Part shown: positions 1 through 64,000 of the stretch, piece by piece
Layout: every line of letters starts with the position of its first letter
Position numbering within the stretch: position 1 is the stretch's first letter
Assembly (NCBI GenBank): GCA_020445145.1
Contig: JAGRHC010000021.1
Span: 1-64,000 of the forward strand
Direction: 5' to 3'
Origin: Alphaproteobacteria bacterium
Lineage (GTDB): Bacteria; Pseudomonadota; Alphaproteobacteria; Micavibrionales; Micavibrionaceae
Length of the DNA stretch: 64,000 nucleotides
Program-made: the position numbers and the translations under genes
Notes under the pieces: generated by a model
What the model was told of the DNA's origin: nothing
The model's database searches: none
Seen by the model: only the letters and a program-made list of their open reading frames with translations

Positions 1-1646
<1,646 letters not shown>

Positions 1647-1664
1647 TTAATTTCGTGTTGAGAC

Positions 1665-1967
1665 TTAGGCAGCGATCACGCCGACGATGTCTGATTCTTT
1701 CATGACGAGCAGGTCTTCACCGTCGATTTTGATTTCGGTGCCGGACCATTTCGAGAAGATAACCTTGTCGCCAGCTTTCACATCCAGCGGACGAACATCG
1801 CCGTTGTCGTTGATGTGGCCTTTGCCGACTGCGATCACTTCGCCTTCGATCGGCTTTTCTGTTGCTGAGTCAGGGATAATGATCCCACCGGCGGTTTTGG
1901 TGTCCGCTTCGATGCGGCGAACCAGCACGCGGTCATGCAGCGGGCGGAATTTAATGGATTTAGCCAT
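1665..1967 (-). CDS. groES: Co-chaperonin GroES (10 kDa)
   Basis: GroES is the heptameric lid that caps GroEL. The 100-residue product has the usual family length. It begins [18 protein letters not shown] and carries the mobile-loop region ([13 protein letters not shown]) near residues 23-35 that docks to GroEL. A GGAGA ribosome site precedes the ATG. It is the first gene of the groES-groEL operon, transcribed leftward from the promoter near 2104-2132, with a 109-bp leader that contains the CIRCE operator. Confidence 0.98.
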
Positions 1968-2075
1968 TGCTTTTCTCCTGTTGGTTATGGTTTAACAAGC
2001 GAGCCTTTTCGCTGCCTTTTTTTCAGGCCAGCCTTTGAAAAGACCCCTCTCCCATCATCCGGCATAGAAGCGCGG

Positions 2076-2102
2076 TTAGCACTCGTGCCGAGAGAGTGCT
2101 AA
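2076..2102. promoter_or_regulatory. CIRCE operator (HrcA binding site)
   Basis: The sequence is TTAGCACTC, a 9-base spacer, then GAGTGCTAA, a perfect 9-bp inverted repeat identical to the CIRCE consensus. CIRCE is the operator of the heat-shock repressor HrcA, so groESL is very probably HrcA-controlled. No hrcA gene is in the window. Confidence 0.96.
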
Positions 2103-2103
2103 A

Positions 2104-2132
2104 GCTATAGGATACTACCCAGTAATTTTCAA
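2104..2132 (-). promoter_or_regulatory. groESL promoter, sigma70-like
   Basis: On the minus strand TTGAAA (2132-2127) is followed after exactly 17 bases by TATAGC (2109-2104). The CIRCE repeat begins two bases past the -10, so HrcA would cover the start point. No clear sigma32-type element was seen. Inferred from motif match and spacing. Confidence 0.7.
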
Positions 2133-2175
2133 GAAAATTTCTGCCTGAAATATATTAATGTTGGTTGCCAGACGG

Positions 2176-2934
2176 CTAAGCCAGGTCCGTTACGGGCATC
2201 GACTGGTCTTGCTCATCCCAGGCCGGGAGGTGTTGCTCTAGTTGATTTGCATCTTGTTTTAGTTTCTTCAATATATCTAAAAAGATCGCGCCAACCTCTT
2301 CTTGTGAAACACTGTACTTTTCTGCAATTTTCCTTTTTTCATCATACATATCCACTGGAGGTTTTTCTATCATTGCTTGCACGTAATCCCAAAAAATTTT
2401 CTCTCTTGGAGATTTCCTTACCGGCGGACTTCCGCTTGCTTTTTTTACCATGTCCAAGAGAACGTTTTGCATGTCTGCGGCTATTTGCTCGTATAAAATC
2501 TCTTTTCCATCAACAGACAAGATGTGTGGTGGTGCGTCTTTTAGGGGAACCATGTTTCTTTGATCTTCTGGCGGGCCAAAAAGAGTTTCTTTATCTGACT
2601 CCAAGGCCATTGCTATTAGTTCTTTTATCGCCGTCTCTTGAGATACAACCAAGCCTGCTTTCTCTCGAAGAATCAACTCTTCTACATCATTTCCATTTAC
2701 AGAAACTCGGGCTCCTAAAAACTCTTCTACTTGATCAAAGCCTTCCAGCCACCTGATACGAGCGATAAGATCGAATATTGATTGCATATTCTGACCTTTC
2801 ATGGCTTCTTCAACTTCGGGAAGATAGTAAGATAAAGGCGTTCTCAATGGCCCCAATTGCGCTGGATGGGCAGGCCATTTTAGCGTTAGCTTCATATCTG
2901 CAAATGGCCTTGAGCTGGGCTTTCTTTTTGGCAT
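2176..2934 (-). CDS. Hypothetical protein, 252 aa
   Basis: I do not recognise this protein. It is soluble-looking, with no signal peptide or membrane segment. The N-terminus is basic (MPKRKPSSRP), the body is mixed-charge and probably helical, and residues about 165-180 carry a basic proline patch (SPPVRKSPREK). The stretch KRKIAEKYSVSQEEVGAIF near residue 208 resembles a helix-turn-helix but is too weak to name. Base composition is visibly more AT-rich than in groEL or the genes to the right, which may indicate recent acquisition. It stands alone between groES and usg. The ATG at 2934 lacks a strong ribosome site. Confidence 0.7.
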   Translation of the reverse strand: MPKRKPSSRPFADMKLTLKWPAHPAQLGPLRTPLSYYLPEVEEAMKGQNMQSIFDLIARIRWLEGFDQVEEFLGARVSVNGNDVEELILREKAGLVVSQETAIKELIAMALESDKETLFGPPEDQRNMVPLKDAPPHILSVDGKEILYEQIAADMQNVLLDMVKKASGSPPVRKSPREKIFWDYVQAMIEKPPVDMYDEKRKIAEKYSVSQEEVGAIFLDILKKLKQDANQLEQHLPAWDEQDQSMPVTDLA

Positions 2935-3107
2935 TTATCACCTTATTTTGTTTTAGTTTAATTTTGTGTTTGTCTTTTATATCTTAAAATAGGCAAATGA
3001 CGCAATAAATTATTCTGTAAATATTTGTGGGCGTTAAAATTTTGGAAAGATTCACTGTATTATGATAAAATCAGGGGAAAAGGCCAGAATAACAGGAGGT
3101 TATACTG

Positions 3108-3371
3108 ATGGCAGACCTGATACGGCAGATGGGCGATTATCGCCTGACGACGGCGCGGATTTTGTATCACTTGCCGGATTACGAGCAGCTTTTGCAGGAG
3201 TATATCTGGCAGGAATATGACGTTGCGCCGAAATTCCCGGTTTTGAAGAATTTTCTGGATTTCTGGACGCGCGAGATCGAGGGGAAAATCCACTCGGTGT
3301 ACGTGGCGCGGCAAAGTCTGATTACGCCGGGCGACTACCGTTTTGCCGACTGGCAAGGGACGTTGCAATAA
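3108..3371 (+). CDS. usg: Usg family protein
   Basis: The 87-residue product matches the alphaproteobacterial Usg-like family, small proteins first noted beside trp genes and of unknown function. The recognisable core is TTARILYHLPDYEQLLQEY near residue 14, then QEYDVAPKFPVLKNFLDFW and the HSVYVA motif near residue 62. An AGGAGG ribosome site sits about 8 bases before the ATG. It converges on the ferredoxin gene with 4 bp between stops. No trp genes are nearby here. Confidence 0.88.
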   Translation: MADLIRQMGDYRLTTARILYHLPDYEQLLQEYIWQEYDVAPKFPVLKNFLDFWTREIEGKIHSVYVARQSLITPGDYRFADWQGTLQ

Positions 3372-3375
3372 CGCC

Positions 3376-3690
3376 TTAGTCCGGATACACGGCGAGGGTG
3401 ACTTTCAGGCCGTCGAGGCTTTCATCCATGATGAGCTGGCAGGAGAGGCGGGAGTTATCCTGTACGTCGAAGGCTTCATCGAGCATTTCTTCTTCGTCAT
3501 CACGCATAGACGGGATTTTATCGACCCAGTCTTCATCGACATAGACATGGCATGTTGCGCAGGCACAGGCGCCGCCGCACTCGGCCTTGATCGGCAGGCC
3601 GTACTCGCGGATGATTTCCATGACGCGCCATCCTTCGACGGCTTCGAGCTCGTGGTTTTCACCTTTCTGGTCGGTGACATAGATTTTCAT
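3376..3690 (-). CDS. 2Fe-2S ferredoxin, adrenodoxin type
   Basis: A small soluble electron carrier. The cluster ligands are C38, C44, C47 and C84, spaced C-X5-C-X2-C-X36-C as in vertebrate-type and bacterial ISC-type [2Fe-2S] ferredoxins. The acidic stretch MRDDEEEMLDEAF near residues 62-74 is the usual partner-docking helix. Length (104 aa) is normal. Its ATG overlaps the stop of the upstream membrane-protein gene (ATGA at 3690-3687), so the two are translationally coupled. Isc genes are not adjacent, so a role in heme A synthesis (ctaA is divergent nearby) or in Fe-S assembly are both possible. Confidence 0.93.
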   Translation of the reverse strand: MKIYVTDQKGENHELEAVEGWRVMEIIREYGLPIKAECGGACACATCHVYVDEDWVDKIPSMRDDEEEMLDEAFDVQDNSRLSCQLIMDESLDGLKVTLAVYPD

Positions 3691-4520
3691 CTCTTTTCCT
3701 TTTCCTGCTTTGTCAGAAGCGTGTGTATAGCATAGGTCATAGCGATGGTCGAGATCGCCGTCAGCAGGGTTTCCCCCAGCGTTGAAATCACGCTCGACAT
3801 GATGATTTGAATGGCGCGGTGACCTTCAAAAAAGTTGACCATGCTTTCTCTTGTAAACTCGAAGACCACATCGAACGGGACAAGGCAGAGCAGCATCAGG
3901 CCAACTACGGACAATGCAACTCTGACTTTGAAGACATGTTTAAAGTAAATCTTCACCGAATAGCCAAGGGTGGCCGCCACAAACGCCCATGACATCCGGA
4001 TGAGCCAAAGGAAGACCCACAGCAATGCCCAGATGAGCATAAGCATTGCAAATGATACCAAGGGGGTAATTTCATAGTTCGGCATGTCGCCGGGACTGTG
4101 CCCCTCCGATAATGCGATGTTTCCCCAACTCAGCACAATCAGTAGAATCTTAAACAGGAGATAGAACGCGATTCCGGCTTTCAGGCAAAGTCTTCTACTT
4201 AACCTTCCCTGATATGGAACCGGGGGCGGCTCCAGCACAGTCGGCAGCACCGGTACCAGCCCCGGCATAATAATCGGCTCCCGGTAGAGGGCATAGCGGA
4301 CGAGATTGCAAAAAAACAAGGCTTCGAGGGCGTAGGCTGGCATCATCACCAGTTCCTGACGCAGGATGTTTTTTTCAAGGCCTAAGACGCCTATCGACAA
4401 TTCACAGATTATTTTGAGAAATATCAGTGGAATGGCGGCGCGCGCTATATAGGTGCGGTGCTTCCAGGTAAAATCATATCCCTTGGTCGCCATCTCGATT
4501 AAATCAAAACTTGCCATCAC
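3687..4520 (-). CDS. Polytopic membrane protein of unknown function
   Basis: A 277-residue hydrophobic protein that I cannot assign to a family. Likely membrane segments are near residues 27-45, 60-75, 110-132, 150-175, 180-195, 200-220 and 245-265. There is a proline-rich loop (PVLPTVLEPPPVPYQG) around residues 86-101. No signal peptide or catalytic motif is evident. It is the first gene of a two-gene unit with the ferredoxin (4-bp ATGA overlap) and is divergent from ctaA. A second ATG directly follows the first. Confidence 0.7.
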   Translation of the reverse strand: MMASFDLIEMATKGYDFTWKHRTYIARAAIPLIFLKIICELSIGVLGLEKNILRQELVMMPAYALEALFFCNLVRYALYREPIIMPGLVPVLPTVLEPPPVPYQGRLSRRLCLKAGIAFYLLFKILLIVLSWGNIALSEGHSPGDMPNYEITPLVSFAMLMLIWALLWVFLWLIRMSWAFVAATLGYSVKIYFKHVFKVRVALSVVGLMLLCLVPFDVVFEFTRESMVNFFEGHRAIQIIMSSVISTLGETLLTAISTIAMTYAIHTLLTKQEKEKR

Positions 4521-4607
4521 TCTTTTCCCGGTTTATGGCTTTGGACGACCCTAGCATAAGTGGACGGGTTGTTTGAAGCTGCTCGATCATGCCTTTTGAA
4601 AAAAATT

Positions 4608-5669
4608 ATGACTGACCTTATTCCGCAAAAACATATGCAGTATTTGAACGCGCTGGCTTACTGGCTGTTTTTTTGCTGTTTTGCGGTATTTTGCATGGTT
4701 CTGGTGGGGGCGATTACGCGACTGAGCGAGTCCGGCCTATCTATTGTCGAATGGCGGCCAGTAACCGGGGCTTTGCCGCCGCTTAATCAGGTTCAATGGG
4801 AAGAGGCCTTTGATCTCTATAAGCAATCGCCGCAATTCGAAAAACAAAATTTCTGGATGAGCCTGGAAGATTTCAAGCATATCTTCTTCTGGGAATGGTT
4901 TCATCGCCTTTTAGGGCGGCTGATCGGGATGTTCTACGCCCTGCCCTTTGTTTATTTTCTGGTGCGCAAACAGGTTCCCAAAGACCGTATTTTGCCGCTT
5001 GTCGGGATTTTTCTGCTCGGCGGCGCGCAAGGATTTATGGGCTGGTATATGGTGAAAAGCGGACTTGTCGACCAGCCGGCGGTCAGCCATTACCGACTGG
5101 CGGCGCATTTGCTTCTGGCATTATTGATCTTTGTCTTGATGTTGCGGCAGGGCTTGTCTTTCCTCTTTGCCGCGCGAGGGCTTCCGACAAAGGCTGATAA
5201 TAGTTTGCGCGTTCACGCGCTTGCGGCTCTTCTGGCGATCGTCATTACTATTTTTTGGGGTGCTTTGACGGCAGGACTGGACGCTGGCCTTGTTTATAAC
5301 GACAGCTTCCCGCTGATGGGAGATGGTCTGGTTCCCGAGGAGGTCTGGTTTTATAAGCCGTTGTGGCACGCTTTGCTTGATATTCCGGCAGGGGTTCAGT
5401 TTGTTCATCGCTGGCTGGCGATGACGACTTTTGTTATCGTGACGAGTCTTGCCCTGCGCGCTGTCGTCTTTCGCAAGCGGCGTGAATGGTGCTTCTGGGC
5501 AATTGGCGTGATGGCGTTGTTACAGGTTGGACTGGGGCTTACGACCTTGTTTTCCGGCGTGGCGCTTCCGCTGGCGGTGATGCATCAGGGCGGTGCCGTT
5601 CTTCTGCTCACGCTCATCGTGATTTGCTTGCAGAGCTTGAAAGCGCCTACTACGCCGCAACCTTGTTGA
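4608..5669 (+). CDS. ctaA: Heme A synthase (COX15/CtaA family)
   Basis: An inner-membrane enzyme that oxidises the C8 methyl of heme O to give heme A for cytochrome aa3 oxidase. Family signatures include GAITRLSESGLSIVEWRPVTG near the first membrane segment, FWEWFHRLLGRLIG, HYRLAAHL, FVHRWLA and MHQGGA. These carry the histidines that ligate the substrate and cofactor hemes. About eight membrane segments are visible. I place the start at the ATG at 4608 (MTDLIPQKHMQYL). A GTG at 4560 in the same frame would add 16 residues unlike the family. The last 20 bp overlap the convergent gene. Confidence 0.95.
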   Translation: MTDLIPQKHMQYLNALAYWLFFCCFAVFCMVLVGAITRLSESGLSIVEWRPVTGALPPLNQVQWEEAFDLYKQSPQFEKQNFWMSLEDFKHIFFWEWFHRLLGRLIGMFYALPFVYFLVRKQVPKDRILPLVGIFLLGGAQGFMGWYMVKSGLVDQPAVSHYRLAAHLLLALLIFVLMLRQGLSFLFAARGLPTKADNSLRVHALAALLAIVITIFWGALTAGLDAGLVYNDSFPLMGDGLVPEEVWFYKPLWHALLDIPAGVQFVHRWLAMTTFVIVTSLALRAVVFRKRREWCFWAIGVMALLQVGLGLTTLFSGVALPLAVMHQGGAVLLLTLIVICLQSLKAPTTPQPC

Positions 5670-6546
5670 ACAAGTCCATATAGTAGCCCTTTGGCGGGGC
5701 TTCAGGCTGCGAAGGTTTTTCTTCTGCCATAAAAGGCTGCTCTTCTGGCCGGACAGGTTCCTCCGGGCCCTTCGGGGCATCTTGCGATGGCGCCTTTATA
5801 TCCTGAATATTTGCATCTGGATCGCTAAACGGCTGTGGTTCAACGCTCGCTTGCTCCGGCTGATCAGGCTTTGCATATGGATCGGATTCAAAGGCATTCG
5901 GCTCAAAAAGACCAGGGCCGTCATCCTCTTCAAACGCTGGAGGCTGTTCCGCCTGCATTGGTGCTTTCGGGGCTTCTTGCGGCTCTTGCGGTAGATTTTC
6001 CGGCGCGAGTTTTGGTACGGATGTCTCAATCGGTTTGAGGTTATCGTCGATATCGTCTGCGACGGTAAAGTTTAAATCTTCTGGGATATCACTTGAATAA
6101 GAAGATCCTGTATCCGCCGGTCCACTGTCTTTCAACATACCGGGCCGCACACGTTCAATAATGTTTTCCGCGTAGATCAAACGTGAAATGTCCGGGCCAA
6201 AGTGATCGAGAACACCGCCAATATATTCAAACTCCAGTGATCCTGACTTCACGCTTTTGAGGGTCGCTTCATCAATGACATTCAGGATGTCTATCCGCCG
6301 GTTTTCCGCTTCTTCCTCTAGATTACTGCGATGGTTGCGGTCGGTTACGCCATGATCATCGTAATTCACAAGCTCTGGTCCAAAGACATAGTTCGCCGCA
6401 TGCGGCCATTTTTCACGGAACTTGTTACGGCCGCTTAGGTTGTTTTTGATGTAAAGCAGCAGCAGGGAGTCCTGAAACGATTCGAATCTTTCACTAAAAG
6501 CGGCTTTTATCGCTCTTTTTCTGGCTTCTTCTTCCTCGTCTTCCAT
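5650..6546 (-). CDS. Hypothetical acidic, proline-rich protein
   Basis: The 298-residue product has a charged N-terminus (MEDEEEEARKRAIKAAF), a probably folded region to about residue 160, and a low-complexity C-terminal half rich in Pro, Glu, Gln and Ala (for example PQEPQEAPKAPMQAEQPPAF). The last residues are PKGYYMDLFNKVAA, a possible short binding motif. No signal peptide or membrane segment is seen. Family unknown. It converges on ctaA with a 20-bp overlap and lies 99 bp upstream of nothing else on its strand. Confidence 0.7.
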   Translation of the reverse strand: MEDEEEEARKRAIKAAFSERFESFQDSLLLLYIKNNLSGRNKFREKWPHAANYVFGPELVNYDDHGVTDRNHRSNLEEEAENRRIDILNVIDEATLKSVKSGSLEFEYIGGVLDHFGPDISRLIYAENIIERVRPGMLKDSGPADTGSSYSSDIPEDLNFTVADDIDDNLKPIETSVPKLAPENLPQEPQEAPKAPMQAEQPPAFEEDDGPGLFEPNAFESDPYAKPDQPEQASVEPQPFSDPDANIQDIKAPSQDAPKGPEEPVRPEEQPFMAEEKPSQPEAPPKGYYMDLFNKVAA

Positions 6547-6645
6547 CGGGTCCGTCTCATTTCGGTTGGTACATGCGCCGCGCGCGCCAGTAATATGTGT
6601 ATCAGAAATATCTTATCATTTTCTAAAAGCGGGGGGTCAAAAATT

Positions 6646-9600
6646 TTATGCGACTTTGACCCTTCGCATCTCTACGAATTGCTGGATTTCGGCATAGTCT
6701 GTTTTGCCGGTACCAAGAACCGGAATACTCTCAATCAACAGGATGGTCTTAGGGACGGCCAGTTCACTGATACCGTTTTCGGAGGCGTATTTCGAGAGGT
6801 CTTCTCTGGCTGCCTTATCGTTGGTGGTCACCAGAACAAGCTGTTCGCCTTTGCGCTTATCGGGGATCGATGCGACCGCGTGGTTGTGGTCCGGGTAGAC
6901 TTTTTTGACATAGGTTTCAACGCTGGTGAGGGATACCATTTCGCCTGCGATTTTGGCAAAGCGTTTGGCGCGGCCAAGGATTGACACATAGCCTTCCTCG
7001 TCGATGTCGACGATATCACCGGTGTCGTACCAACCTTCCGGCGGCGGCTCCAGGACACCTGGATTTTCGGCGCGCAAGTAGCCCAGCATGACGTTTGGCC
7101 CTTTGACCGACAGGCGGCCTCCCTGATCGACGCCGGGCACATCGGCCAGACGATATTCCAGACCCGCGAGCAGGCGTCCGACGCTGCCGGGTTTGGTGTG
7201 CATGGGTGCGTTGCAGGCAATGACAGGGGAGGTTTCGGTCGAGCCGTATCCTTCGAGGACGCGCACGCCGAAGCGTTCCATGTAAATCTGGCGGGTTTCC
7301 TCGCGGACTTTTTCGGCTCCGGCAAAGATATAGCGCATGCGGTAGAAATCGTAAGCGTTGGCTTTCTTCGCATAGCCGTTGAGGAACGTGTCGGTGCCGA
7401 ACATGATGGTCGCGTTGGACGAGTACACCAGTTCGGGAACAATCCGGTAATGAAGCGGGTTGGGGTAAAGGAATGTGCGCACGCCCGAGAGCACAGGCAG
7501 AAGCGTGCCTCCCGTCAGGCCGAAGGAGTGGAACATCGGCAGGCAGTTAAAAACTATGTCCTGACGGTTGAAATCGACGCGGGCGGTGAGCTGGATAATG
7601 TTGCTCATGATGTTGGCGTGCGAGAGGACGACGCCTTTGGGCAAGCCTTCAGAGCCCGAGGTGAACAGGACGACCGCCGGATCGTCCGGCTTTACCTTCT
7701 GCGATTCATGGATCAGGCGCGCGGTGCGGGCGGCGTAGAGGCTACGCGCCTTGTCAAGCGGGGTGAGGCCTTTCTTGATGTCTTCTAGGTAGACGAGCTT
7801 CAGACCCTGTTCTTCCATTGCGGCGGCGAGGTCGCCGAGGCGGGCGAAGTCGATAAATTTACGGGAGGTGATTACGGTCTTGAGCTGCGCCGCGGTACAG
7901 GCGGCAAGGATCGCGTGCTGGCCGGCGGAGAAATTGAGCATTGCCGGGACGCGCCCAAAGGCCTGCAAACCAAAGAAGGCGGTCAGGGTTGCGCAGGAGT
8001 TGGGCAGCAGCATCCCGACATTTTCGCCGCGCGTTGTGGTGGCTGCGAATTTACGTCCCAGAACAATCGCGCCCTTGACCAATGTTTTGAAGGTCATCGG
8101 CTTGCGCTCGACGTCTTCGGCGATCGGGGCGTTGCTGCCGTTGATGTAGCGGGCCTTCATCAATGCGCTGAAAAGGGTCTGATTACGGTCTTCGGTCTGG
8201 AACATCATTTGTTCCATCAGGTCGTAGAGCTGAAGCCCGGCCATCTGGCGGCGAGCGCGTCCGGTTAACGCGTCCGGGATTTTGAAGTGGCGCGGCTCAA
8301 GGATGGTGATGGTGACTTTCGGGAATTTGCGCAAAGGCACCTTGTCCTTCAGGCGGGCAAAGGCTGTGTGTTGAACGCCGTCGAGACGGACGGGGAGAAT
8401 CATCGCGTCCGACTTATCGGCGATCATACCGGGGCCTTCGTAGATTTTCATCAAGGCGCCGGTCTCGGTCAGGCGGCCTTCCGGGAAGATCACGCAATGC
8501 TTGTCCTTTTCCACTTCCTTGATCAGGGATTTGACCGAGAAGGGATTGGTGGGATCGAGCGGGAACGCGTCAACCAGCTTGAGGAAAGGTTTCACCCAGA
8601 CCCACTCGGCGACGAAGCTGTTGACGGCGAACATCGGGCGACCGGGCAGGAACGCAGCGAGGAGCGGCGGGTCGAGCAGGGAGACGTGGTTGCCGACGAT
8701 CAGCGCGCGGTTGCCCGCTTTCTTGATATTTTCAATACCGCGTACCTCGACCTTGTATAGGAGCTTGAACAAGCCTTGTAGCAAGGTTTTAAGCAAATAT
8801 TCCGGGAGAAGCTGGCAGATATAGATCGCGACCAAGGCGTTGGCGAGGGCGAAGATCAGGATGACAAACGGGATATTGATCCCGATATTCAGCAAGACAA
8901 AGGAGATAATCGCCGAGGTGACAATAAAGATCGAATCAAGGATGGCTGAGCCTGCGAGAATACGGGAGCGGATTTCATCGGGCGTGTCGTGCTGGATGAT
9001 CGTGTTGAGGGGGACAACAAATATCCCGCCGCATATGGCGATCAGGAAGACATCGGCGATCATGCGCCAGCCGGAGAAAGTTCCTAAAAATGCGCCGAGA
9101 CCGGTCAGCGTCTCGCTCGCCGGGGGTGTGTAGAGCACCCCAGCGAAGAAGAGATCGATGGAGAACAGCGTGATGCCCAGCGCGGCGAGCGGGACGTAGA
9201 CAGCTTCCACGCGGCCCTGAAGAAGTCGGTTATTGAGAAGTCCGCCAACGGCAACGCCGATCGCGAATATAACCATGAACAGGGTGAAGACGTTTTCATT
9301 GGCGTGCAGGGTGATTTTGGTGAATCCCTGTAATTGGGACATAAACATCGCCCCGATAAAATAGAACCATGAGACGCCCAAAGCCGCTTCGAAAACACTG
9401 CGGCGGAAGGTGAACAGATTGTGCAGGATGGCGTAGGTTTCGGTCACAATATTGTAGTTGATCTTGATGTCCGGCGAAGCGGCTTTGGTTTCCGGGATCG
9501 AACGGCTGGCGATGTAGCCTGAGACCGCGCAGGCGAGCAGCATCAGGCTGACGACACTTGTACCGATGCCTTCGATATTCACAAGAACATTGCCCAGAAC

Positions 9601-10086
9601 GCTTCCGATCAGGATGGCGAGGAAGGTGCTGGTGTTGAGGAGGGCGTTACCGCCGATCAATTCGTCTTCGGCCAGATGTTCGGGCAGGATCGAATATTTG
9701 CTCGGGCCGAAAAAGGCGGACTGCGCGCCGAGGGTGAAGAGCGTAATAAAGCACAGGGTTTCCGAGCCCGTGAGCAGGGAAAGGGCGCCTGAGACCGCGA
9801 TAAAAACTTCGGCGAGTTTAACGACGCGGATAACTTTTTCCTTGGGGTATTTGTCGGCATATTGCCCGGCAAGCGCCGAGAACAGGATGAAGGGGAGCAT
9901 GAAAACGCCCATCGCGATGGCGGCAATGGTTTTGTCCTGATCGCCGCTGCCGGAGACCGCGCCGAACACCATCAGGGCGACGAGGGCATTTTTGAAAATA
10001 TTGTCATGAAAAGCGCCAAGGAACTGCGTGATAAAAAGCGGGGCAAACCGCCGATGCCGCAACAGATCAAACTGGCTGTTTTTCAT
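6646..10086 (-). CDS. aas: Acyl-[ACP]-phospholipid O-acyltransferase: MFS + PlsC + acyl-ACP synthetase fusion
   Basis: A 1146-residue inner-membrane enzyme that joins three activities. Residues 1-430 are an MFS transporter of the LplT lysophospholipid type. Residues about 445-640 are a PlsC acyltransferase with the HX4D box (NHVSLLDPP, H467 and D472) and FPEGR near 535. Residues about 660-1146 are an AMP-forming acyl-ACP/CoA synthetase with the P-loop-like VVLFTSGSEGLPKGVVLSH. Known homologues import lysophospholipids and re-acylate them, so membrane phospholipid repair is the likely role. E. coli has the same parts as two genes (lplT and aas). It is alone on its strand and divergent from mltG. 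Confidence 0.92.
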   Translation of the reverse strand: MKNSQFDLLRHRRFAPLFITQFLGAFHDNIFKNALVALMVFGAVSGSGDQDKTIAAIAMGVFMLPFILFSALAGQYADKYPKEKVIRVVKLAEVFIAVSGALSLLTGSETLCFITLFTLGAQSAFFGPSKYSILPEHLAEDELIGGNALLNTSTFLAILIGSVLGNVLVNIEGIGTSVVSLMLLACAVSGYIASRSIPETKAASPDIKINYNIVTETYAILHNLFTFRRSVFEAALGVSWFYFIGAMFMSQLQGFTKITLHANENVFTLFMVIFAIGVAVGGLLNNRLLQGRVEAVYVPLAALGITLFSIDLFFAGVLYTPPASETLTGLGAFLGTFSGWRMIADVFLIAICGGIFVVPLNTIIQHDTPDEIRSRILAGSAILDSIFIVTSAIISFVLLNIGINIPFVILIFALANALVAIYICQLLPEYLLKTLLQGLFKLLYKVEVRGIENIKKAGNRALIVGNHVSLLDPPLLAAFLPGRPMFAVNSFVAEWVWVKPFLKLVDAFPLDPTNPFSVKSLIKEVEKDKHCVIFPEGRLTETGALMKIYEGPGMIADKSDAMILPVRLDGVQHTAFARLKDKVPLRKFPKVTITILEPRHFKIPDALTGRARRQMAGLQLYDLMEQMMFQTEDRNQTLFSALMKARYINGSNAPIAEDVERKPMTFKTLVKGAIVLGRKFAATTTRGENVGMLLPNSCATLTAFFGLQAFGRVPAMLNFSAGQHAILAACTAAQLKTVITSRKFIDFARLGDLAAAMEEQGLKLVYLEDIKKGLTPLDKARSLYAARTARLIHESQKVKPDDPAVVLFTSGSEGLPKGVVLSHANIMSNIIQLTARVDFNRQDIVFNCLPMFHSFGLTGGTLLPVLSGVRTFLYPNPLHYRIVPELVYSSNATIMFGTDTFLNGYAKKANAYDFYRMRYIFAGAEKVREETRQIYMERFGVRVLEGYGSTETSPVIACNAPMHTKPGSVGRLLAGLEYRLADVPGVDQGGRLSVKGPNVMLGYLRAENPGVLEPPPEGWYDTGDIVDIDEEGYVSILGRAKRFAKIAGEMVSLTSVETYVKKVYPDHNHAVASIPDKRKGEQLVLVTTNDKAAREDLSKYASENGISELAVPKTILLIESIPVLGTGKTDYAEIQQFVEMRRVKVA

Positions 10087-10239
10087 ACTCTATCTCCCTT
10101 AACCTAAAACTTCCCATGGGCACTATAGCTGTGGATGAGGCTTTGTTAAACCCTGTTTTCTGTGTCTGGACAAAAGAGAGGGAAGCCATTACGCTGTTGC
10201 TTCGTTTTTCTTTCCAGCCAAACTGTTGGATTTTCTTTT

Positions 10240-11241
10240 ATGCGTTTTATTCTCACGATTATATCCGTGCATTTGCTGGCGATCGCGCTTTTGATCGGTG
10301 GCGGGACGGTCTGGGTCTGGCATAGCTACCATGCGCCGGGACCTCTTACAGAAGAAAAAACTGTCATTGTTCCTCCCGGCTACGGCGTGGCGATGATCGC
10401 CGATAAGCTCGAAAAAGAGGGCGTTGTTGAACAGCCACTGCTTTTCCGGTTTATGGCTCGGGTGACAGGCCGACAAAGCGGCTTGAAAGCCGGGGAGTAC
10501 GCGTTTGATGCGCATCTTTCGATGAAGGGCGTTCTGGATCTTCTGGAATCGGGGAAGGTTGTCCAAAGAAGTCTTACGATACGCGAAGGCCTCACCAGTT
10601 TCGAGGTGATTCAAATCCTCAAAAATGCCCCGGAACTTTCTGGTGATATTGATGAAAACCAGCCGGAAGGCTCTCTTTTGCCTGAAACGTACAGTTACCA
10701 AAAGGACGAGGCGCGGGACGCGGTTGCTCTTCGCATGAAGGAGGCGATGACGCGTACGCTTGATGAATTATGGGAGTCCCGAGATGAGGATTTGCCTTTT
10801 ACGACAAAAGAGGAAGCGTTGGTGCTGGCATCAATCGTCGAGAAGGAAACGGCTGTTGCGGGCGAGCGTAACCGTATCGCCGGGGTCTTCGTCAATCGTC
10901 TACGCAAAGGGATTGCGCTCCAGACAGACCCCAGCGTGATTTACGCGCTCACTGGCGGGAAGCCTGAGAATAAGGGGAAAGGCCCGCTGGGGCGGCGTCT
11001 TCTCAAGAAAGATCTTGAAGTCGATTCGCCTTATAATACCTATCTTTATCCCGGTCTGCCGCCGGGGCCGATTGCCAATCCGGGACGGGCGGCGATTGAG
11101 GCTGCGCTTCACCCGGAGGAAAATGACTTTCTCTTTTTCGTCGCGGACGGCACGGGCGGTCATGTTTTTGCCAAAACGCTGGAAGAGCACAATGCCAATG
11201 TCGCGCAGTGGCGTAAAATTCGCAGTCAGCAGAAAAAGTAA
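10240..11241 (+). CDS. mltG: Endolytic murein transglycosylase MltG (YceG)
   Basis: MltG cleaves nascent peptidoglycan strands and is thought to set glycan length. One N-terminal membrane anchor is visible (residues about 3-24), then a LysM-like segment and the YceG catalytic domain with SIVEKET (catalytic Glu) and VFVNRLRKGIALQTDPSV. The terminal region has YNTYLYPGLPPGPIANPG, a family signature. I use the ATG at 10240 (MRFILTIISVHLL), because a longer frame from 10162 adds 26 residues that break the membrane-anchor start. In many alphaproteobacteria mltG follows fabF; here fabF is 8 kb away. Confidence 0.94.
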   Translation: MRFILTIISVHLLAIALLIGGGTVWVWHSYHAPGPLTEEKTVIVPPGYGVAMIADKLEKEGVVEQPLLFRFMARVTGRQSGLKAGEYAFDAHLSMKGVLDLLESGKVVQRSLTIREGLTSFEVIQILKNAPELSGDIDENQPEGSLLPETYSYQKDEARDAVALRMKEAMTRTLDELWESRDEDLPFTTKEEALVLASIVEKETAVAGERNRIAGVFVNRLRKGIALQTDPSVIYALTGGKPENKGKGPLGRRLLKKDLEVDSPYNTYLYPGLPPGPIANPGRAAIEAALHPEENDFLFFVADGTGGHVFAKTLEEHNANVAQWRKIRSQQKK

Positions 11242-11254
11242 CGCTTCGTCGGTT

Positions 11255-12616
11255 CTATAGTTCTTCTTTTTGTCCGTACTCTGGTATGACTACGGTCCAT
11301 CCCAGTTTTTCCTCTATTTTCGCCTTCAGGGAAAGGGCTGCCTCCGGCTCGCCGTGGGTGAGGAAGGTTTTGCGCGGCGCTTGACGGAAATGTCTTAGCC
11401 ATTCGAGGATTTCCTCATAATCGGCATGGGCGGACATCGTATCCAGCTTACAGATTTCGGCGCGTACAGGGTGGGAATCGCCATGAATTTTTATGTCCTT
11501 TTCGCCTGCGGCCAGCTTTGCGCCACGCGTTCCTGCCGCCTGGAACCCGGCCAGAAGCACCGTGTTTCTGGGGTCTCCGATAAAATGCTTGAGATGGTGC
11601 AAGACCCGCCCGCCGGTTGCCATGCCGCTGGCGGAAATAATGATTGAGGGCAGGCCATTGTTCTTGCCGTAAATCTCCTTCGATTGATCGACGGTCTGGG
11701 TGTAGAACACACTTGAACATACAGCTCCGCATAAATCTTTGGACAGGCGGTGCTCTGCATGGTGTTTTTGCAGCAGCCTGGTCGCGCTGATCGCCATCGG
11801 GCTATCGAGATAGACGGGAATGTCCGGAATGCGGCCTGTGCTTTTGAGCATGTATATATAATACATCAGGCTTTGTGCCCGCCCGACGGCGAAAGCCGGG
11901 ACGACGACCGTTCCGCCGCGGGCCGCTGTTCTAATGATGATTTCCTCGAGTTGGTCCAGCGGGTCGGCTTTATCGTGCAACCGGTCGCCATAGGTGGATT
12001 CCAGCAGCAGAAAATCCGTTTCCTGAATCTGCGCCGGAGCGATCATGACGGGATCGTGTAATCTTCCTAAGTCACCTGAGAACGTCAGGGATGTCATGCC
12101 ATCATTGATGGTCACGCAGGCCGCGCCCAGAATATGCCCGGCGTGGGTCAGACGGAAGGAGAGCATGTCACTCAGGCGATGTTCATCGCCAAAGGAAACG
12201 GGCTTAATCTGTTGCAGGGCGGCCTTGGCATCTTCCTGTGTGTAGAGCGGCAGCGCGGGGCTATGTTTGGAATAGCCGTATCTGTTGGCGCGCTCGGCGT
12301 CCTCTTCCTGAAGGTATGCGCTATCAGGCAGGAGAATGTTACACAGATCCGCTGTGCCGGACGAACAATAGACCGGGCCCTTGAAGCCGTTCCTGCAAAT
12401 CAGAGGCAAATAGCCGGAATGGTCAATATGCGCATGGGTTAAAATCACCGCGTCCAAAGAGGCCGGATCAATCGGGAGCTTTTCCCAGTTGCGAAGCCGC
12501 AGTTCCTTTAAGCCCTGAAATAAACCGCAATCGATCAGAAATCTTTTCCCGCCGTCCTCCAGCAGGTATTTGGAGCCGGTTACTGTTCCGGTTGCGCCTA
12601 AAAATGTGAGTTTCAT
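11255..12616 (-). CDS. Metallo-beta-lactamase/beta-CASP RNA hydrolase family protein
   Basis: A 453-residue cytosolic member of the beta-CASP group, homologues of the RNA nucleases CPSF73/Ysh1. The metal site HAHIDH is in LTHAHIDHSGYLP near residue 60. The C-terminal half has the beta-CASP and RMMBL pieces (SASGMATGGRVLHHLKHF, VRAEICKLDTMSAHADY). Substrate is unknown; RNA is an inference from the family. The start at 12616 is supported by GGAGG six bases upstream and an ATGA overlap with the LysE stop, so the two genes are translationally coupled. An in-frame ATG at 12649 would lie inside lysE. Confidence 0.9.
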   Translation of the reverse strand: MKLTFLGATGTVTGSKYLLEDGGKRFLIDCGLFQGLKELRLRNWEKLPIDPASLDAVILTHAHIDHSGYLPLICRNGFKGPVYCSSGTADLCNILLPDSAYLQEEDAERANRYGYSKHSPALPLYTQEDAKAALQQIKPVSFGDEHRLSDMLSFRLTHAGHILGAACVTINDGMTSLTFSGDLGRLHDPVMIAPAQIQETDFLLLESTYGDRLHDKADPLDQLEEIIIRTAARGGTVVVPAFAVGRAQSLMYYIYMLKSTGRIPDIPVYLDSPMAISATRLLQKHHAEHRLSKDLCGAVCSSVFYTQTVDQSKEIYGKNNGLPSIIISASGMATGGRVLHHLKHFIGDPRNTVLLAGFQAAGTRGAKLAAGEKDIKIHGDSHPVRAEICKLDTMSAHADYEEILEWLRHFRQAPRKTFLTHGEPEAALSLKAKIEEKLGWTVVIPEYGQKEEL

Positions 12617-13248
12617 AGCTCCTCCCTGCCTGTTGAAATGCCGAACCATATGGCGATTATCACCAAAGCCAGAGACAGGACACGCCTTGCGATCAAACGT
12701 CTTTTCTGGTCTTCAAGAAATTTTTGCGCCGTTCCGGCCAGTGTTACGATCACGCTATGGATTGCCGTTGCGACCATAACATATGTAACGGTCAAGGTCA
12801 CGGCCTGCACGGTTGCGCCTGAGGATGCGGCGATAAATCCGGGCAGGATGGCGACATAAAATACGGCGGCCTTGGGATTCAGCAAGTTTACGATAAGCCC
12901 GCGGCGGAAATACTTTCTGTTGGCGTGCGCTTGCGGGGTGTTTGTCTTTACGGGAGAATTTTCCGGTTCTTCCTTCCAGCCGTCCCAGGCCAGCCAGAGA
13001 AGATAGGCTATACCGCCCCAACGCAGCGCTTGATAGGCTATATTCGAATTTGAAATCAGCGTTGCGACGCCTAAGGCTGCGGCAATCCCGATGATGAGGA
13101 GGCCCAGAGCAATTCCAAGCGTTGCGGCAAATCCCGCCCGGCGTCCGTTACTCGCACTTAGAACCGCCAGATACGCCATATTCGGGCCCGGCGTGGATTC
13201 AATAATCATGCAGGTTAGAATAAAGGATAAGTACACCGCCAAAGACAT
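12613..13248 (-). CDS. LysE/RhtB family amino-acid exporter
   Basis: An inner-membrane exporter of 211 residues with about six membrane segments. The LysE family signature ESTPGPNMAYLAVLSASNG is at residues 17-35. A conserved region RGLIVNLLNPKAAVFYVAILPG (split here: RGLIVNLLNPKAAV near 117, then FYVAILPG) is typical of RhtB proteins. The substrate (homoserine, threonine, lysine or other) cannot be read from sequence. It overlaps the downstream metallo-hydrolase by ATGA. Confidence 0.92.
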   Translation of the reverse strand: MSLAVYLSFILTCMIIESTPGPNMAYLAVLSASNGRRAGFAATLGIALGLLIIGIAAALGVATLISNSNIAYQALRWGGIAYLLWLAWDGWKEEPENSPVKTNTPQAHANRKYFRRGLIVNLLNPKAAVFYVAILPGFIAASSGATVQAVTLTVTYVMVATAIHSVIVTLAGTAQKFLEDQKRRLIARRVLSLALVIIAIWFGISTGREEL

Positions 13249-13331
13249 TGCCTGTTTCGTCCGTTTTTCGGTTTAAGGCTATGTTATATTGTTTAACCGC
13301 ACAAGATGTTCGCCTGCGGTTATCTCTCACT

Positions 13332-13943
13332 TTATTCCTGATCGTCAGACTCTTCGTATGGCGTGATGTGGCGGGCGGTGTGGGTGCGCCTGTACGTGCC
13401 GCCTCCACCAGAGGAGCCGCCCATACCGAGGCCGGGAGCGAAGGTCGGGGCGGCTGTGGGCGCAACTTCCATCGACAGGCGGCGGGCGAGGTGCGGCGCG
13501 AACTCGACGGCGGCCGGAACGACATCGCCGAGGATACAGCCCATCGTACTCTCATCTCCGGCGTCATCGCGGTGGACGGGCTGGCCGAAGGTACAGCTTT
13601 TGAGAAAATACTGGAAGGCGGCGAGCGGTTTTTTGGGCGGTTTTACCCGGCTAAAGGCCTGCGCGCGGTAAGGATCGTCCAGCAGCATCAAGGGCACCTG
13701 ATAGGCTTGCGCAATCTTGCCTTCCTTCACCGCACCGACATGAACTTGCGGGCAATGGTCGAGGCGCTCACGGAATTCTTCTTCCACCGGGATATTCAGC
13801 TCAAGAGAGTCCATATCGGACAGCTCCAACGATAAAATCCCGGTTTCAAGGTCGAAGAGTGCCGCCACGGCCTTGGTCACGAGGTTGCTACTGCAAATCA
13901 GTCCTGCCTCGTTCTTCGGGGTGAAAAGAAGGTCTATGTTCAT
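13332..13943 (-). CDS. Hypothetical protein, 203 aa
   Basis: I do not recognise the family. Residues 1-140 look like a mixed alpha/beta domain (MNIDLLFTPKNEAGLICSSN, with DCPQVHVG-type and KSCTFGQPVHRDDAG segments). The tail, residues about 160-203, is disordered and rich in Ala, Pro, Gly and Ser (GLGMGGSSGGGG), then basic and acidic. No signal peptide or membrane segment. It is separate from lysE by 83 bp and may be in the same transcript. Confidence 0.65.
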   Translation of the reverse strand: MNIDLLFTPKNEAGLICSSNLVTKAVAALFDLETGILSLELSDMDSLELNIPVEEEFRERLDHCPQVHVGAVKEGKIAQAYQVPLMLLDDPYRAQAFSRVKPPKKPLAAFQYFLKSCTFGQPVHRDDAGDESTMGCILGDVVPAAVEFAPHLARRLSMEVAPTAAPTFAPGLGMGGSSGGGGTYRRTHTARHITPYEESDDQE

Positions 13944-14050
13944 GGGTTTGTTTGCTCTTTTCCTGAAGTCACCATTATAGCCTCTTTTTTGATTTACATG
14001 AATTTTTTAATTGTGGTAACGTTATGGATAATTTTATAGGGAGTTGATAT

Positions 14051-14416
14051 ATGAGTGATGCAGCGCCGGCTAAAGATGTTTTTGGGGTGATCAATGGTAA
14101 TTTAGAATTAGCTCGAACGCTTTTTTCTTCCCCTATGCTTTTATGCGCGTTTGGTGGATTTCTATCCGGTGCCGGGGCTGCGTTTGGGGATCAACATTCC
14201 GGCGGTGATTTACGTATTGCCGGGGAATATATTTTAGGGGCGGCAGATGCCTTTCAGGACGGTAGGAATGACGCCGGGCTGAACTCTCTACAAAGGGCTG
14301 TACGGAAGCTTAGAGTAATGTCAGACATTGACCAAGAGGCATTAACAGGATTTATAAATTGTGCTAATGAAACGTTTTCTGTTTCAGGTTCTTCACCAGA
14401 ATTGCCCGCCCCGTAA
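14051..14416 (+). CDS. Hypothetical protein, 121 aa
   Basis: A short protein with a hydrophobic glycine-rich patch (LLCAFGGFLSGAGAAFGDQHSGGD, residues about 29-52) and helical flanks. The segment may be a single membrane helix or a helical hairpin. Family unknown. An AGGGAG site lies about 8 bases upstream of the ATG, which supports the start. The region is AT-richer than the neighbours. It stands alone before the palindromic element and asnB. Confidence 0.6.
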   Translation: MSDAAPAKDVFGVINGNLELARTLFSSPMLLCAFGGFLSGAGAAFGDQHSGGDLRIAGEYILGAADAFQDGRNDAGLNSLQRAVRKLRVMSDIDQEALTGFINCANETFSVSGSSPELPAP

Positions 14417-14546
14417 AACAGTTCCAAAAGCTTTTACTTGTCAGAAAAAATCCTGTTTATTGACTTCGTCGTTGCGAGCGCCGTGAGGTGCTCTATAATT
14501 CTATGTTGACGTCTCGTCATTTGGACAAATAATAATTATTTCAAAA

Positions 14547-14636
14547 TGTCATCCCGAACGCATGTGAGGGTTCTTAGGAGTTTCCGGGGATATTTAAGAT
14601 TCCTCCGGCCCCGGTCCGGAGTCGTTCGGAATGACA
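14547..14636. repeat. 90-bp palindromic element with TGTCATyCCGAACG ends
   Basis: TGTCATCCCGAACG (14547-14560) is matched by the inverse of CGTTCGGAATGACA (14623-14636) with one mismatch, giving 14-bp terminal inverted repeats around a GC-rich inner hairpin (CCGGCCCCGGTCCGGAG). This is the widespread non-coding TGTCATTCCGAA-type intergenic palindrome. A remnant of another such motif (GTCGTTGCGAGCGCCGTGAG) lies at about 14469-14488. The element makes the reading frame of asnB appear 37 codons too long. Confidence 0.75.
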
Positions 14637-14656
14637 AAAAGAATGGAACAGGTTTT

Positions 14657-16594
14657 ATGTGCGGTATCACGGGACTTTATGCTTTTGAGGCGCGGCCTGA
14701 TCGGCGAGGGCTACATGCGACCGCACAGAAGATGAATGCAGCGCTGATGAGCCGCGGGCCGGATGCGGGGGATGTGTGGCAGGATCCGGAGGTGCCGATG
14801 GCGCTGGCGCATCGGCGGCTTTCTATTCTTGATCTTTCCAAAGCGGGGGCGCAGCCGATGGAGTCGGCGTCCCGGCGTTATATGATCGTTTATAACGGCG
14901 AGATTTATAATTTCCGCGACTTGCGCCGTACCCTTGAGGCGCAGCACAAGATTTCCTTCCGCGGTCATAGCGATACAGAGGTCATCTTAGCCTTAATTGA
15001 CCAATATGGGCTTGCTGAAACGCTGGCAAAAATCAATGGGATGTTTGCGTTTGCGCTGTGGGACCGGCGGGAGAAGGCGTTGTTCTTTGCGCGGGACCGG
15101 ATGGGTAAAAAGCCGCTTTATGTAGGCTGGGCAGGAAGCACGCTGGTCTTTGGCTCCGAGCTCAAAGCCCTATGTGCGCACCCGGATTTCCGGCGGGATG
15201 TCGGGCGGGAAGGCTTAACCGCCTATATGCGCTTTGGGTATGTGCCTGCGCCGCTTTGTATTTACCAGCAGGTGTGGAGCCTGCCTGCGGGCTGCATGAT
15301 GGCGCTGGATATGCGGATGCTGCGCGGTGGACAGGATCTGGGGCCATTGATGGAGCCGTACTGGACGCATAAAGCCGCTCTGGAGGCGGCGCGCGGCCAT
15401 ATGGTGCCGGAGGGCGAAGATATCACAGCGGACTTTGATACGCTCCTTTCGACCTGCGTTCAGGAGCGGATGGTGGCCGATGTGCCTCTGGGCGCTTTCT
15501 TATCCGGCGGGATCGACAGCTCGCTGGTGACGGCCCTGATGTGCAAACACAGCCGGAGCCCGGTCAAGACTTATACGATCGGATTTCATGAGGAGGGGTT
15601 TAACGAGGCCGAGCACGCCAAACAAATTGCCGCGCATCTCGGGACAGAACATCATGAACTTTATGTCAGCGCGCAGGATGCGCTGGACGTGGTGCCCTCG
15701 TTGCCGGAGATTTACGATGAGCCGTTTGCGGATATTTCATCGATTCCGACGTATCTTGTCTCGAAATTCGCGCGGGGTGATTTGACGGTCGCGTTGTCGG
15801 GGGATGGCGGGGACGAGATGCTGGGCGGGTATAACCGCCATGTTTCCGGCCCGCGGAGTTTCGCGTTTGCACAGAGCCTGCCGCCCTTTATGCGGCGCCA
15901 GATGGCGGAGATGATCGGCACGATACCGCCGCACTGGTGGGATAAAATGCGGCCTTCGCACCCGCAATTTGGCACGCATATGCATAAATTTGCCGATATT
16001 TTGGGTAAAAAGACGCCGAGCGATGTTTATTTGCGGCTGGTCAGCCTGTGGGATAAGCCCAAGTCCGTTGTTTTTGACGGCAAAGAGGCCCAAATCCCGC
16101 TGGTTTCTCAAGATTTGCAGGTGGATGAGCTCAGTTTTGCCGAAGATATGATGTACTGGGATACGTTATCGTACCTGCCGGGGGATATTCTGACCAAGGT
16201 GGATCGGGCGAGTATGGCGGTCAGCCTTGAGGCGCGCGCGCCTTTGCTGGACAAACGGGTGTATGATTATGTATGGCGACTGCCGCTTTCCTATAAAATC
16301 CGGGATGGGAAGGGCAAATGGCTTTTGCGGGAGGTCTTGAAGACCTATGTCCCCGAAGAGATGTTCGAGCGGCCCAAGCAGGGTTTTTCCATTCCACTGG
16401 CAGAGTGGCTGCGCGGGGATTTACAGGACTGGGCCGAGGATTTGCTGGACGAATATGAACTCCGGGCGCAAGGGTTTCTCGATTACCGCCATATTCGCGA
16501 TCTTTGGGAAGCCCATCTTAAGGGAAGGGGCAACCATGCACCAAAACTCTGGGCGGTTTTGATGTTTCAGGACTGGCGCAGGCGTTGGGGATAG
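14657..16594 (+). CDS. asnB: Asparagine synthase (glutamine-hydrolysing), class B
   Basis: A 645-residue cytosolic amidotransferase. The start at 14657 gives MCGITGLYAF, in which Cys2 is the N-terminal glutaminase nucleophile after Met removal. The synthetase domain has the PP-loop SGGIDSSLVTAL near residue 270 and the ALSGDGGDEMLGGYNRH motif. The upstream in-frame extension to 14546 translates the palindromic repeat and is not coding. It is followed 32 bp later by an epimerase and then a glycosyltransferase. In that setting such paralogues often amidate sugars or precursors of surface glycans, so it may not serve bulk asparagine synthesis. Confidence 0.93.
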   Translation: MCGITGLYAFEARPDRRGLHATAQKMNAALMSRGPDAGDVWQDPEVPMALAHRRLSILDLSKAGAQPMESASRRYMIVYNGEIYNFRDLRRTLEAQHKISFRGHSDTEVILALIDQYGLAETLAKINGMFAFALWDRREKALFFARDRMGKKPLYVGWAGSTLVFGSELKALCAHPDFRRDVGREGLTAYMRFGYVPAPLCIYQQVWSLPAGCMMALDMRMLRGGQDLGPLMEPYWTHKAALEAARGHMVPEGEDITADFDTLLSTCVQERMVADVPLGAFLSGGIDSSLVTALMCKHSRSPVKTYTIGFHEEGFNEAEHAKQIAAHLGTEHHELYVSAQDALDVVPSLPEIYDEPFADISSIPTYLVSKFARGDLTVALSGDGGDEMLGGYNRHVSGPRSFAFAQSLPPFMRRQMAEMIGTIPPHWWDKMRPSHPQFGTHMHKFADILGKKTPSDVYLRLVSLWDKPKSVVFDGKEAQIPLVSQDLQVDELSFAEDMMYWDTLSYLPGDILTKVDRASMAVSLEARAPLLDKRVYDYVWRLPLSYKIRDGKGKWLLREVLKTYVPEEMFERPKQGFSIPLAEWLRGDLQDWAEDLLDEYELRAQGFLDYRHIRDLWEAHLKGRGNHAPKLWAVLMFQDWRRRWG

Positions 16595-16626
16595 ACTATT
16601 TTGCGGGGAAACAGGAGATTAGACGT

Positions 16627-17595
16627 ATGAAAATCGCAGTCACCGGCGGGGCCGGCTTTATCGGGACCGTATTGATGGAAAAACTTCTGTCCGAGGGGCA
16701 TGAGGCGTTCTGGCTGGATATCCGCTCTTCTGAAACCTATCCGGATAAGGGCGAAAATGTTGATGTTACGCATCAAGAGGCTTTAACGTACGCGCTTAAA
16801 GGGGTGGATGCAGTTTATCACCTTGCCGCCGAGCACCGCGACGATGTGCGGCCAATCCAGAAATACTATGATGTGAATGTCGGCGGGGCGAAGTGCCTTG
16901 TGCAGGCGTGCAAGGATAACGGCATTCATACGATTATCTTTACGAGCACCGTGGCGGTTTACGGGCTGGATGCAGGGGAATCGAGTGAAGAGAGTACGCC
17001 TGCGCCGTTTAACGACTACGGCACATCAAAGCTGGAGAGCGAAGCGGTGTTTGAAGAGTGGGCACGCGAAGATACGGCGCGCAAGCTGGTCACGCTGCGG
17101 CTGGTGGCGACGTTTGGGCCGAACAACCGGGGGAATGTCTATACGTTGATGGATCAGATCGCGCGCGGGCGGTTTATCATGATCGGAAACGGGGAAAACC
17201 GTAAATCGGTAGCGTATGTCGGGAATGTTGCCGCATTTCTTGCCCATACGCTGTCCTTTGGGCCGGGCATACAGCTTTATAATTATGCCGACAAGCCGGA
17301 TTTGACGATGCGCGATATGGTCGCAGATATTCGCTCCAGCATGGGAATGCAAGGGCTGGGGCCTGTTCTGCCTTACGGTTTGGGGCTTGCCGGCGGGGCA
17401 GTGTTTGACGGGCTGGCGAAGGTGACAGGACGCAACTTCCCGATCAGTATGATCCGGGTGAAGAAATTCTGCGCGAGTACGATCGTGCGGGCAGACAAAA
17501 TCGAGGGGACGGGATTTAAACGGCCCTATACGCTCTCTCACGGCCTTCAGGAAATGGCGCGGGTGGACTTCCCGGCGCAAGTGAAGGCGGCATAA
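16627..17595 (+). CDS. NAD-dependent epimerase/dehydratase (extended SDR)
   Basis: A 322-residue nucleotide-sugar modifying enzyme. The Rossmann motif GGAGFIG is at residues 7-13, and the active-site Tyr-Lys pair is in YGTSK near residue 143 after TSTVAVYG. Substrate cannot be read, but family members act on UDP- or GDP-sugars. The start at 16627 follows an AGGAG site. A longer frame from 16585 overlaps asnB and lacks support. It sits between asnB and a glycosyltransferase with 3 bp to the next gene, so the three form one operon. Confidence 0.9.
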   Translation: MKIAVTGGAGFIGTVLMEKLLSEGHEAFWLDIRSSETYPDKGENVDVTHQEALTYALKGVDAVYHLAAEHRDDVRPIQKYYDVNVGGAKCLVQACKDNGIHTIIFTSTVAVYGLDAGESSEESTPAPFNDYGTSKLESEAVFEEWAREDTARKLVTLRLVATFGPNNRGNVYTLMDQIARGRFIMIGNGENRKSVAYVGNVAAFLAHTLSFGPGIQLYNYADKPDLTMRDMVADIRSSMGMQGLGPVLPYGLGLAGGAVFDGLAKVTGRNFPISMIRVKKFCASTIVRADKIEGTGFKRPYTLSHGLQEMARVDFPAQVKAA

Positions 17596-17598
17596 GAT

Positions 17599-18729
17599 AT
17601 GCCTGTGACGCGCCCTCAAAAGCTGCTGTACGTTATCAATCATATGGACTGGTTCTGGTCGCACAGGCTGCCGCTCGCGGCTGGAGCGCAAGAGGCAGGC
17701 TGGGATGTGACTGTAGCGGCGAGTGGTGCTTCCAGCGATAAAAAGCTTGCATCGCGAGGATTTCACGCCGCCGACCTTCCAAATCCTGAGGGCAAATTTA
17801 TTGGTTTTGCGGTTTTAGAGACTGTTTTTGAGATTTTTCGTGTTCTTTCCCGCGAAAAACCCGATCTTATGCATGCGATTACGCTCAAATATGCCTTTAT
17901 TGCCGGGCTTTGTGCGCGGCTTTACCCAAAAATGCGGGTCGTTTATACGATTGCGGGGCTTGGGTACCTGTTTTCAGGGGAAGGGGTTAAGCCCCGGCTT
18001 TTGCGCGCTGTGATCGGCCCTGCGCTTAAATTTGCGCTCAAGCATCCGCAAGCTTCCTTGATTTTTCAAAATCCCGACGACATGGATTTGATGATAAAGC
18101 ACGGGTTTTGCCGGGCAGAAGCCGCCCATTTGATCCGCGGATCGGGCGTCGACACGGACGCGTTTAAACCCTCGGATGTCCGGCCGGAAACCCCGCCCAT
18201 CGTTCTTATGCCGACACGGCTCGTTCATGATAAAGGGGTAGCGGTGTTTGTCGCGGCAGCGCGGCTGCTCAAGAAAAGGGGGAGTGAGGCTCGTTTTCAG
18301 ATTGCAGGGGGGCTTAGCGCGTCCAATCCGCTGGCGATTTCAGAAGCTGAAATGAAAGATATGGTCTCCGACGGCACGGTGGAATGGCTCGGGAAGGTTG
18401 ACGATATGCCGGGCTTGCTCGCGCGGGCTACTTTGGTGGCGTACCCGTCCTATTACAGGGAAGGGGTTCCAAAAGTTTTGCTGGAGGCGGCGGCGGCGGG
18501 CAAGGCGATTGTCACGACGGATCATCCGGGTTGCCGCGAAGCGGTGGCGGACGGCGTTAACGGTCTTCTGGTTCCGATCAAAGACGCCGGGAGCCTTGCC
18601 GATGCGATTGCCGATTTGCTCTCTCACCCCGATAAACGGGCGGCGATGGAAAGCTCCGGGCGTGCCCGGGCGCTGGGCGAATTTGACGTACATTTGATTG
18701 TTTCCCAGACACTTGCGCTTTATGCGTAA
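17599..18729 (+). CDS. Glycosyltransferase family 4 protein
   Basis: A 376-residue GT-B transferase. The N-domain begins KLLYVINHMDWFWSHRLPL. The C-domain has VLMPTRLVHDKGV, the sugar-nucleotide region GVPKVLLEAAAAGKAIVTT near residue 290 with the EX7E-type glutamates, and a terminal HPGCREAVADGVNGLLV. A hydrophobic stretch (VYTIAGLGYLF) may associate with membrane. Acceptor and donor are unknown. It closes the asnB-epimerase-transferase unit. Confidence 0.9.
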   Translation: MPVTRPQKLLYVINHMDWFWSHRLPLAAGAQEAGWDVTVAASGASSDKKLASRGFHAADLPNPEGKFIGFAVLETVFEIFRVLSREKPDLMHAITLKYAFIAGLCARLYPKMRVVYTIAGLGYLFSGEGVKPRLLRAVIGPALKFALKHPQASLIFQNPDDMDLMIKHGFCRAEAAHLIRGSGVDTDAFKPSDVRPETPPIVLMPTRLVHDKGVAVFVAAARLLKKRGSEARFQIAGGLSASNPLAISEAEMKDMVSDGTVEWLGKVDDMPGLLARATLVAYPSYYREGVPKVLLEAAAAGKAIVTTDHPGCREAVADGVNGLLVPIKDAGSLADAIADLLSHPDKRAAMESSGRARALGEFDVHLIVSQTLALYA

Positions 18730-18800
18730 TTTTTTGCCTTTTTTTCTATCCTGTACGCGCTCGTCTTGGGTATGATGGTATTCAACACAAGGAGTTTTCA

Positions 18801-19388
18801 TTGGGTACAACAACCAAAAAAGACGGGTATTTGACTGGAAAATTGCTGCTGGCAACGCCGGCGATGGGCGATCCGCGCTTTCACCGCGCCGTCATTTTGA
18901 TGTGTGCCCATGATGAAAATGGCGCAATGGGGCTGATGGTCAATCACAGCCTGCCGGGCGTCGCGTTTCACGACCTTGTGAAGCAATTAAAAATCGAATC
19001 CGACATCATGATTGATTTCAGTGCCCTGCATTTACCCGTCATGAATGGCGGGCCTGTCGAGGCGGCGCGCGGGTTTTTGCTACATTCGATTGATTTTCAC
19101 CGCGAGGAAACAGTGACGGTCGATGATGCGTACGGGATTACCGGGACGCTGGAAGCTCTTAAAGATATTGCCGCCGGACGTGGGCCCGATCATCTGCTTT
19201 TTATTCTCGGCTATGCCGGCTGGAGCGCCGGACAGCTCGATCAGGAAATTCAGGATAATGCCTGGCTGGTGGTCGACCCGAACCCTGAAATTATATTCCA
19301 CGCCAATCCGGATGAAAAATGGCCGATGGCCGTCCGCAGCCTTGGCATTGACCCCGGCATGCTTTCCTCGTTGGCGGGGCGGGCTTAA
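18801..19388 (+). CDS. YqgE/AlgH family protein (UPF0301)
   Basis: A 195-residue protein of the UPF0301 family, function not settled (AlgH was linked to alginate regulation in Pseudomonas). Signatures are LLLATPAMGDPRFHRAVILMCAH near residue 15 (split: LLLATPAMGDPRF, HRAVILMCAH) and NGGPV, FILGYAGWSAGQL. The start is TTG at 18801 with AAGGAG seven bases upstream; no in-frame ATG is near. It converges on fabF with one base between the stops. Confidence 0.9.
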   Translation: MGTTTKKDGYLTGKLLLATPAMGDPRFHRAVILMCAHDENGAMGLMVNHSLPGVAFHDLVKQLKIESDIMIDFSALHLPVMNGGPVEAARGFLLHSIDFHREETVTVDDAYGITGTLEALKDIAAGRGPDHLLFILGYAGWSAGQLDQEIQDNAWLVVDPNPEIIFHANPDEKWPMAVRSLGIDPGMLSSLAGRA

Positions 19389-19389
19389 C

Positions 19390-20661
19390 CTAAACTGACC
19401 GCATTACCAGAGAGGCGTTGGTGCCGCCGAAGCCGAAGGAGTTGGAGAGGGCGGTGGTGACTTTCTTTTCCTTGGCGACTTTTGGCACAAGGTCGATGCC
19501 GTCGCAGCCTTCCGAGACATTCTCCAGATTGAGGGTTGGCGGCAATATGCCGGTCTGCATGGCTTTGGCGGTGTAGATCGCCTCTACAGCGCCGGCTGCA
19601 CCGAGCAGGTGTCCAATCGCGGATTTTGTTGAGGACATAGAGACTGTGTCCAGTGCATTTGCGAAAAGGCGTTTGACAGCGCCGCATTCGATGCCGTCGC
19701 CGACGGGCGTGGAGGTGCCGTGGGCGTTGATGTAGTCTATGTCCTGCGGGTTAACGCCAGCACGTTTGAGGGCTGCCTGCATCGCGCGGTAGCCGCCATT
19801 GCCGTCTTCGGCGGGGCTGGTGATGTGGTGGGCGTCGCCGGACAGGCCGTAGCCGATGATTTCGCCGTAGATTTTCGCGCCGCGTTTTTTGGCGTGTTCG
19901 TATTCCTCGAGCACGACGATCCCGGCGCCTTCCCCGATAACGAACCCGTCACGGTCTTTGTCCCATGGGCGGGAGGCTTCTTGCGGGCGGTCGTTGAACC
20001 CGGTTGTAAGAGCGCGCGCAGCGGCAAAGCCTGCCAAGCCCAGACGGCAAACAGCGCCTTCTGCGCCACCGGCGACCATAACGTCAGCATCATCAAGGGC
20101 GATCAGGCGGGCCGCATCACCAATCGCGTGCGTTCCGGTTGCGCAAGCAGTGACGACGGAGTGGTTTGGACCGCGGAAGCCGTACTGGATGGACACATGG
20201 CCGGACACAAGGTTAATCAGCGATGCCGGTACGAAGAATGGGGATACGCGGCGCGGGCCTTTTTCTTGCATCAGCAGGGAGGTTTTATAAATTTCGTCCA
20301 GACCGCCGATCCCGGAGCCGATCAGAACGCCCGTACGGTTTTGCTCTTCCTCGTTTGCCGGAACCCAGCCTGAGTCTTTCACGGCTTCGGTTGCGGCGGC
20401 GAGGCCGTATGTGATGAAAATATCAATTTTGCGCTGCTCTTTCGGGGCGACGTACAGGTCGGCGTTAAACTCACCATTTTGCGGGGTTTCGCTGTCTGTT
20501 TTCGGAATAATCCCGGCGATTTTGGAAGGGATGTCGGAGACATCGAAATGCTCGATATTGCGGATACCGCTTTTTCCGGCGGTAATCGCCTGCCAGTTGT
20601 GATCAACCCCCATACCCAGAGGTGTAACCATGCCCATACCGGTGATAACGACGCGTCTCAT
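19390..20661 (-). CDS. fabF: Beta-ketoacyl-ACP synthase II
   Basis: FabF elongates fatty acids by Claisen condensation of malonyl-ACP with acyl-ACP. The Cys-His-His triad is C173 (TACATGTHAIG), H314 (NAHGTSTPVGD) and H351 (KSAIGHLLGAAGAV). Length 423 is slightly above the usual 410-415. It lies downstream of acpP on the same strand with a 111-bp gap that holds a hairpin at 20701-20719. acpP-fabF is the canonical order. Confidence 0.97.
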   Translation of the reverse strand: MRRVVITGMGMVTPLGMGVDHNWQAITAGKSGIRNIEHFDVSDIPSKIAGIIPKTDSETPQNGEFNADLYVAPKEQRKIDIFITYGLAAATEAVKDSGWVPANEEEQNRTGVLIGSGIGGLDEIYKTSLLMQEKGPRRVSPFFVPASLINLVSGHVSIQYGFRGPNHSVVTACATGTHAIGDAARLIALDDADVMVAGGAEGAVCRLGLAGFAAARALTTGFNDRPQEASRPWDKDRDGFVIGEGAGIVVLEEYEHAKKRGAKIYGEIIGYGLSGDAHHITSPAEDGNGGYRAMQAALKRAGVNPQDIDYINAHGTSTPVGDGIECGAVKRLFANALDTVSMSSTKSAIGHLLGAAGAVEAIYTAKAMQTGILPPTLNLENVSEGCDGIDLVPKVAKEKKVTTALSNSFGFGGTNASLVMRSV

Positions 20662-20700
20662 TGTTTGCTTACTCCTGACTTTGATCCCTTGATAAAATTT

Positions 20701-20719
20701 CAGCCCGTCTAGCGGGCTG
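20701..20719 (-). terminator. Hairpin between acpP and fabF, possible attenuator
   Basis: CAGCCCG and CGGGCTG form a 7-bp GC-rich stem around a 5-base loop. On the minus strand the hairpin is followed by AAATTTTAT, a weak T-tract. It could end part of the acpP transcripts or stabilise the acpP mRNA, which needs more product than fabF. Inferred. Confidence 0.45.
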
Positions 20720-20772
20720 GAATTCGTTTCTTCGCGCTACTTTTGAAAGTGCGCTAACCTATGCCTTTTGGC

Positions 20773-21006
20773 TTAGGCTGCCTTTTTGATGAATTCTACG
20801 GCGTCACCAAAGGTCTGAATGTCCTTGGCTGCATCATCAGGAATTTCAATGCTGAATTCTTCTTCAAATGCCATTACAAGCTCAACTGTATCCAGAGAGT
20901 CTGCGCCCAGATCGTCAATAAAGCTTGCGCCTTCTACGATTTTATCTTCGTCAACGCCCAGATGCTCAACGACGATCTTCTTCACACGATCGGCTATATC
21001 ACTCAT
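20773..21006 (-). CDS. acpP: Acyl carrier protein
   Basis: ACP carries growing acyl chains on a 4'-phosphopantetheine arm. The attachment site is S37 in [18 protein letters not shown]. The 77-residue acidic four-helix protein has the usual length. It precedes fabF on the minus strand. A GGAAT-type ribosome site lies just upstream of the ATG at 21006. Confidence 0.98.
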
Positions 21007-21180
21007 CTCAATTCCTTACCTTTGTTAAATCTTTATGCGAGAAATTTATATCGAACAATTTGCTAAATTACCAGCCCTAAGGTTCGATCGCAACGCTTTT
21101 ACAACTGATTGATTTGAAATAAAAGCAGTTTTTATAAAAATAGTTGATCCGGCTTGTGGATAACCCTTCGCTTACCTTTC

Positions 21181-21849
21181 CTAGTGCGCTTTTCGAAACT
21201 CCAGACGCATGACATTTCCAAGTTTTTTCAGTTTTTCGTGCGCGCGGTATTTTTTCTCGCGCTCGGAGTCGATTTGCAGGATTTTTTCATCCAGATCACT
21301 TTCGCCAAACTGGATGCTTTCATGGCGCATGCGGGCGGTGTGGACAGCCTTGACAAGGCGGTAGGGGTTGCCGATGGCCGGGATGTAAACGTCATCGATG
21401 AAGCGGCAATCAAAATGAAGGCGCCCGTATCCGAAGAGCCAGCCGAGCCACCCGTGATGAACATCTTCGGCGCGGATATCCTCCAGCTCGACCTGCTGGA
21501 TTTCGACCATGAACAGGCCCTTTTTATGGATGATGCGGCGATCAGTCAGGCCGACTTCGTTGGACAGGTACGCTGTGAAAAGAGGCCATGCGGCAAAGAA
21601 CCCGGTGGCAAAAAACACCCATGGAATGGGCGTGTGGTCCTGATCGAATGTCAGGGAGAGAATATGCATCGTGTAGCGGTAATTCTGGATCTGGCTTCCG
21701 GCATATACCCATAGAAGATGGTCGATGAGGAGGCCGGCGCCACTGACGAGCAGGAACAAAAGAACGGCCTCCACCGGGTAAATCCAATGCAATCTGGTGA
21801 GGAGCAAAAGTTTTTCGCGGTCCCCGGTGATTTTCCGAATGTAGCTCAT
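21181..21849 (-). CDS. Membrane protein with bacterial PH domain (bPH2-like)
   Basis: A 222-residue inner-membrane protein. Two hydrophobic segments are near residues 25-45 and 80-100 (PWVFFATGFFAAWPLF). These are followed by a bacterial PH-like domain (NEVGLTDRRIIHKKGLF, then VELEDIRAEDVHHGW) and a charged helical tail. PH domains of this kind occur in proteins of unknown function that sit at the membrane. I use the ATG at 21849 because AAGGAG precedes it; the frame from 21924 adds 25 basic residues without a ribosome site. Confidence 0.78.
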   Translation of the reverse strand: MSYIRKITGDREKLLLLTRLHWIYPVEAVLLFLLVSGAGLLIDHLLWVYAGSQIQNYRYTMHILSLTFDQDHTPIPWVFFATGFFAAWPLFTAYLSNEVGLTDRRIIHKKGLFMVEIQQVELEDIRAEDVHHGWLGWLFGYGRLHFDCRFIDDVYIPAIGNPYRLVKAVHTARMRHESIQFGESDLDEKILQIDSEREKKYRAHEKLKKLGNVMRLEFRKAH

Positions 21850-21929
21850 GACACACTCCTTTTGCCTATTTCTTTTTTGACTGTTTCTTCGTTTATACGC
21901 GTAAAAAAGTATCAGAACAATCATGCACG

Positions 21930-23282
21930 CTATACGGCGCGGGCGTGGCGGCCTTCTGCGCCCTGAAAGTACGGATCGAAGGCGCTGGCGACGATACGGG
22001 TGAAGGGTTTGCCGATTTCCGTGATCGTCAGGTGGTCGTTTTTCAGCTCTATGATACCGTCCTGGGCCAGAAGGCTCAAAGTGCTTCTCGTTTGCGGGAA
22101 GGTCTCCAGAAGCACTCTAAAGGCCGATAAATCCAGTTCAAAGTCACACATGAGCTTTTCGATCAGGCGGCGGCGGGCGCGGTCGTCATCGGTTAAGGGG
22201 CAGCCGCGCGCGACTGGGAACTCACCCTTTTCAACAGCGGCGCGGTAGGCGGGTGCGTCTGTGGTGTTTTGCGTGTAGCTTTGGGTGTAGCTGCTAATCG
22301 CCGACAGGCCAAAGCCGATGACGGTTTCGCAGGGGTCGTCGGTGTAGCCCTGAAAATTACGGCGCAGACGGTCTTCGTTTTGTGCGATTGTCAGGGAATC
22401 GTCCGGGCGGGCGTAGTGGTCGATGCCAATCGCTGTGTACCCGGATTCCTGAAGCGTTTTGTCGACGAACGCCGTCATGGCGAAACGAACTTGCGTGCCC
22501 GGCATTTCATATTTTTCGAGGAGCTTCTGGTGTTTTTTCATCCATGGGACGTGGGCGTACGGGAAGACCGACAAGCGGTGCGGCGCCAAAGAGACCGCTT
22601 GCTCGACTGTCCTTGCCAAGGATTCCAGCGTTTGCAAAGGTAGGCCCGTCATCAGGTCGAAATTGATTTTTTCTATGCCGTTTGCACGCAGGTCTTCGAC
22701 GCAGGATTTTACCTGCTCGAAGGGCTGTATGCGGTTTATGGCCTCCTGCACGACCGGGTCAAAGTCCTGGATTCCAAGGCTTACGCGGCTCACGCCCATG
22801 TCAGCGTACGCCTTGATGGTGTCGCCATCCAGATAGCGGGGGTCTGACTCGATGTCGATGGCGGTTTCTGCACCGAAGGTGAAATATTCGCCGAGTTTTT
22901 CGATAACCGCCTTGATATCTTCCGGCTTCAGGTAATTTGGGGAGCCACCACCGAAATGGAGGAGCGCTGCACGAGGCTTGCCGGATACATACTGCCCGGC
23001 ATTGTCGATCTCTTTATGGAGAAGGTCCAGATAGGCGCGTACGGGCGCGTAAGTGTTGACTACCTTCGTGTTACAGCCACAGTAATGGCACAGACTATGA
23101 CAGAAGGGGATATGGACGTACAGGGAAACGCTCTCCTTTTCCGGCAGCGTTTTCAGGAAAGAGAGACAGGAGTCTTGCGAGACCGCGTGCGTGAACTGCG
23201 CCGCTGTCGGGAAGCTTGTATAGCGCGGGGCGGGGCGGTCGTATTTTTGCAGCAAATGGAGCGTTTTTTTGTCTATTTCCAT
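21930..23282 (-). CDS. hemN: Oxygen-independent coproporphyrinogen III oxidase
   Basis: HemN is a radical SAM enzyme that decarboxylates coproporphyrinogen III to protoporphyrinogen IX without oxygen. The [4Fe-4S] ligands are C61, C65 and C68 in HIPFCHSLCHYCGC, with the family C70 following. The N-terminal RYTSFPTA and the GGGSPNYL motif confirm true HemN rather than HemW. Length 450 is typical. An FNR-type box lies 35 bp upstream of the start, which predicts induction when oxygen is low. Confidence 0.96.
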   Translation of the reverse strand: MEIDKKTLHLLQKYDRPAPRYTSFPTAAQFTHAVSQDSCLSFLKTLPEKESVSLYVHIPFCHSLCHYCGCNTKVVNTYAPVRAYLDLLHKEIDNAGQYVSGKPRAALLHFGGGSPNYLKPEDIKAVIEKLGEYFTFGAETAIDIESDPRYLDGDTIKAYADMGVSRVSLGIQDFDPVVQEAINRIQPFEQVKSCVEDLRANGIEKINFDLMTGLPLQTLESLARTVEQAVSLAPHRLSVFPYAHVPWMKKHQKLLEKYEMPGTQVRFAMTAFVDKTLQESGYTAIGIDHYARPDDSLTIAQNEDRLRRNFQGYTDDPCETVIGFGLSAISSYTQSYTQNTTDAPAYRAAVEKGEFPVARGCPLTDDDRARRRLIEKLMCDFELDLSAFRVLLETFPQTRSTLSLLAQDGIIELKNDHLTITEIGKPFTRIVASAFDPYFQGAEGRHARAV

Positions 23283-23316
23283 GCCCGCACTATGGCGGGA
23301 ATTGCGGGATGAGGCT

Positions 23317-23330
23317 TTGACTTAAATCAA
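23317..23330. promoter_or_regulatory. FNR/FixK-type binding site upstream of hemN
   Basis: TTGACTTAAATCAA matches TTGAT-N4-ATCAA at 9 of 10 defined positions. Its centre is about 41 bp before the hemN start codon. Anaerobic regulation of hemN by FNR/Anr/FixK is known in many proteobacteria. The regulator gene is not in the window. Confidence 0.75.
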
Positions 23331-23383
23331 CAATGATTTTTTATAACTTCGGCTGTTGACATCCTATGTCTAGCTCTCTAAAC

Positions 23384-23402
23384 GAGAATGATTATCATTT
23401 TT
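23384..23402. promoter_or_regulatory. Fur-type box upstream of the outer-membrane protein gene
   Basis: GAGAATGATTATCATTTTT matches the 19-bp Fur box GATAATGATAATCATTATC at 15 positions. A TTGACA (23356-23361) lies just upstream and could be the -35 of the outer-membrane protein gene, which would place the box at or just after a weak -10. Alphaproteobacteria may read such boxes with Fur or Mur, so metal identity is inferred. Confidence 0.7.
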
Positions 23403-23419
23403 ATTATATGGAGTTTTGA

Positions 23420-24163
23420 ATGGCGATGAATAACGCAATCCGTTTTGGTTTGCTGTGTGCAATAGGGTTAATTTCTTTACCAATGGAAGCACAGGCGGCG
23501 AAGAACGTTTACAGCCCTTATGTTGAAAAAGGCGAACTCGAAATCGAGTCTAAAAGTACTTACGATTTTGATGATAATTCCGATGTTGACGGGGCATGGC
23601 AGCAAAAACTTGGCGTTGGTTACGGTTTTACCAATCGCTGGTTTTCAGAAATTTACGGCGAGATCGAACATGATGGCGAGAGTGGTGCAAATACCAACTT
23701 CAGCGCGATTGAGTGGGAAAACCGCTTCCAACTCACAGAGCAAGGGCAATATTGGCTTGATCTCGGTGCTCTTGCGGAAGTTGAATATAATACGCAGGAT
23801 GGACCGCATAAGGTTGAAGGCAAAGTTCTGCTGGCGAAGGACACCGGCCCGCTTACGCATCTTGCGAATATCGGGATGGAGCATGAGTTTGGTCCGCATT
23901 CAGGCGATGATACAGAGTTCAGTCTGAGCTGGAGCAGCCGTTATCGCTATAGCCCCGAATTTGAGCCAGGATTTGAGATTTATAACGAGTTTGGCTCTCT
24001 TAGTGATGGCTCTGATTTTGATGATGAAGAGCATCAGGTCGGTCCGGTTGCTTATGGAACGATTGGTCCGATTTCCTATGATGTAGGTTATCTGTTCGGC
24101 GTTTCGGATGGTGCGCCGGATGGTGCGCTCAAGCTTAATCTTGAATATGAAATGCGGTTTTAG
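23420..24163 (+). CDS. Predicted outer-membrane beta-barrel protein, Fur-boxed
   Basis: The 247-residue product has a signal peptide (MAMNNAIRFGLLCAIGL, cleavage near AQA-AK at 26/27). Alternating polar/aromatic strands follow (for example WQQKLGVGYGFTNRWFSEIYGE). It ends in Phe (LNLEYEMRF), the barrel-assembly signature. It is short for a TonB receptor and lacks a plug, so it is not one. The family is unknown to me. The Fur-type box suggests a role in metal limitation. A GGAG ribosome site precedes the ATG, and a strong terminator follows. Confidence 0.8.
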   Translation: MAMNNAIRFGLLCAIGLISLPMEAQAAKNVYSPYVEKGELEIESKSTYDFDDNSDVDGAWQQKLGVGYGFTNRWFSEIYGEIEHDGESGANTNFSAIEWENRFQLTEQGQYWLDLGALAEVEYNTQDGPHKVEGKVLLAKDTGPLTHLANIGMEHEFGPHSGDDTEFSLSWSSRYRYSPEFEPGFEIYNEFGSLSDGSDFDDEEHQVGPVAYGTIGPISYDVGYLFGVSDGAPDGALKLNLEYEMRF

Positions 24164-24179
24164 TCGTCCTTGATTAAAA

Positions 24180-24195
24180 TGCTTCACGTGAAATA
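24180..24195. promoter_or_regulatory. parS-like site 1
   Basis: TGCTTCACGTGAAATA matches the parS consensus TGTTYCACGTGAAACA at 14 of 16 positions, including the full TTCACGTGAA core. It is just downstream of parB, at the foot of the terminator hairpin. Confidence 0.7.
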
Positions 24196-24227
24196 AAAGC
24201 GGGACTTGTGATGAGTCCCGCTTTTTT
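24195..24227. terminator. Bidirectional intrinsic terminator between the OMP gene and parB
   Basis: AAAAGCGGGACT and AGTCCCGCTTTT form a 12-bp stem with a 7-base loop, followed by further T residues on the plus strand and a matching A-run on the other side. It can end both the rightward OMP transcript and the leftward parAB transcript. Confidence 0.9.
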
Positions 24228-24249
24228 ATTTGTTTGCTGTCAGTTTTTT

Positions 24250-25248
24250 CTAGCCGTTCAAATGGCTGCCCGGATAATGGGCGAGGCGATGGAGCAATTC
24301 ATCCAGTTGATCGAGGCTTTTGAAGTTGATCGTCAGATTACCGCTTTTGCCGTCTGAGGTCTCGATTGAAACGCGCATGCCCAAGGCATTCGACATATCA
24401 TTTTCGAGTGCCAGCGTATCTGCGTCTTTTGGCAGTTTATGCGTGGTTGTCTGGACAGTTACTGTGCCTGCGGCGCTGCTGCCGGGGGACAGAGAGGCTT
24501 CTGCGCCAGAGCCTGTGCGGGTTTTTTGTGTGCGCCCCTGCGCTTCCGCGGCAAGCTTTTCTGTCTGGCGGACGCTCAAGCCCTGAGATATAACCTGCTG
24601 GGCGAGTTCTTCCGGCTTTTCGGTGTTGATCAGGGCGCGGGCATGGCCCATGGACAGTTCGCCGGCGCTGACATAGCCTTGAACCTTGCTTGGCAGGTTT
24701 AAGAGGCGAACCATATTGGTGATGTGGGAACGGCTTTTGCCGACGGCCTTTGCCAGCTCGTCCTGTGTTTGCTTATACTCGTCGAGCAGGCGTTGGTAGC
24801 CTAAAGCTTCGTCGATGGGGTCGAGATCTTCGCGCTGAAGGTTTTCGATCAGGGCGATTTTGAAGGCCTGAAGGTCTTCGAGATCGAGGACGATGACCGG
24901 CACCTCGTGGACTTGCGCCCTTTGCGCGGCGCGCCAGCGGCGTTCCCCGGCGATAATCTCGTATTCATCGCCCTTCCCTGCGATCTTGTCGAGCGCGCGG
25001 ACCAGCAAGGGCTGGAGGACGCCGTGCTCACGGATCGAGGATGCGAGTTCGTCGAGGGTTTCTTCCTTGAAGATCTTACGGGGCTGGAAGCGTCCCGGTG
25101 AGAGCTGCTCGACGCCGACCATATTACGGCGGGTTTCTGCGGCTGGTGCCTGCTGGATTTCCATTTCTACGCTGCTGAAGATTTCATCGGTTTCAGTGTC
25201 TTCGAAAAGAGCGTTCAAACCGCGTCCTAATCCACGTGCTTCTGCCAT
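24250..25248 (-). CDS. parB: Chromosome-partitioning protein ParB
   Basis: ParB binds parS and spreads as a CTP-dependent clamp to organise the origin region. Visible parts are the LGRGLNALFED N-terminal motif that contacts ParA, the GERRWRAA arginine patch of the CTP-binding domain (near residue 101), the helix-turn-helix (TQDELAKAVGKSRSHITNM near 165) and a C-terminal dimerisation segment. Length 332 is longer than the usual ~290 because of a Gly/Ser-rich linker (GSGAEASLSPGSSAAG). It follows parA by 16 bp. Confidence 0.97.
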   Translation of the reverse strand: MAEARGLGRGLNALFEDTETDEIFSSVEMEIQQAPAAETRRNMVGVEQLSPGRFQPRKIFKEETLDELASSIREHGVLQPLLVRALDKIAGKGDEYEIIAGERRWRAAQRAQVHEVPVIVLDLEDLQAFKIALIENLQREDLDPIDEALGYQRLLDEYKQTQDELAKAVGKSRSHITNMVRLLNLPSKVQGYVSAGELSMGHARALINTEKPEELAQQVISQGLSVRQTEKLAAEAQGRTQKTRTGSGAEASLSPGSSAAGTVTVQTTTHKLPKDADTLALENDMSNALGMRVSIETSDGKSGNLTINFKSLDQLDELLHRLAHYPGSHLNG

Positions 25249-25264
25249 ATCTGGTCCCTTTCCT

Positions 25265-26068
25265 TTAGGCTACGTTTTGTTCTTTGAGTAATTTGCGTTC
25301 GCGCCCTATGATTTCACGTGCAAGGCGGATATAAGCCTGCGCGCCGGCGCATTTCATATCGTAAACAATCGCCGGCAGCCCGTGCGACGGGGCTTCGGAC
25401 AGACGGACGTTACGAGGAATCACTGTTTTGTAGACTTTTTCACCGAAATAGTCGCGCACATCTGCGGCGACCTGCGCAGAGAGGCGATTGCGGCGATCAA
25501 ACATCGTCAGGACGACGCCATGAATATCGAGGGATTTGTTGAAATGCTTCTGAACGCGACCAACGGTTTTGATGAGCTGGCTCAAACCTTCGAGCGCATA
25601 GAATTCGCACTGGAGGGGCACGACGATAGAGTCGACGGCGACGAGGGCGTTTAGCGTTAGCAAGTTAAGCGACGGCGGGCAATCAACGATGACGTAATCA
25701 TAGGGCAGTGGCTTGCGCAAAGCGGCCTTCAGACGGTGCTCACGTTTCGACGCGCTGACGAGCTCAATCTCTGCGCCGGACAAGTGAACGGAGGATGGGA
25801 CGATCGACAAACGTGGAACCTTTGTCTGAACTGCGACCTCGTAAACTTCTGAATCGCCGAATAAAACGTCATACACGCTTTTGGTGATCGAGGAACGTTT
25901 TACGCCGAGGCCGGTTGAGGCATTCCCTTGCGGATCGAGGTCGACGAGAAGGACATTCTGGCCGACGGCGCTGAGCGCTGTGGCGAGATTAACGGCTGTG
26001 GTGGTCTTGCCTACACCGCCTTTTTGATTGGCGACGGCGAGTAATCTGGGGGTGCGTCCGCTTTCCAT
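25265..26068 (-). CDS. parA: Chromosome-partitioning ATPase ParA
   Basis: A deviant-Walker ATPase that segregates the ParB-parS complex. The P-loop KGGVGKTT is at residues 16-23, preceded by AVANQ. The switch region VDLDPQGNASTG and the VDCPPSL motif are also present. Length 267 is typical of the chromosomal Soj/ParA. It follows rsmG with a 115-bp gap that carries a parS site, and leads directly into parB. Confidence 0.97.
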   Translation of the reverse strand: MESGRTPRLLAVANQKGGVGKTTTAVNLATALSAVGQNVLLVDLDPQGNASTGLGVKRSSITKSVYDVLFGDSEVYEVAVQTKVPRLSIVPSSVHLSGAEIELVSASKREHRLKAALRKPLPYDYVIVDCPPSLNLLTLNALVAVDSIVVPLQCEFYALEGLSQLIKTVGRVQKHFNKSLDIHGVVLTMFDRRNRLSAQVAADVRDYFGEKVYKTVIPRNVRLSEAPSHGLPAIVYDMKCAGAQAYIRLAREIIGRERKLLKEQNVA

Positions 26069-26150
26069 GATATGTTCCGTCCTTTGAGATTGTTCTTCTT
26101 GGAGTCGAATCGATTCTAGGATTTTACGCTAGAGAAAGCAAGGATACGAT

Positions 26151-26166
26151 TGTTCCACGTGAAATT
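26151..26166. promoter_or_regulatory. parS-like site 2
   Basis: TGTTCCACGTGAAATT matches 14 of 16 positions of parS. It lies in the gap between the rsmG stop and the parA start, where ParB could also repress parAB. Confidence 0.8.
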
Positions 26167-26183
26167 TTATGCACAAGGCTGCG

Positions 26184-26834
26184 CTAGAGTCTTGTTAGGT
26201 TTTTTATGTGCAGCACCCTGCCCTGAGGATCGGTTTTGCTGGGAGCCATAGAGACTTCAAAGCTGTATTGCTTCTGCGCTTCATTCACTTCGTCTTCAGC
26301 TAAAGCCCCTTTCAGGAAGATCATCTCAAGCGCCGGGTTTTCCTGTGCCCATGGTAGGCAGAAGCCCAGCAAAAGGTCCAAAGATGCCAGAGCGCGCGCA
26401 GTGACAACGTCTGGAATTGGGTTTTCCGGGGGTATATTTTCAATGCGGCCGTGAAAAAACGATACGCTGATTCCCGTTTCACGTGAAACAGTGCGGAGGA
26501 ATTGTACTTTGCGGTCATCGGATTCGACTAACGTTACATTTAAGTCCGGGCGCAGGATTGCGAGCACCAGCCCCGGAAAACCAGCGCCACTGCCGAGATC
26601 GTATAAAATCTTCGCATGTGCCGGGACTAAAGTTACGATCTGCGCCGAATCGAAAAAGTGTCTTTGCCAGGATTCTGCTATGGTTTTGGGGCTCACCAGG
26701 TTGATAGCCTTTTGCCATTTCCTCAAGAGTCCCTCATAAAGATGAAGCTTTTCAAGGGCTTCCGAGGACCCGGCGAGGGCTTCTATTGACTCCTCGACGT
26801 TGCGTTTTTTTCCGCTTTTCATGTTATGCGGCAT
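26184..26834 (-). CDS. rsmG: 16S rRNA (guanine527-N7)-methyltransferase
   Basis: RsmG methylates G527 in the 16S decoding region using S-adenosylmethionine. The SAM motif [17 protein letters not shown] is near residue 80 and the [12 protein letters not shown] motif follows. Length 216 is normal. The ATG at 26834 overlaps the mnmG stop by 11 bp; an alternative ATG at 26822 would start one base after it. mnmG-rsmG-parA-parB is the classic conserved order. Confidence 0.96.
26475..26490. promoter_or_regulatory. parS-like site 3 (within rsmG)
   Basis: CGTTTCACGTGAAACA matches parS at 15 of 16 positions, the best copy in the window. It is inside the rsmG coding frame, as is common for chromosomal parS. 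Confidence 0.9.
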
Positions 26835-28725
26835 GGTCTTTTGGTGTTTTTTGTTTCACGTGGCGCAGGAGAGCGATCAGGGCTGCCGGGGTTACGCCGG
26901 GGATGCGTCCGGCTTCGCCTAGCGTTGCCGGGCGGACGCGTTCGAGTTTCTGGCGCACTTCGTTGGAAAGGCTCCCGACTTTTGCGTAGTCAAGACTTGC
27001 GGGAAGCTCAAGAGATTCATCTTTGCGGTAGGATTCGATGTCAGCTTCGTGGCGAACCATGTAGCCGCTATAGAGGGCATCAATGCAAACTTGCTCGCGG
27101 ATGTCGGGGGCGATTTCTTTCATTGCGGGCCACATGTTTGAGAGGTCGTCCCAGCTGATGGTTGGATAGGACAGAAGGGCGGCGGCGGTGCGACGCTGAC
27201 CATCCTTGTTGATTTTTAGTCCGTTGGCCTCCAGTTCATTTGGTGTTGCCTGAAGTTCCTGTAGCAGGCTCCGTGCCTGTTTGAGGTTTTTGGATTTTTC
27301 CTGCCATGAATTCCGGCGCTTCGTTCCGATACAGCCTATCTCTGTCCCGAGATCGGTCAGGCGTTGGTCGGCGTTGTCGGCGCGCAGCTTCAGGCGGTAT
27401 TCGGCGCGGCTGGTGAACATGCGGTATGGCTCTGGCGCGCCACGTGTGGTGAGGTCGTCGATCAAAACGCCGATATAGGCATCTGCACGATCAAGGACAA
27501 AGATACGCGCCGTTTCACGTGAAACGAAATTCGATTCTGAAACAGAGGCTTGGAGGGCGGCGTTGATTCCAGCTATGAGTCCTTGCGCGCCGGCTTCTTC
27601 GTAGCCGGTGGTTCCGTTGATCTGGCCTGCGAGGAAGAGCCCTTTAACCCGTTTGGATTCCAGTGTTTTTCTTAGGTCTCGTGGGTCCACGTAGTCGTAT
27701 TCTATGGCGTAACCCCATTCCAGAACCTTGACGTTTTCGAGGCCCTCTATGGAATGGATCAGGGCGTCCTGTACGTCGACGGGGAGCGAGGTTGAGATGC
27801 CGTTGGGGTAGACTGTCGGGTCATCCAGACCTTCGGGCTCCAAGAAAACCTGATGGCGGGATTTGTCGGCGAAGCGGTTGATCTTGTCTTCGACGGACGG
27901 GCAGTAGCGCGGGCCGGTGCTTTTGATCTGGCCGGAGAACATCGGCGAGCGGTGTAGATTTTCGCGGATGATGGTGTGCGTGTTCTCGTTGGTGTAGGTG
28001 ATGTGGCAGGGGATCTGGGGCACGGTGATTTTATCGGTCAGGGTCGAGAACGGGATTTGCGGGTTATCTCCGTGCTGGGCTTCGAGGGCAGACCAGTTGA
28101 TGGTGTTGCCGTCAAGGCGCGCCGGGGTGCCTGTTTTCAGGCGGCCTAGCGGGACGTTCAAGCGCTCCAGTGTTTGGGCAAGGCCGATGGAGGGCTGCTC
28201 GCCGATGCGGCCTGCGGGCCAGATTTCTTCGCCGCGGTGAATGAGGCCGCGCAGGAATGTGCCTGTGGTCAGGACGACTGTGCGGCACGTGAATTTTTCA
28301 CCGTCTTGCGTCGTCAGGGCGGTGATACAGTTTTCATCGTCCAGAATAATATCGTCGGCGGCGCCAGCGATCAGGGTCAGGTTCGGGGTGCGGAAGAGGA
28401 TATCCTGCATGGCCTCGCGGTAGAGTTTGCGGTCGGCCTGCGCGCGCGGGCCTCGGACGGCGGGGCCCTTTGAGGCGTTGAGCATGCGGAACTGGATGCC
28501 GGCGCGGTCGATGGTCCGGCCCATCACGCCGTCGAGGGCGTCAATTTCGCGCACCAGGTGGCCTTTGCCGAGGCCGCCGATCGCCGGGTTGCAGGACATG
28601 GCACCGACGGTTTCGATTTTATGTGTCAGGAGCGCGGTTCTGGCGCCCATGCGCGCCGAGGCCGCCGCTGCTTCGCAGCCTGCGTGTCCACCTCCCACGA
28701 CGATGACATCAAAATCTTTACTCAT
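26824..28725 (-). CDS. mnmG: tRNA uridine-5-carboxymethylaminomethyl modification enzyme, FAD subunit
   Basis: MnmG works with MnmE to install cmnm5 on U34 of certain tRNAs. The FAD motif [14 protein letters not shown] is at residues 7-20. Other signatures are [23 protein letters not shown] (split: [23 protein letters not shown]) and [12 protein letters not shown]. Length 633 is typical. It is the first gene of the mnmG-rsmG-parAB run. A DnaA-box-like AT-rich gap of 160 bp lies upstream. Confidence 0.97.
26852..26867. promoter_or_regulatory. parS-like site 4 (3' end of mnmG)
   Basis: TGTTTCACGTGGCGCA matches 13 of 16 positions; the left half-site is perfect and the right half is degenerate. 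A weaker candidate. Confidence 0.5.
27511..27526. promoter_or_regulatory. parS-like site 5 (within mnmG)
   Basis: CGTTTCACGTGAAACG matches 14 of 16 positions with a perfect 14-bp palindromic core GTTTCACGTGAAAC. Confidence 0.85.
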
Positions 28726-28885
28726 ACCCTTGTTATGACTTCCTTTTTTCTGTTTTGTTCTTTTGTTTTTTTATTCAGAAAAAGCCGGAAAAGAATGTGT
28801 TCTCCAGCATGAAATTTCTTCCACAGTTTTATACATTTTTGTTGCGGTTTTTTCCACAAAAGAATTAGGGTGGGAGAATTCACTC

Positions 28886-29443
28886 TTGCGTCAGGATTGT
28901 TTTGTGCTTCAACAGATGTTTCAACAAGCGGCATTTTTTCAGGATTTGTGGGGTCTCTACGTAAATGCTGTATTGGGTGTTACAGGAGGATCTCCTCTCA
29001 CGTCGTCGCCTGAGAGTGAGATTGATAATATTTATGCGGACCGGGAAATCATTTTAGGGCAGTTTCATCAGCGATACGGCGATGATGGTATCGCGATCGC
29101 ACAGAAGCTTGCTTCCTGCCGGGCGTTAAATGGCGGGATAAAACCTTATGCGGAACATCCTGAGCACTATTATCCAGGTGTTGAGTATTCCGCTCCGATT
29201 ATTTTTTATTTCATGCGACGGGCGCTGGATATGGATTCAGAGAGGGCATACGGTATTTTTTGTAAAAATGTAATATTTGCACTTCCTCCAGAACGCAGAG
29301 ATCATATTCCCACGCATGACAGGCTAAAGGAAATTGTTGAGCGTCGTCTGCGGAAAATTTCCGGGCTGTCTCATCCCAAACAAGCGGGTTCAGTGAAAGA
29401 TACCAAAGTAGAAGATGCCTTGTGTGCTCACAATCATCTTTGA
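28886..29443 (+). CDS. Hypothetical protein, about 185 aa
   Basis: I do not recognise this family. The protein appears globular and helical, with no signal peptide. Notable stretches are DLWGLYVNAVLGVTGG near the N-terminus and KLASCRALNGGIKPYAEHP in the middle. The start is uncertain. I choose TTG at 28886 with GGGAG eight bases upstream. ATG at 28916 is possible but has no ribosome site, and a longer frame to 28763 runs through AT-rich non-coding sequence. It sits between mnmG (divergent) and mnmE (convergent), a spot usually empty in relatives. Confidence 0.6.
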   Translation: MRQDCFVLQQMFQQAAFFQDLWGLYVNAVLGVTGGSPLTSSPESEIDNIYADREIILGQFHQRYGDDGIAIAQKLASCRALNGGIKPYAEHPEHYYPGVEYSAPIIFYFMRRALDMDSERAYGIFCKNVIFALPPERRDHIPTHDRLKEIVERRLRKISGLSHPKQAGSVKDTKVEDALCAHNHL

Positions 29444-29454
29444 CCGGAGCATCT

Positions 29455-30807
29455 TTATTTCCCGATACAAAAATCACGGAAGATGACGTCGAGGAGGTCT
29501 TCGACGTCGACGCGGCCGGTCAGGCGGCCAAGGGCGCGGATGGACAGGCGCAAGTCTTCGGCGGCGAGTTCGGGGAGCGGGGCGGTTAGGGCACGGGATA
29601 AACATTCACGGCAATCTTCAAGCGCGGCGCGGTGGCGCGGGCGGGTTAGAGCCGGGCTTTCGTCCTTGCCGATCAGGGCCGCGATTTTACTTTCCAGTGC
29701 GGCGAGAAATTCGGGGAAGCCGCTTCCGGTTTTGGCAGAGATTTTGAGCGGGTTTGACGGGTGGTTCAGGCGCAGATTTTCGTCGGCCTTGTTGATGACG
29801 ATCAGGGCGGTTTCGTCTTCGAGGGCTTGGGTGTGCGGGTCGATGTCTTCCTGAGTGCCGTCATAGAGGAGGATTTTGATGTCGGCTTCGCGGGCGCGGG
29901 TCAGGGCGCGGCGGATGCCCTCGCTTTCGATTGCATCGTGGGAAAGCGTATCGGCGGGGCCGGATTCTTCGAGCTGTTCGGGGCGCAGGCCGGCGGTGTC
30001 GGACAGGATGACCGGGTAGCCACCAATGTCGAGGTGGGTTTCGATGATGTCGCGGGTGGTGCCGGGGAGCGCCGAGACGATGGCAACTTCGCGCTGTGTG
30101 AGGGCGTTGACGAGGCTTGATTTTCCGGCGTTGGGGGCACCGATGACGGCAATTTTAATGCCGCCGCGCAGGCGTTCGCCGCGGCGGTTGTCGCTGAGGT
30201 GGCTGTTGATCGCGTTGGCGAGGGTTTCGATTTCCGGTGTGAGTTTGGGGAGAATGCCTTCGGGGAGGTCCTCGTCGGGGAATTCGAGATCGGCTTCGAC
30301 ATGGGCGAGAATTCTGGTGAGTTTATCGCGCCAGCCATCGTAGAGGGTCGCGAGCGCGCCGTTCATCTGGGAGAGGGCCTGCGCTTTTTGCAGCTCGGTT
30401 TCGGCGTGGATCAGGTCGGCGAGGCCTTCGGCTTCGGTGAGGTCCATTTTGCCGTTCTGGAAGGCGCGGCGGGTGAATTCGCCGGGCTCCGCCATGCGGT
30501 GGGCGGGCTGACGGCTCAGGGTATCCAGAAGATGCTGGATGACGGCGGGGCCGCCATGGACGTGATATTCGACGATGTCTTCACCGGTGAAGCTGTGGGG
30601 GGCCTTAAAGGTAAGGATCAGCGCGGTATCTACGGTTCCACGTGAAACCGGGTCTTTGAGCGTGCTCAAGACGGCCTTACGCAGCGGCGGAAGGGGTTTG
30701 CCGGTGAGTGCCTGCAGGCTTTCAAAGGCGGCAGGGCCGGAGGTGCGTATGATTGCGACGCCGGACGCCGGGCCCCGTGCGCTGGCAAGGGCGAAGATGG
30801 TGTCCAT
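29455..30807 (-). CDS. mnmE: tRNA modification GTPase MnmE
   Basis: MnmE (TrmE) is a GTPase that partners MnmG. The N-terminal folate-binding domain begins MDTIFALASARGPASGVAIIR (split: MDTIFALASARG, PASGVAIIR). The G1 motif GAPNAGKSSLVNAL is near residue 226, with LPGTTRD as switch I and NKAD as G4. The C-terminal FCIGK carries the catalytic Cys. Length 450 is normal. It is separated from mnmG by the hypothetical gene. A parS-like site lies in its N-terminal coding region. Confidence 0.97.
   Translation of the reverse strand: MDTIFALASARGPASGVAIIRTSGPAAFESLQALTGKPLPPLRKAVLSTLKDPVSRGTVDTALILTFKAPHSFTGEDIVEYHVHGGPAVIQHLLDTLSRQPAHRMAEPGEFTRRAFQNGKMDLTEAEGLADLIHAETELQKAQALSQMNGALATLYDGWRDKLTRILAHVEADLEFPDEDLPEGILPKLTPEIETLANAINSHLSDNRRGERLRGGIKIAVIGAPNAGKSSLVNALTQREVAIVSALPGTTRDIIETHLDIGGYPVILSDTAGLRPEQLEESGPADTLSHDAIESEGIRRALTRAREADIKILLYDGTQEDIDPHTQALEDETALIVINKADENLRLNHPSNPLKISAKTGSGFPEFLAALESKIAALIGKDESPALTRPRHRAALEDCRECLSRALTAPLPELAAEDLRLSIRALGRLTGRVDVEDLLDVIFRDFCIGK
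30634..30649. promoter_or_regulatory. parS-like site 6 (within mnmE)
   Basis: GGTTCCACGTGAAACC matches 14 of 16 positions of parS and is itself nearly palindromic. Confidence 0.8.
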
Positions 30808-30811
30808 CAGG

Positions 30812-31075
30812 TTATTCGTCCTTCGATTTTCCGCCTGCGCGCGGCATGGTGGCGCCCATCTGGGACCAGAACATTTTTTGCATCTCGCCCCAGCCTTGCA
30901 CGGTTGCGGGCATCCATGTTTTCACCATTTCTTCGGGGCTTAGATTGCGGAGGTTGTCTTGCATTTTCTTTTCCAATTCCTCCATCATCCGTTCCTGCAT
31001 CGGGACGATATTCGGCAGGCCTAAAAAGACGCGGGCTTCTTCGGGCGTGCATTCGATATCGAATTTGAATTTCAT
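30812..31075 (-). CDS. DUF6489 family protein
   Basis: A small soluble alphaproteobacterial protein of 87 residues, function unknown. It begins MKFKFDIECTPEEARVFLGL and includes PEEMVKTWMPATVQGWGEMQ, the family's helical core, then a basic flexible tail. It lies 5 bp upstream of mnmE on the same strand and is likely co-transcribed with it. The family name is from memory of the N-terminal CTPEEAR-FLGLP pattern. Confidence 0.75.
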   Translation of the reverse strand: MKFKFDIECTPEEARVFLGLPNIVPMQERMMEELEKKMQDNLRNLSPEEMVKTWMPATVQGWGEMQKMFWSQMGATMPRAGGKSKDE

Positions 31076-31195
31076 GGCTTGTTCCTATAGATTGATCGGG
31101 TTGTTTGTCGAAAAAACTGCTTATGACTGTTATACAGAATTTTTTCGCCGCGCGCATGGGGAAATTGGAAAATATAAAACGCATAGGGACTTTTC

Positions 31196-32887
31196 GTGAG
31201 CGAGCCATTTACGCCTGACGATTTACCGCCGAAAAAACACCAGACGATTGTCCGGTCCTTGACGATCGATGAGGGGCTGAAGGATCAGGCGCTGAATACG
31301 GTGCGCGGATTGGTGAAGGGGAACAAGTTTGATCCGGATGATGTCAAGCTGGCGAAGTTTGACGGGGAAGTTCTGCAGTTTCAGGCCGAGACGATTATGC
31401 AGGTTGCGACGAAGATCTCGCGCAAGACGATCGCCGGGCGAGTCAGCGGGCCGGTGCAGGTGGCCAATCAGGTCGATGCAGACACAGCGGTGAATGCCGA
31501 ATATTTGAAATTGATGGGGGACCGGGATATGTCCCGGAAAATCCGCGAGGTTGTCCTGAACAGGGACGATCAGGGATTTGCTCTGGATAAAAATGTAATT
31601 CCGCTGCCGTTCTGGAAGAAGGAGTTTGTCTATTATGAAGGATGTCCGGCCTGCCGGGCGACCGGGACTATTTCCTGCCGGCGGTGCGGCGGGAAAGGCA
31701 TGGAGCTGTGCCCGGAATGCCGGGGCAGTACGAGCGTTACTTGTACCCAGTGTCATGGCGGGCAGCAGATCCAAGGGCCGCAGGGCAATAAAATTCCCTG
31801 CCCGACCTGTCATGGACGGGGGAAGATGTCTTGCCGCTATTGCCGCCAGAGCGGGCGGGTACAGTGCAAGGTTTGCCGGACCAGAGGGGAGACGACTTGC
31901 ACGACCTGTAACGGGCATGCGTGGAACAGCAACATCCTGATTGTTGAAATTGAGGCGCGGACGGCTTTTGAATATCCCAAGGAAGATTTGCCGGAAAAGG
32001 TTGTCGCGATGATCGATGCGCGCGGGGTCAAAATTCGCGAGGATGCGGAGATTCATGTTTCACAGATTGCGACAGATAAGGAAGAAGAGCCGGAGGCTCT
32101 GCAAGGGGGGAAGCCGGTCTACAGAGTGCCTTTGCGGTATGAGGTGATTTTGCCTTATGCGCATACTGAATTTGATATTGGCGGGAAGTCTTATTATTCG
32201 TTTCTGTTCGGGATTACGGGGCGGCTTTCTTATGTGTCGCCGTTTCTGGATGATTTGATCAAGAACGGGGTCCGCAAGCTGGAGGACGCGGCGGAAGGGC
32301 GCGGGGATGTTGCGGAGAATTTGCAGGCCGCGGCGGCCTACCGGACGGTGCGCGAGGTGATTACTTCGGCGGCGCTTTACCCCGTGGGCAAGGCGATGAA
32401 GCGGGTCAAGCAGTTGAACCCGATCGGGCTTTCGGATGATTTGATCAAGGCGATGGTTGCGGCGACGGATACGTCGCTTAAGACGATTACGGATAAGCCA
32501 AGGACTTATGGGATGATCGGGGCGTGCGCGGGGTTTACCGCTCTGTTTGCCGCTTATTTTTTGACGCCTCTGCGCAGTTTGCTGTTGGGCGGACTTGCCA
32601 ATAGCACGATGCATATTGCGGTTGATTTGTTGCTGCTGGGGATGTCGCTTTATCTTGGCGTTTTGGCGATGCAGATTGCGGCGAGCGGGGCACTCCGGCG
32701 CGCGATGAAAGGGATTATTCCGGCGGGGCATGAGAAGAAGATGACGCCGAAGCTCGGGACACAGGGCTTGTGGGCCGGGCTTGGGATTGCGGCGGCTTTT
32801 GTTGTGATGATGGAGCTTTCTCGGCATGTGGGCGCGGGGACGCCGCCGGAGTGGTATGCGGGGATTCTGGCGAAGGCGGGGATTTAG
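31196..32887 (+). CDS. Membrane protein with eight CxxC motifs (double DnaJ-type zinc region)
   Basis: A 563-residue protein of unknown function. Residues 150-238 hold eight CxxC pairs (C150/153, 161/164, 172/175, 183/186, 202/205, 213/216, 224/227, 235/238), several as CxxCxGxG. This is twice the four repeats in the DnaJ zinc region, so up to four zinc ions could bind. Residues 1-145 are a soluble domain with no J-domain HPD motif. After a beta-rich domain (about 245-400) come three membrane helices near 455-472, 480-505 and 525-545. The start is GTG at 31196. It is divergent from the DUF6489 gene. A role as a membrane-tethered chaperone or redox protein is only a guess. Confidence 0.8.
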   Translation: MSEPFTPDDLPPKKHQTIVRSLTIDEGLKDQALNTVRGLVKGNKFDPDDVKLAKFDGEVLQFQAETIMQVATKISRKTIAGRVSGPVQVANQVDADTAVNAEYLKLMGDRDMSRKIREVVLNRDDQGFALDKNVIPLPFWKKEFVYYEGCPACRATGTISCRRCGGKGMELCPECRGSTSVTCTQCHGGQQIQGPQGNKIPCPTCHGRGKMSCRYCRQSGRVQCKVCRTRGETTCTTCNGHAWNSNILIVEIEARTAFEYPKEDLPEKVVAMIDARGVKIREDAEIHVSQIATDKEEEPEALQGGKPVYRVPLRYEVILPYAHTEFDIGGKSYYSFLFGITGRLSYVSPFLDDLIKNGVRKLEDAAEGRGDVAENLQAAAAYRTVREVITSAALYPVGKAMKRVKQLNPIGLSDDLIKAMVAATDTSLKTITDKPRTYGMIGACAGFTALFAAYFLTPLRSLLLGGLANSTMHIAVDLLLLGMSLYLGVLAMQIAASGALRRAMKGIIPAGHEKKMTPKLGTQGLWAGLGIAAAFVVMMELSRHVGAGTPPEWYAGILAKAGI

Positions 32888-32899
32888 ATCTTCCGTTTT

Positions 32900-32941
32900 A
32901 AAAAAGAAAGTGGCCGTTCCGGGATTAACCACGGAACGACC
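32900..32941 (-). terminator. Terminator downstream of the 33-kb secreted-protein gene
   Basis: On the minus strand GGTCGTTCCGTGG and CCCGGAACGGCC pair around TTAAT, followed by ACTTTCTTTTTT. The hairpin also sits just after the plus-strand CxxC-protein stop, but the T-tract favours leftward termination. Confidence 0.75.
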
Positions 32942-32967
32942 AGCGACGCGAGGGACATACTACTTTC

Positions 32968-33498
32968 TTATGAACCGCTTTGTGCGCTTTTGCGCGTGTT
33001 TAGCTGGGCCTGGAGGGCTTGTTCTTTCTGGCAGTTACGGTAGGCGGCGACCTTCATTGCGTGACGGTCTCGTTGGCCTTGGCCGTTTAGGGAAAGAACT
33101 TCTCCAGCAGACTCGGCTTCATGTTTGAAGGCCGGGTTTTCGAGCGGGCCGAGAGCGAATCGGACGCCGAAAGCCATGCTAAGAGCGGCTACTTTGCCAG
33201 CCGTGCGCTGGTTTCGATCTGTAGCGGAACTGGAAGGAGATTCGTGAGAGGAAGTGAGCAGGGGAAGGCACGAATCCGCTACGGACGAGGAGGGAACTTT
33301 TTGAACGTATGACACGTCTTGAATTAAATGGCCTGATGGTGCGCTCAGGGCTGAGGCGGCGGTCCGCTCGAAGGACCAGGCCGCGTTGCCGCTTACGACC
33401 ATCGGCAAAAAGCATATCGCGAAGGAAAAGGAAATCACCCGGACCGGGGAGAACGGTGCGCGAACAAGTGATTTGATATTTGCAAACTCGAAAGACAT
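32968..33498 (-). CDS. Hypothetical exported or membrane-anchored protein
   Basis: A 176-residue product with a hydrophobic stretch near residues 20-38 (VISFSFAICFLPMVVSG) followed by NAA, which fits a signal peptide with a long n-region. The rest is Ser/Ala-rich and ends in a helical charged tail (RDRHAMKVAAYRNCQKEQAL). No family recognised. I use the ATG at 33498; the frame extends to 33567 without support. The following hairpin with a T-tract on the same strand supports a real transcript. Confidence 0.55.
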   Translation of the reverse strand: MSFEFANIKSLVRAPFSPVRVISFSFAICFLPMVVSGNAAWSFERTAASALSAPSGHLIQDVSYVQKVPSSSVADSCLPLLTSSHESPSSSATDRNQRTAGKVAALSMAFGVRFALGPLENPAFKHEAESAGEVLSLNGQGQRDRHAMKVAAYRNCQKEQALQAQLNTRKSAQSGS

Positions 33499-33800
33499 TT
33501 TCGTCCACCTTTTTTTATTTTGAGATCCTTGTTGTCGGATCTTTTCGTTTTGCCCCGACAAGTCCATTTGGCTTGTCTCTACACTTTTATCTCACCATAA
33601 AACATTGGTTATGGCAAACACTATCGTTTCGATTTTTTGGCGGTTTTTCGTTGTTTTTCAAGTAAATAAGGGGAAAATGCCGGGCGTATTTTATTCAAAT
33701 TTTAGGGATCGCAGATTTGTGCGGCGCAGCGCGGGGGTTTTGATTTAGCGTGGGGAGAAGGTCATTTGCTCTCTGGGCAGGATGCTTGAAGATAATTTTA

Positions 33801-33827
33801 ACCACGAAGGACACGAAGACCACAAAG
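33801..33827. repeat. 9-bp-period CACGAAGGA repeat, three units
   Basis: ACCACGAAG, GACACGAAG and ACCACAAAG follow one another without gaps. This CACGAAG-type phase repeat is seen between genes of many environmental bacteria. Function unknown. Confidence 0.6.
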
Positions 33828-33931
33828 ACATCGCACTCTTTTACACTATTCCTGTAAAAGCCGGGACCTTTTTAAGGCAGAGGGTGAAGCATTGTATACG
33901 GGTGGATGGCAGCTACGTTCTTTATTCTTTT

Positions 33932-34002
33932 CTATCATTCTGGGGCGAAGCCGAAGACTCTTCTTCCGCCCGGAGAACCTTCGCTGCTCTCAGGATGACA
34001 GG
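33932..34002. repeat. 71-bp palindromic element with TGTCATCCTGAG-type ends
   Basis: CTATCATTCTGGGGCGAAG at the left mirrors the inverse of CTTCGCTGCTCTCAGGATGACAGG at the right (compare CCTGTCATCCTGAG). An inner GAAGACTCTTC adds a second hairpin. This belongs to the common TGTCATCCTGAG family of intergenic repeats. Lying just past the rho stop, it may protect or end the rho mRNA. Confidence 0.65.
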
Positions 34003-34024
34003 AAAAATGCGAACAAGTTCACGT

Positions 34025-35281
34025 CTACTGGTTCATGCTCTGGAAGAATTCGTCGTTGGACTTGGTTTGTTTGAGTTTGCCCAAGAGGAATTCGACGGCG
34101 TCCACGGTGCCCATCGGGTTGAGGATACGGCGCAGGACCCACATTTTCTGGAGAGTCTCGCGGTCGACCAGAAGTTCTTCTTTTCTGGTCCCGGATTTCT
34201 GGATGTCGATGGCCGGGAAGACGCGTTTGTCGGCCAGCTTGCGGTCGAGGACGATCTCGGAGTTACCGGTCCCTTTGAATTCTTCGAAGATCACCTCGTC
34301 CATGCGGGAGCCGGTGTCGATCAGGGCGGTCGCGATGATGGTCAGGGAGCCTCCTTGTTCGATATTCCGGGCGGCGCCGAAGAAGCGTTTGGGGCGCTGG
34401 AGCGCGTTGGCGTCCACACCGCCGGTCAAAACTTTACCGGAGGATGGCACAACTGTGTTGTAAGCGCGGGCGAGACGGGTAATCGAATCGAGCAGGACGA
34501 CCACATCGCGTTTATGTTCGACGAGGCGTTTTGCCTTTTCCATGACCATCTCGGCGACCTGCACGTGGCGGGAGGCCGGTTCGTCGAAGGTTGAGGAGAC
34601 GACTTCGCCGCGCACAGAGCGCGCCATGTCTGTCACCTCTTCCGGGCGCTCGTCAATCAGAAGGACGATCAAATAAGCGTCCGGGTGATTTTGCGCAATG
34701 GAAGATGCGATATTTTGCATCATGACGGTTTTACCGGTTCTTGGCGGCGCGACGATCAGAGCACGCTGGCCGAAGCCGATCGGGGATGTCAGTTCGATGA
34801 CGCGCTGGACGGTATCTTTTTTCGTCGGGTCGCCCAGTTCGAGCTTGATTTTGCGATCGGGGTAAAGCGGGGTTAAGTTATCGAAGTTGATGCGGTGGCG
34901 GATCTTGTCCGGGGTTTCGTTGCTGATCGAGCCAACGCGGAGGAGCGCGAAGTAACGCTCGGAATCTTTGGGGGCGCGGATTTCGCCTTCGACGATATCC
35001 CCTGTGCGCAGGCCGAAGCGGCGGACTTGTGAGGGGGATACGTAGATGTCATCGGGGCCGGGGAGGTAGTTTTCTTCGGGAGAGCGCAGGAAGCCAAAAC
35101 CGTCTTGCAGAACTTCTAAAACGCCGACGCCGGAAATTGGAACGCCTTGTTGGGCCAGTTGTTTGAGGATCGCAAACATCATGTCCTGTTTGCGCATCGT
35201 GTTGCAATTTTCAACCTCAAGTTCCTCTGCAAAAGCCAAGAGCTCGGCAGGAGAGCGTGTTTTTAATTCCTGTAAATTCAT
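34025..35281 (-). CDS. rho: Transcription termination factor Rho
   Basis: Rho is the hexameric RNA-dependent ATPase that ends transcription. The N-terminal Rho helix domain begins [20 protein letters not shown], the RNA-binding cold-shock fold includes [21 protein letters not shown] (split: [21 protein letters not shown]), and the Walker A is APPRTGKT near residue 180, followed by [13 protein letters not shown]. Length 418 is typical with no insertion. It lies downstream of hemJ on the same strand with a 235-bp gap in which I see no further gene. Confidence 0.98.
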
Positions 35282-35516
35282 GAAAGTCTCGCTGTTGACG
35301 ATATTCGGTGGGGCGATGCAAAATTCTGATTTTGCTTGCGTCTCCGACTTGAAATTAAAATATCTTCTATGTTGTTACTAGCTTTTATCTTGGGCCGACT
35401 AATGCGGCATTCCATTATTACCCTTATTTTTTGCGGATTTTTCTCAAGACAAGATTGTTATAACTTTGCTTGACACAAGAGTCAACTATTTATCGTAATT
35501 GATTCGTTGCCGTATT

Positions 35517-35966
35517 TTAAAAGGGTTCAACGACGGCCAAGAAGACCACTGCTATCATGATTATTGTCGGTACTTCGTTAAGAATTCTAAAATACCTGGT
35601 CGATTTTTCGTTTTTGTCGGCGGCGAATTTTTTCACGTGGCGGGCCATAACGTGATGGACGCCGGTTAAGATGCAGACCAGCAGGAATTTGGTGTGGAAC
35701 CAGCCTGCGGACATATAGCTGTCCCAATAGGCGTAGATCATCAGGGAGCCGAAAAGCCATGTGGCGATACTGGCCGGGTTCATGATGTATTTGAGCAGGC
35801 GGCGTTCCATGGTTTTGAACAGTTCGGACTGATCGGAACCTGTGGGGACCTGTGTGTGGTAAACGAAGAGGCGCGGCAGGTAGAGCAAGCCCGCCATCCA
35901 CGCAATCACGGAGATGATGTGCAGAGCGCGGAGGATGTCGAAATTGTAGGCGAGAAAATCTTGCAT
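35517..35966 (-). CDS. hemJ: Protoporphyrinogen oxidase HemJ
   Basis: HemJ is a membrane enzyme that oxidises protoporphyrinogen IX to protoporphyrin IX, using heme as cofactor. It has about four membrane helices. Family residues include the His in LRALHIISVIAWMAGLLYLPR near residue 16 (split: LRALHIISVIAWM, AGLLYLPR) and the loop with RYFRILNEVPTI. Length 149 is normal. It lies 10 bp after hemH in the hemE-hemH-hemJ run, so the last three steps of heme synthesis are together. Confidence 0.93.
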   Translation of the reverse strand: MQDFLAYNFDILRALHIISVIAWMAGLLYLPRLFVYHTQVPTGSDQSELFKTMERRLLKYIMNPASIATWLFGSLMIYAYWDSYMSAGWFHTKFLLVCILTGVHHVMARHVKKFAADKNEKSTRYFRILNEVPTIIMIAVVFLAVVEPF

Positions 35967-35976
35967 GGTTTTTCCT

Positions 35977-37083
35977 TTATAAGGTGCTTGCCGCGCGCAT
36001 GCAACAGCGGGTGAATTTTTCAGGGCATATGCATTTGCCGCCTTCAGCGCAGGTGACGGGTTTTTCTGTGTGGGTTTTCACGAGGGTGGCCAGCGCGTTG
36101 ATGAAGACCGGGTTGGTGCCGACGGTTTTGGCGCGGTAGTAGCCGGGGAGGCCGAGATCTTTGGCCATATGGGCGTATTCTACGTCCAGCTCGACGAGGG
36201 TTTCGACATGTTCCTGGGTGAAGGCGTGGGGGTAGACGATGACCGGTTTGTTGTCGGTGGCGGCCTTGCGCAGGGCTTCCTCGATCGAGGGGCCAATCCA
36301 TTTTAGAGGGCCAACACGGCTTTGGTAGCAGATTTGCCAGTCTACCGGCTGGGATAATGTGTTTGCGGATTCAGATTTCTTGCTATCGCTCGAAATGACA
36401 ATGGATAGTTTCTCGGCGATTTTGGCGGCGGTGCGTTCGCATTGGTGTTGGTAAGGGTCGCCGCCATTGACGATTTTTTCCGGCAGGCCGTGGGCGGAGA
36501 ACAGGATACGCGGGGCGGTATGGCCGTCTTTTTGGGCTTGTTCGATTTTTTCGCGGATGTGGACGGCGGAGGTTTCGAGGAAGCCTTCATTTTCGCTGTA
36601 ACAGCAGATGGTGCTTCGGGGGGCTTTTAGGCCGACTTTATCGGCGGCGCTTTTCCAGCTTTGCAGTGCGGACCATGTGGTGGTGGTCGAGAATTGCGGG
36701 TAGAGGGGAAGCTGGACGATGTGATCGGGGGACCAGCTTTTGACCTCTTCGACAACTTGCGGGGCCATCGGGTGCCAGTAGCGCATGCAGGTGAAGACTT
36801 TGTATTCGATGCCGTTTGCATTTTCGTTCAGGGTTTTTTCAAGGGCGTCTTTTTGCGCGTTGGTGTTTGCCAGCAGCGGGGATTTATCGCCAAGCTCGCG
36901 GTAGCTGTCGCCTGCTTCGCGGCGGGAGCGTTTTATGCTGATGTATTTGGCGAGGAAAAAGCGGATCGGAGCCGGCGCGCCGATGATGTTGGGGTCCATG
37001 AAAAAATTGAACAGGAAAGGTTTTATGGAGTCTTTGGAATCCGGGCCGCCGAGATTGTAGAGGATGACTGCTATTTTTTTCAT
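35977..37083 (-). CDS. hemH: Ferrochelatase with cysteine-rich C-terminus
   Basis: HemH inserts ferrous iron into protoporphyrin IX. It starts MKKIAVILYNLGGPDSKDSI. Other signatures are LFSAHGLPEKIV with the catalytic His near residue 196 and a late Glu in FTQEHVETLVELDVEY (split by the window of the motif). The C-terminus has five cysteines in CAEGGKCICPEKFTRCC, which could hold a [2Fe-2S] cluster as in some alphaproteobacterial ferrochelatases. The start overlaps the hemE stop by ATGA. Confidence 0.95.
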   Translation of the reverse strand: MKKIAVILYNLGGPDSKDSIKPFLFNFFMDPNIIGAPAPIRFFLAKYISIKRSRREAGDSYRELGDKSPLLANTNAQKDALEKTLNENANGIEYKVFTCMRYWHPMAPQVVEEVKSWSPDHIVQLPLYPQFSTTTTWSALQSWKSAADKVGLKAPRSTICCYSENEGFLETSAVHIREKIEQAQKDGHTAPRILFSAHGLPEKIVNGGDPYQHQCERTAAKIAEKLSIVISSDSKKSESANTLSQPVDWQICYQSRVGPLKWIGPSIEEALRKAATDNKPVIVYPHAFTQEHVETLVELDVEYAHMAKDLGLPGYYRAKTVGTNPVFINALATLVKTHTEKPVTCAEGGKCICPEKFTRCCMRAASTL

Positions 37084-38120
37084 GGTTTTGCCTCGCGGAT
37101 GATTTTAACAAGTTGTTCGACATGTTCAATGGGGGTGTCTTTGTGTATGCCGTGGCCGAGGTTGAAGATAAAGGGTCCCTGCCCCAGATCGAGGATGATT
37201 TTTTCGGCGGCGCGTTTGAGGGAGTCGCCTCCGGCCAGAAGGCAGACGGGATCGAGGTTGCCCTGGACCGGGATGAGGGGCTGGAGTGCGCGGGCGGCCC
37301 ATTTGGTATCGGTGGCGGAATCCAGGCCGATGGCGTCTATGCCTGCTTCTTGCGCGAAAATATGGGCGTTTTGTCCGGCGCCGCGCGGGAAGCCGATGAT
37401 CGGGGTATGGGGGTGTGATTGTTTTATGATTTTAACAATTTCACGGATGGGCTGGAGAGACCATTGGTGGAACTGGTGGGAATCCAGCGCGCCTGCCCAG
37501 CTGTCGAAAATCTGGAGGGCCTGGGCGCCGGCGTTGATCTGTTTGATCAGGTAGGCGGCGGTGGCTTCGATCAGGATGTCGATGAGTTGCGCGAAGGCTT
37601 CGGGGTTTTGGTAAGCCATGAGTTTGGTTTTGAGGAAATCACGGCTGGAGCCGCCTTCGATCATGTAGGAGGCGACCGTCCATGGGGCTCCGGCAAAGCC
37701 AATCAGGGCGGTTTCGGTGAGGCCTTCGGATTTGAGCATGTTCCGGGTTTTTTTGATCGCTTCGTAGACCGGGGTCAGGGTGGTTTCGAAATTTTTATAA
37801 TTTAATTTTTTGAACTCTTCCGGGGTGGTTAAGGGATCGAGTTTGGGGCCTTCGCCAGCGACGAATTCGAGATGCTGGCCGAGCGCATGCGGGATGACGA
37901 GGATGTCGGAGAAGATGATGGCTGCGCTCATCTGAAAACGGCGGATGGGCTGGATGGTGATTTCTGCGGCCATGTCCGGGTTGTAGGCCATCGCAAGAAA
38001 ACCTCCTGCTTTTTCGCGTAAAGCGCGGTATTCAGGGAGATAACGGCCTGCTTGACGCATAAACCAGAACGGGATGCTGTCGGTTTTTTGTCCTGCCAGG
38101 GTTTGTAAAAAATTGCTCAT
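37080..38120 (-). CDS. hemE: Uroporphyrinogen decarboxylase
   Basis: HemE converts uroporphyrinogen III to coproporphyrinogen III. The N-terminal signature PFWFMRQAGRYLPEYRALR holds the substrate-binding Arg residues, and GFAGAPWTVASYMIEGG follows near residue 142. Length 346 is typical. It heads the hemE-hemH-hemJ operon. In Caulobacter and Rickettsia the region upstream of hemE carries the replication origin; here a 440-bp gap is in that place. Confidence 0.97.
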   Translation of the reverse strand: MSNFLQTLAGQKTDSIPFWFMRQAGRYLPEYRALREKAGGFLAMAYNPDMAAEITIQPIRRFQMSAAIIFSDILVIPHALGQHLEFVAGEGPKLDPLTTPEEFKKLNYKNFETTLTPVYEAIKKTRNMLKSEGLTETALIGFAGAPWTVASYMIEGGSSRDFLKTKLMAYQNPEAFAQLIDILIEATAAYLIKQINAGAQALQIFDSWAGALDSHQFHQWSLQPIREIVKIIKQSHPHTPIIGFPRGAGQNAHIFAQEAGIDAIGLDSATDTKWAARALQPLIPVQGNLDPVCLLAGGDSLKRAAEKIILDLGQGPFIFNLGHGIHKDTPIEHVEQLVKIIREAKP

Positions 38121-38560
38121 GGTTTTTCCCTTGATGGGTTTTATCGGTTCCTCGAATTTTTCCGAAGATAAAGAGAAAATAAAAAATAAAAAGTATTTTT
38201 AAAAAGGTTTTAGAAAGATGTAGGGGCTGTGGGTCGTGGGGATTAATTTTATTCCGGATTTCATACACATTATGCGTTTGTGTGAGTCTGGCGGTTGCTT
38301 TTCGATTCGAGCGATTTCCACACATAAGTCATTTGTAAACATTTTTACTTTCACACATGTGCGGGAGTCAGGGTTGGAGGTTCGGGAAAAATTCGGGGTA
38401 ACTTCATCCCCGGATTTATACAAGAATGACACAAATATTCTCACACAGAGTTTTCCCGTGGGGACGTTTTTTAAGGGTTTGGACGAGAAGTCTTGATTTT
38501 CCAAGAGTATCGTCGATAATCGGGGAGTGTAACACTTTTCTATAAGGCGAATCGTTTCTT
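38121..38560. other. 440-bp gap upstream of hemE, candidate origin region
   Basis: No gene is evident. It has an AT-rich block (38158-38220), two related segments CCGGATTTCATACACA (38264) and CCGGATTTATACAAG (38411), and five CACA-containing motifs in one orientation that resemble loose DnaA boxes (TTATNCACA), though none is perfect. hemE-adjacent origins are known in Caulobacter and Rickettsia. Against this, no G/C-skew switch is apparent here by eye. Confidence 0.3.
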
Positions 38561-39175
38561 ATGTTCCAGGAAGCTCATGTAAAACTTGATCTTGATGAAA
38601 CTGCATCTGTTCTGGATGTCGTTAACGAGATGGTTGAAGGTAGTTTGTTTGATCCTTTGGAGACAACGATTCTGGCGGTTGATTTGCCTTTTTATGAGGG
38701 ATGGCGGTTTTTGGATATCGCCGATCATGCGACGTCGCCTCCGCTCCAGCGCTATGTGTTTCAGAAGGAAGACGGCTTTATTATGCTGGATTGGAGTTAT
38801 CGGCCTATTTATGTGGTGAACGAACTGGCGCCGGTAAAGATAGATGAAGAGACGGTTTTAGATTATGTGCGTTTTTTCTTTTCTCATGTGCGGGGAAAGC
38901 ACGGGCGGTTTATTCTTTGTGAGAGTCTTGAGAATGTGAACTGGAAGGAAGAGCCTCCGGTGACCGCGCGAAAAAGTTTTGCTGATTTTATCAAGCCAAT
39001 GGAAATTCTTGAGATGCGCGAAGACGGGGTTTTTAAAATTGATGCACGGATGCTTTTGAAGGATGCCTTGTTTAAGGTCAATGTCTATGTCGAGCCTTCG
39101 GGGCGTGTCACTCTGACGGATCACGAAGTGTTGATTGAGGATATGCCTGTCCTCGATCATGTATTCGCGCAGTAA
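38561..39175 (+). CDS. Hypothetical protein, 204 aa
   Basis: A soluble acidic protein with no recognised family. It reads as alternating beta strands and short helices, for example ILAVDLPFYEGWRFLDIADH and QRYVFQKEDGFIMLDWSYRP. The C-terminus VEPSGRVTLTDHEVLIEDMP may be a beta domain. It is the first of three rightward unknown genes between hemE and dnaQ. No strong ribosome site precedes the ATG (ATAAGGCGAATCG upstream has a weak AAGG). Confidence 0.65.
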   Translation: MFQEAHVKLDLDETASVLDVVNEMVEGSLFDPLETTILAVDLPFYEGWRFLDIADHATSPPLQRYVFQKEDGFIMLDWSYRPIYVVNELAPVKIDEETVLDYVRFFFSHVRGKHGRFILCESLENVNWKEEPPVTARKSFADFIKPMEILEMREDGVFKIDARMLLKDALFKVNVYVEPSGRVTLTDHEVLIEDMPVLDHVFAQ

Positions 39176-39245
39176 ACTTTGATAAATGGGCTGTTTAGCC
39201 TGTTTTTTAAGATTTCATTCATCTTGTATTAAGTTGTTGTTAGGG

Positions 39246-39281
39246 AAAGAAATTTTTTTTGAAAAAAGTTTCTTTTTTTTC
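39246..39281 (+). terminator. Candidate AT-rich terminator hairpin
   Basis: AAAGAAATTTTTT and AAAAAAGTTTCTTT pair around TTGA, followed by a run of T. AT-only stems are weak, so it may be a partial terminator after the 38.6-kb gene. A second small GGCT-GTTT-AGCC hairpin with T6 is at 39189-39206. Confidence 0.4.
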
Positions 39282-39390
39282 GTTTTGGTAGGAAAGCGTT
39301 AAGAACTCCCGGCCATAATAGACCCATAGCCAGCGCAATTCTCGTTGGTTAGAGCGATTTTCGGCACATCAGGGTAACTGGTCAGGATTA

Positions 39391-40722
39391 ATGAGCGATT
39401 TTTTTGAAAATATTGTTGAGACTACAGGTCTTGAAAACAGGGTATGCCGCGTGGCTTACACGCTGGATAACGCGCAACCGGTTTTGTGCTCTATTATTGG
39501 AGACCAGCCTCTTTTTTATATGGATTTTGAAGACGACATTCTTGATGAAGATGACGGTTTCTTTGACGGGTCCGAGCTTGGTCTGCTGGACTATGAAATT
39601 CAGACTTTGAAAGAAGAAATTGCCGGGTTTGAGAGTTACTCCCCGCTGGTTTCTCAAGGTGGTCTTATGGAACGCGTAGAAGAATTTTCCGAGAATATCG
39701 ATTATGTGACCGGGGCTAAGGATTTTGGTGACAAACCAGCCAGCCTTAAAGAGATTCAAGATGTTCTGGTGCAAAGCAGACTGGCTTCGGCTTATCTCGA
39801 TTTTGCGCGGGAGCATAAGATCAATATTGTGATAAGCAAACAGGTCGAAAAGGCCTTTTATGATCGTCGCAGCGGGACGATTTCTCTCAATCCGGATTTG
39901 AGCCGGACTGAGCAAGTGCTTTTGATGGTGCGTGAGTTGCGCCGTCACTGGCAGCACCGGAACGGGGTTTTGATTAATCCCCTGATGTTCCAGCCGGAGA
40001 ATGCTATTCTGGTGAACCGGTCTCAGGAAGCTGATTTGACGATTTCTATGGTGCGGGTTGCGTGGGAATTGCAACTGGCCGGGATTCACGAGGTTTGGGA
40101 AAGACTTGAAAATTCGCCGATGGGTGATCTGGCGCGAGCTTTTGCGCGCGAGGCGTTTATGGATTTCCGTACGATTAACAACGGCGTTGCTTCTGCGGCG
40201 GTATTCGAGGCGTGGTTCCTGTCCGAGCGTTGCCGCCAGCAAGATAAGAAAATCATACAGGCAATGCTTGCCGACTATAAGGGATATGTGTTCGACAATC
40301 CGGGGGCGTCTGAATCTGTGACGGCGGAACTGATTTCCGGACTCGGGAGCATGCCGTACGGCAAAAATTACCTGGCGGTTCATGCCGTGACGATTATGAG
40401 TGACCCTATTTTTACCGAGGTACGCGATCGGTCGAATGCTAATTTCCTGTGGTTTATTAAGTTCGAGCGCTCCTTTAAAGAAACGGAACGGGCTTTGCAG
40501 ACGGATACAGACTTATCCACACATGATGTTCGTCATGATCTGTTGAACGCACAAAGTCAGGACCGTTTTGATGAAAACCAAAAAGCTGCAGAAATCATTC
40601 ATCTTTTCCCACAAGGGCTCGAAGCCTCTGCCGGCGGAAAAGGGAGCAAGCTTCTTTCGGACAAGCGGCGAAGCGCAGGTAGTGCCGAAATTATCGATTT
40701 TAAGCGCTGGTCGGAACGCTGA
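39391..40722 (+). CDS. Unknown protein A of a paralogous pair, degenerate DUF6782/metallopeptidase-like
   Basis: A 443-residue protein. Residues about 115-325 align by eye with the next gene: KINIVISKQVEKAFYDRRSG matches its WKIGLEDLHGGEYCIDVERK. VLLMVRELRRHWQHRNG matches VVTLIKALRDVWQEKRHG, and YLAVHAVTIMSDPIFTEV matches YLQGMGAEIMADPLYCGM. The helix around RELRRHWQH recalls the HExxH-type helix of DUF6782 putative metallopeptidases, but the catalytic HE pair is absent. An AGGA site precedes the ATG. Function unknown. Confidence 0.72.
   Translation: MSDFFENIVETTGLENRVCRVAYTLDNAQPVLCSIIGDQPLFYMDFEDDILDEDDGFFDGSELGLLDYEIQTLKEEIAGFESYSPLVSQGGLMERVEEFSENIDYVTGAKDFGDKPASLKEIQDVLVQSRLASAYLDFAREHKINIVISKQVEKAFYDRRSGTISLNPDLSRTEQVLLMVRELRRHWQHRNGVLINPLMFQPENAILVNRSQEADLTISMVRVAWELQLAGIHEVWERLENSPMGDLARAFAREAFMDFRTINNGVASAAVFEAWFLSERCRQQDKKIIQAMLADYKGYVFDNPGASESVTAELISGLGSMPYGKNYLAVHAVTIMSDPIFTEVRDRSNANFLWFIKFERSFKETERALQTDTDLSTHDVRHDLLNAQSQDRFDENQKAAEIIHLFPQGLEASAGGKGSKLLSDKRRSAGSAEIIDFKRWSER
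40513..40521 (+). other. Isolated perfect DnaA box inside a coding region
   Basis: TTATCCACA is a perfect DnaA 9-mer, within the 39.4-kb gene. A single box in coding DNA may be chance. Confidence 0.3.
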
Positions 40723-40756
40723 GGCGTCTGTTGGTGCTGCGTGTATTGATGGGTAT

Positions 40757-41761
40757 ATGAGTGTGAAGAGTCCTAAAACTACTAAAAAAGCGATAGATTT
40801 GACGGCGCTGCGTGATCTGGCGGTTCTTGACGTTCAGAACGAGTGGTTTTTGGCTGACCTGTTCGATTTAACGTCCGATTATCATGATCTTTTTTCCGAT
40901 ATTTGCGATGTGCAGGACTATAACACGGTTTTGAGCTGGTGTTTGCATGTGCTTGGGGAAAGTCCGAGCGGGCGTGCGATGCTTAAGGAAGCGATGGAAG
41001 CGGACTGGAAGATCGGTCTTGAGGATTTACACGGTGGTGAATATTGCATCGATGTCGAGCGTAAGGTTTTGCTGCTGGATAATAATACGCTTGTGCCTTC
41101 GGCGCTGGGGCGGTCGAGTTATTTTCGGAATATGACGGTTGTGACGTTGATTAAGGCGCTGCGCGATGTGTGGCAGGAAAAGCGGCATGGTGCGTTTGAT
41201 GTTTATTATCGCCCGGAGCATATTATGACGCTGGAGCGGGTGCGGGCTGCGGATTGTGCGGCGGTATCCATCCTTGTAGGCTGGGAGCTTCGTAATGAGG
41301 AGCATGGCGCTGTGTGGCGGCATTTGATCGGGTCGGAGAACGGGGATATGGCGATGGTTTATTCCGGGCATCTGGAGCGCGATCCTTCGGCGCGGTTTAG
41401 CGGGCGCGCTTTGGCGGCAGCGTTCAAACAATGGTTTAAAGATGAGCAGCGGGTCAATTCTTGCGATCATGATACGCTGGAATATCTGGACGATGTTTTG
41501 GCGGAGTCTTCAGTTCTTAATCCGTTTGGTAAGAAAAAGCCGGGGCGGATGGCGGTCGAGGTTTTATCCTGTCTGCCGGACAAGACGGCCTATCTGCAAG
41601 GGATGGGTGCGGAGATTATGGCTGATCCGCTGTATTGCGGGATGGATGATCCGATCAACCAGTCTCATTTGTTCCATATTCTTTATGATCTTGAAGCTGT
41701 GATTGTCGGGGATGTGCCGTTTCGTGATGCTGATCTCGCGCGGCGGATTTTTCCGGAATAA
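40757..41761 (+). CDS. Unknown protein B of the paralogous pair
   Basis: A 334-residue soluble protein, paralogous to the preceding gene over most of its length (shared pattern GYDEL-like helices, the ALRDVWQEKRHG segment, WELRNEEHGAVW against WELQLAGIHEVW, and MADPLYCG). It too lacks HExxH. The start at 40757 follows the stop of gene A by 34 bp. The frame runs back to 40568 inside gene A, but that part reads unlike either protein. A terminator (41828-41865) follows. Confidence 0.7.
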   Translation: MSVKSPKTTKKAIDLTALRDLAVLDVQNEWFLADLFDLTSDYHDLFSDICDVQDYNTVLSWCLHVLGESPSGRAMLKEAMEADWKIGLEDLHGGEYCIDVERKVLLLDNNTLVPSALGRSSYFRNMTVVTLIKALRDVWQEKRHGAFDVYYRPEHIMTLERVRAADCAAVSILVGWELRNEEHGAVWRHLIGSENGDMAMVYSGHLERDPSARFSGRALAAAFKQWFKDEQRVNSCDHDTLEYLDDVLAESSVLNPFGKKKPGRMAVEVLSCLPDKTAYLQGMGAEIMADPLYCGMDDPINQSHLFHILYDLEAVIVGDVPFRDADLARRIFPE

Positions 41762-41806
41762 GCTTCCAGCGTTTCATTCTGGCTGCGTTGCTCGTCGCAC
41801 GCGTTT
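41761..41806. repeat. Partial copy of the GCGTAC-hairpin repeat family
   Basis: AGCTTCCAGCGTTTCATTCT and the TGCGTTGCTCGTCG that follows match the left half of the 98-bp repeat at 47814, but the right half is missing. The copy starts on the last base of the preceding stop codon. Confidence 0.6.
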
Positions 41807-41827
41807 ATTGGGTTTAGCAACAAAACT

Positions 41828-41865
41828 AGGGCATCAAGTCTTTGGCTTGGTGCCCTTATTTTTTT
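41828..41865 (+). terminator. Intrinsic terminator after the paralogous pair
   Basis: AGGGCATCAAG and CTTGGTGCCCT form an 11-bp stem (one G-U) around TCTTTGG, followed by TATTTTTTT. It ends the rightward unit just before dnaQ. Confidence 0.9.
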
Positions 41866-41867
41866 GA

Positions 41868-42560
41868 TCAGGCTTTTTTCCAGAGAGGTTCTTTGAGCTG
41901 GCTTATCATTTCGGCGTGGGCGGCCAGTTCTTCGGCGCTGGCCGTGTGGGGGCGTGGTTCGCGGAAGGGGCGGGATTTGGCGGCGGCGTTTACAGTTTCG
42001 CTTTGTGCAGCGGATTGGTTCGCGGTGAGGCTGAGGCCGTGCTGGCGGCCGCCGAGGAGTTCGAGGTAGACTTCGGCGAGGAGTTCGGAGTCGAGGAGCG
42101 CGCCGTGGAAGGTTCGGGCGGTGTTGTCGATGCTGAAACGGCGGCATAATGCGTCAAGGTTGGCTGGAGAGCCGGGGAATTTTTTGCGGGCGATCATCAG
42201 CGTGTCGACGACGCGGGTTTTGCTGATTTCCGGGTGGCCGACGTTTTTAAGCTCCCAGTTGAGGAATTTCATATCAAACTCGGCGTTGTGGATGACGAGT
42301 TTGCTGTCATCGCCGATGAAGTCGATGAACTCGGTGTAGACCTGAGAGAAGACGGGTTTGTCTTTGACGAAGTCGTTGGTGATGCCGTGGACGGCGGTGG
42401 CTTCGGCAGGGATGTCGCGCTCGGGGTTGATGTAGATCTGGCAGGTTTTGCCTGAGGGCAGGTGGTTGACGAGCTCGACGGCGCCGATTTCGATGATGCG
42501 GTCGCCGGAGAACGGGTCCATGCCGGTGGTTTCGGTGTCGAGTACGATTTCGCGGATCAT
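41868..42560 (-). CDS. dnaQ: DNA polymerase III epsilon subunit (3'-5' proofreading exonuclease)
   Basis: Epsilon proofreads for the replicase. The Exo I motif is DTETTG (D8, E10), Exo II is HNAEFDMKFLNWEL and Exo III is HGALLDSELLAEVYLEL, so all catalytic residues are present. Length 230 is normal, with a Pro/Glu-rich clamp-contact tail. Its ATG overlaps the coaE stop (TGATG). It is the last gene of ppsR-maf-aroE-(YdeI)-coaE-dnaQ. Confidence 0.97.
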   Translation of the reverse strand: MIREIVLDTETTGMDPFSGDRIIEIGAVELVNHLPSGKTCQIYINPERDIPAEATAVHGITNDFVKDKPVFSQVYTEFIDFIGDDSKLVIHNAEFDMKFLNWELKNVGHPEISKTRVVDTLMIARKKFPGSPANLDALCRRFSIDNTARTFHGALLDSELLAEVYLELLGGRQHGLSLTANQSAAQSETVNAAAKSRPFREPRPHTASAEELAAHAEMISQLKEPLWKKA

Positions 42561-43219
42561 CAGGCCAGTTCCTCTTCGGCGATTTTTTTCGGGGCGGGCG
42601 GCGTTTCTTTTGCGCGGATGTTGAGCAAGGCGGATTTGAGGGCCTGCATGGTGTAAGCGCGCCCTGCTCCGGTCGGGATAACGTAATCGGCGAGTGTGCG
42701 TTTTTCTGTATCGGGCATCTGGGTTTGCAGGATGGCCTGGAACCGGGTTTCCGTCATCCCGGGGCGGGCGAGGACGCGCTGGCGCTGGATGTTGTAGGGC
42801 GCCGAGACGCTTAAGGTATAGTCGAGATATTGGTCTGCGCCTTTTTCGAACAGGAGCGGGATATCTAGGCAGGCGATTTCAACGCCTTTTCGCTGACTTG
42901 CGCGCAGGAACTCAAGCTGGCTTTTGCGGACGAGCGGGTGGAGTATGCTTTCGAGGCGCTCGCGGGCGCTTGCATCTTTGAAGACGAGGGCGCCGAGTTC
43001 CTTGCGTTTCAGGGTTTTGGTTTTTTTATCGTATAGATTCTGATGGTCGAAATAGGGGAAGGCGGCGGCGAGGGCTGGCCGGGCCGGGGAGTCCGGTTCG
43101 AGGAGGCTGTGGACGCAGGCATCGGCATCGTGGACGGGAATGCGCATGGTTTCCATCATCGCGGCTACGGTCGATTTTCCCATTCCGATGGAGCCAGTCA
43201 GGCCGAGGACGATCATCAT
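42560..43219 (-). CDS. coaE: Dephospho-CoA kinase
   Basis: CoaE phosphorylates dephospho-CoA, the last step of coenzyme A synthesis. The P-loop GLTGSIGMGKST is at residues 6-17, with the CoA-binding VHDADACVHSLL following and a DIPLLFEKGAD motif near 120. Length 219 is typical. There are two adjacent ATGs; I use the first. It is coupled to dnaQ by TGATG. Confidence 0.96.
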   Translation of the reverse strand: MMIVLGLTGSIGMGKSTVAAMMETMRIPVHDADACVHSLLEPDSPARPALAAAFPYFDHQNLYDKKTKTLKRKELGALVFKDASARERLESILHPLVRKSQLEFLRASQRKGVEIACLDIPLLFEKGADQYLDYTLSVSAPYNIQRQRVLARPGMTETRFQAILQTQMPDTEKRTLADYVIPTGAGRAYTMQALKSALLNIRAKETPPAPKKIAEEELA

Positions 43220-43339
43220 AGTCTTTCCACTTTATTTTTACACAGTGTTGCCGCACTGCTTCCGTATACTTATACGCTACGTCGTTTGCACCTTGTTGAA
43301 AATAAATTGAAACGACTATTAATTTCAATCGATTTAAAA

Positions 43340-43591
43340 TCAACGATGTGGGCATCCGGGCCAACAACAGGGTCGGCGCTTTCCCTGACTGAGGTTTTCG
43401 CAGCCCCAGGTGATGCGGCGGTTTCTTGTTTCTTCCTTTTTCGCAGACTCGATCCAGCATATCCATTCATTGCGGGCGAGCGGCGTGATGTCCATCCATG
43501 TTGCCAAGGCTTCGGGGGTTGTATCAAGCGCTTTTTTTAAATCGTCTGGAAGGTTATGAACGACGCCGCCGGGGATTTCATTTTTTGGCAT
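43340..43591 (-). CDS. YdeI/OmpD-associated-like protein, short form
   Basis: An 83-residue protein whose pattern PDDLKKALDTTPEALATWMD, ITPLARNEWICWIESAKK and a Cys-rich tail (GKRRPCCWPGCPHR) match the C-terminal YdeI/OmpD-associated family. Full members are longer, so this is a stand-alone domain. The last part has four cysteines and may bind metal. It lies between coaE and aroE, which are usually adjacent, so it is an insertion in the operon. Confidence 0.8.
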   Translation of the reverse strand: MPKNEIPGGVVHNLPDDLKKALDTTPEALATWMDITPLARNEWICWIESAKKEETRNRRITWGCENLSQGKRRPCCWPGCPHR

Positions 43592-43605
43592 GATTGTCTC
43601 CGTTG

Positions 43606-44448
43606 TCAGGACAAGACTTTTTCACGCAAATCTTCTGTGACCTCCGGCATTATGCCGTGCCAGAGTTTGAAGCCGGGGCGGGCTTGGTGCAAGAGCATGC
43701 CGATGCCGGTGATGATCGGGTTGCCGTTGGCTTTGGCCTTGGTGAGGAGGTCGGTCATCAGGGGGGCGTAGACGATGTCGTTGACGTGCGCGGCGGGCGG
43801 CAGGTGCGTCAGGTCGATTTCGAGCGGGGTTTTTCCGGTCATGCCGAGAGAGGTGGTGTTGACGAGGAGGTTCAGGTCTTGCTGGGTTGATTTTTCGCTG
43901 CGGGCGTCCCAGTTGAGGAGTTTGATTTTCTCCGGGGTGGAAGCGTTCTCGAGGAGTTCCAGCGCTTTTTCTTTTGTGCGGTTGGAGAGGCGAATTTCGG
44001 GGACGCCCTGGGCGATGAGGCCCTGGATGATTGCTCTTGCCGCGCCCCCTGCCCCGAGAACCAGCGCCGGGCCTTTGGTGAAGTCGAAATCGGGCGCGGT
44101 TTCACGGATGTTCTGTGTGAAACCGTAGACGTCGGTGTTGGTGCCGGAGAGTTTACCGTTTTCGATTGTTACGGTGTTGACGGCGCCGACGATGCGGGCG
44201 AGGTCGTCGATTTGATCGCACAGGCTCATGATGTCGACTTTGTGCGGGACGGTGATGTTGAAGCCTTTGTAGCCTTCGCGGATGAGGGTCTGGACGCCCT
44301 CCTCCAGATCTTCGCAAGGCAGGTCGATGGCTTCGTAGGTGGCGTTCAGGCCGTGTTTTGCAATCCAGTGACCATGGATCAGGGGGGATTTGCTGTGGCT
44401 GACGGGGTGGCCGATGAGGGCGGTTTTTGTGGTCATGTTCGTCGTCAT
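43606..44448 (-). CDS. aroE: Shikimate dehydrogenase (NADP+)
   Basis: AroE reduces 3-dehydroshikimate in aromatic amino-acid synthesis. Shikimate-binding IGHPVSHSKSPLIHG is near the N-terminus and the NADP loop LGAGGAARAI is mid-protein, with NRTKEKAL after it. I set the start at 44448, where the ATG overlaps the maf stop (ATGA); the frame extends to 44679 only as an antisense shadow of maf. Length 280 is normal. Confidence 0.96.
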   Translation of the reverse strand: MTTNMTTKTALIGHPVSHSKSPLIHGHWIAKHGLNATYEAIDLPCEDLEEGVQTLIREGYKGFNITVPHKVDIMSLCDQIDDLARIVGAVNTVTIENGKLSGTNTDVYGFTQNIRETAPDFDFTKGPALVLGAGGAARAIIQGLIAQGVPEIRLSNRTKEKALELLENASTPEKIKLLNWDARSEKSTQQDLNLLVNTTSLGMTGKTPLEIDLTHLPPAAHVNDIVYAPLMTDLLTKAKANGNPIITGIGMLLHQARPGFKLWHGIMPEVTEDLREKVLS

Positions 44449-45035
44449 GGCAAGAGCCCTTGTTGCTGGCGTAAGTAGGTTAGAAGCGGCGGGAGCGGCA
44501 AGCCCATGATGGTGAAGAGGTCGCCGTCTATTTCCTTGAACAGCCATGCGCCGGGGCCTTCGATGCGGTAGCCGCCGACGCAGGATGTGAGAGCTTTGGG
44601 GTCGCGGTCGGTGATGGCTATTAAGGCCGGTTTGTCCAGATCGTGCATGGTGAGCGCGGCTTGATTCACGTGAAACCAAAGGATTTCATGGTCTTTGGCG
44701 ATACAGACGGCAGAGATAAGGGTGTGGGTTTTGCCGCTTAGGGTTTCGAGTTGGGAAAGCCCCTCCTCCGGCGTTTTTGATTTTGTGAGGATGCGGTTTT
44801 CAAAGACCAGAGTCTGGTCAGCGCCGATGATGAGTGCGCCGGGGTTTTGGGATGCGATGTGCAGGGCTTTTTGTTTGGCCAGCTCGAGGGTGATGTCTTG
44901 CGGGGGGGTACCCTTGGCGGACAGGGATGTCAGGATTTGGCCTTCGTCGATGTCGGCTGGTTGGCATTTGAAGGACAGGCCGGCATTTTGCAGGATAGAC
45001 TGGCGTGCCTGGCTGGCGGAGGCGAGGACGATCAT
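44445..45035 (-). CDS. maf: Maf-like nucleoside triphosphate pyrophosphatase
   Basis: Maf/YhdE/YceF proteins hydrolyse non-canonical or methylated nucleotides such as dTTP/UTP or m7GTP. It begins LASASQARQSILQNAGL with the substrate-loop arginine, and has LIIGADQTL and the GGYRIEGPGAWLF motif. Length 196 is typical. It overlaps ppsR and aroE by four bases each (ATGA), so three genes are coupled. It also carries a parS-like site. Confidence 0.95.
   Translation of the reverse strand: MIVLASASQARQSILQNAGLSFKCQPADIDEGQILTSLSAKGTPPQDITLELAKQKALHIASQNPGALIIGADQTLVFENRILTKSKTPEEGLSQLETLSGKTHTLISAVCIAKDHEILWFHVNQAALTMHDLDKPALIAITDRDPKALTSCVGGYRIEGPGAWLFKEIDGDLFTIMGLPLPPLLTYLRQQQGLLP
44662..44677. 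promoter_or_regulatory. parS-like site 7 (within maf)
   Basis: TGATTCACGTGAAACC matches 14 of 16 positions, including the TTCACGTGAA core. It lies 14 kb from the nearest other site. Confidence 0.65.
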
Positions 45036-45904
45036 GATGATCCGGGGTCCATCTTTTCGCTGCTATTTTGTTTGTCCCAGCGGCTTTGCAAGAGTGCCAT
45101 GACTTCGGCGGCGGTTTCCTCGATCGAGCGTTTGGTAACGTCGATGACCGGCCAGTGATGCTGGGTGAAGAGGCGGCGGGCTTTGCGGACTTCTTCCTCG
45201 ATTTTGTCGGCGTCGAGGTAGGTGTTTTCTTCCAATGCTTTTTCGCCGGTTTTTTCAGCCTTCAGGCGGTTGCGGCGGATGTGGACGAGGCGCTCTGTTG
45301 CGGCGGTCAGGCCGACATACATGGGTTTGGGGTAGTTGAAATATTCTTCCGGGACCGGGATGTCGGGGATGAGCGGGATGTTGGCGGCTTTGATTCCACG
45401 GCGGGCAAGGAAGACGCTGGTCGGGGTTTTCGAGGTGCGGGAGACGCCGACGAGGACGACGTCTGCTTCGGCGAGACCCTTGAGGTTTTTGCCGTCGTCG
45501 AAGCGCATGGCGAATTCGATGGCGGAGACGCGCTTGAAGTAGGCGTCGTCCATGACGTGCTGGAGGCCGGGGACGCCTTTGGCGTGTCTGCCGAGGTAGC
45601 CGGAGAGCGTGTGGATGATCGGGTCGAGGACTGCGACGCATGGTACGCCGAGGTGATCGCAATGGTCTTGCAGGCGGCGGCGCATTCTTTCGTTGACGAA
45701 GGTGAAGACGACCGGGCCGGGGTTTTCATCGATGCGCTGGATGACACGCTCGAGCTGGCGCTCGGTGCGGACGAGGGGCCAGAATTTCTGGTTGGGCTCA
45801 ATCCCTTCGAACTGGGCGAGGCAGGCGCGGGACAGGCCGAGCAAGGTCGTGCCTGTCGCGTCGGAGACGAGGTGAATATAGAATTTCTTTTGTTCGTCTT
45901 CCAT
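45032..45904 (-). CDS. ppsR: Pyruvate phosphate dikinase/PEP synthase regulatory protein (DUF299)
   Basis: A bifunctional serine/threonine kinase and phosphorylase that controls pyruvate phosphate dikinase or PEP synthase. It begins FYIHLVSDATGTTL, has the P-loop-like GVSRTSKTPTSVFLARRG near residue 150, and FYIHLVSD/IPEEYF-type signatures. Length 290 is normal. It heads the leftward operon ppsR-maf-aroE-coaE-dnaQ, 24 bp after secB. Confidence 0.95.
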   Translation of the reverse strand: MEDEQKKFYIHLVSDATGTTLLGLSRACLAQFEGIEPNQKFWPLVRTERQLERVIQRIDENPGPVVFTFVNERMRRRLQDHCDHLGVPCVAVLDPIIHTLSGYLGRHAKGVPGLQHVMDDAYFKRVSAIEFAMRFDDGKNLKGLAEADVVLVGVSRTSKTPTSVFLARRGIKAANIPLIPDIPVPEEYFNYPKPMYVGLTAATERLVHIRRNRLKAEKTGEKALEENTYLDADKIEEEVRKARRLFTQHHWPVIDVTKRSIEETAAEVMALLQSRWDKQNSSEKMDPGSS

Positions 45905-45928
45905 ATTTTGCCGTTATGAGCTCTGTGC

Positions 45929-46462
45929 CTAGTTTACGGTTTGATTGGCTTCCAGGTCATCCTTCAGGTCTTCTTTGAAGCGCTGGATGTAGAGGGCCTG
46001 AAAATCGACAGGGTTCAGCAGTAATGGTGGATAGCCGCCTTGTGAGGTTGTCGTGGACAGGATCTGGCGGCAGAACGGGAAGGCAAAGCGCGGGATTTCA
46101 ATCAGGAGGATCGGGTGGTGCTGGTCTTCCGGGACGGCTTTGTCGATGGAAACCATGACGCCGTAGGCCATTTCGGCAATGAAGACAACTTGTTCGCCGC
46201 GGGTTGCGGTGGCTGTGACGATCAGGACCACTTCGTAGAGATTTTCGATTTCAGGGTCTTCGAGTTTGCGGGCATCCATGGCAATATTGACGTCCATTTC
46301 CGGTGCCCCTGCCCCGACGCGGAACGATGCCGGTGCATTTGGGTTTTCAAAGGACAGATCGCGTACATATTGGGTGTGGATGGTGACGGGCATGGCTCCG
46401 GCTGGTACTTTTCCTACTTCCGGTGCTTGTGTTTCGTTTGTTTGGTCGTCGTTCTCGCTCAT
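45929..46462 (-). CDS. secB: Protein-export chaperone SecB
   Basis: SecB is a cytosolic tetramer that keeps preproteins unfolded for SecA. Signatures are IHTQYVRDLSFENPNAP and MDVNIAMDARKL near the N-terminus, and AYGVMVSIDK and FPFCRQILSTTTSQGGYPPLLL (split) later. The ATG at 46462 gives the family N-terminus. A frame start at 46492 adds ten residues without a ribosome site. The C-terminus is acidic. Confidence 0.95.
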   Translation of the reverse strand: MSENDDQTNETQAPEVGKVPAGAMPVTIHTQYVRDLSFENPNAPASFRVGAGAPEMDVNIAMDARKLEDPEIENLYEVVLIVTATATRGEQVVFIAEMAYGVMVSIDKAVPEDQHHPILLIEIPRFAFPFCRQILSTTTSQGGYPPLLLNPVDFQALYIQRFKEDLKDDLEANQTVN

Positions 46463-46526
46463 CTTGCTTACTGTCCCTGAAATACGTTGCATTACAAGTT
46501 TGCTTTAGCATGAAAAGTGTTGCTTC

Positions 46527-46997
46527 TCAAGGCTTGTCGTCTTCGCTCAGGGTTTCGTATTCGCCTTCGATGATTTTGTCGGATTGCGTGGTGTGGTATT
46601 CGTAGGTTTGTTCGTTGCCGCGGATGTTGGTTTCGAAGTGGACGTTCTGGAAGCGGGCGCTGGCAGCGAGTTTTTGGCGCAGGAAATCCCGGATCTGAGG
46701 GATCAGGAGTGAAAAGCCGAGTGCATCTGTCACGAAGCCCGGTGTGATCAGCATTGCGCCGGCGGCGGCGAGGCAGAGGCCGTCGAAGAGTTCTTTGGAG
46801 GGAATGTTTCCGGATTGCAAGCTTTCCTGGAAGGCGAAGAAGGTTTTGATGCCTTGATGTTTGACCAGTGCGCCGCCAAGGATGGCCGAGCAAAGGGATA
46901 AGAGGAGTGCGGTGCCAAAGCCTATGTGATCGCTGACGGCCATGAAGACAATGATCTCCATAAGGGGTATCAGGACGAAGATGATGAAAAATGGCAT
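46527..46997 (-). CDS. fxsA: FxsA family membrane protein
   Basis: A cytoplasmic-membrane protein of the FxsA family, linked in E. coli to phage T7 exclusion but otherwise of unknown role. Four hydrophobic segments are present (for example FFIIFVLIPLMEIIVFMAV). The family pattern LCLAAAGAMLITPGFVTDALG is split here: LCLAAAGAML, ITPGFVTDALG. Length 156 is usual. It lies upstream of secB on the same strand and is divergent from the Tim44-like gene, as in other alphaproteobacteria. Confidence 0.93.
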   Translation of the reverse strand: MPFFIIFVLIPLMEIIVFMAVSDHIGFGTALLLSLCSAILGGALVKHQGIKTFFAFQESLQSGNIPSKELFDGLCLAAAGAMLITPGFVTDALGFSLLIPQIRDFLRQKLAASARFQNVHFETNIRGNEQTYEYHTTQSDKIIEGEYETLSEDDKP

Positions 46998-47102
46998 GGG
47001 TCTCAGGTCTTCCGAATTTTGCGAATCGCGCGTCTTTTAAAATCTGTGGTAATATGATTTTATAGCCTGTATTAATCGACTTTTACAAATGAGGAAAGCC
47101 CT

Positions 47103-47813
47103 GTGCCTGCTGATCTGATTGTTTTTGCTCTTATTGCCGCCGGATTGATTTTCTGGTTGCGCAGTATTCTTGGCACCCGGAATGAAGGGGACGGCGAGCG
47201 GGCGAATCCTTATTTGCGCGGGGATCCGGATGCGCCAGAGGCTCCGGCTGAGCGTACGATGTCGGCGGAAGCTCTTGTCGCGGAACTGGCGGCGAACTCT
47301 AAGGGGAGCATGGGGATCGAGAACAAGACGGCAGAAAATGCGTTGGTTGAGATCGCTCAAGTCAGCCGGGATTTTGATATTTATCGTTTCCTGAGTGCGG
47401 CGCAGGATGCGTTTGTGTTTATTGTCGAGTCTTTTGCCGATGGCGACCGCGAGACGCTGGAAGAGCTTTTGGACCCGGCGGTTTATACGGCTTTTGACGG
47501 TGCTATTACCGCGCGGGAGAAAGACGGGCAGAAGCTTGAGGCGGAAATTCGGGCGATTACGAAATCCGAAGTGACGGCGGCACGGCTTGAGGGGCGCAAG
47601 GCCTTTATTACTGTGCGGTTTGAGGCTGAAGAGGTGACGGCGACGCGGGATCAGGACGGGAATGTGATTGCCGGCAATCCTGATAAGGCCAAGCCGATGC
47701 GCGATCTGTGGACTTTTGCGAAAGACCTCAAATCCCGCGATCCACGCTGGCTGGTGGTAGAGACGCGTGCGGATATTGATGGCGATAACGACACTGTGCC
47801 CAACAGCCTATAA
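47103..47813 (+). CDS. Tim44/TimA-like protein
   Basis: A 236-residue protein with a single N-terminal membrane segment (LIVFALIAAGLIFWL), a flexible charged stretch, and a C-terminal Tim44-like domain (VFIVESFADGDRETLEELL onward). Bacterial members are proposed to relate to the mitochondrial import motor subunit, but their role is unproven. The start is GTG at 47103 with an AGGAAAG site. Its stop is followed at once by a 98-bp palindromic repeat. Confidence 0.9.
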   Translation: MPADLIVFALIAAGLIFWLRSILGTRNEGDGERANPYLRGDPDAPEAPAERTMSAEALVAELAANSKGSMGIENKTAENALVEIAQVSRDFDIYRFLSAAQDAFVFIVESFADGDRETLEELLDPAVYTAFDGAITAREKDGQKLEAEIRAITKSEVTAARLEGRKAFITVRFEAEEVTATRDQDGNVIAGNPDKAKPMRDLWTFAKDLKSRDPRWLVVETRADIDGDNDTVPNSL

Positions 47814-47911
47814 AGCTTTCATCGTTTCAATCGGGATGCGTTGCTTCGTCGTTCGCGTACCTCTTGTACGCTTCTCTCCTCGCGCCTGTCCCGATTAAAA
47901 CGCTGTTTGCT
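47814..47911. repeat. 98-bp intergenic palindromic repeat with GCGTAC-N5-GTACGC core
   Basis: The ends AGCTTTCATCGTTTCAATCGGG and CCCGATTAAAACGCTGTTTGCT are imperfect inverted copies, and the centre GCGTAC (47855-47860), CTCTT, GTACGC (47866-47871) is a perfect hairpin. A 99-bp copy is at 57316. It begins directly after the Tim44-like stop codon. May act in mRNA 3'-end stability or termination. Confidence 0.75.
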
Positions 47912-48017
47912 TTATATGGGTGATTGCGTTTCTCTATGAAACTTCTTTGTATCATTGTTGATTTTGGGGCATGAAATCCTGCTTTGTGCAAGGGCGGGGG
48001 CGTGGTAGGTTTGGGGT

Positions 48018-49256
48018 ATGCGGTTATTTCTTGTGATGCTTTTGTTTTTGTTGGGGGCTTGCGATCAGGGGGAGGACGAGGCCAAGGCTCCGCCGCCACC
48101 GGCGCCTGCGCCGGCAGAAGAGGTTGTTCCTCAGAAAATCGAGATGGTTCTGGTGCCTGCGGCTTTTGCGGATTTGCCGGGGTGGGATGAGGATGATCTG
48201 CGGACATTTGTGACGGCTTTTTCACGCTCTTGTGTGCGGATTTTGAAGGCCGATCCGGCGCGTGCGTTTGGGGGCCTGGCGGAGGCCGGGACTTATGCGC
48301 GGTGGCAGGGGGCTTGCGGTGCGTTTCTTTCGATGGATGATAAGAGTCCGGCGGCTTTGAAGGGGTTTCTCGAGGCTTATTTCCAGCCCTTTGCCGTGCA
48401 GGCGAACGAGGAGCCGGTGGGGCTTTTTACAGGGTATTACGAGGCTTCGTTGCGCGGGGCTGTGCAGAAGGGCGGGGTTTATGTTTATCCGCTGTATAAG
48501 AGGCCGGAAGATCTGGTGATGGTTAATCTGGGGGCGTTTCGGGAGGCGTTGAAGGGGCAGCGGATTGCCGGGCGGGTTGAGGGCGGCAATCTTGTGCCTT
48601 ATGCGAGCCGGGAAGATATTGTCGGCGGGCAATGGGCTTTTGCGAAGAACGACGATCAGGTTCTGGTGTGGGTGGATGATCCGGTGGATGCGTTCTTTGT
48701 GCAGATACAAGGGTCCGGTGTTGTGCAGATGGAAGACGGGCAGACGATGCGGATCGGGTATGCCGGGCAGAACGGGCACCCTTATTATGCGATCGGGCGC
48801 GAGTTGGTGGCGCGCGGGGAGATGCCCAAGGAAGAGGTTTCAATGCAGTCGATCCGGGGGTGGCTGGAGGCTCATCCGGCGCAGGCGGACGAGATTATGA
48901 ATACCAACAAGTCCTATGTGTTTTTTAAGGAGACCGAGGGGGAAGGGCCTTTGGGCGGCGAAGGGGTGGCTTTGACGGCCGGGCGGTCGCTGGCGGTGGA
49001 TCAGTCGCTGATGCCTTACGGGGTGCCTTTGTGGGTGGATATTGAGGCGCCCGCGGGAGCGGATAAGAATATCCGGCGGTTGATGATGGCGCAGGATACG
49101 GGCGGTGCTATTCAGGGGCCGGTGCGCGGGGATGTGTTCTGGGGATATGGCGCGATGGCGGAGAAGTTTGCCGGGGAGATGAATTCGAAGGGGCGGTACT
49201 GGGTTTTATTGCCTAAGATGCAGGACGTGGAAACTGAGGAGATGCAAGAAGAATGA
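48018..49256 (+). CDS. mltA: Membrane-bound lytic murein transglycosylase A (lipoprotein)
   Basis: MltA cleaves glycan strands to 1,6-anhydro-MurNAc ends. The N-terminal lipobox is LGAC with C15, after MRLFLVMLLFLL. A Pro/Ala linker follows. The MltA domain has FTGYYEASLRGAVQ and the catalytic-Asp 3D domain is near AQDTGGAIQGPVRGDVFWGYG. Length 412 is typical. It is coupled to hisE by an ATGA overlap. The anchor points to the outer membrane. Confidence 0.95.
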   Translation: MRLFLVMLLFLLGACDQGEDEAKAPPPPAPAPAEEVVPQKIEMVLVPAAFADLPGWDEDDLRTFVTAFSRSCVRILKADPARAFGGLAEAGTYARWQGACGAFLSMDDKSPAALKGFLEAYFQPFAVQANEEPVGLFTGYYEASLRGAVQKGGVYVYPLYKRPEDLVMVNLGAFREALKGQRIAGRVEGGNLVPYASREDIVGGQWAFAKNDDQVLVWVDDPVDAFFVQIQGSGVVQMEDGQTMRIGYAGQNGHPYYAIGRELVARGEMPKEEVSMQSIRGWLEAHPAQADEIMNTNKSYVFFKETEGEGPLGGEGVALTAGRSLAVDQSLMPYGVPLWVDIEAPAGADKNIRRLMMAQDTGGAIQGPVRGDVFWGYGAMAEKFAGEMNSKGRYWVLLPKMQDVETEEMQEE

Positions 49257-49573
49257 GTGAGCATATTCTGGACAGGCTTTATGCGGTGTTGGAAGAGCGT
49301 AAGGGGGCGGGCGCGGCGGAGTCTTATGTGGCCAGCCTTTATGCGAAGGGAACCGACAAGATTGCCGGGAAGATTGCCGAGGAGATGGCGGAGACTGTGA
49401 TCGAGGCGGCGCGCGGGGACAAGGCGAAGGTTGCTTCGGAGTCAGCGGATTTGCTGTTTCACCTGATGGTGCTGTGGGCGCATATGGGGGTGACGCCGGA
49501 GGATGTTTTCTCTGTGCTGGAAACGCGGTTTGGGACGGGGGGACACGCGGAAAAGGCGTCGCGGACTTCTTGA
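49253..49573 (+). CDS. hisE: Phosphoribosyl-ATP diphosphatase
   Basis: HisE hydrolyses PR-ATP to PR-AMP, step 2 of histidine synthesis. The 106-residue all-alpha protein has the KIAEEMAETVIEAARGD and SADLLFHLMVLWAHMG motifs with the acidic metal ligands. It overlaps mltA by four bases. HisF is 5.5 kb away on the other strand, so the pathway genes are scattered. Confidence 0.94.
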   Translation: MSEHILDRLYAVLEERKGAGAAESYVASLYAKGTDKIAGKIAEEMAETVIEAARGDKAKVASESADLLFHLMVLWAHMGVTPEDVFSVLETRFGTGGHAEKASRTS

Positions 49574-49575
49574 TA

Positions 49576-50919
49576 TTACCTGGTTTTTTGGAGGCGGGCG
49601 ATGAAGAAGCCGTCGATGCCGCCGTGGGATTTCAGGTGGCCGGGGAGGAGGCGGACGTCGCCGTTTTCATCCAGCATTTCTTTGTGGCCGCCGATTTCAG
49701 CCGGCGTTACCGGGTTTCGGGCTATGGCCGGGTTTTGTTTCAGGAGATTTTCGATTTGCGCTTCGCCTTCTGCTTTTTGCAGGGAGCAGGTGCAGTAGAT
49801 GAGGGTGCCGCCGGGATTCAGGATTTCTGCGGCGTGCGCCAGAAGGCGGGTTTGGGTGCCTGAGAGTTGTTCGAGGTCGCGCGGGGTTTTGAGCCATGGC
49901 ATGTCGGGGTGGCGGCGGATTGTTCCTGTGGCGGTGCAAGGGGCGTCGAGGAGGATGTTTTGAGGCGCTGTTTTCGGGGTCCAGGCGGCGGCATCGGCGA
50001 CTTCGACGGTGACGTTGTTTTCAAGGCCGGTGCGGGTGAGATTTTCCTTTAGCTTTTGCAGGCGTTTGGGCGAGCGGTCGAGGGCGATTACATTTGCGCC
50101 CAGCGCTGCGAGCTGCATGGTTTTGCCGCCGGGAGCGGCGCACATGTCGATGATTTCCTGTCCTTTGATATTGCCAAAGAGTTTGGCGGGGAGCGCGGCG
50201 GCGGCGTCCTGTACCCACCATGCGCCGTCCGCGAATCCGGGGAGGTTTGCGACGTGGCCCGTATTGTTTTTCAGGCGCAGGCTGCCGGTCGGGAGTTGTT
50301 CGGCCTGAAGGGTTTCCAGCCATTGGGCGGTTTGGTTTTGATCTTTCAGGGTGATGTCGAGCGGGGCTTCGGACTGGTTGGCGGCGGCGATTTCGGCGGC
50401 GGTGCGCAGGCCGTAGTCTTTGATCCAGAGTTCGAGAAGCCAGGGCGGGGTGTTGAGGCGGGGGGCGTCCTGTTTTTCCAGCCAGTTTTTGCCTTCGCGG
50501 GTCAGGGTGCGCAGCAGGGCGTTGACGAAGGCTTTCTGTTTTTCCATCTGGTTTTCGCCCGTGAGGCGAACGGATGTGTCGAGGGCGGCGTGGTCAGGGA
50601 CGTCCATGAAGAAGAGCTGGGCGGCGCCGAGGCGCAGGATGTTTTGCAGGCGCTGGATTTTTATAGAGCCGGGGCGGTCTTGCGCCTTTTCAATCAGATC
50701 GTCGAGCTGGCCGAGGCGGCGAAGAGTGGTGCTGACGAGCATGCGGGTGAAGGCGCGGTCTCTGGTGTCCAGTGCCTTAAGGGATGCGCTTTGGTCGAGC
50801 ACAATGTCGAGGGGCTGGTGCTTTTCGGTGACTTCGGTCAGGATGTCGAGGGCGGCACGGCGGGCGGCTAAAGTGTCTGAGTCTTGCGGCGTGCTTGAGA
50901 CTGTGTCCGGGGTGTTCAT
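49576..50919 (-). CDS. rsmB: 16S rRNA (cytosine967-C5)-methyltransferase
   Basis: RsmB (Sun) methylates C967 of 16S rRNA. The N-terminal NusB-like domain (about residues 1-150) precedes the SAM domain with MCAAPGGKTMQLAALGA, then LLDAPCTATGTIRRHPD and YCTCSLQKAEGE, which hold the two catalytic Cys. Length 447 is normal. It converges on hisE with a 2-bp gap. Confidence 0.95.
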   Translation of the reverse strand: MNTPDTVSSTPQDSDTLAARRAALDILTEVTEKHQPLDIVLDQSASLKALDTRDRAFTRMLVSTTLRRLGQLDDLIEKAQDRPGSIKIQRLQNILRLGAAQLFFMDVPDHAALDTSVRLTGENQMEKQKAFVNALLRTLTREGKNWLEKQDAPRLNTPPWLLELWIKDYGLRTAAEIAAANQSEAPLDITLKDQNQTAQWLETLQAEQLPTGSLRLKNNTGHVANLPGFADGAWWVQDAAAALPAKLFGNIKGQEIIDMCAAPGGKTMQLAALGANVIALDRSPKRLQKLKENLTRTGLENNVTVEVADAAAWTPKTAPQNILLDAPCTATGTIRRHPDMPWLKTPRDLEQLSGTQTRLLAHAAEILNPGGTLIYCTCSLQKAEGEAQIENLLKQNPAIARNPVTPAEIGGHKEMLDENGDVRLLPGHLKSHGGIDGFFIARLQKTR

Positions 50920-50976
50920 CTGCTGTTTTGCGTCTTTTCGTTTGATGCTTCGTTCTTTTTTGTCGTAGTATTAAGT

Positions 50977-51138
50977 ATGGACCATAAAAAACCAAGCCCT
51001 GATCTGCCTGAGGTGCAAAAAAAGGATTCTTCGGATGCGGTGATGCCGCGTGAAATCGGAGGGTTTGCCGATATGGGGCTGAATGAGCCGACGCGGTATG
51101 GCGACTGGGATGTGAAGGGGCGTTGTTCGGATTTTTGA
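50977..51138 (+). CDS. DUF1674/SDHAF4-family protein (53 aa)
   Basis: A very short gene. The product ends REIGGFADMGLNEPTRYGDW then DVKGRCSDF, which matches the conserved C-terminal motif (PTRYGDWxxKGRCSDF) of DUF1674, homologues of the succinate dehydrogenase assembly factor 4. SDHAF4 promotes FAD-SdhA assembly in mitochondria; in bacteria this is inference. The TGA overlaps the next ATG (TGATG at 51136-51140), so the pair is coupled. The sdh genes are not in the window. Confidence 0.88.
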   Translation: MDHKKPSPDLPEVQKKDSSDAVMPREIGGFADMGLNEPTRYGDWDVKGRCSDF

Positions 51139-52061
51139 TGATGAAAAGGTCTCTTTTTTTCTCAGCACTGTGTGGGGTTTTGGCTTTTTCGGCGGGTGCC
51201 AGCTATGCCAAGAGTGCGCCTTCGGTTGTCGAGTTTTTTTCTTCTGAGAGATGTGGTGATGATCCGGGTGTGCAGGCGATGATCCGGGATGCAGTGGTTG
51301 CCGATCCTGATGTTATTTTAATTAATTGCCGGATTACGGGCCTGAATAAAAATGATCAGAAGGATATTTACTCTCAAGAGTTCTGTGATGATCAGAAGAT
51401 AGCTTATTTTTCCAGACTTCGTTTGTATTCTCCGCGAAATCCGCAAATTATCGTCGATGGACGTTATGAAGCCAGTAATAAGGATGTTGTTCCTGCTATT
51501 AAAGCATCCCGGTCTTTGGAGAAGGTTGTCGGGCTTGATCTGTCGATGAACGATCAGAGAGAGCTTACGTTTGATATTCCTGAAATTCCAGGAGATTTGA
51601 AGGTTGGAGAAATTATCCTTTATACGTTCGGGCCTTCGCATCAGGATAAGATTATTGCTTTTGATGCGATGGGCAATCCTGTTAGTACGGATATAGATGG
51701 AAATGTGATTGTTCCGGAAGGTGTTGATCCAGCGGATATGCCGCCTGTTGTTGAGCGGCATGCTTTTCCGACGTATTTCAGGCCAGTTTTGGCTCGACGG
51801 GTTTTGAAGTCGTGGAGCGGAGAAGTCGAGACGTTTTCTTTTCCACTTAAGGATATTATGCCTTTTGAGGAAGAGGCGGCGAAGGTTCAGGGGTATGTTG
51901 TTGTCATACAAGGCCATAAGCCAGGAGAATTTGGCGGACCAGTTCTTGCTGCGGGGCAATGGAAGAGGCCGGATATGACGCCAATTCCGTTGTCTGATCT
52001 TGATTTTCCGAAGCAGCTTTCTGCGCCGAAGCTTCCTCTTAAAGATCCAGTGTTGCAATAA
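51138..52061 (+). CDS. DUF1223 family secreted protein, thioredoxin-fold
   Basis: A 307-residue protein with a signal peptide (MMKRSLFFSALCGVLAFSAG, cut near SYA-KS). After it, SAPSVVEFFSSERCGD and SPRNPQIIVDGRYEASNK match the DUF1223 pattern. In that family the fold is thioredoxin-like but the active site is degenerate; here the CxxC is replaced by SSERCGD. The function is unknown. The start at 51138 is coupled to the SDHAF4 gene. Its last 23 bp overlap xthA on the other strand. Confidence 0.88.
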   Translation: MMKRSLFFSALCGVLAFSAGASYAKSAPSVVEFFSSERCGDDPGVQAMIRDAVVADPDVILINCRITGLNKNDQKDIYSQEFCDDQKIAYFSRLRLYSPRNPQIIVDGRYEASNKDVVPAIKASRSLEKVVGLDLSMNDQRELTFDIPEIPGDLKVGEIILYTFGPSHQDKIIAFDAMGNPVSTDIDGNVIVPEGVDPADMPPVVERHAFPTYFRPVLARRVLKSWSGEVETFSFPLKDIMPFEEEAAKVQGYVVVIQGHKPGEFGGPVLAAGQWKRPDMTPIPLSDLDFPKQLSAPKLPLKDPVLQ

Positions 52062-52827
52062 GGGGGACGTGGTCGCTGGGTTTTTCCCAGTCGCGGGCGT
52101 CCTGGATGATTTTCTGACTTTTGAGGGTTTTGACGAGGGGCTGTGTGATCCAGATGTGGTCGAGGCGGCGTCCCCGGTTTGATTTTTTCCAGTCTTTGTT
52201 TCGGTATGACCACCATGTGTAGCATTTTTCCTCTTCGGGGACGAAGTGGCGGCTGGTGTCGGTCCAGTTCAGCGAGGCTTTCATGTTTGCCAGTTTTTCA
52301 ACTTCTATGGGGGTGTGAGAGACGACGCCTAAGAGTTGTTTGTGGGACCAGACATCGTTTTCGTATGGGGCGATATTGAAGTCGCCAACGGCGATCAGAG
52401 GCGTTTCAGGGGTATAGCGGTCTTTGAACCATTTGCTCATTTCGTCGACGAAGGCGAGTTTGTGGGCGAATTTATCGTTGATCGCCGGGTCCGGCTCGTC
52501 GCCGCCAGCGGGAATGTAGAGATTATGCAGCTCGAATTTGGGGAAGGCGGCGGCGATGTGGCGGCAATCTTCCCGTTTTACCCGGTGGTGGATGTCCGTT
52601 GTTTTGAATGGGAGGCGCGAGAGGATGGCGACGCCGTTGTAGCTTTTCATGCCGTGGAAATGCTGGTGGGCGTAGCCTTGTTCTTTGAAGATTTCCGAGG
52701 GGAAATGTTCGTCGGGGGTTTTGGTTTCCTGCAGGCAGATGATGTCCGGGGATTCTTCGGCGATTAATTTCTGGATCAACCCGGCACGCAGGCGCACCGA
52801 GTTGATATTCCATGTGGCTATTTTCAT
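52039..52827 (-). CDS. xthA: Exodeoxyribonuclease III
   Basis: An AP endonuclease and 3'-5' exonuclease for base-excision repair. It begins MKIATWNINSVRLRAGL, with the metal Glu in CLQETKTPD, the Asp-Asn pair in VGDFNIAPYENDV, and the terminal SDHVPLIATL with the catalytic Asp-His. Length 262 is normal. It follows ybaB-dnaX on the same strand by 11 bp, taking the place recR usually has. Confidence 0.96.
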   Translation of the reverse strand: MKIATWNINSVRLRAGLIQKLIAEESPDIICLQETKTPDEHFPSEIFKEQGYAHQHFHGMKSYNGVAILSRLPFKTTDIHHRVKREDCRHIAAAFPKFELHNLYIPAGGDEPDPAINDKFAHKLAFVDEMSKWFKDRYTPETPLIAVGDFNIAPYENDVWSHKQLLGVVSHTPIEVEKLANMKASLNWTDTSRHFVPEEEKCYTWWSYRNKDWKKSNRGRRLDHIWITQPLVKTLKSQKIIQDARDWEKPSDHVPLIATLDL

Positions 52828-52837
52828 TTTATAGGAC

Positions 52838-53164
52838 CTAGAACGGCAGGCTGCCTGCGGCGTCAGCCGGGAGGCCGAGGCCTTCCATCATGTTGGCGGT
52901 TTCGCTTTTAATCCGCGCGTCTTTGGCGTCGTTGGCGTTGTTGATGGCGGCGGCGATCAGGTCTTCGAGAGTTTCTTTGTCTGTGTTCATCAGAGAATCT
53001 TCGATGAAGACGCGGCTGACTTTGCCAGCGCAGTTCATGGTGATTTTGACGAGACCACCGCCGGATTCTCCTTCGACGTCGATGTCGGCGAGTTTTTCCT
53101 GCATTTCCTGGATGCGGAACTGCATTTCCTGCGCTTGTTTCATCATTTTCTGGAAGTTCATCAT
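52838..53164 (-). CDS. YbaB/EbfC nucleoid-associated protein
   Basis: A 108-residue DNA-binding protein of the YbaB/EbfC family. It has the usual N-terminal MNFQKMMKQAQEMQFRIQEM coiled coil and EGESGGGLVKITMNCAG core, and the C-terminus GLGLPADAAGSLPF is the common tail. It follows dnaX by 4 bp. dnaX-ybaB is canonical. Confidence 0.96.
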   Translation of the reverse strand: MMNFQKMMKQAQEMQFRIQEMQEKLADIDVEGESGGGLVKITMNCAGKVSRVFIEDSLMNTDKETLEDLIAAAINNANDAKDARIKSETANMMEGLGLPADAAGSLPF

Positions 53165-53168
53165 GGTT

Positions 53169-54893
<1,725 letters not shown>

Positions 54894-54940
54894 ATGTCTT
54901 TTTTAGAGGGATTCCCTTCGGTCTGCAAGGGAGAAGCGCG

Positions 54941-55037
54941 GTGGAAGGCCGGGCACGACCCGAAAAATTCGTCGGTGGCTGCTTCCTCTCGGACCTGACC
55001 GGGGTACGAACGAGCCTTCGCCCGCGCCGACCTTCCG
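54941..55037 (-). ncRNA. ffs: Signal recognition particle RNA (4.5S, small bacterial type)
   Basis: On the minus strand the conserved tetraloop/asymmetric-loop core is GGTCAGGTCCGAGAGGAAGC (54981-55000) followed by AGCC. The ends GGAAGGTCGG (from 55036) and CCGGCCTTCC (to 54943) form a 10-bp closing helix. The RNA binds Ffh to direct co-translational targeting. Boundaries are set from the helix and the promoter, to within a few bases. In many alphaproteobacteria ffs is next to dnaX. Confidence 0.92.
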
Positions 55038-55042
55038 GGGAT

Positions 55043-55071
55043 GGTATAGGGTTTCTTTGTTTGAAATGCAA
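55043..55071 (-). promoter_or_regulatory. Promoter of the SRP RNA
   Basis: On the minus strand TTGCAT (55071-55066) and TATACC (55048-55043) are spaced by exactly 17 bases. The predicted start near 55036-55037 is the first base of the GGAAGG closing helix, which agrees with the RNA boundary. Confidence 0.75.
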
Positions 55072-55080
55072 GTGTTGGGT

Positions 55081-55842
55081 TTAGCGGACGGGGATTCCGG
55101 CGGATTGCATGGCTTGTTTGGCTTCGTGGATGGTGTGCTGGCCGAAGTGGAAGATGGAGGCGGCAAGGACGGCGCTGGCGTGGCCTTCTTTGATGCCGTC
55201 GACGAGATGCTGGAGGGTGCCGACGCCGCCTGAGGCGATGACGGGGACGGGGACTGCGTCTGCGACGGCGCGGGTGAGTTCGAGGTTAAAGCCTTTTTTG
55301 GTGCCGTCGCGGTCCATGGAGGTGAGGAGGATCTCCCCTGCCCCGTACTTCGCCATTTTGACGGCCCATTCGACGGCGTCTATGCCGGTGCCTTTGCGTC
55401 CGCCGTGGGTGAAGATTTCCCAGCCCGGGGAGCCGTCTTCTTTGGCTTTGGCGTCGACGGCGACGACGATGCACTGGCTGCCGCATTTGTCGGCGGCTTC
55501 TTTGACGAAGTCCGGGTTTGTGACGGCGGCGGAGTTGATGCTGATTTTATCGGCGCCTGCTTCGAGGAGCGCGCGGATGTCGGCGAGGGTGCGGACGCCG
55601 CCGCCGACGGTTAAGGGGATGAAGACCTGTTCGGCGGTGTGACGGACGACCTCGAGGATGGTGCCGCGGTTTTCGTGGGTGGCGGTGATGTCGAGGAAGC
55701 AGAGTTCGTCGGCGCCTTGCAGGTCGTAGAGTTTGGCTTGCTCGACGGGGTCGCCTGCGTCGATGAGGTCAACGAAGTTTACGCCTTTGACCACGCGGCC
55801 ATTGTTGACGTCGAGGCAGGGGATGATTCTTGTCTTTAACAT
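55081..55842 (-). CDS. hisF: Imidazole glycerol phosphate synthase, cyclase subunit
   Basis: HisF cyclises PRFAR with ammonia from HisH. It is a (beta/alpha)8 barrel, and the catalytic Asp residues are D11 (PCLDV) and D130 (VVAVDAK). Other signatures are [11 protein letters not shown] and [14 protein letters not shown]. Length 253 is standard. No hisH or hisA is adjacent, so this pathway gene is isolated apart from hisE on the other strand. Confidence 0.96.
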
Positions 55843-55915
55843 TACAAAACTTTTTTCTATGTCTAGCGCTTCAAGACCTTATAGTATGCCGGATATGAAA
55901 AGGAAAGATGTGCCG

Positions 55916-56035
55916 ATGCCTGATGATGACAAGATTTTGCCGCTAAAGCCTACACTGCATGATGATGCGTGGGATGATGAGGACGAGGATACGACGAGTC
56001 CGACGGGTGGGTGTGGTTGCGGGACTTGCCGGTAG
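55916..56035 (+). CDS. Small acidic protein with Cys-rich tail (39 aa)
   Basis: Predicted 39-residue product, acidic (HDDAWDDEDEDTTSP), with a C-terminal GGCGCGTCR that forms a C-x-C-x-x-C cluster. The start at 55916 follows AAGGAAAG eight bases upstream. The frame runs further back to 55859 or beyond. Family unknown; metal binding is a guess. Short size makes this uncertain. Confidence 0.4.
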   Translation: MPDDDKILPLKPTLHDDAWDDEDEDTTSPTGGCGCGTCR

Positions 56036-56060
56036 AGCGTCCATCGTTCACATCTGATAT

Positions 56061-57266
56061 TTACACGAATTGGGCGGCGCAGTGGGCGGAGGACCAGGCC
56101 CATTGGAAGTTGTGGCCGCCGAGGTGGCCGGTGACGTCGAGGACCTCGCCGATAAAATAGAGGCCTTTGACGTTTCTCGCCTCGAAGGTTTTGGAGGAGA
56201 TGGCGTTTGTGTCTACGCCGCCGCGTGTGACTTCGGCGGTGCGGTAGCCTTCGGTGCCGAGCGGTTTGATTTTCCAGCTTTTTACGGTGTCTGCGATTTT
56301 TTGCAGTTTGGCGTCGGACAGGTCGCCGATCTGGCCGCTTATTCCTGCTGCTTCGGTTCTGTGGTGGGCGAGGCGCTGGGGGAGGATGCGGGAGAGGGCT
56401 GTGGCGGGTTCCTGTTTCGGCGATGATGTGCGGGCGGCTTTCAGGTGCGCGAGGACGTCGATGTCGGGGGCGAGGTCTATGGCGATGTCCTGTCCTTGGT
56501 CCCAGTAGGAGGAAATCTGGAGGATGGAAGGGCCGGAGATACCGCGGTGGGTGAAGAGCAAGCCTTCGCGGAAGGCGGCTTTGTCGTTTGATACGCGGGC
56601 GTCGAGCGCGATGCCGGAGAGCGCTTTGGTTTGCGCGAGCTCGGTTTCTTCGAAGGTGAAGGGGACAAGGGCTGCCTTGGGCGGGATGATCGGGAGGCCG
56701 TATTGTTTGGCGAGTTCGTAGCCGAAGTTGCTGGCGCCGATTTTGGGGATGGACAGGCCGCCGCTGGCGATGACGAGTGATGGGGCTGAAAAATCGCCTT
56801 TTGTGGTGGTGATGGTGAAGTCTTCGGCGGTTTTTTGGGTTCCGGTTACTTTTGCGCCGGTCAGGATTGTGACGTTTGCGGCTTTGCAGCCTTCGAGGAG
56901 CATGTCGATGATCTGTGCCGATGACCCATCGCAGAAGAGCTGGCCGCGGGCGTTTTCGTTGCCGGGTTTTTCCTCGAAGGGTTTTTCATGCCATTTGATG
57001 TTTGCTTTTTCGACGAGGGCGAGGAAATCGTGTGGCGTAAAGCGCGCGAGGGCGGATTTGCAGAAATGCGGGTTTTGGGAGATGAAATTTGCCGGGCTAC
57101 AGTATAAATTTGTAAAATTACAGCGCCCGCCGCCGGATATGCGGATTTTCTCGGCGATTTTGTGGGTATGCTCGATGATGGCGACTTTTTTGCCCCGTTG
57201 CCCGGCTTGCCATGCGCACATCAGGCCTGCGGCGCCTGCGCCGATTACGATTACATCATGTTTCAT
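56061..57266 (-). CDS. HI0933-like flavoprotein (YhiN family), FAD-dependent oxidoreductase
   Basis: A 401-residue Rossmann flavoprotein. The FAD motif VIVIGAGAAGLMCAWQAGQR is at residues 5-24, with ISGGGRCNFTN next and the C-terminal VTRGGVDTNAISSKTFEARN and GLYFIGEVLDVTGHLGGHN (the latter overlaps the family pattern). The physiological reaction is unknown. The ATG at 57266 has an AAGGAAA site; the frame runs up to 57527 over the palindromic repeat and is not coding there. Confidence 0.9.
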   Translation of the reverse strand: MKHDVIVIGAGAAGLMCAWQAGQRGKKVAIIEHTHKIAEKIRISGGGRCNFTNLYCSPANFISQNPHFCKSALARFTPHDFLALVEKANIKWHEKPFEEKPGNENARGQLFCDGSSAQIIDMLLEGCKAANVTILTGAKVTGTQKTAEDFTITTTKGDFSAPSLVIASGGLSIPKIGASNFGYELAKQYGLPIIPPKAALVPFTFEETELAQTKALSGIALDARVSNDKAAFREGLLFTHRGISGPSILQISSYWDQGQDIAIDLAPDIDVLAHLKAARTSSPKQEPATALSRILPQRLAHHRTEAAGISGQIGDLSDAKLQKIADTVKSWKIKPLGTEGYRTAEVTRGGVDTNAISSKTFEARNVKGLYFIGEVLDVTGHLGGHNFQWAWSSAHCAAQFV

Positions 57267-57315
57267 ACGGTTTCCTTTGCATTCAGCAAAAACCTGTGCA
57301 TAAATACGGCGCTGG

Positions 57316-57414
57316 AGCTTCCATCGTTTCCGCTCGGACGTCGTCAAACTGCGGCTTGCGTACGTTTTGTACGCGTCGCCTTGTTTTTCTGGCCGAACGA
57401 AAACGCTGTTCGCT
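57316..57414. repeat. 99-bp intergenic palindromic repeat, second full copy
   Basis: It starts AGCTTCCATCGTTTCCGCTC and ends CCGAACGAAAACGCTGTTCG, with the central hairpin GCGTAC (57358-57363), GTTTT, GTACGC (57369-57374). Both length and central loop size match the 47814 copy. It lies between the flavoprotein gene and pdxS, which are divergent. Confidence 0.75.
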
Positions 57415-57450
57415 CTTAGATTACAGAATTTACGCAAGGATAATAGCGAA

Positions 57451-58344
57451 ATGAGCGATAATTCATCACAGAATGTCATTAATATTAAAACGGGTTTGGC
57501 GGAAATGCTTAAAGGCGGCGTCATCATGGATGTCGTGACGGCCGATCAGGCGAAGGTCGCCGAGGATGCGGGCGCGGTTGCCGTGATGGCTTTGGAGCGT
57601 GTGCCGTCGGACATTCGCGCGGCTGGTGGTGTGGCGCGGATGAGCCCGCCGGAACTGGTGCAGCAGATTATGGATTCCGTTTCTATTCCGGTGATGGCAA
57701 AGTGCCGGATCGGGCATTTTGCCGAGGCGCAAGTGCTGGAAGCGATTGGTGTTGATTACATTGATGAGTCCGAAGTTCTGACGCCTGCGGATGAGGATTA
57801 CCACATCAACAAGCATGATTTTAAAGTGCCGTTTGTCTGCGGGGCGAAGAATCTGGGAGAGGCGCTGCGCCGGATTGGCGAAGGGGCGGCTTTGATGCGG
57901 ACCAAGGGCGAGCCGGGGACCGGGAATATTGTTGAGGCTGTGCGCCATTTGCGCCAGATCAATCAGGATATCAGACGGATTACGTTGCTGGACGATGCCG
58001 AGTTGATGACGGAAGCGAAAAATCTGGGCGCGCCGTTTGAGCTGGTGAAGCTGGTGAAGAAGGACGGGCGTTTGCCGGTTCCGAATTTTGCGGCCGGCGG
58101 GGTTGCGACGCCTGCGGATGCGGCCCTTTGTATGCAGCTTGGGGCTGAGACCGTTTTTGTTGGCTCGGGGATTTTCAAGTCCGAAGATCCGGCGAAGTTT
58201 GCCAAGGCGATTGTCAAGGCAACGGCGCACTACAATGACCCGCGCGCGGTACTGGAAGCTTCGAAGGGCTTGGGTGAGGCGATGCGCGGCGTTGCGATCG
58301 AGACGATCGAAGAAGGCATGCGCATGGCAAACCGCGGCTGGTAG
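57451..58344 (+). CDS. pdxS: Pyridoxal 5'-phosphate synthase subunit PdxS
   Basis: PdxS makes PLP from ribose-5-phosphate and glyceraldehyde-3-phosphate with ammonia from PdxT (DXP-independent route). It starts [20 protein letters not shown], followed by [20 protein letters not shown] and [21 protein letters not shown] (the usual text has A or V for the Cys). Length 297 is standard. An AAGGA site supports 57451. The terminator at 58372 separates it from pdxT. Confidence 0.96.
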
Positions 58345-58371
58345 TTATCAGTCTCTTGTTTCAGTTTTAAG

Positions 58372-58403
58372 AAATCCCCGCCTCTTGCGGGGATTTTGTT
58401 TTT
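58372..58403 (+). terminator. Intrinsic terminator between pdxS and pdxT
   Basis: AAATCCCCGC and GCGGGGATTT form a 10-bp stem around CTCTT, followed by TGTTTTTG. It should end most pdxS transcripts, giving less pdxT. Confidence 0.85.
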
Positions 58404-58419
58404 GTATATATAGGATGGC

Positions 58420-58992
58420 ATGATGAAAGAAGATGTGACAATTGGTGTTTTGGCGTTGCAGGGGGCGGTGGAGCCGCACCGGGCGCATGTTGAGGCTTGC
58501 GGGGCGCGGTTTGCGGCTGTGAAGACGCCGGAGGCGTTTGCGCAGGTGGACGGGTTTATCCTGCCGGGTGGGGAGAGCACGACGATGCTCAAGCTGATCG
58601 AGAATTTTGATTTGTGGGATGTATTGGCGGAACAGTTTCGTGCCAAGCCTGTCTGGGGGATTTGTGCGGGCTCGATTTTAATGGCGCGGACGGTCTTGAA
58701 TCCGGCGCAGAAATCTTTTGATCTGTTGCCGATTACGATCCAGCGTAACGGGTATGGACGGCAGTTAGACAGTCATTATGATCTGGTGGACGGGTACAAG
58801 GTTTCGTTTATTCGGGCGCCGGTTATTACCGAGGCCGGGCCGGATGTCGAGGTTTTGGCGCGGCAGGATGATGTGCCGGTGTGGGTGCAAAAGGGGCATT
58901 ATATGGCTAGCGCTTTCCATCCGGAGCTGACGCAGGATTATCCGTCGCCGATGCATCGGCGCTTTGTTGACTTGGTGCGTAAAAGCGCATAA
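58420..58992 (+). CDS. pdxT: Pyridoxal 5'-phosphate synthase glutaminase PdxT
   Basis: The glutaminase partner of PdxS. The class I amidotransferase motifs are FILPGGESTTM, the nucleophile in WGICAGSILMA (GIC), and the His-Glu pair in SAFHPELTQD. Length 190 is typical. Two ATGs start the frame; I use the first. It is 75 bp after pdxS. Confidence 0.96.
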   Translation: MMKEDVTIGVLALQGAVEPHRAHVEACGARFAAVKTPEAFAQVDGFILPGGESTTMLKLIENFDLWDVLAEQFRAKPVWGICAGSILMARTVLNPAQKSFDLLPITIQRNGYGRQLDSHYDLVDGYKVSFIRAPVITEAGPDVEVLARQDDVPVWVQKGHYMASAFHPELTQDYPSPMHRRFVDLVRKSA

Positions 58993-59001
58993 AACCGCCT
59001 G

Positions 59002-60402
59002 ATGATGCATTATATTTCTACGCGCGGCGGGGATGCGCCCCGGACTTTTGAACAGGTGCTTTTGAGCGGGCTGGCGCCCGATGGCGGGCTTTATGTGCCG
59101 GAGAGCTGGCCGCAGCTTGATCTTGAGGCGCTCAAAGGTAAATCCTATATCGAGACCGCAGAAGCCGTGATGTATCCTTTTGTGGAAGGGTGCATTCCGC
59201 CGGAGGATTTCAGGGCTATTTTAGAGGCGACTTACGGGCCGGATGTTTTCCGCGCGCCGGATGTGGTGCCGCTGCATCGTCTGAAAGGTTATGCGGGCGA
59301 TCACATCTATGTGATGGAGCAGTTTCACGGGCCGACGATTGCGTTCAAGGATGTGGCTTTGCAGCTTCTGGGGCGATTGTTTGAGTATGTTCTTTCCAAG
59401 CGCGGCGAGCGGATTACGATTGTCGGGGCGACTTCGGGCGATACCGGGTCTGCGGCGATTGAGGGGTGTCTGGCGAGTTCTCATATCGATATTTTTATTC
59501 TGCATCCGAAGGGGCGGGTTTCTGAGGTTCAGCGGCGGCAGATGACCAGCGTCGATGCGCCGAATGTACATAATATCGCGCTGGAGGGCAGTTTTGATGA
59601 TTGCCAGAATATGGTCAAGGCGATGTTTGCCGATAAAGCGTTCCGGGAGGATATGACTCTTTCGGCGGTGAATTCGATCAACTGGGCGCGGATTATGGCG
59701 CAGATCGTTTATTATGTTTACACGGGCGTGCGCCTGGGGGCAGATGTTTCTTTTGTCGTGCCGACCGGGAATTTTGGCAATGTATTTGCGGCCTATTGCG
59801 CGAAGCAGATGGGTTTGCCGGTTAAGGTGCTCGGGATTTCGACGAACAAGAATGATATTTTGACGCGGTTTTTCGAGACCGGGGAGATGAAAATCGGGCC
59901 GTCTTATGCGACGCTGAGCCCGTCGATGGATATCCAGATTTCGAGTAATTTCGAGCGGTATCTGTTTGATCTTCTGGGGCGGGATGCTTCGCGGCTGGCG
60001 TCGTTGATGCAGGTCTTCAAGGAGTCCGGGGATATTGCGGTGAGCGATGATCGTCTGGCGCAGGCACGTGCGATTTTTCAGGCGTTTCGGGCGGATGATG
60101 AGCGGACGCTTGCATTGATTCGCGAGGTTTATGAGGCGACCGGGTATGTTCTCGATCCGCATACGGCGGTGGGGATGGAAGGTGCAAAGGTTCTTGCGGC
60201 GGAAGGTGACGGGCCGGTGGTGTTACTGGCGACGGCGCATCCGGCGAAGTTTCCGGACGCGGTGGAAAAGGCGATCGGGCAGCGCCCTGCTCTTCCGGCG
60301 CATTTGGCGGATTTATTTAGCCGGAAAGAGATTTTTGACGTTCAGCCGAATGATTTGAAAATCGTGCAGGATTTTGTGCGAGCGCGTGTTTCACGGTCCT
60401 GA
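59002..60402 (+). CDS. thrC: Threonine synthase
   Basis: ThrC converts O-phosphohomoserine to threonine with PLP. The Lys Schiff base is in PTIAFKDVALQLLG. It begins MHYISTRGGDAPRTFEQVL, with the GATSGDTGSAAIEG loop for phosphate. The long C-terminal part and length of 466 match the gammaproteobacterial/alphaproteobacterial clade. It follows pdxT by 9 bp, and PLP synthesis beside a PLP enzyme may be functional. The start could be 59002 or the next ATG. Confidence 0.96.
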   Translation: MMHYISTRGGDAPRTFEQVLLSGLAPDGGLYVPESWPQLDLEALKGKSYIETAEAVMYPFVEGCIPPEDFRAILEATYGPDVFRAPDVVPLHRLKGYAGDHIYVMEQFHGPTIAFKDVALQLLGRLFEYVLSKRGERITIVGATSGDTGSAAIEGCLASSHIDIFILHPKGRVSEVQRRQMTSVDAPNVHNIALEGSFDDCQNMVKAMFADKAFREDMTLSAVNSINWARIMAQIVYYVYTGVRLGADVSFVVPTGNFGNVFAAYCAKQMGLPVKVLGISTNKNDILTRFFETGEMKIGPSYATLSPSMDIQISSNFERYLFDLLGRDASRLASLMQVFKESGDIAVSDDRLAQARAIFQAFRADDERTLALIREVYEATGYVLDPHTAVGMEGAKVLAAEGDGPVVLLATAHPAKFPDAVEKAIGQRPALPAHLADLFSRKEIFDVQPNDLKIVQDFVRARVSRS

Positions 60403-60413
60403 AAGGTGCACAG

Positions 60414-61676
60414 ATGGATTCAATAAAAATTACCACATTGCCGAATGGCTTGCGCGTTGTAACGGATACGGTTTCGGAGGTTGAAAGCGTGGCGGCGGGC
60501 GTGTGGGTCGGGGTTGGGACGCGGAATGAAGATTTGAGTGCGAACGGGGCGGCGCATATGGTTGAGCATATGCTGTTCAAGGGGACAAAGACGCGCGATG
60601 CTTTGCAGATTTCCGAAGAGGTCGAGAATGTCGGGGGGTATATGAATGCTTATACCAGCCGGGAGCTGACCAGTTATAATGTGCATTTGCTGAAAGATGA
60701 TTTGCCTTTGGCGATGGATGTGCTGGCGGATATTTTGCAAAACAGCGTTATGCCGGACGATGAGATCGACCGGGAGCGCGGCGTGATTTTGCAAGAGATC
60801 GGGATGTGCGCGGATACGCCGGACGATATTGTTTTCGATCATTATTACGAGACGGCGTATGCGGGGCAGGCCTTGGGGGCGCCGATTTTGGGGCGGTCCG
60901 ATATTATTTCTTCTATTGCGCGAGAGACGCTGGTTGATTATGTGCGCCGGCTTTATTCGCCCTCGCGGATGGTGGTGAGCGCGGCGGGGAATGTCGATCA
61001 TGATGCTTTTGTCGAGATGGTGGGTGGTTTGTTCGATCATTTGCCGGAAGACCGTGAGAGCATAAAAGTTCCGGCGGCTTATACAGGCGGGGTGCATTTA
61101 AGCGAGAAGGATCTGGAGCAGAGCCATGTTGTTCTCGGGTTTGACGGGATTTCGCGGCAGGATGATGATTTTTATACGGCGCAGACTTTGGCGACGCTTC
61201 TGGGGGGCGGTATGGCTTCGCGGTTGTTTCAGGAGGTGCGGGAGAAGCGCGGGCTGGTTTATTCGATTTTTGGTGTGCATTCCGGGTTTAGCGATGGTGG
61301 GCAGCTCTTTATTTATGCCGGGACAGGGCCGGAGAAATTGCCGGAGTTGATTCCGGTGGTCTGCGACCAGATTAACGGGCTGTGCGGTAGCATTACGCCG
61401 CAGGAGCTGGCGCGGGCGAAAGCGCAGCAGAAGGCTTCGACGTTGATTGCGCGTGAATCGATGGGGACGCGGGCAGATCAGAATGCCAAGAGTTTGCTGC
61501 TCCATGGGCATGTGCGCCGGGCCGAGGAAATCGTGCGGGCTTATGATGCGGTGGATATGGAAGCGCTTGAGCGGGTTGCGCGCCGCATTTTTGCGTCCTC
61601 TCCAACTTTGTCGGCGTTGGGGCCGCTTCAGACTCTGGAAGATTTTGATGCGATCAAGCGGCGGCTTGCGGCGTAG
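60414..61676 (+). CDS. M16 family zinc peptidase (processing-peptidase type)
   Basis: A 420-residue peptidase. The inverted zinc motif [11 protein letters not shown] holds HxxEH, with the third ligand Glu in the following helix region (around residue 125). It resembles the mitochondrial processing peptidase beta subunit and bacterial PqqL-like proteins. No signal peptide is visible. The substrate is unknown. The pair thrC-M16 is common in alphaproteobacteria. Its 3' end overlaps the chemoreceptor gene by 23 bp. Confidence 0.92.
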
Positions 61677-63372
61677 TTTGCTCTCTCGCTATTTTTTCGA
61701 TCTGGTCTAGCATGCTTATGATGGTTTCCGAGATTTTTTCCATTTCAGCCAGTTTGTCCATGGCCTCGTCATAGCGGTTTTGTTCGTAGAGGTTGTAGGC
61801 TTCGCGGCCTAGTTTATGGATGAGGGCGTGGGGTTCTTCCAGTTTTTTGAATATGTCGTTTGTCCCAAGAATTTCCTGACCTTTGCTGTAGTACCATTTT
61901 CCGAGACGGCATTGGGTGTGGTCTTTAAGTTCCTCGATCGGGAGTTTTGTTTCATTTGACTGGGTGAAGATCATATCCGCGACTTTGCGGACCCAGACGA
62001 GGTGGTCGGATTCGGCTACTTTCAGGAGCATTTTGTCGGTTATTACGGATTGTGATGTCAGTTCGTTAATCATATCTACGGCAGCTTTTCCGGAAATTCT
62101 TGATGCTTTTGCGTTATTTGCACTTAAGGTCCGGTTTGCTTTTGAGTTTTCCAGGATTGAGCCTGATGATCGGGAGATTTCCTGGATCGCGATGTTTTGT
62201 TCTGTCAGTGCATGAGAAATTTCATCCATGGCCTGTTTGGTCTGGCCGGCGTGGATTTCTATTTCTCCCATGCGTTCTCTTACCAGAACAGAAATTTCCT
62301 GACCGGAGTTTACGGCGTCGATGACTTCTGTCATGGAGCTTGAAATTTCCTGAATGCTGCTGACGAGATCGCCGATGATTTCGGTGATTTCTTTGGTTGC
62401 AATGGCGGTCTCATTTGAGAGGGCCTTTACCTCGGAAGCGACAACGGCGAAGCCTTTGCCAGCGTCTCCGGCTCTTGCTGCCTCGATTGTTGCGTTCAGG
62501 GCCAGAAGGTTTGTCTGGTCTGCGATGTCTTGAATTTTACGGACGATGTCTTCAATCTTTTGCGAAGATTCGGCCAGATTTTCTGTTTTGACGGCTGTCA
62601 TGGAAACAGCATCTTTAATGTTTTCCATTGTCTGGCTTGCTTCGGTTGAAACTTGCGAGCCGTGTTGTGCGCTTTGGGCGACGTTATCGGTGCAGCTTTG
62701 GGCTTGCCGGGCACTTTGGTCAATCGTTTCGAAGGTTGCGGACATTTCTTCGATGGCGGCCGAGATCGAGCTGACCTGATGGTCTACTTCGTTTGCGATG
62801 CGGCTTGTTTTCAGGCTGTCGATAAAGCTTTTGTTGATACCTTTGGATACGGTTACGGATGATTCTATGATTTTTTCAGCAAACTCGACGCTGGCAGTGC
62901 TTTTTGTCGTGTTGCCGGTTTTTTCGATATAGGCGGTTAGCGAGGCCGCGATGTCCATCATTATCAGGCGTGTCAATGCGCCGATTGCGGCTTTTCGTTT
63001 TTCTGCATTCAGGGGGCCGTATATCTGCGTTGTCTGAATGATCAGTTTTTCAAAAATATAGGCGTAGGCGGAGAGGTAGATGTCGGGTGTGACGCCAATT
63101 TTCTCGTGAATGCTGCCGATTGTGACGGTTTCCTCGATAAATTCTTTGCTTGCGCCGTCCCGCAGGAGGTGGGCCCAGTGGATGGTTTGTCCGTCTTTCA
63201 GGCGCTCAAGGTCTTGTCCAGCAAAGAACTTTGCGGTTATTTCGTTGGTGGTGATCTTTTTGTAGAGGGCGTCGATGATTTCTGAAATATTGATTTTTTC
63301 AAAAATTTCGCGGGCAAGAGCTTGTTGTTCTTCGTTTATGTAGAACAGGGATGTGATCCGTGACGACGACAT
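61654..63372 (-). CDS. Soluble globin-type chemoreceptor with C-terminal CZB domain
   Basis: A 572-residue cytoplasmic methyl-accepting protein with no membrane helix. The N-terminal part (residues about 8-155) is a globin-coupled sensor ([14 protein letters not shown] and [18 protein letters not shown], proximal His near residue 89), which may bind heme and sense oxygen. The signalling region has the [18 protein letters not shown] hairpin near 286-303. The C-terminus (about 455-525) is a CZB domain with H457, C488 (CRLGKW), H515 and H519. The start is 63372, after AGGAAG. The signal may be zinc or reactive chlorine, as in other CZB proteins; this is inference. Confidence 0.9.
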
Positions 63373-63541
63373 AAGGCTGACTTCCTGTAGGTGGCTGCAG
63401 ATACGCAATGGGATATTTTTCCAATATAGTAAATTTTCATGAAAAATGAAAGGACTTGGCCTGCGGTCTTGATTTTTATTTTGGGTTGGTGTTGATATCG
63501 TCCCAGATGAAATCCTGCAGATTTTACGAGAGGTGCGGCGT

Positions 63542-64000
63542 ATGATTCAGACTATCCGCAACTATGGACTTATTCTCGCGCGGCCCGGCCCGGTCTTTTA
63601 TATTTTGATGTGGCTGATGGTGTTGCTGGTGGCGGGGACGGTGGCGCAGAAATATATCGGTCTGTACCGTGCGCAGGATCTGTTTTTTTCTTCCTATATT
63701 CTCTGGCTCGGGCCGGTGCCTTTGCCCGGCGGGATTGTGACGCTGGGGGCGTTTACGGTGAGTTTGCTCGCCAAGATGATTTTTGCCAGTCCGTGGACCT
63801 GGCGGAATGCCGGATCGCTGGTGACGCATGCGGGGGCGCTGCTTCTTTTGCTGGGCGGGCTTTTGACATTCGTTCATGCGGAGGAAGGGAATATGGTCAT
63901 TTATGAGGGGGAGAGCGCTGATTTTTATTCCTCTTATCATGACCGGGAGCTGGTGGTTGAGGATCAGGAGACGGGGGGCAAGGTTGCCTCTTTTGCGTGG
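63542..64000 (+). CDS. ResB-like cytochrome c biogenesis protein, partial
   Basis: The open frame runs from the ATG at 63542 to the window end (153 codons). It has membrane segments near residues 15-35 ([19 protein letters not shown]), 66-78 and 92-110, and a short soluble part after the third. The segments resemble the N-terminal part of ResB/Ccs1, which works with ResC/CcsA to attach heme to cytochrome c apoproteins. The rest is outside the window. AGAGG lies eight bases upstream. Confidence 0.65.

Follow-up and report, generated by a model that had tools for sequence, protein, structure and literature searches.

The window analysed here is a stretch of 64,000 nucleotides from a Micavibrionaceae genome assembled in 93 contigs. 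It carries three genes on the same strand, referred to as A, B and C, beside a divergent gene that we take, from its sequence, to be hemE (Table 1). The open reading frames of B and C are uninterrupted, and the start of C was placed at the ATG directly past the end of B. Hydropathy analysis detected no membrane segments in A, B or C.

Table 1. Positions in the window of the genes, domains and motifs of the A-B-C locus
Feature	Position	Strand	Description
Gene A	38561..39175	+	204 aa; gene adjoining hemE
Gene B	39391..40722	+	443 aa; putative DUF6782 pseudo-peptidase
Gene C	40757..41761	+	334 aa; putative diverged DUF6782 pseudo-peptidase
DUF6782 (PF20573) domain of B	39691..40374	+	profile match 127.3 bits, E 5.2e-37
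DUF6782 (PF20573) domain of C	40952..41581	+	profile match 68.5 bits, E 4.8e-19
Pseudo-active site of B, RELRR, residues 181-185	39931..39945	+	replaces HExRH
Second motif of B, R210-S-Q-E-A-D215	40018..40035	+	replaces EADA motif
Pseudo-active site of C, KALRD, residues 133-137	41153..41167	+	site alignment
hemE-A intergenic gap	38121..38560	.	39% GC; putative replication origin, by synteny
hemE, divergent neighbour and origin landmark	37080..38120	-	orthologues found by homology

DUF6782 domains and the altered active site

Against Pfam, both B (125.4 bits, E 2.8e-36) and C (68.9 bits, E 5.2e-19) matched DUF6782 (PF20573), whose cut-off is 27 bits. BLASTP aligned the two proteins with 26% identity over 193 residues (E 5e-16), and this alignment contains the stretches from which the initial annotation had judged them alike by eye over about 200 residues. 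The resemblance was thus borne out, and the alternative named there, that HMMs would show no relation, did not hold. The homology shared by the two proteins covers their common domain (residues 172-359 of B), which is about the length judged by eye. Judged by sequence, B and C are diverged DUF6782 paralogues whose likeness goes far beyond chance. In a quick tree of 94 rows, the B sequences formed one group and the C sequences another (SH-aLRT 99), and B and C as sisters were supported at an SH-aLRT of only 20.

An alignment of 97 B sequences, consisting of the window and 96 of the 99 loci collected from the family (three short loci were left out), contains 33 invariant columns, among them R184, R210, D215 and a stretch of fixed positions at 345-359; this degree of constraint argues against decay of B. 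Constraint is weaker on C, whose alignment of 54 sequences (53 of the 86 C loci were used) has 9 invariant columns; for A, 60 of the 62 loci were aligned. In three genomes the B-profile match crosses one to three stop codons, mostly TGA (G080:C260:1954-3243, G089:C8:135146-136393 and G090:C68:22117-23424).

Active DUF6782 relatives carry HExRH followed by EADA, a signature drawn from 36 sequences that had themselves been gathered by HExRH...EADA. At the aligned site, HExxH was found in none of 100 B sequences (the 99 loci and the window) and in none of 87 C sequences. The window's proteins read RELRR in B and KALRD in C at this site; across the sequences, the first histidine is replaced by Arg, Lys or Gln and the second by Arg in B, and the corresponding changes in C are to Arg or Lys and to Asp. 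Arg occupies the first histidine position in 73 and the second in 85 of the 100 B sequences, E182 is present in 92, Q188 in 98, and R184, R210 and D215 in all of them. At B213, the candidate third ligand of the EADA motif, glutamate occurs in 19 of the 100, the window's B included, with the histidines absent, and C has R-A-A-D at the position of this motif. The region of the former active site still ranks with the best-conserved parts of B.

The observation in the initial annotation that the HExxH catalytic pair is missing needs a qualification: both histidines are gone in B and C, but B, unlike C, retains the glutamate. Twenty loci from five further families of the order were also read, and neither protein carries HExxH at the site in any of them. 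By the usual criterion, then, B and C appear to have been catalytically dead since before the order diversified. One C protein (L215) contains HETRH, elsewhere in its sequence.

The strong conservation of the site (E182 in 92, R184 and D215 in all of the 100 sequences) could be taken to mean that B, and perhaps C, are still enzymes with an altered catalytic set formed by E182, R181, R185 and D215. We find this hard to credit, as both zinc-ligand histidines are gone, the EADA glutamate is kept in only the 19 B sequences mentioned above, and a binding pocket would explain the conservation equally well.

The structural model of B has a mean pLDDT above 90 over residues 121-290, with both ends at low confidence. 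Compared with solved structures, it gave, at the top of the VIA-align list, ten rows at Z 5.0-5.6, for example IrrE, Wss1 and aminopeptidase N, all ten of which we take to be zincin peptidases or zincin-fold proteins. Foldseek gave no match for this model at E 0.001 or better, and searches of the A and B profiles against the sequences of solved structures gave no reliable match (best E 0.039 and 0.94). A zincin fold is therefore likely from the family assignment, and the model confirms it weakly, at Z under 6.

The source genome has a third DUF6782 gene, C75:7439, which retains HELRH. Active HExxH copies occur in some genomes, and DUF6782 matches total 9-10 in each of the two M. aeruginosavorus-type genomes, so that B and C might regulate active DUF6782 peptidases of their own cell or serve as decoys for them. 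Such a role seems improbable, since 55 of the 104 family genomes have exactly two DUF6782 matches, and in those checked, the near-complete genomes G013, G021, G056 and G092, these sole matches are B and C themselves. The pair thus persists where it has no active sibling, and regulation of one as a general role was rejected. Outside the order, DUF6782 is expanded to 14-29 matches per genome in the alphaproteobacterial genomes G143, G191, G214, G330, G358, G424 and G501 (loci L363 and L347); many of these genes carry HExxH and lie in tandem arrays.

Distribution, gene order and the origin locus

Micavibrio, a predator, belongs to the same order as the source genome. Among the 142 genomes of the order, B was found above 200 bits in 134 and C above 140 bits in 123; the absence of one paralogue from all relatives, which the initial annotation had named as an outcome that would speak against the pair, was thus not observed. 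B orthologues in named records came from Micavibrio and from other alphaproteobacterial metagenome genomes. In a class-wide sample of 385 genomes, B-profile matches outside the family were found in 7 genomes, at 96 bits or less.

Four of the eight genomes in which B was not found are family genomes (G011, G028, G055 and G098) that also lack hemE and ppsR, so that their missing B is uninformative. They are rated 97-100% complete, and yet they contain neither these landmarks nor B or C, and hold only an A-family gene resembling the second paralogue described below. A joint loss of the trio in these genomes was considered and dropped, because the hemE and ppsR searches there also came back empty. 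The origin region is probably missing from the four assemblies; the empty searches had no positive control, so they show little.

The typical gene order is hemE (on the opposite strand), A, B, C, ppsR, maf, aroE, coaE and dnaQ. A, B and C are consecutive on one strand in 58 of the 99 family loci, and C directly follows B in 86. The 13 loci in which it does not are 10 of genus g29, that of G057, and L077 and L102, in which B lies close to a contig end. In 10 of the 11 g29 genomes C is not beside B, and the genes are mostly scattered, B and C having moved off while A remains by hemE. In the window (41868-46492), the dnaQ-coaE-aroE-maf-ppsR block keeps its place but is inverted compared with most relatives, as it also is in the three g8 loci L082-L084.

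The genomes in which C was not detected include all eight g51 genomes (G128-G135), G057 and G104, several of which are 77-88% complete. B is present in nine of these ten, G133 lacking both, and in the four of them whose loci were read, A adjoins hemE or stands close to B. In two g51 loci, the gene following B is unrelated and on the other strand. At the G104 locus (L205), B lies apart from A, near genes which, read by eye, we take to be parA, parB and a gene for a Sel1-repeat protein.

A mirror-tree test was performed on the 26 of the 99 loci that hold all nine genes compared. Distances were first corrected for the divergence of hemE, hemH and ppsR, and the residuals were compared by partial correlation with 300 permutations. 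The coefficients were 0.57 for A-B, 0.50 for A-C and 0.47 for B-C, against 0.28 or less for the other 12 pairs, which involve hemJ, aroE or coaE. The trio shows correlated divergence above that of its neighbours, with the caveat that the genes lie together on a single chromosomal stretch.

These data bear on the suggestion in the initial annotation that B and C may be pseudo-enzymes forming a heterodimer, with A as third partner. Such a model is comparable to peptidases that pair an inactive paralogue with another subunit. The pseudo-enzyme part stood, both proteins being without catalytic histidines in an old and order-wide state. An obligate pairing is another matter: the tandem arrangement in 86 of the 99 loci, the correlated divergence of B and C, and the fact that both groups predate the split of the order are in its favour, but C is undetected in g51, G057 and G104, where B mostly remains, and it has left the side of B in nearly all g29 genomes. 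The proposed check by genomic co-occurrence therefore spoke against B and C obligately going together. We consider an obligate heterodimer unlikely; B and C may form one that is not obligate.

The trio also occupies a particular place on the chromosome. The gene known as COG1806 or DUF299 is, we presume, ppsR. In the account given in PMC1914354, the origin of Caulobacter and Rickettsia sits between hemE and COG1806, and that of Caulobacter, with these two flanks, was mapped experimentally. The position of the trio between hemE and, in most relatives, ppsR thus corresponds to the canonical alphaproteobacterial origin locus. Shuffled sequences gave an expectation of 3.3 relaxed DnaA boxes for the 57 hemE-A gaps of relatives, where 30 were counted, and of 2.4 for the A-B gaps of 59 loci, where 3 were counted. 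The window's own hemE-A and A-B gaps contain no relaxed DnaA box. A strict box, TTATNCACA, lies within gene B at 40513 and is one of four across the window.

The flanking genes and the excess of boxes would fit a trio that acts in replication or segregation and is kept beside the origin for that reason. This strikes us as very unlikely, because B and C of g29 have relocated while A stays by hemE, the window's own gap is without a relaxed box, no DNA-binding family was matched, and conserved genes commonly sit near origins.

Gene A and its linkage to DUF6782 genes

Gene A matched no Pfam or NCBIfam family. An A-family gene is present in all 104 family genomes, most of which also have a second paralogue of about 30% identity. 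One such second paralogue is found at L165:6526-7185, in a region whose genes, read by eye, we take to be rnpA, yidC and engB-like.

In the class-wide sample, A-family genes occur in 25 of the 385 genomes, including all seven non-family genomes that carry DUF6782. In these seven genomes, 7 of the 15 A genes have a DUF6782 gene as neighbour, against 0.28 expected (P 4.6e-9); the 15 are all A matches listed there, weak matches included. Five of the seven adjacencies were checked by open reading frames, and in each of them A is on the same strand and upstream of a DUF6782 gene bearing HExxH; the other two are given by coordinates alone. Several of the loci read had been fetched since coordinates already showed the adjacency. 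In G242, A genes lie around a DUF6782 gene without HExxH. The initial annotation had guessed that the gene at 38561 was a third partner of B and C, and this guess has gained support from gene order, from correlated evolution and from the pairing of A-family and DUF6782 genes elsewhere.

A is predicted to be an alpha/beta protein with two similar halves: its model (pLDDT 91.6) has helices and strands repeated in both. The best rows against solved structures are cystatin-fold proteins, all tied, at Z 5.5 or less and with one half aligned (about 70 residues), and Foldseek gave no match for A at E 0.001 or better. The first two rows, fetuin-B (Z 5.5) and latexin (Z 5.3), are peptidase inhibitors, but they tied with monellin and others, and a function of A as an inhibitor is not claimed. 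Absence of a family from these structure lists does not speak against it.

The A domain was also found at the C-terminal end of two larger proteins, an nSTAND1-ankyrin protein of S. meliloti plasmid pEm1132b (L390:2418-8600; 85 bits) and an AAA/TPR protein of a Ca. Thiodictyon plasmid (L391:6261-8555; 73 bits). The nSTAND1-ankyrin gene lies directly downstream of a gene for a patatin-like phospholipase, and the arrangement resembles that of a conflict system ending in an unnamed domain. The C-terminal part of STAND NTPases is often the sensing part, and the place of the A domain at this end suggests that A recognises another molecule. With PADLOC models at E 0.1, no family was found for A, B, C or one active pair of A and DUF6782. 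Searches of phage records gave no match for active DUF6782 or A, and no relative of A was seen in viral contigs.

Proposed explanation and comparison with known systems

We propose, with the chances about evenly balanced, that A, B and C may be a soluble binding module without catalytic activity that descends from an older module made of an A-family protein and a DUF6782 zinc peptidase. As B and C lack the cutting residues and are retained across a whole order, they probably act by binding and not by cutting. The ancestral two-gene module would have consisted of A as a recognition protein and a DUF6782 zinc peptidase; in the origin-side copy of the Micavibrio order, both peptidase paralogues would have lost catalysis and been domesticated as a binding module, with B and C as its docking subunits. 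B and C would keep a peptidase-type domain in which the zinc ligands have been replaced, and for this reason the usual mechanism of peptide hydrolysis should not operate in them. The former active site of B is probably reused as a docking pocket, and A would probably serve in recognition or as an adaptor, bound to B and, if present, to C. A and B would form the core, with C as an accessory paralogue lost in some lineages. We infer here a physical complex, the reuse of the pocket, what A and C do within the module, and its process in the cell.

The absence of C in g51, G057 and G104, together with the scatter in g29, means that a single fixed complex of three proteins cannot be general, and a module of A with DUF6782 is a better reading than an obligate B-C heterodimer. 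A wider interpretation is put forward tentatively, as a somewhat doubtful one: A could be a new alphaproteobacterial recognition domain, and A with a DUF6782 zinc peptidase an undescribed two-gene module for conflict or regulation, related to STAND-NTPase sensors through A, of which the Micavibrio order would have fixed a dead copy as a core component at its origin.

DUF6782 has so far been described as no more than a domain of unknown function, and our literature search found no paper naming it and none on Micavibrio aeruginosavorus together with a pseudoenzyme. The locus offers a pair of apparently dead bacterial peptidases that a whole order has fixed; as the pair has a linked partner gene and clear active relatives, and its pattern of loss is informative, the role of dead peptidases can be asked in a simple genetic system. 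The trio is in addition a lineage-wide marker for Micavibrio and its kin, which are mostly uncultured, and the unnamed A domain is linked both to DUF6782 peptidases and to STAND NTPases.

Within DUF6782 (PF20573), a putative metallopeptidase family, B and C score far above the cut-off and cover most of the profile, and they differ from their active relatives in having lost the HExRH...EADA signature. Among the inactive metallopeptidase homologues treated in PMC11266112, where the pseudo-peptidases reviewed are mostly eukaryotic, are mitochondrial processing peptidase alpha, Ebp1 and Tma108. As in the examples given there, a peptidase fold is probably kept in B and C while catalytic or metal-binding residues are lost; those homologues serve in the binding of partners or substrates, and some are one of two paralogous subunits. 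Unlike the M16, M24 and M1 cases in that source, both paralogues are apparently inactive here, and they are linked with A, a gene that is not of peptidase type. The Listeria pair of a metzincin and a TIMP-like protein, as described in PMC8235301, resembles our locus in that a metallopeptidase gene adjoins the gene of a partner; the Listeria proteins are secreted or membrane-bound and active, whereas B and C are apparently inactive and A has no detected relation to TIMP. The STAND NTPases of S. meliloti pEm1132b and the Ca. Thiodictyon plasmid share with our locus a homologous A domain, carried at their C-terminal end; in them it is fused to nSTAND1/ankyrin or AAA/TPR parts, whereas here A stands alone beside two putatively dead peptidases.
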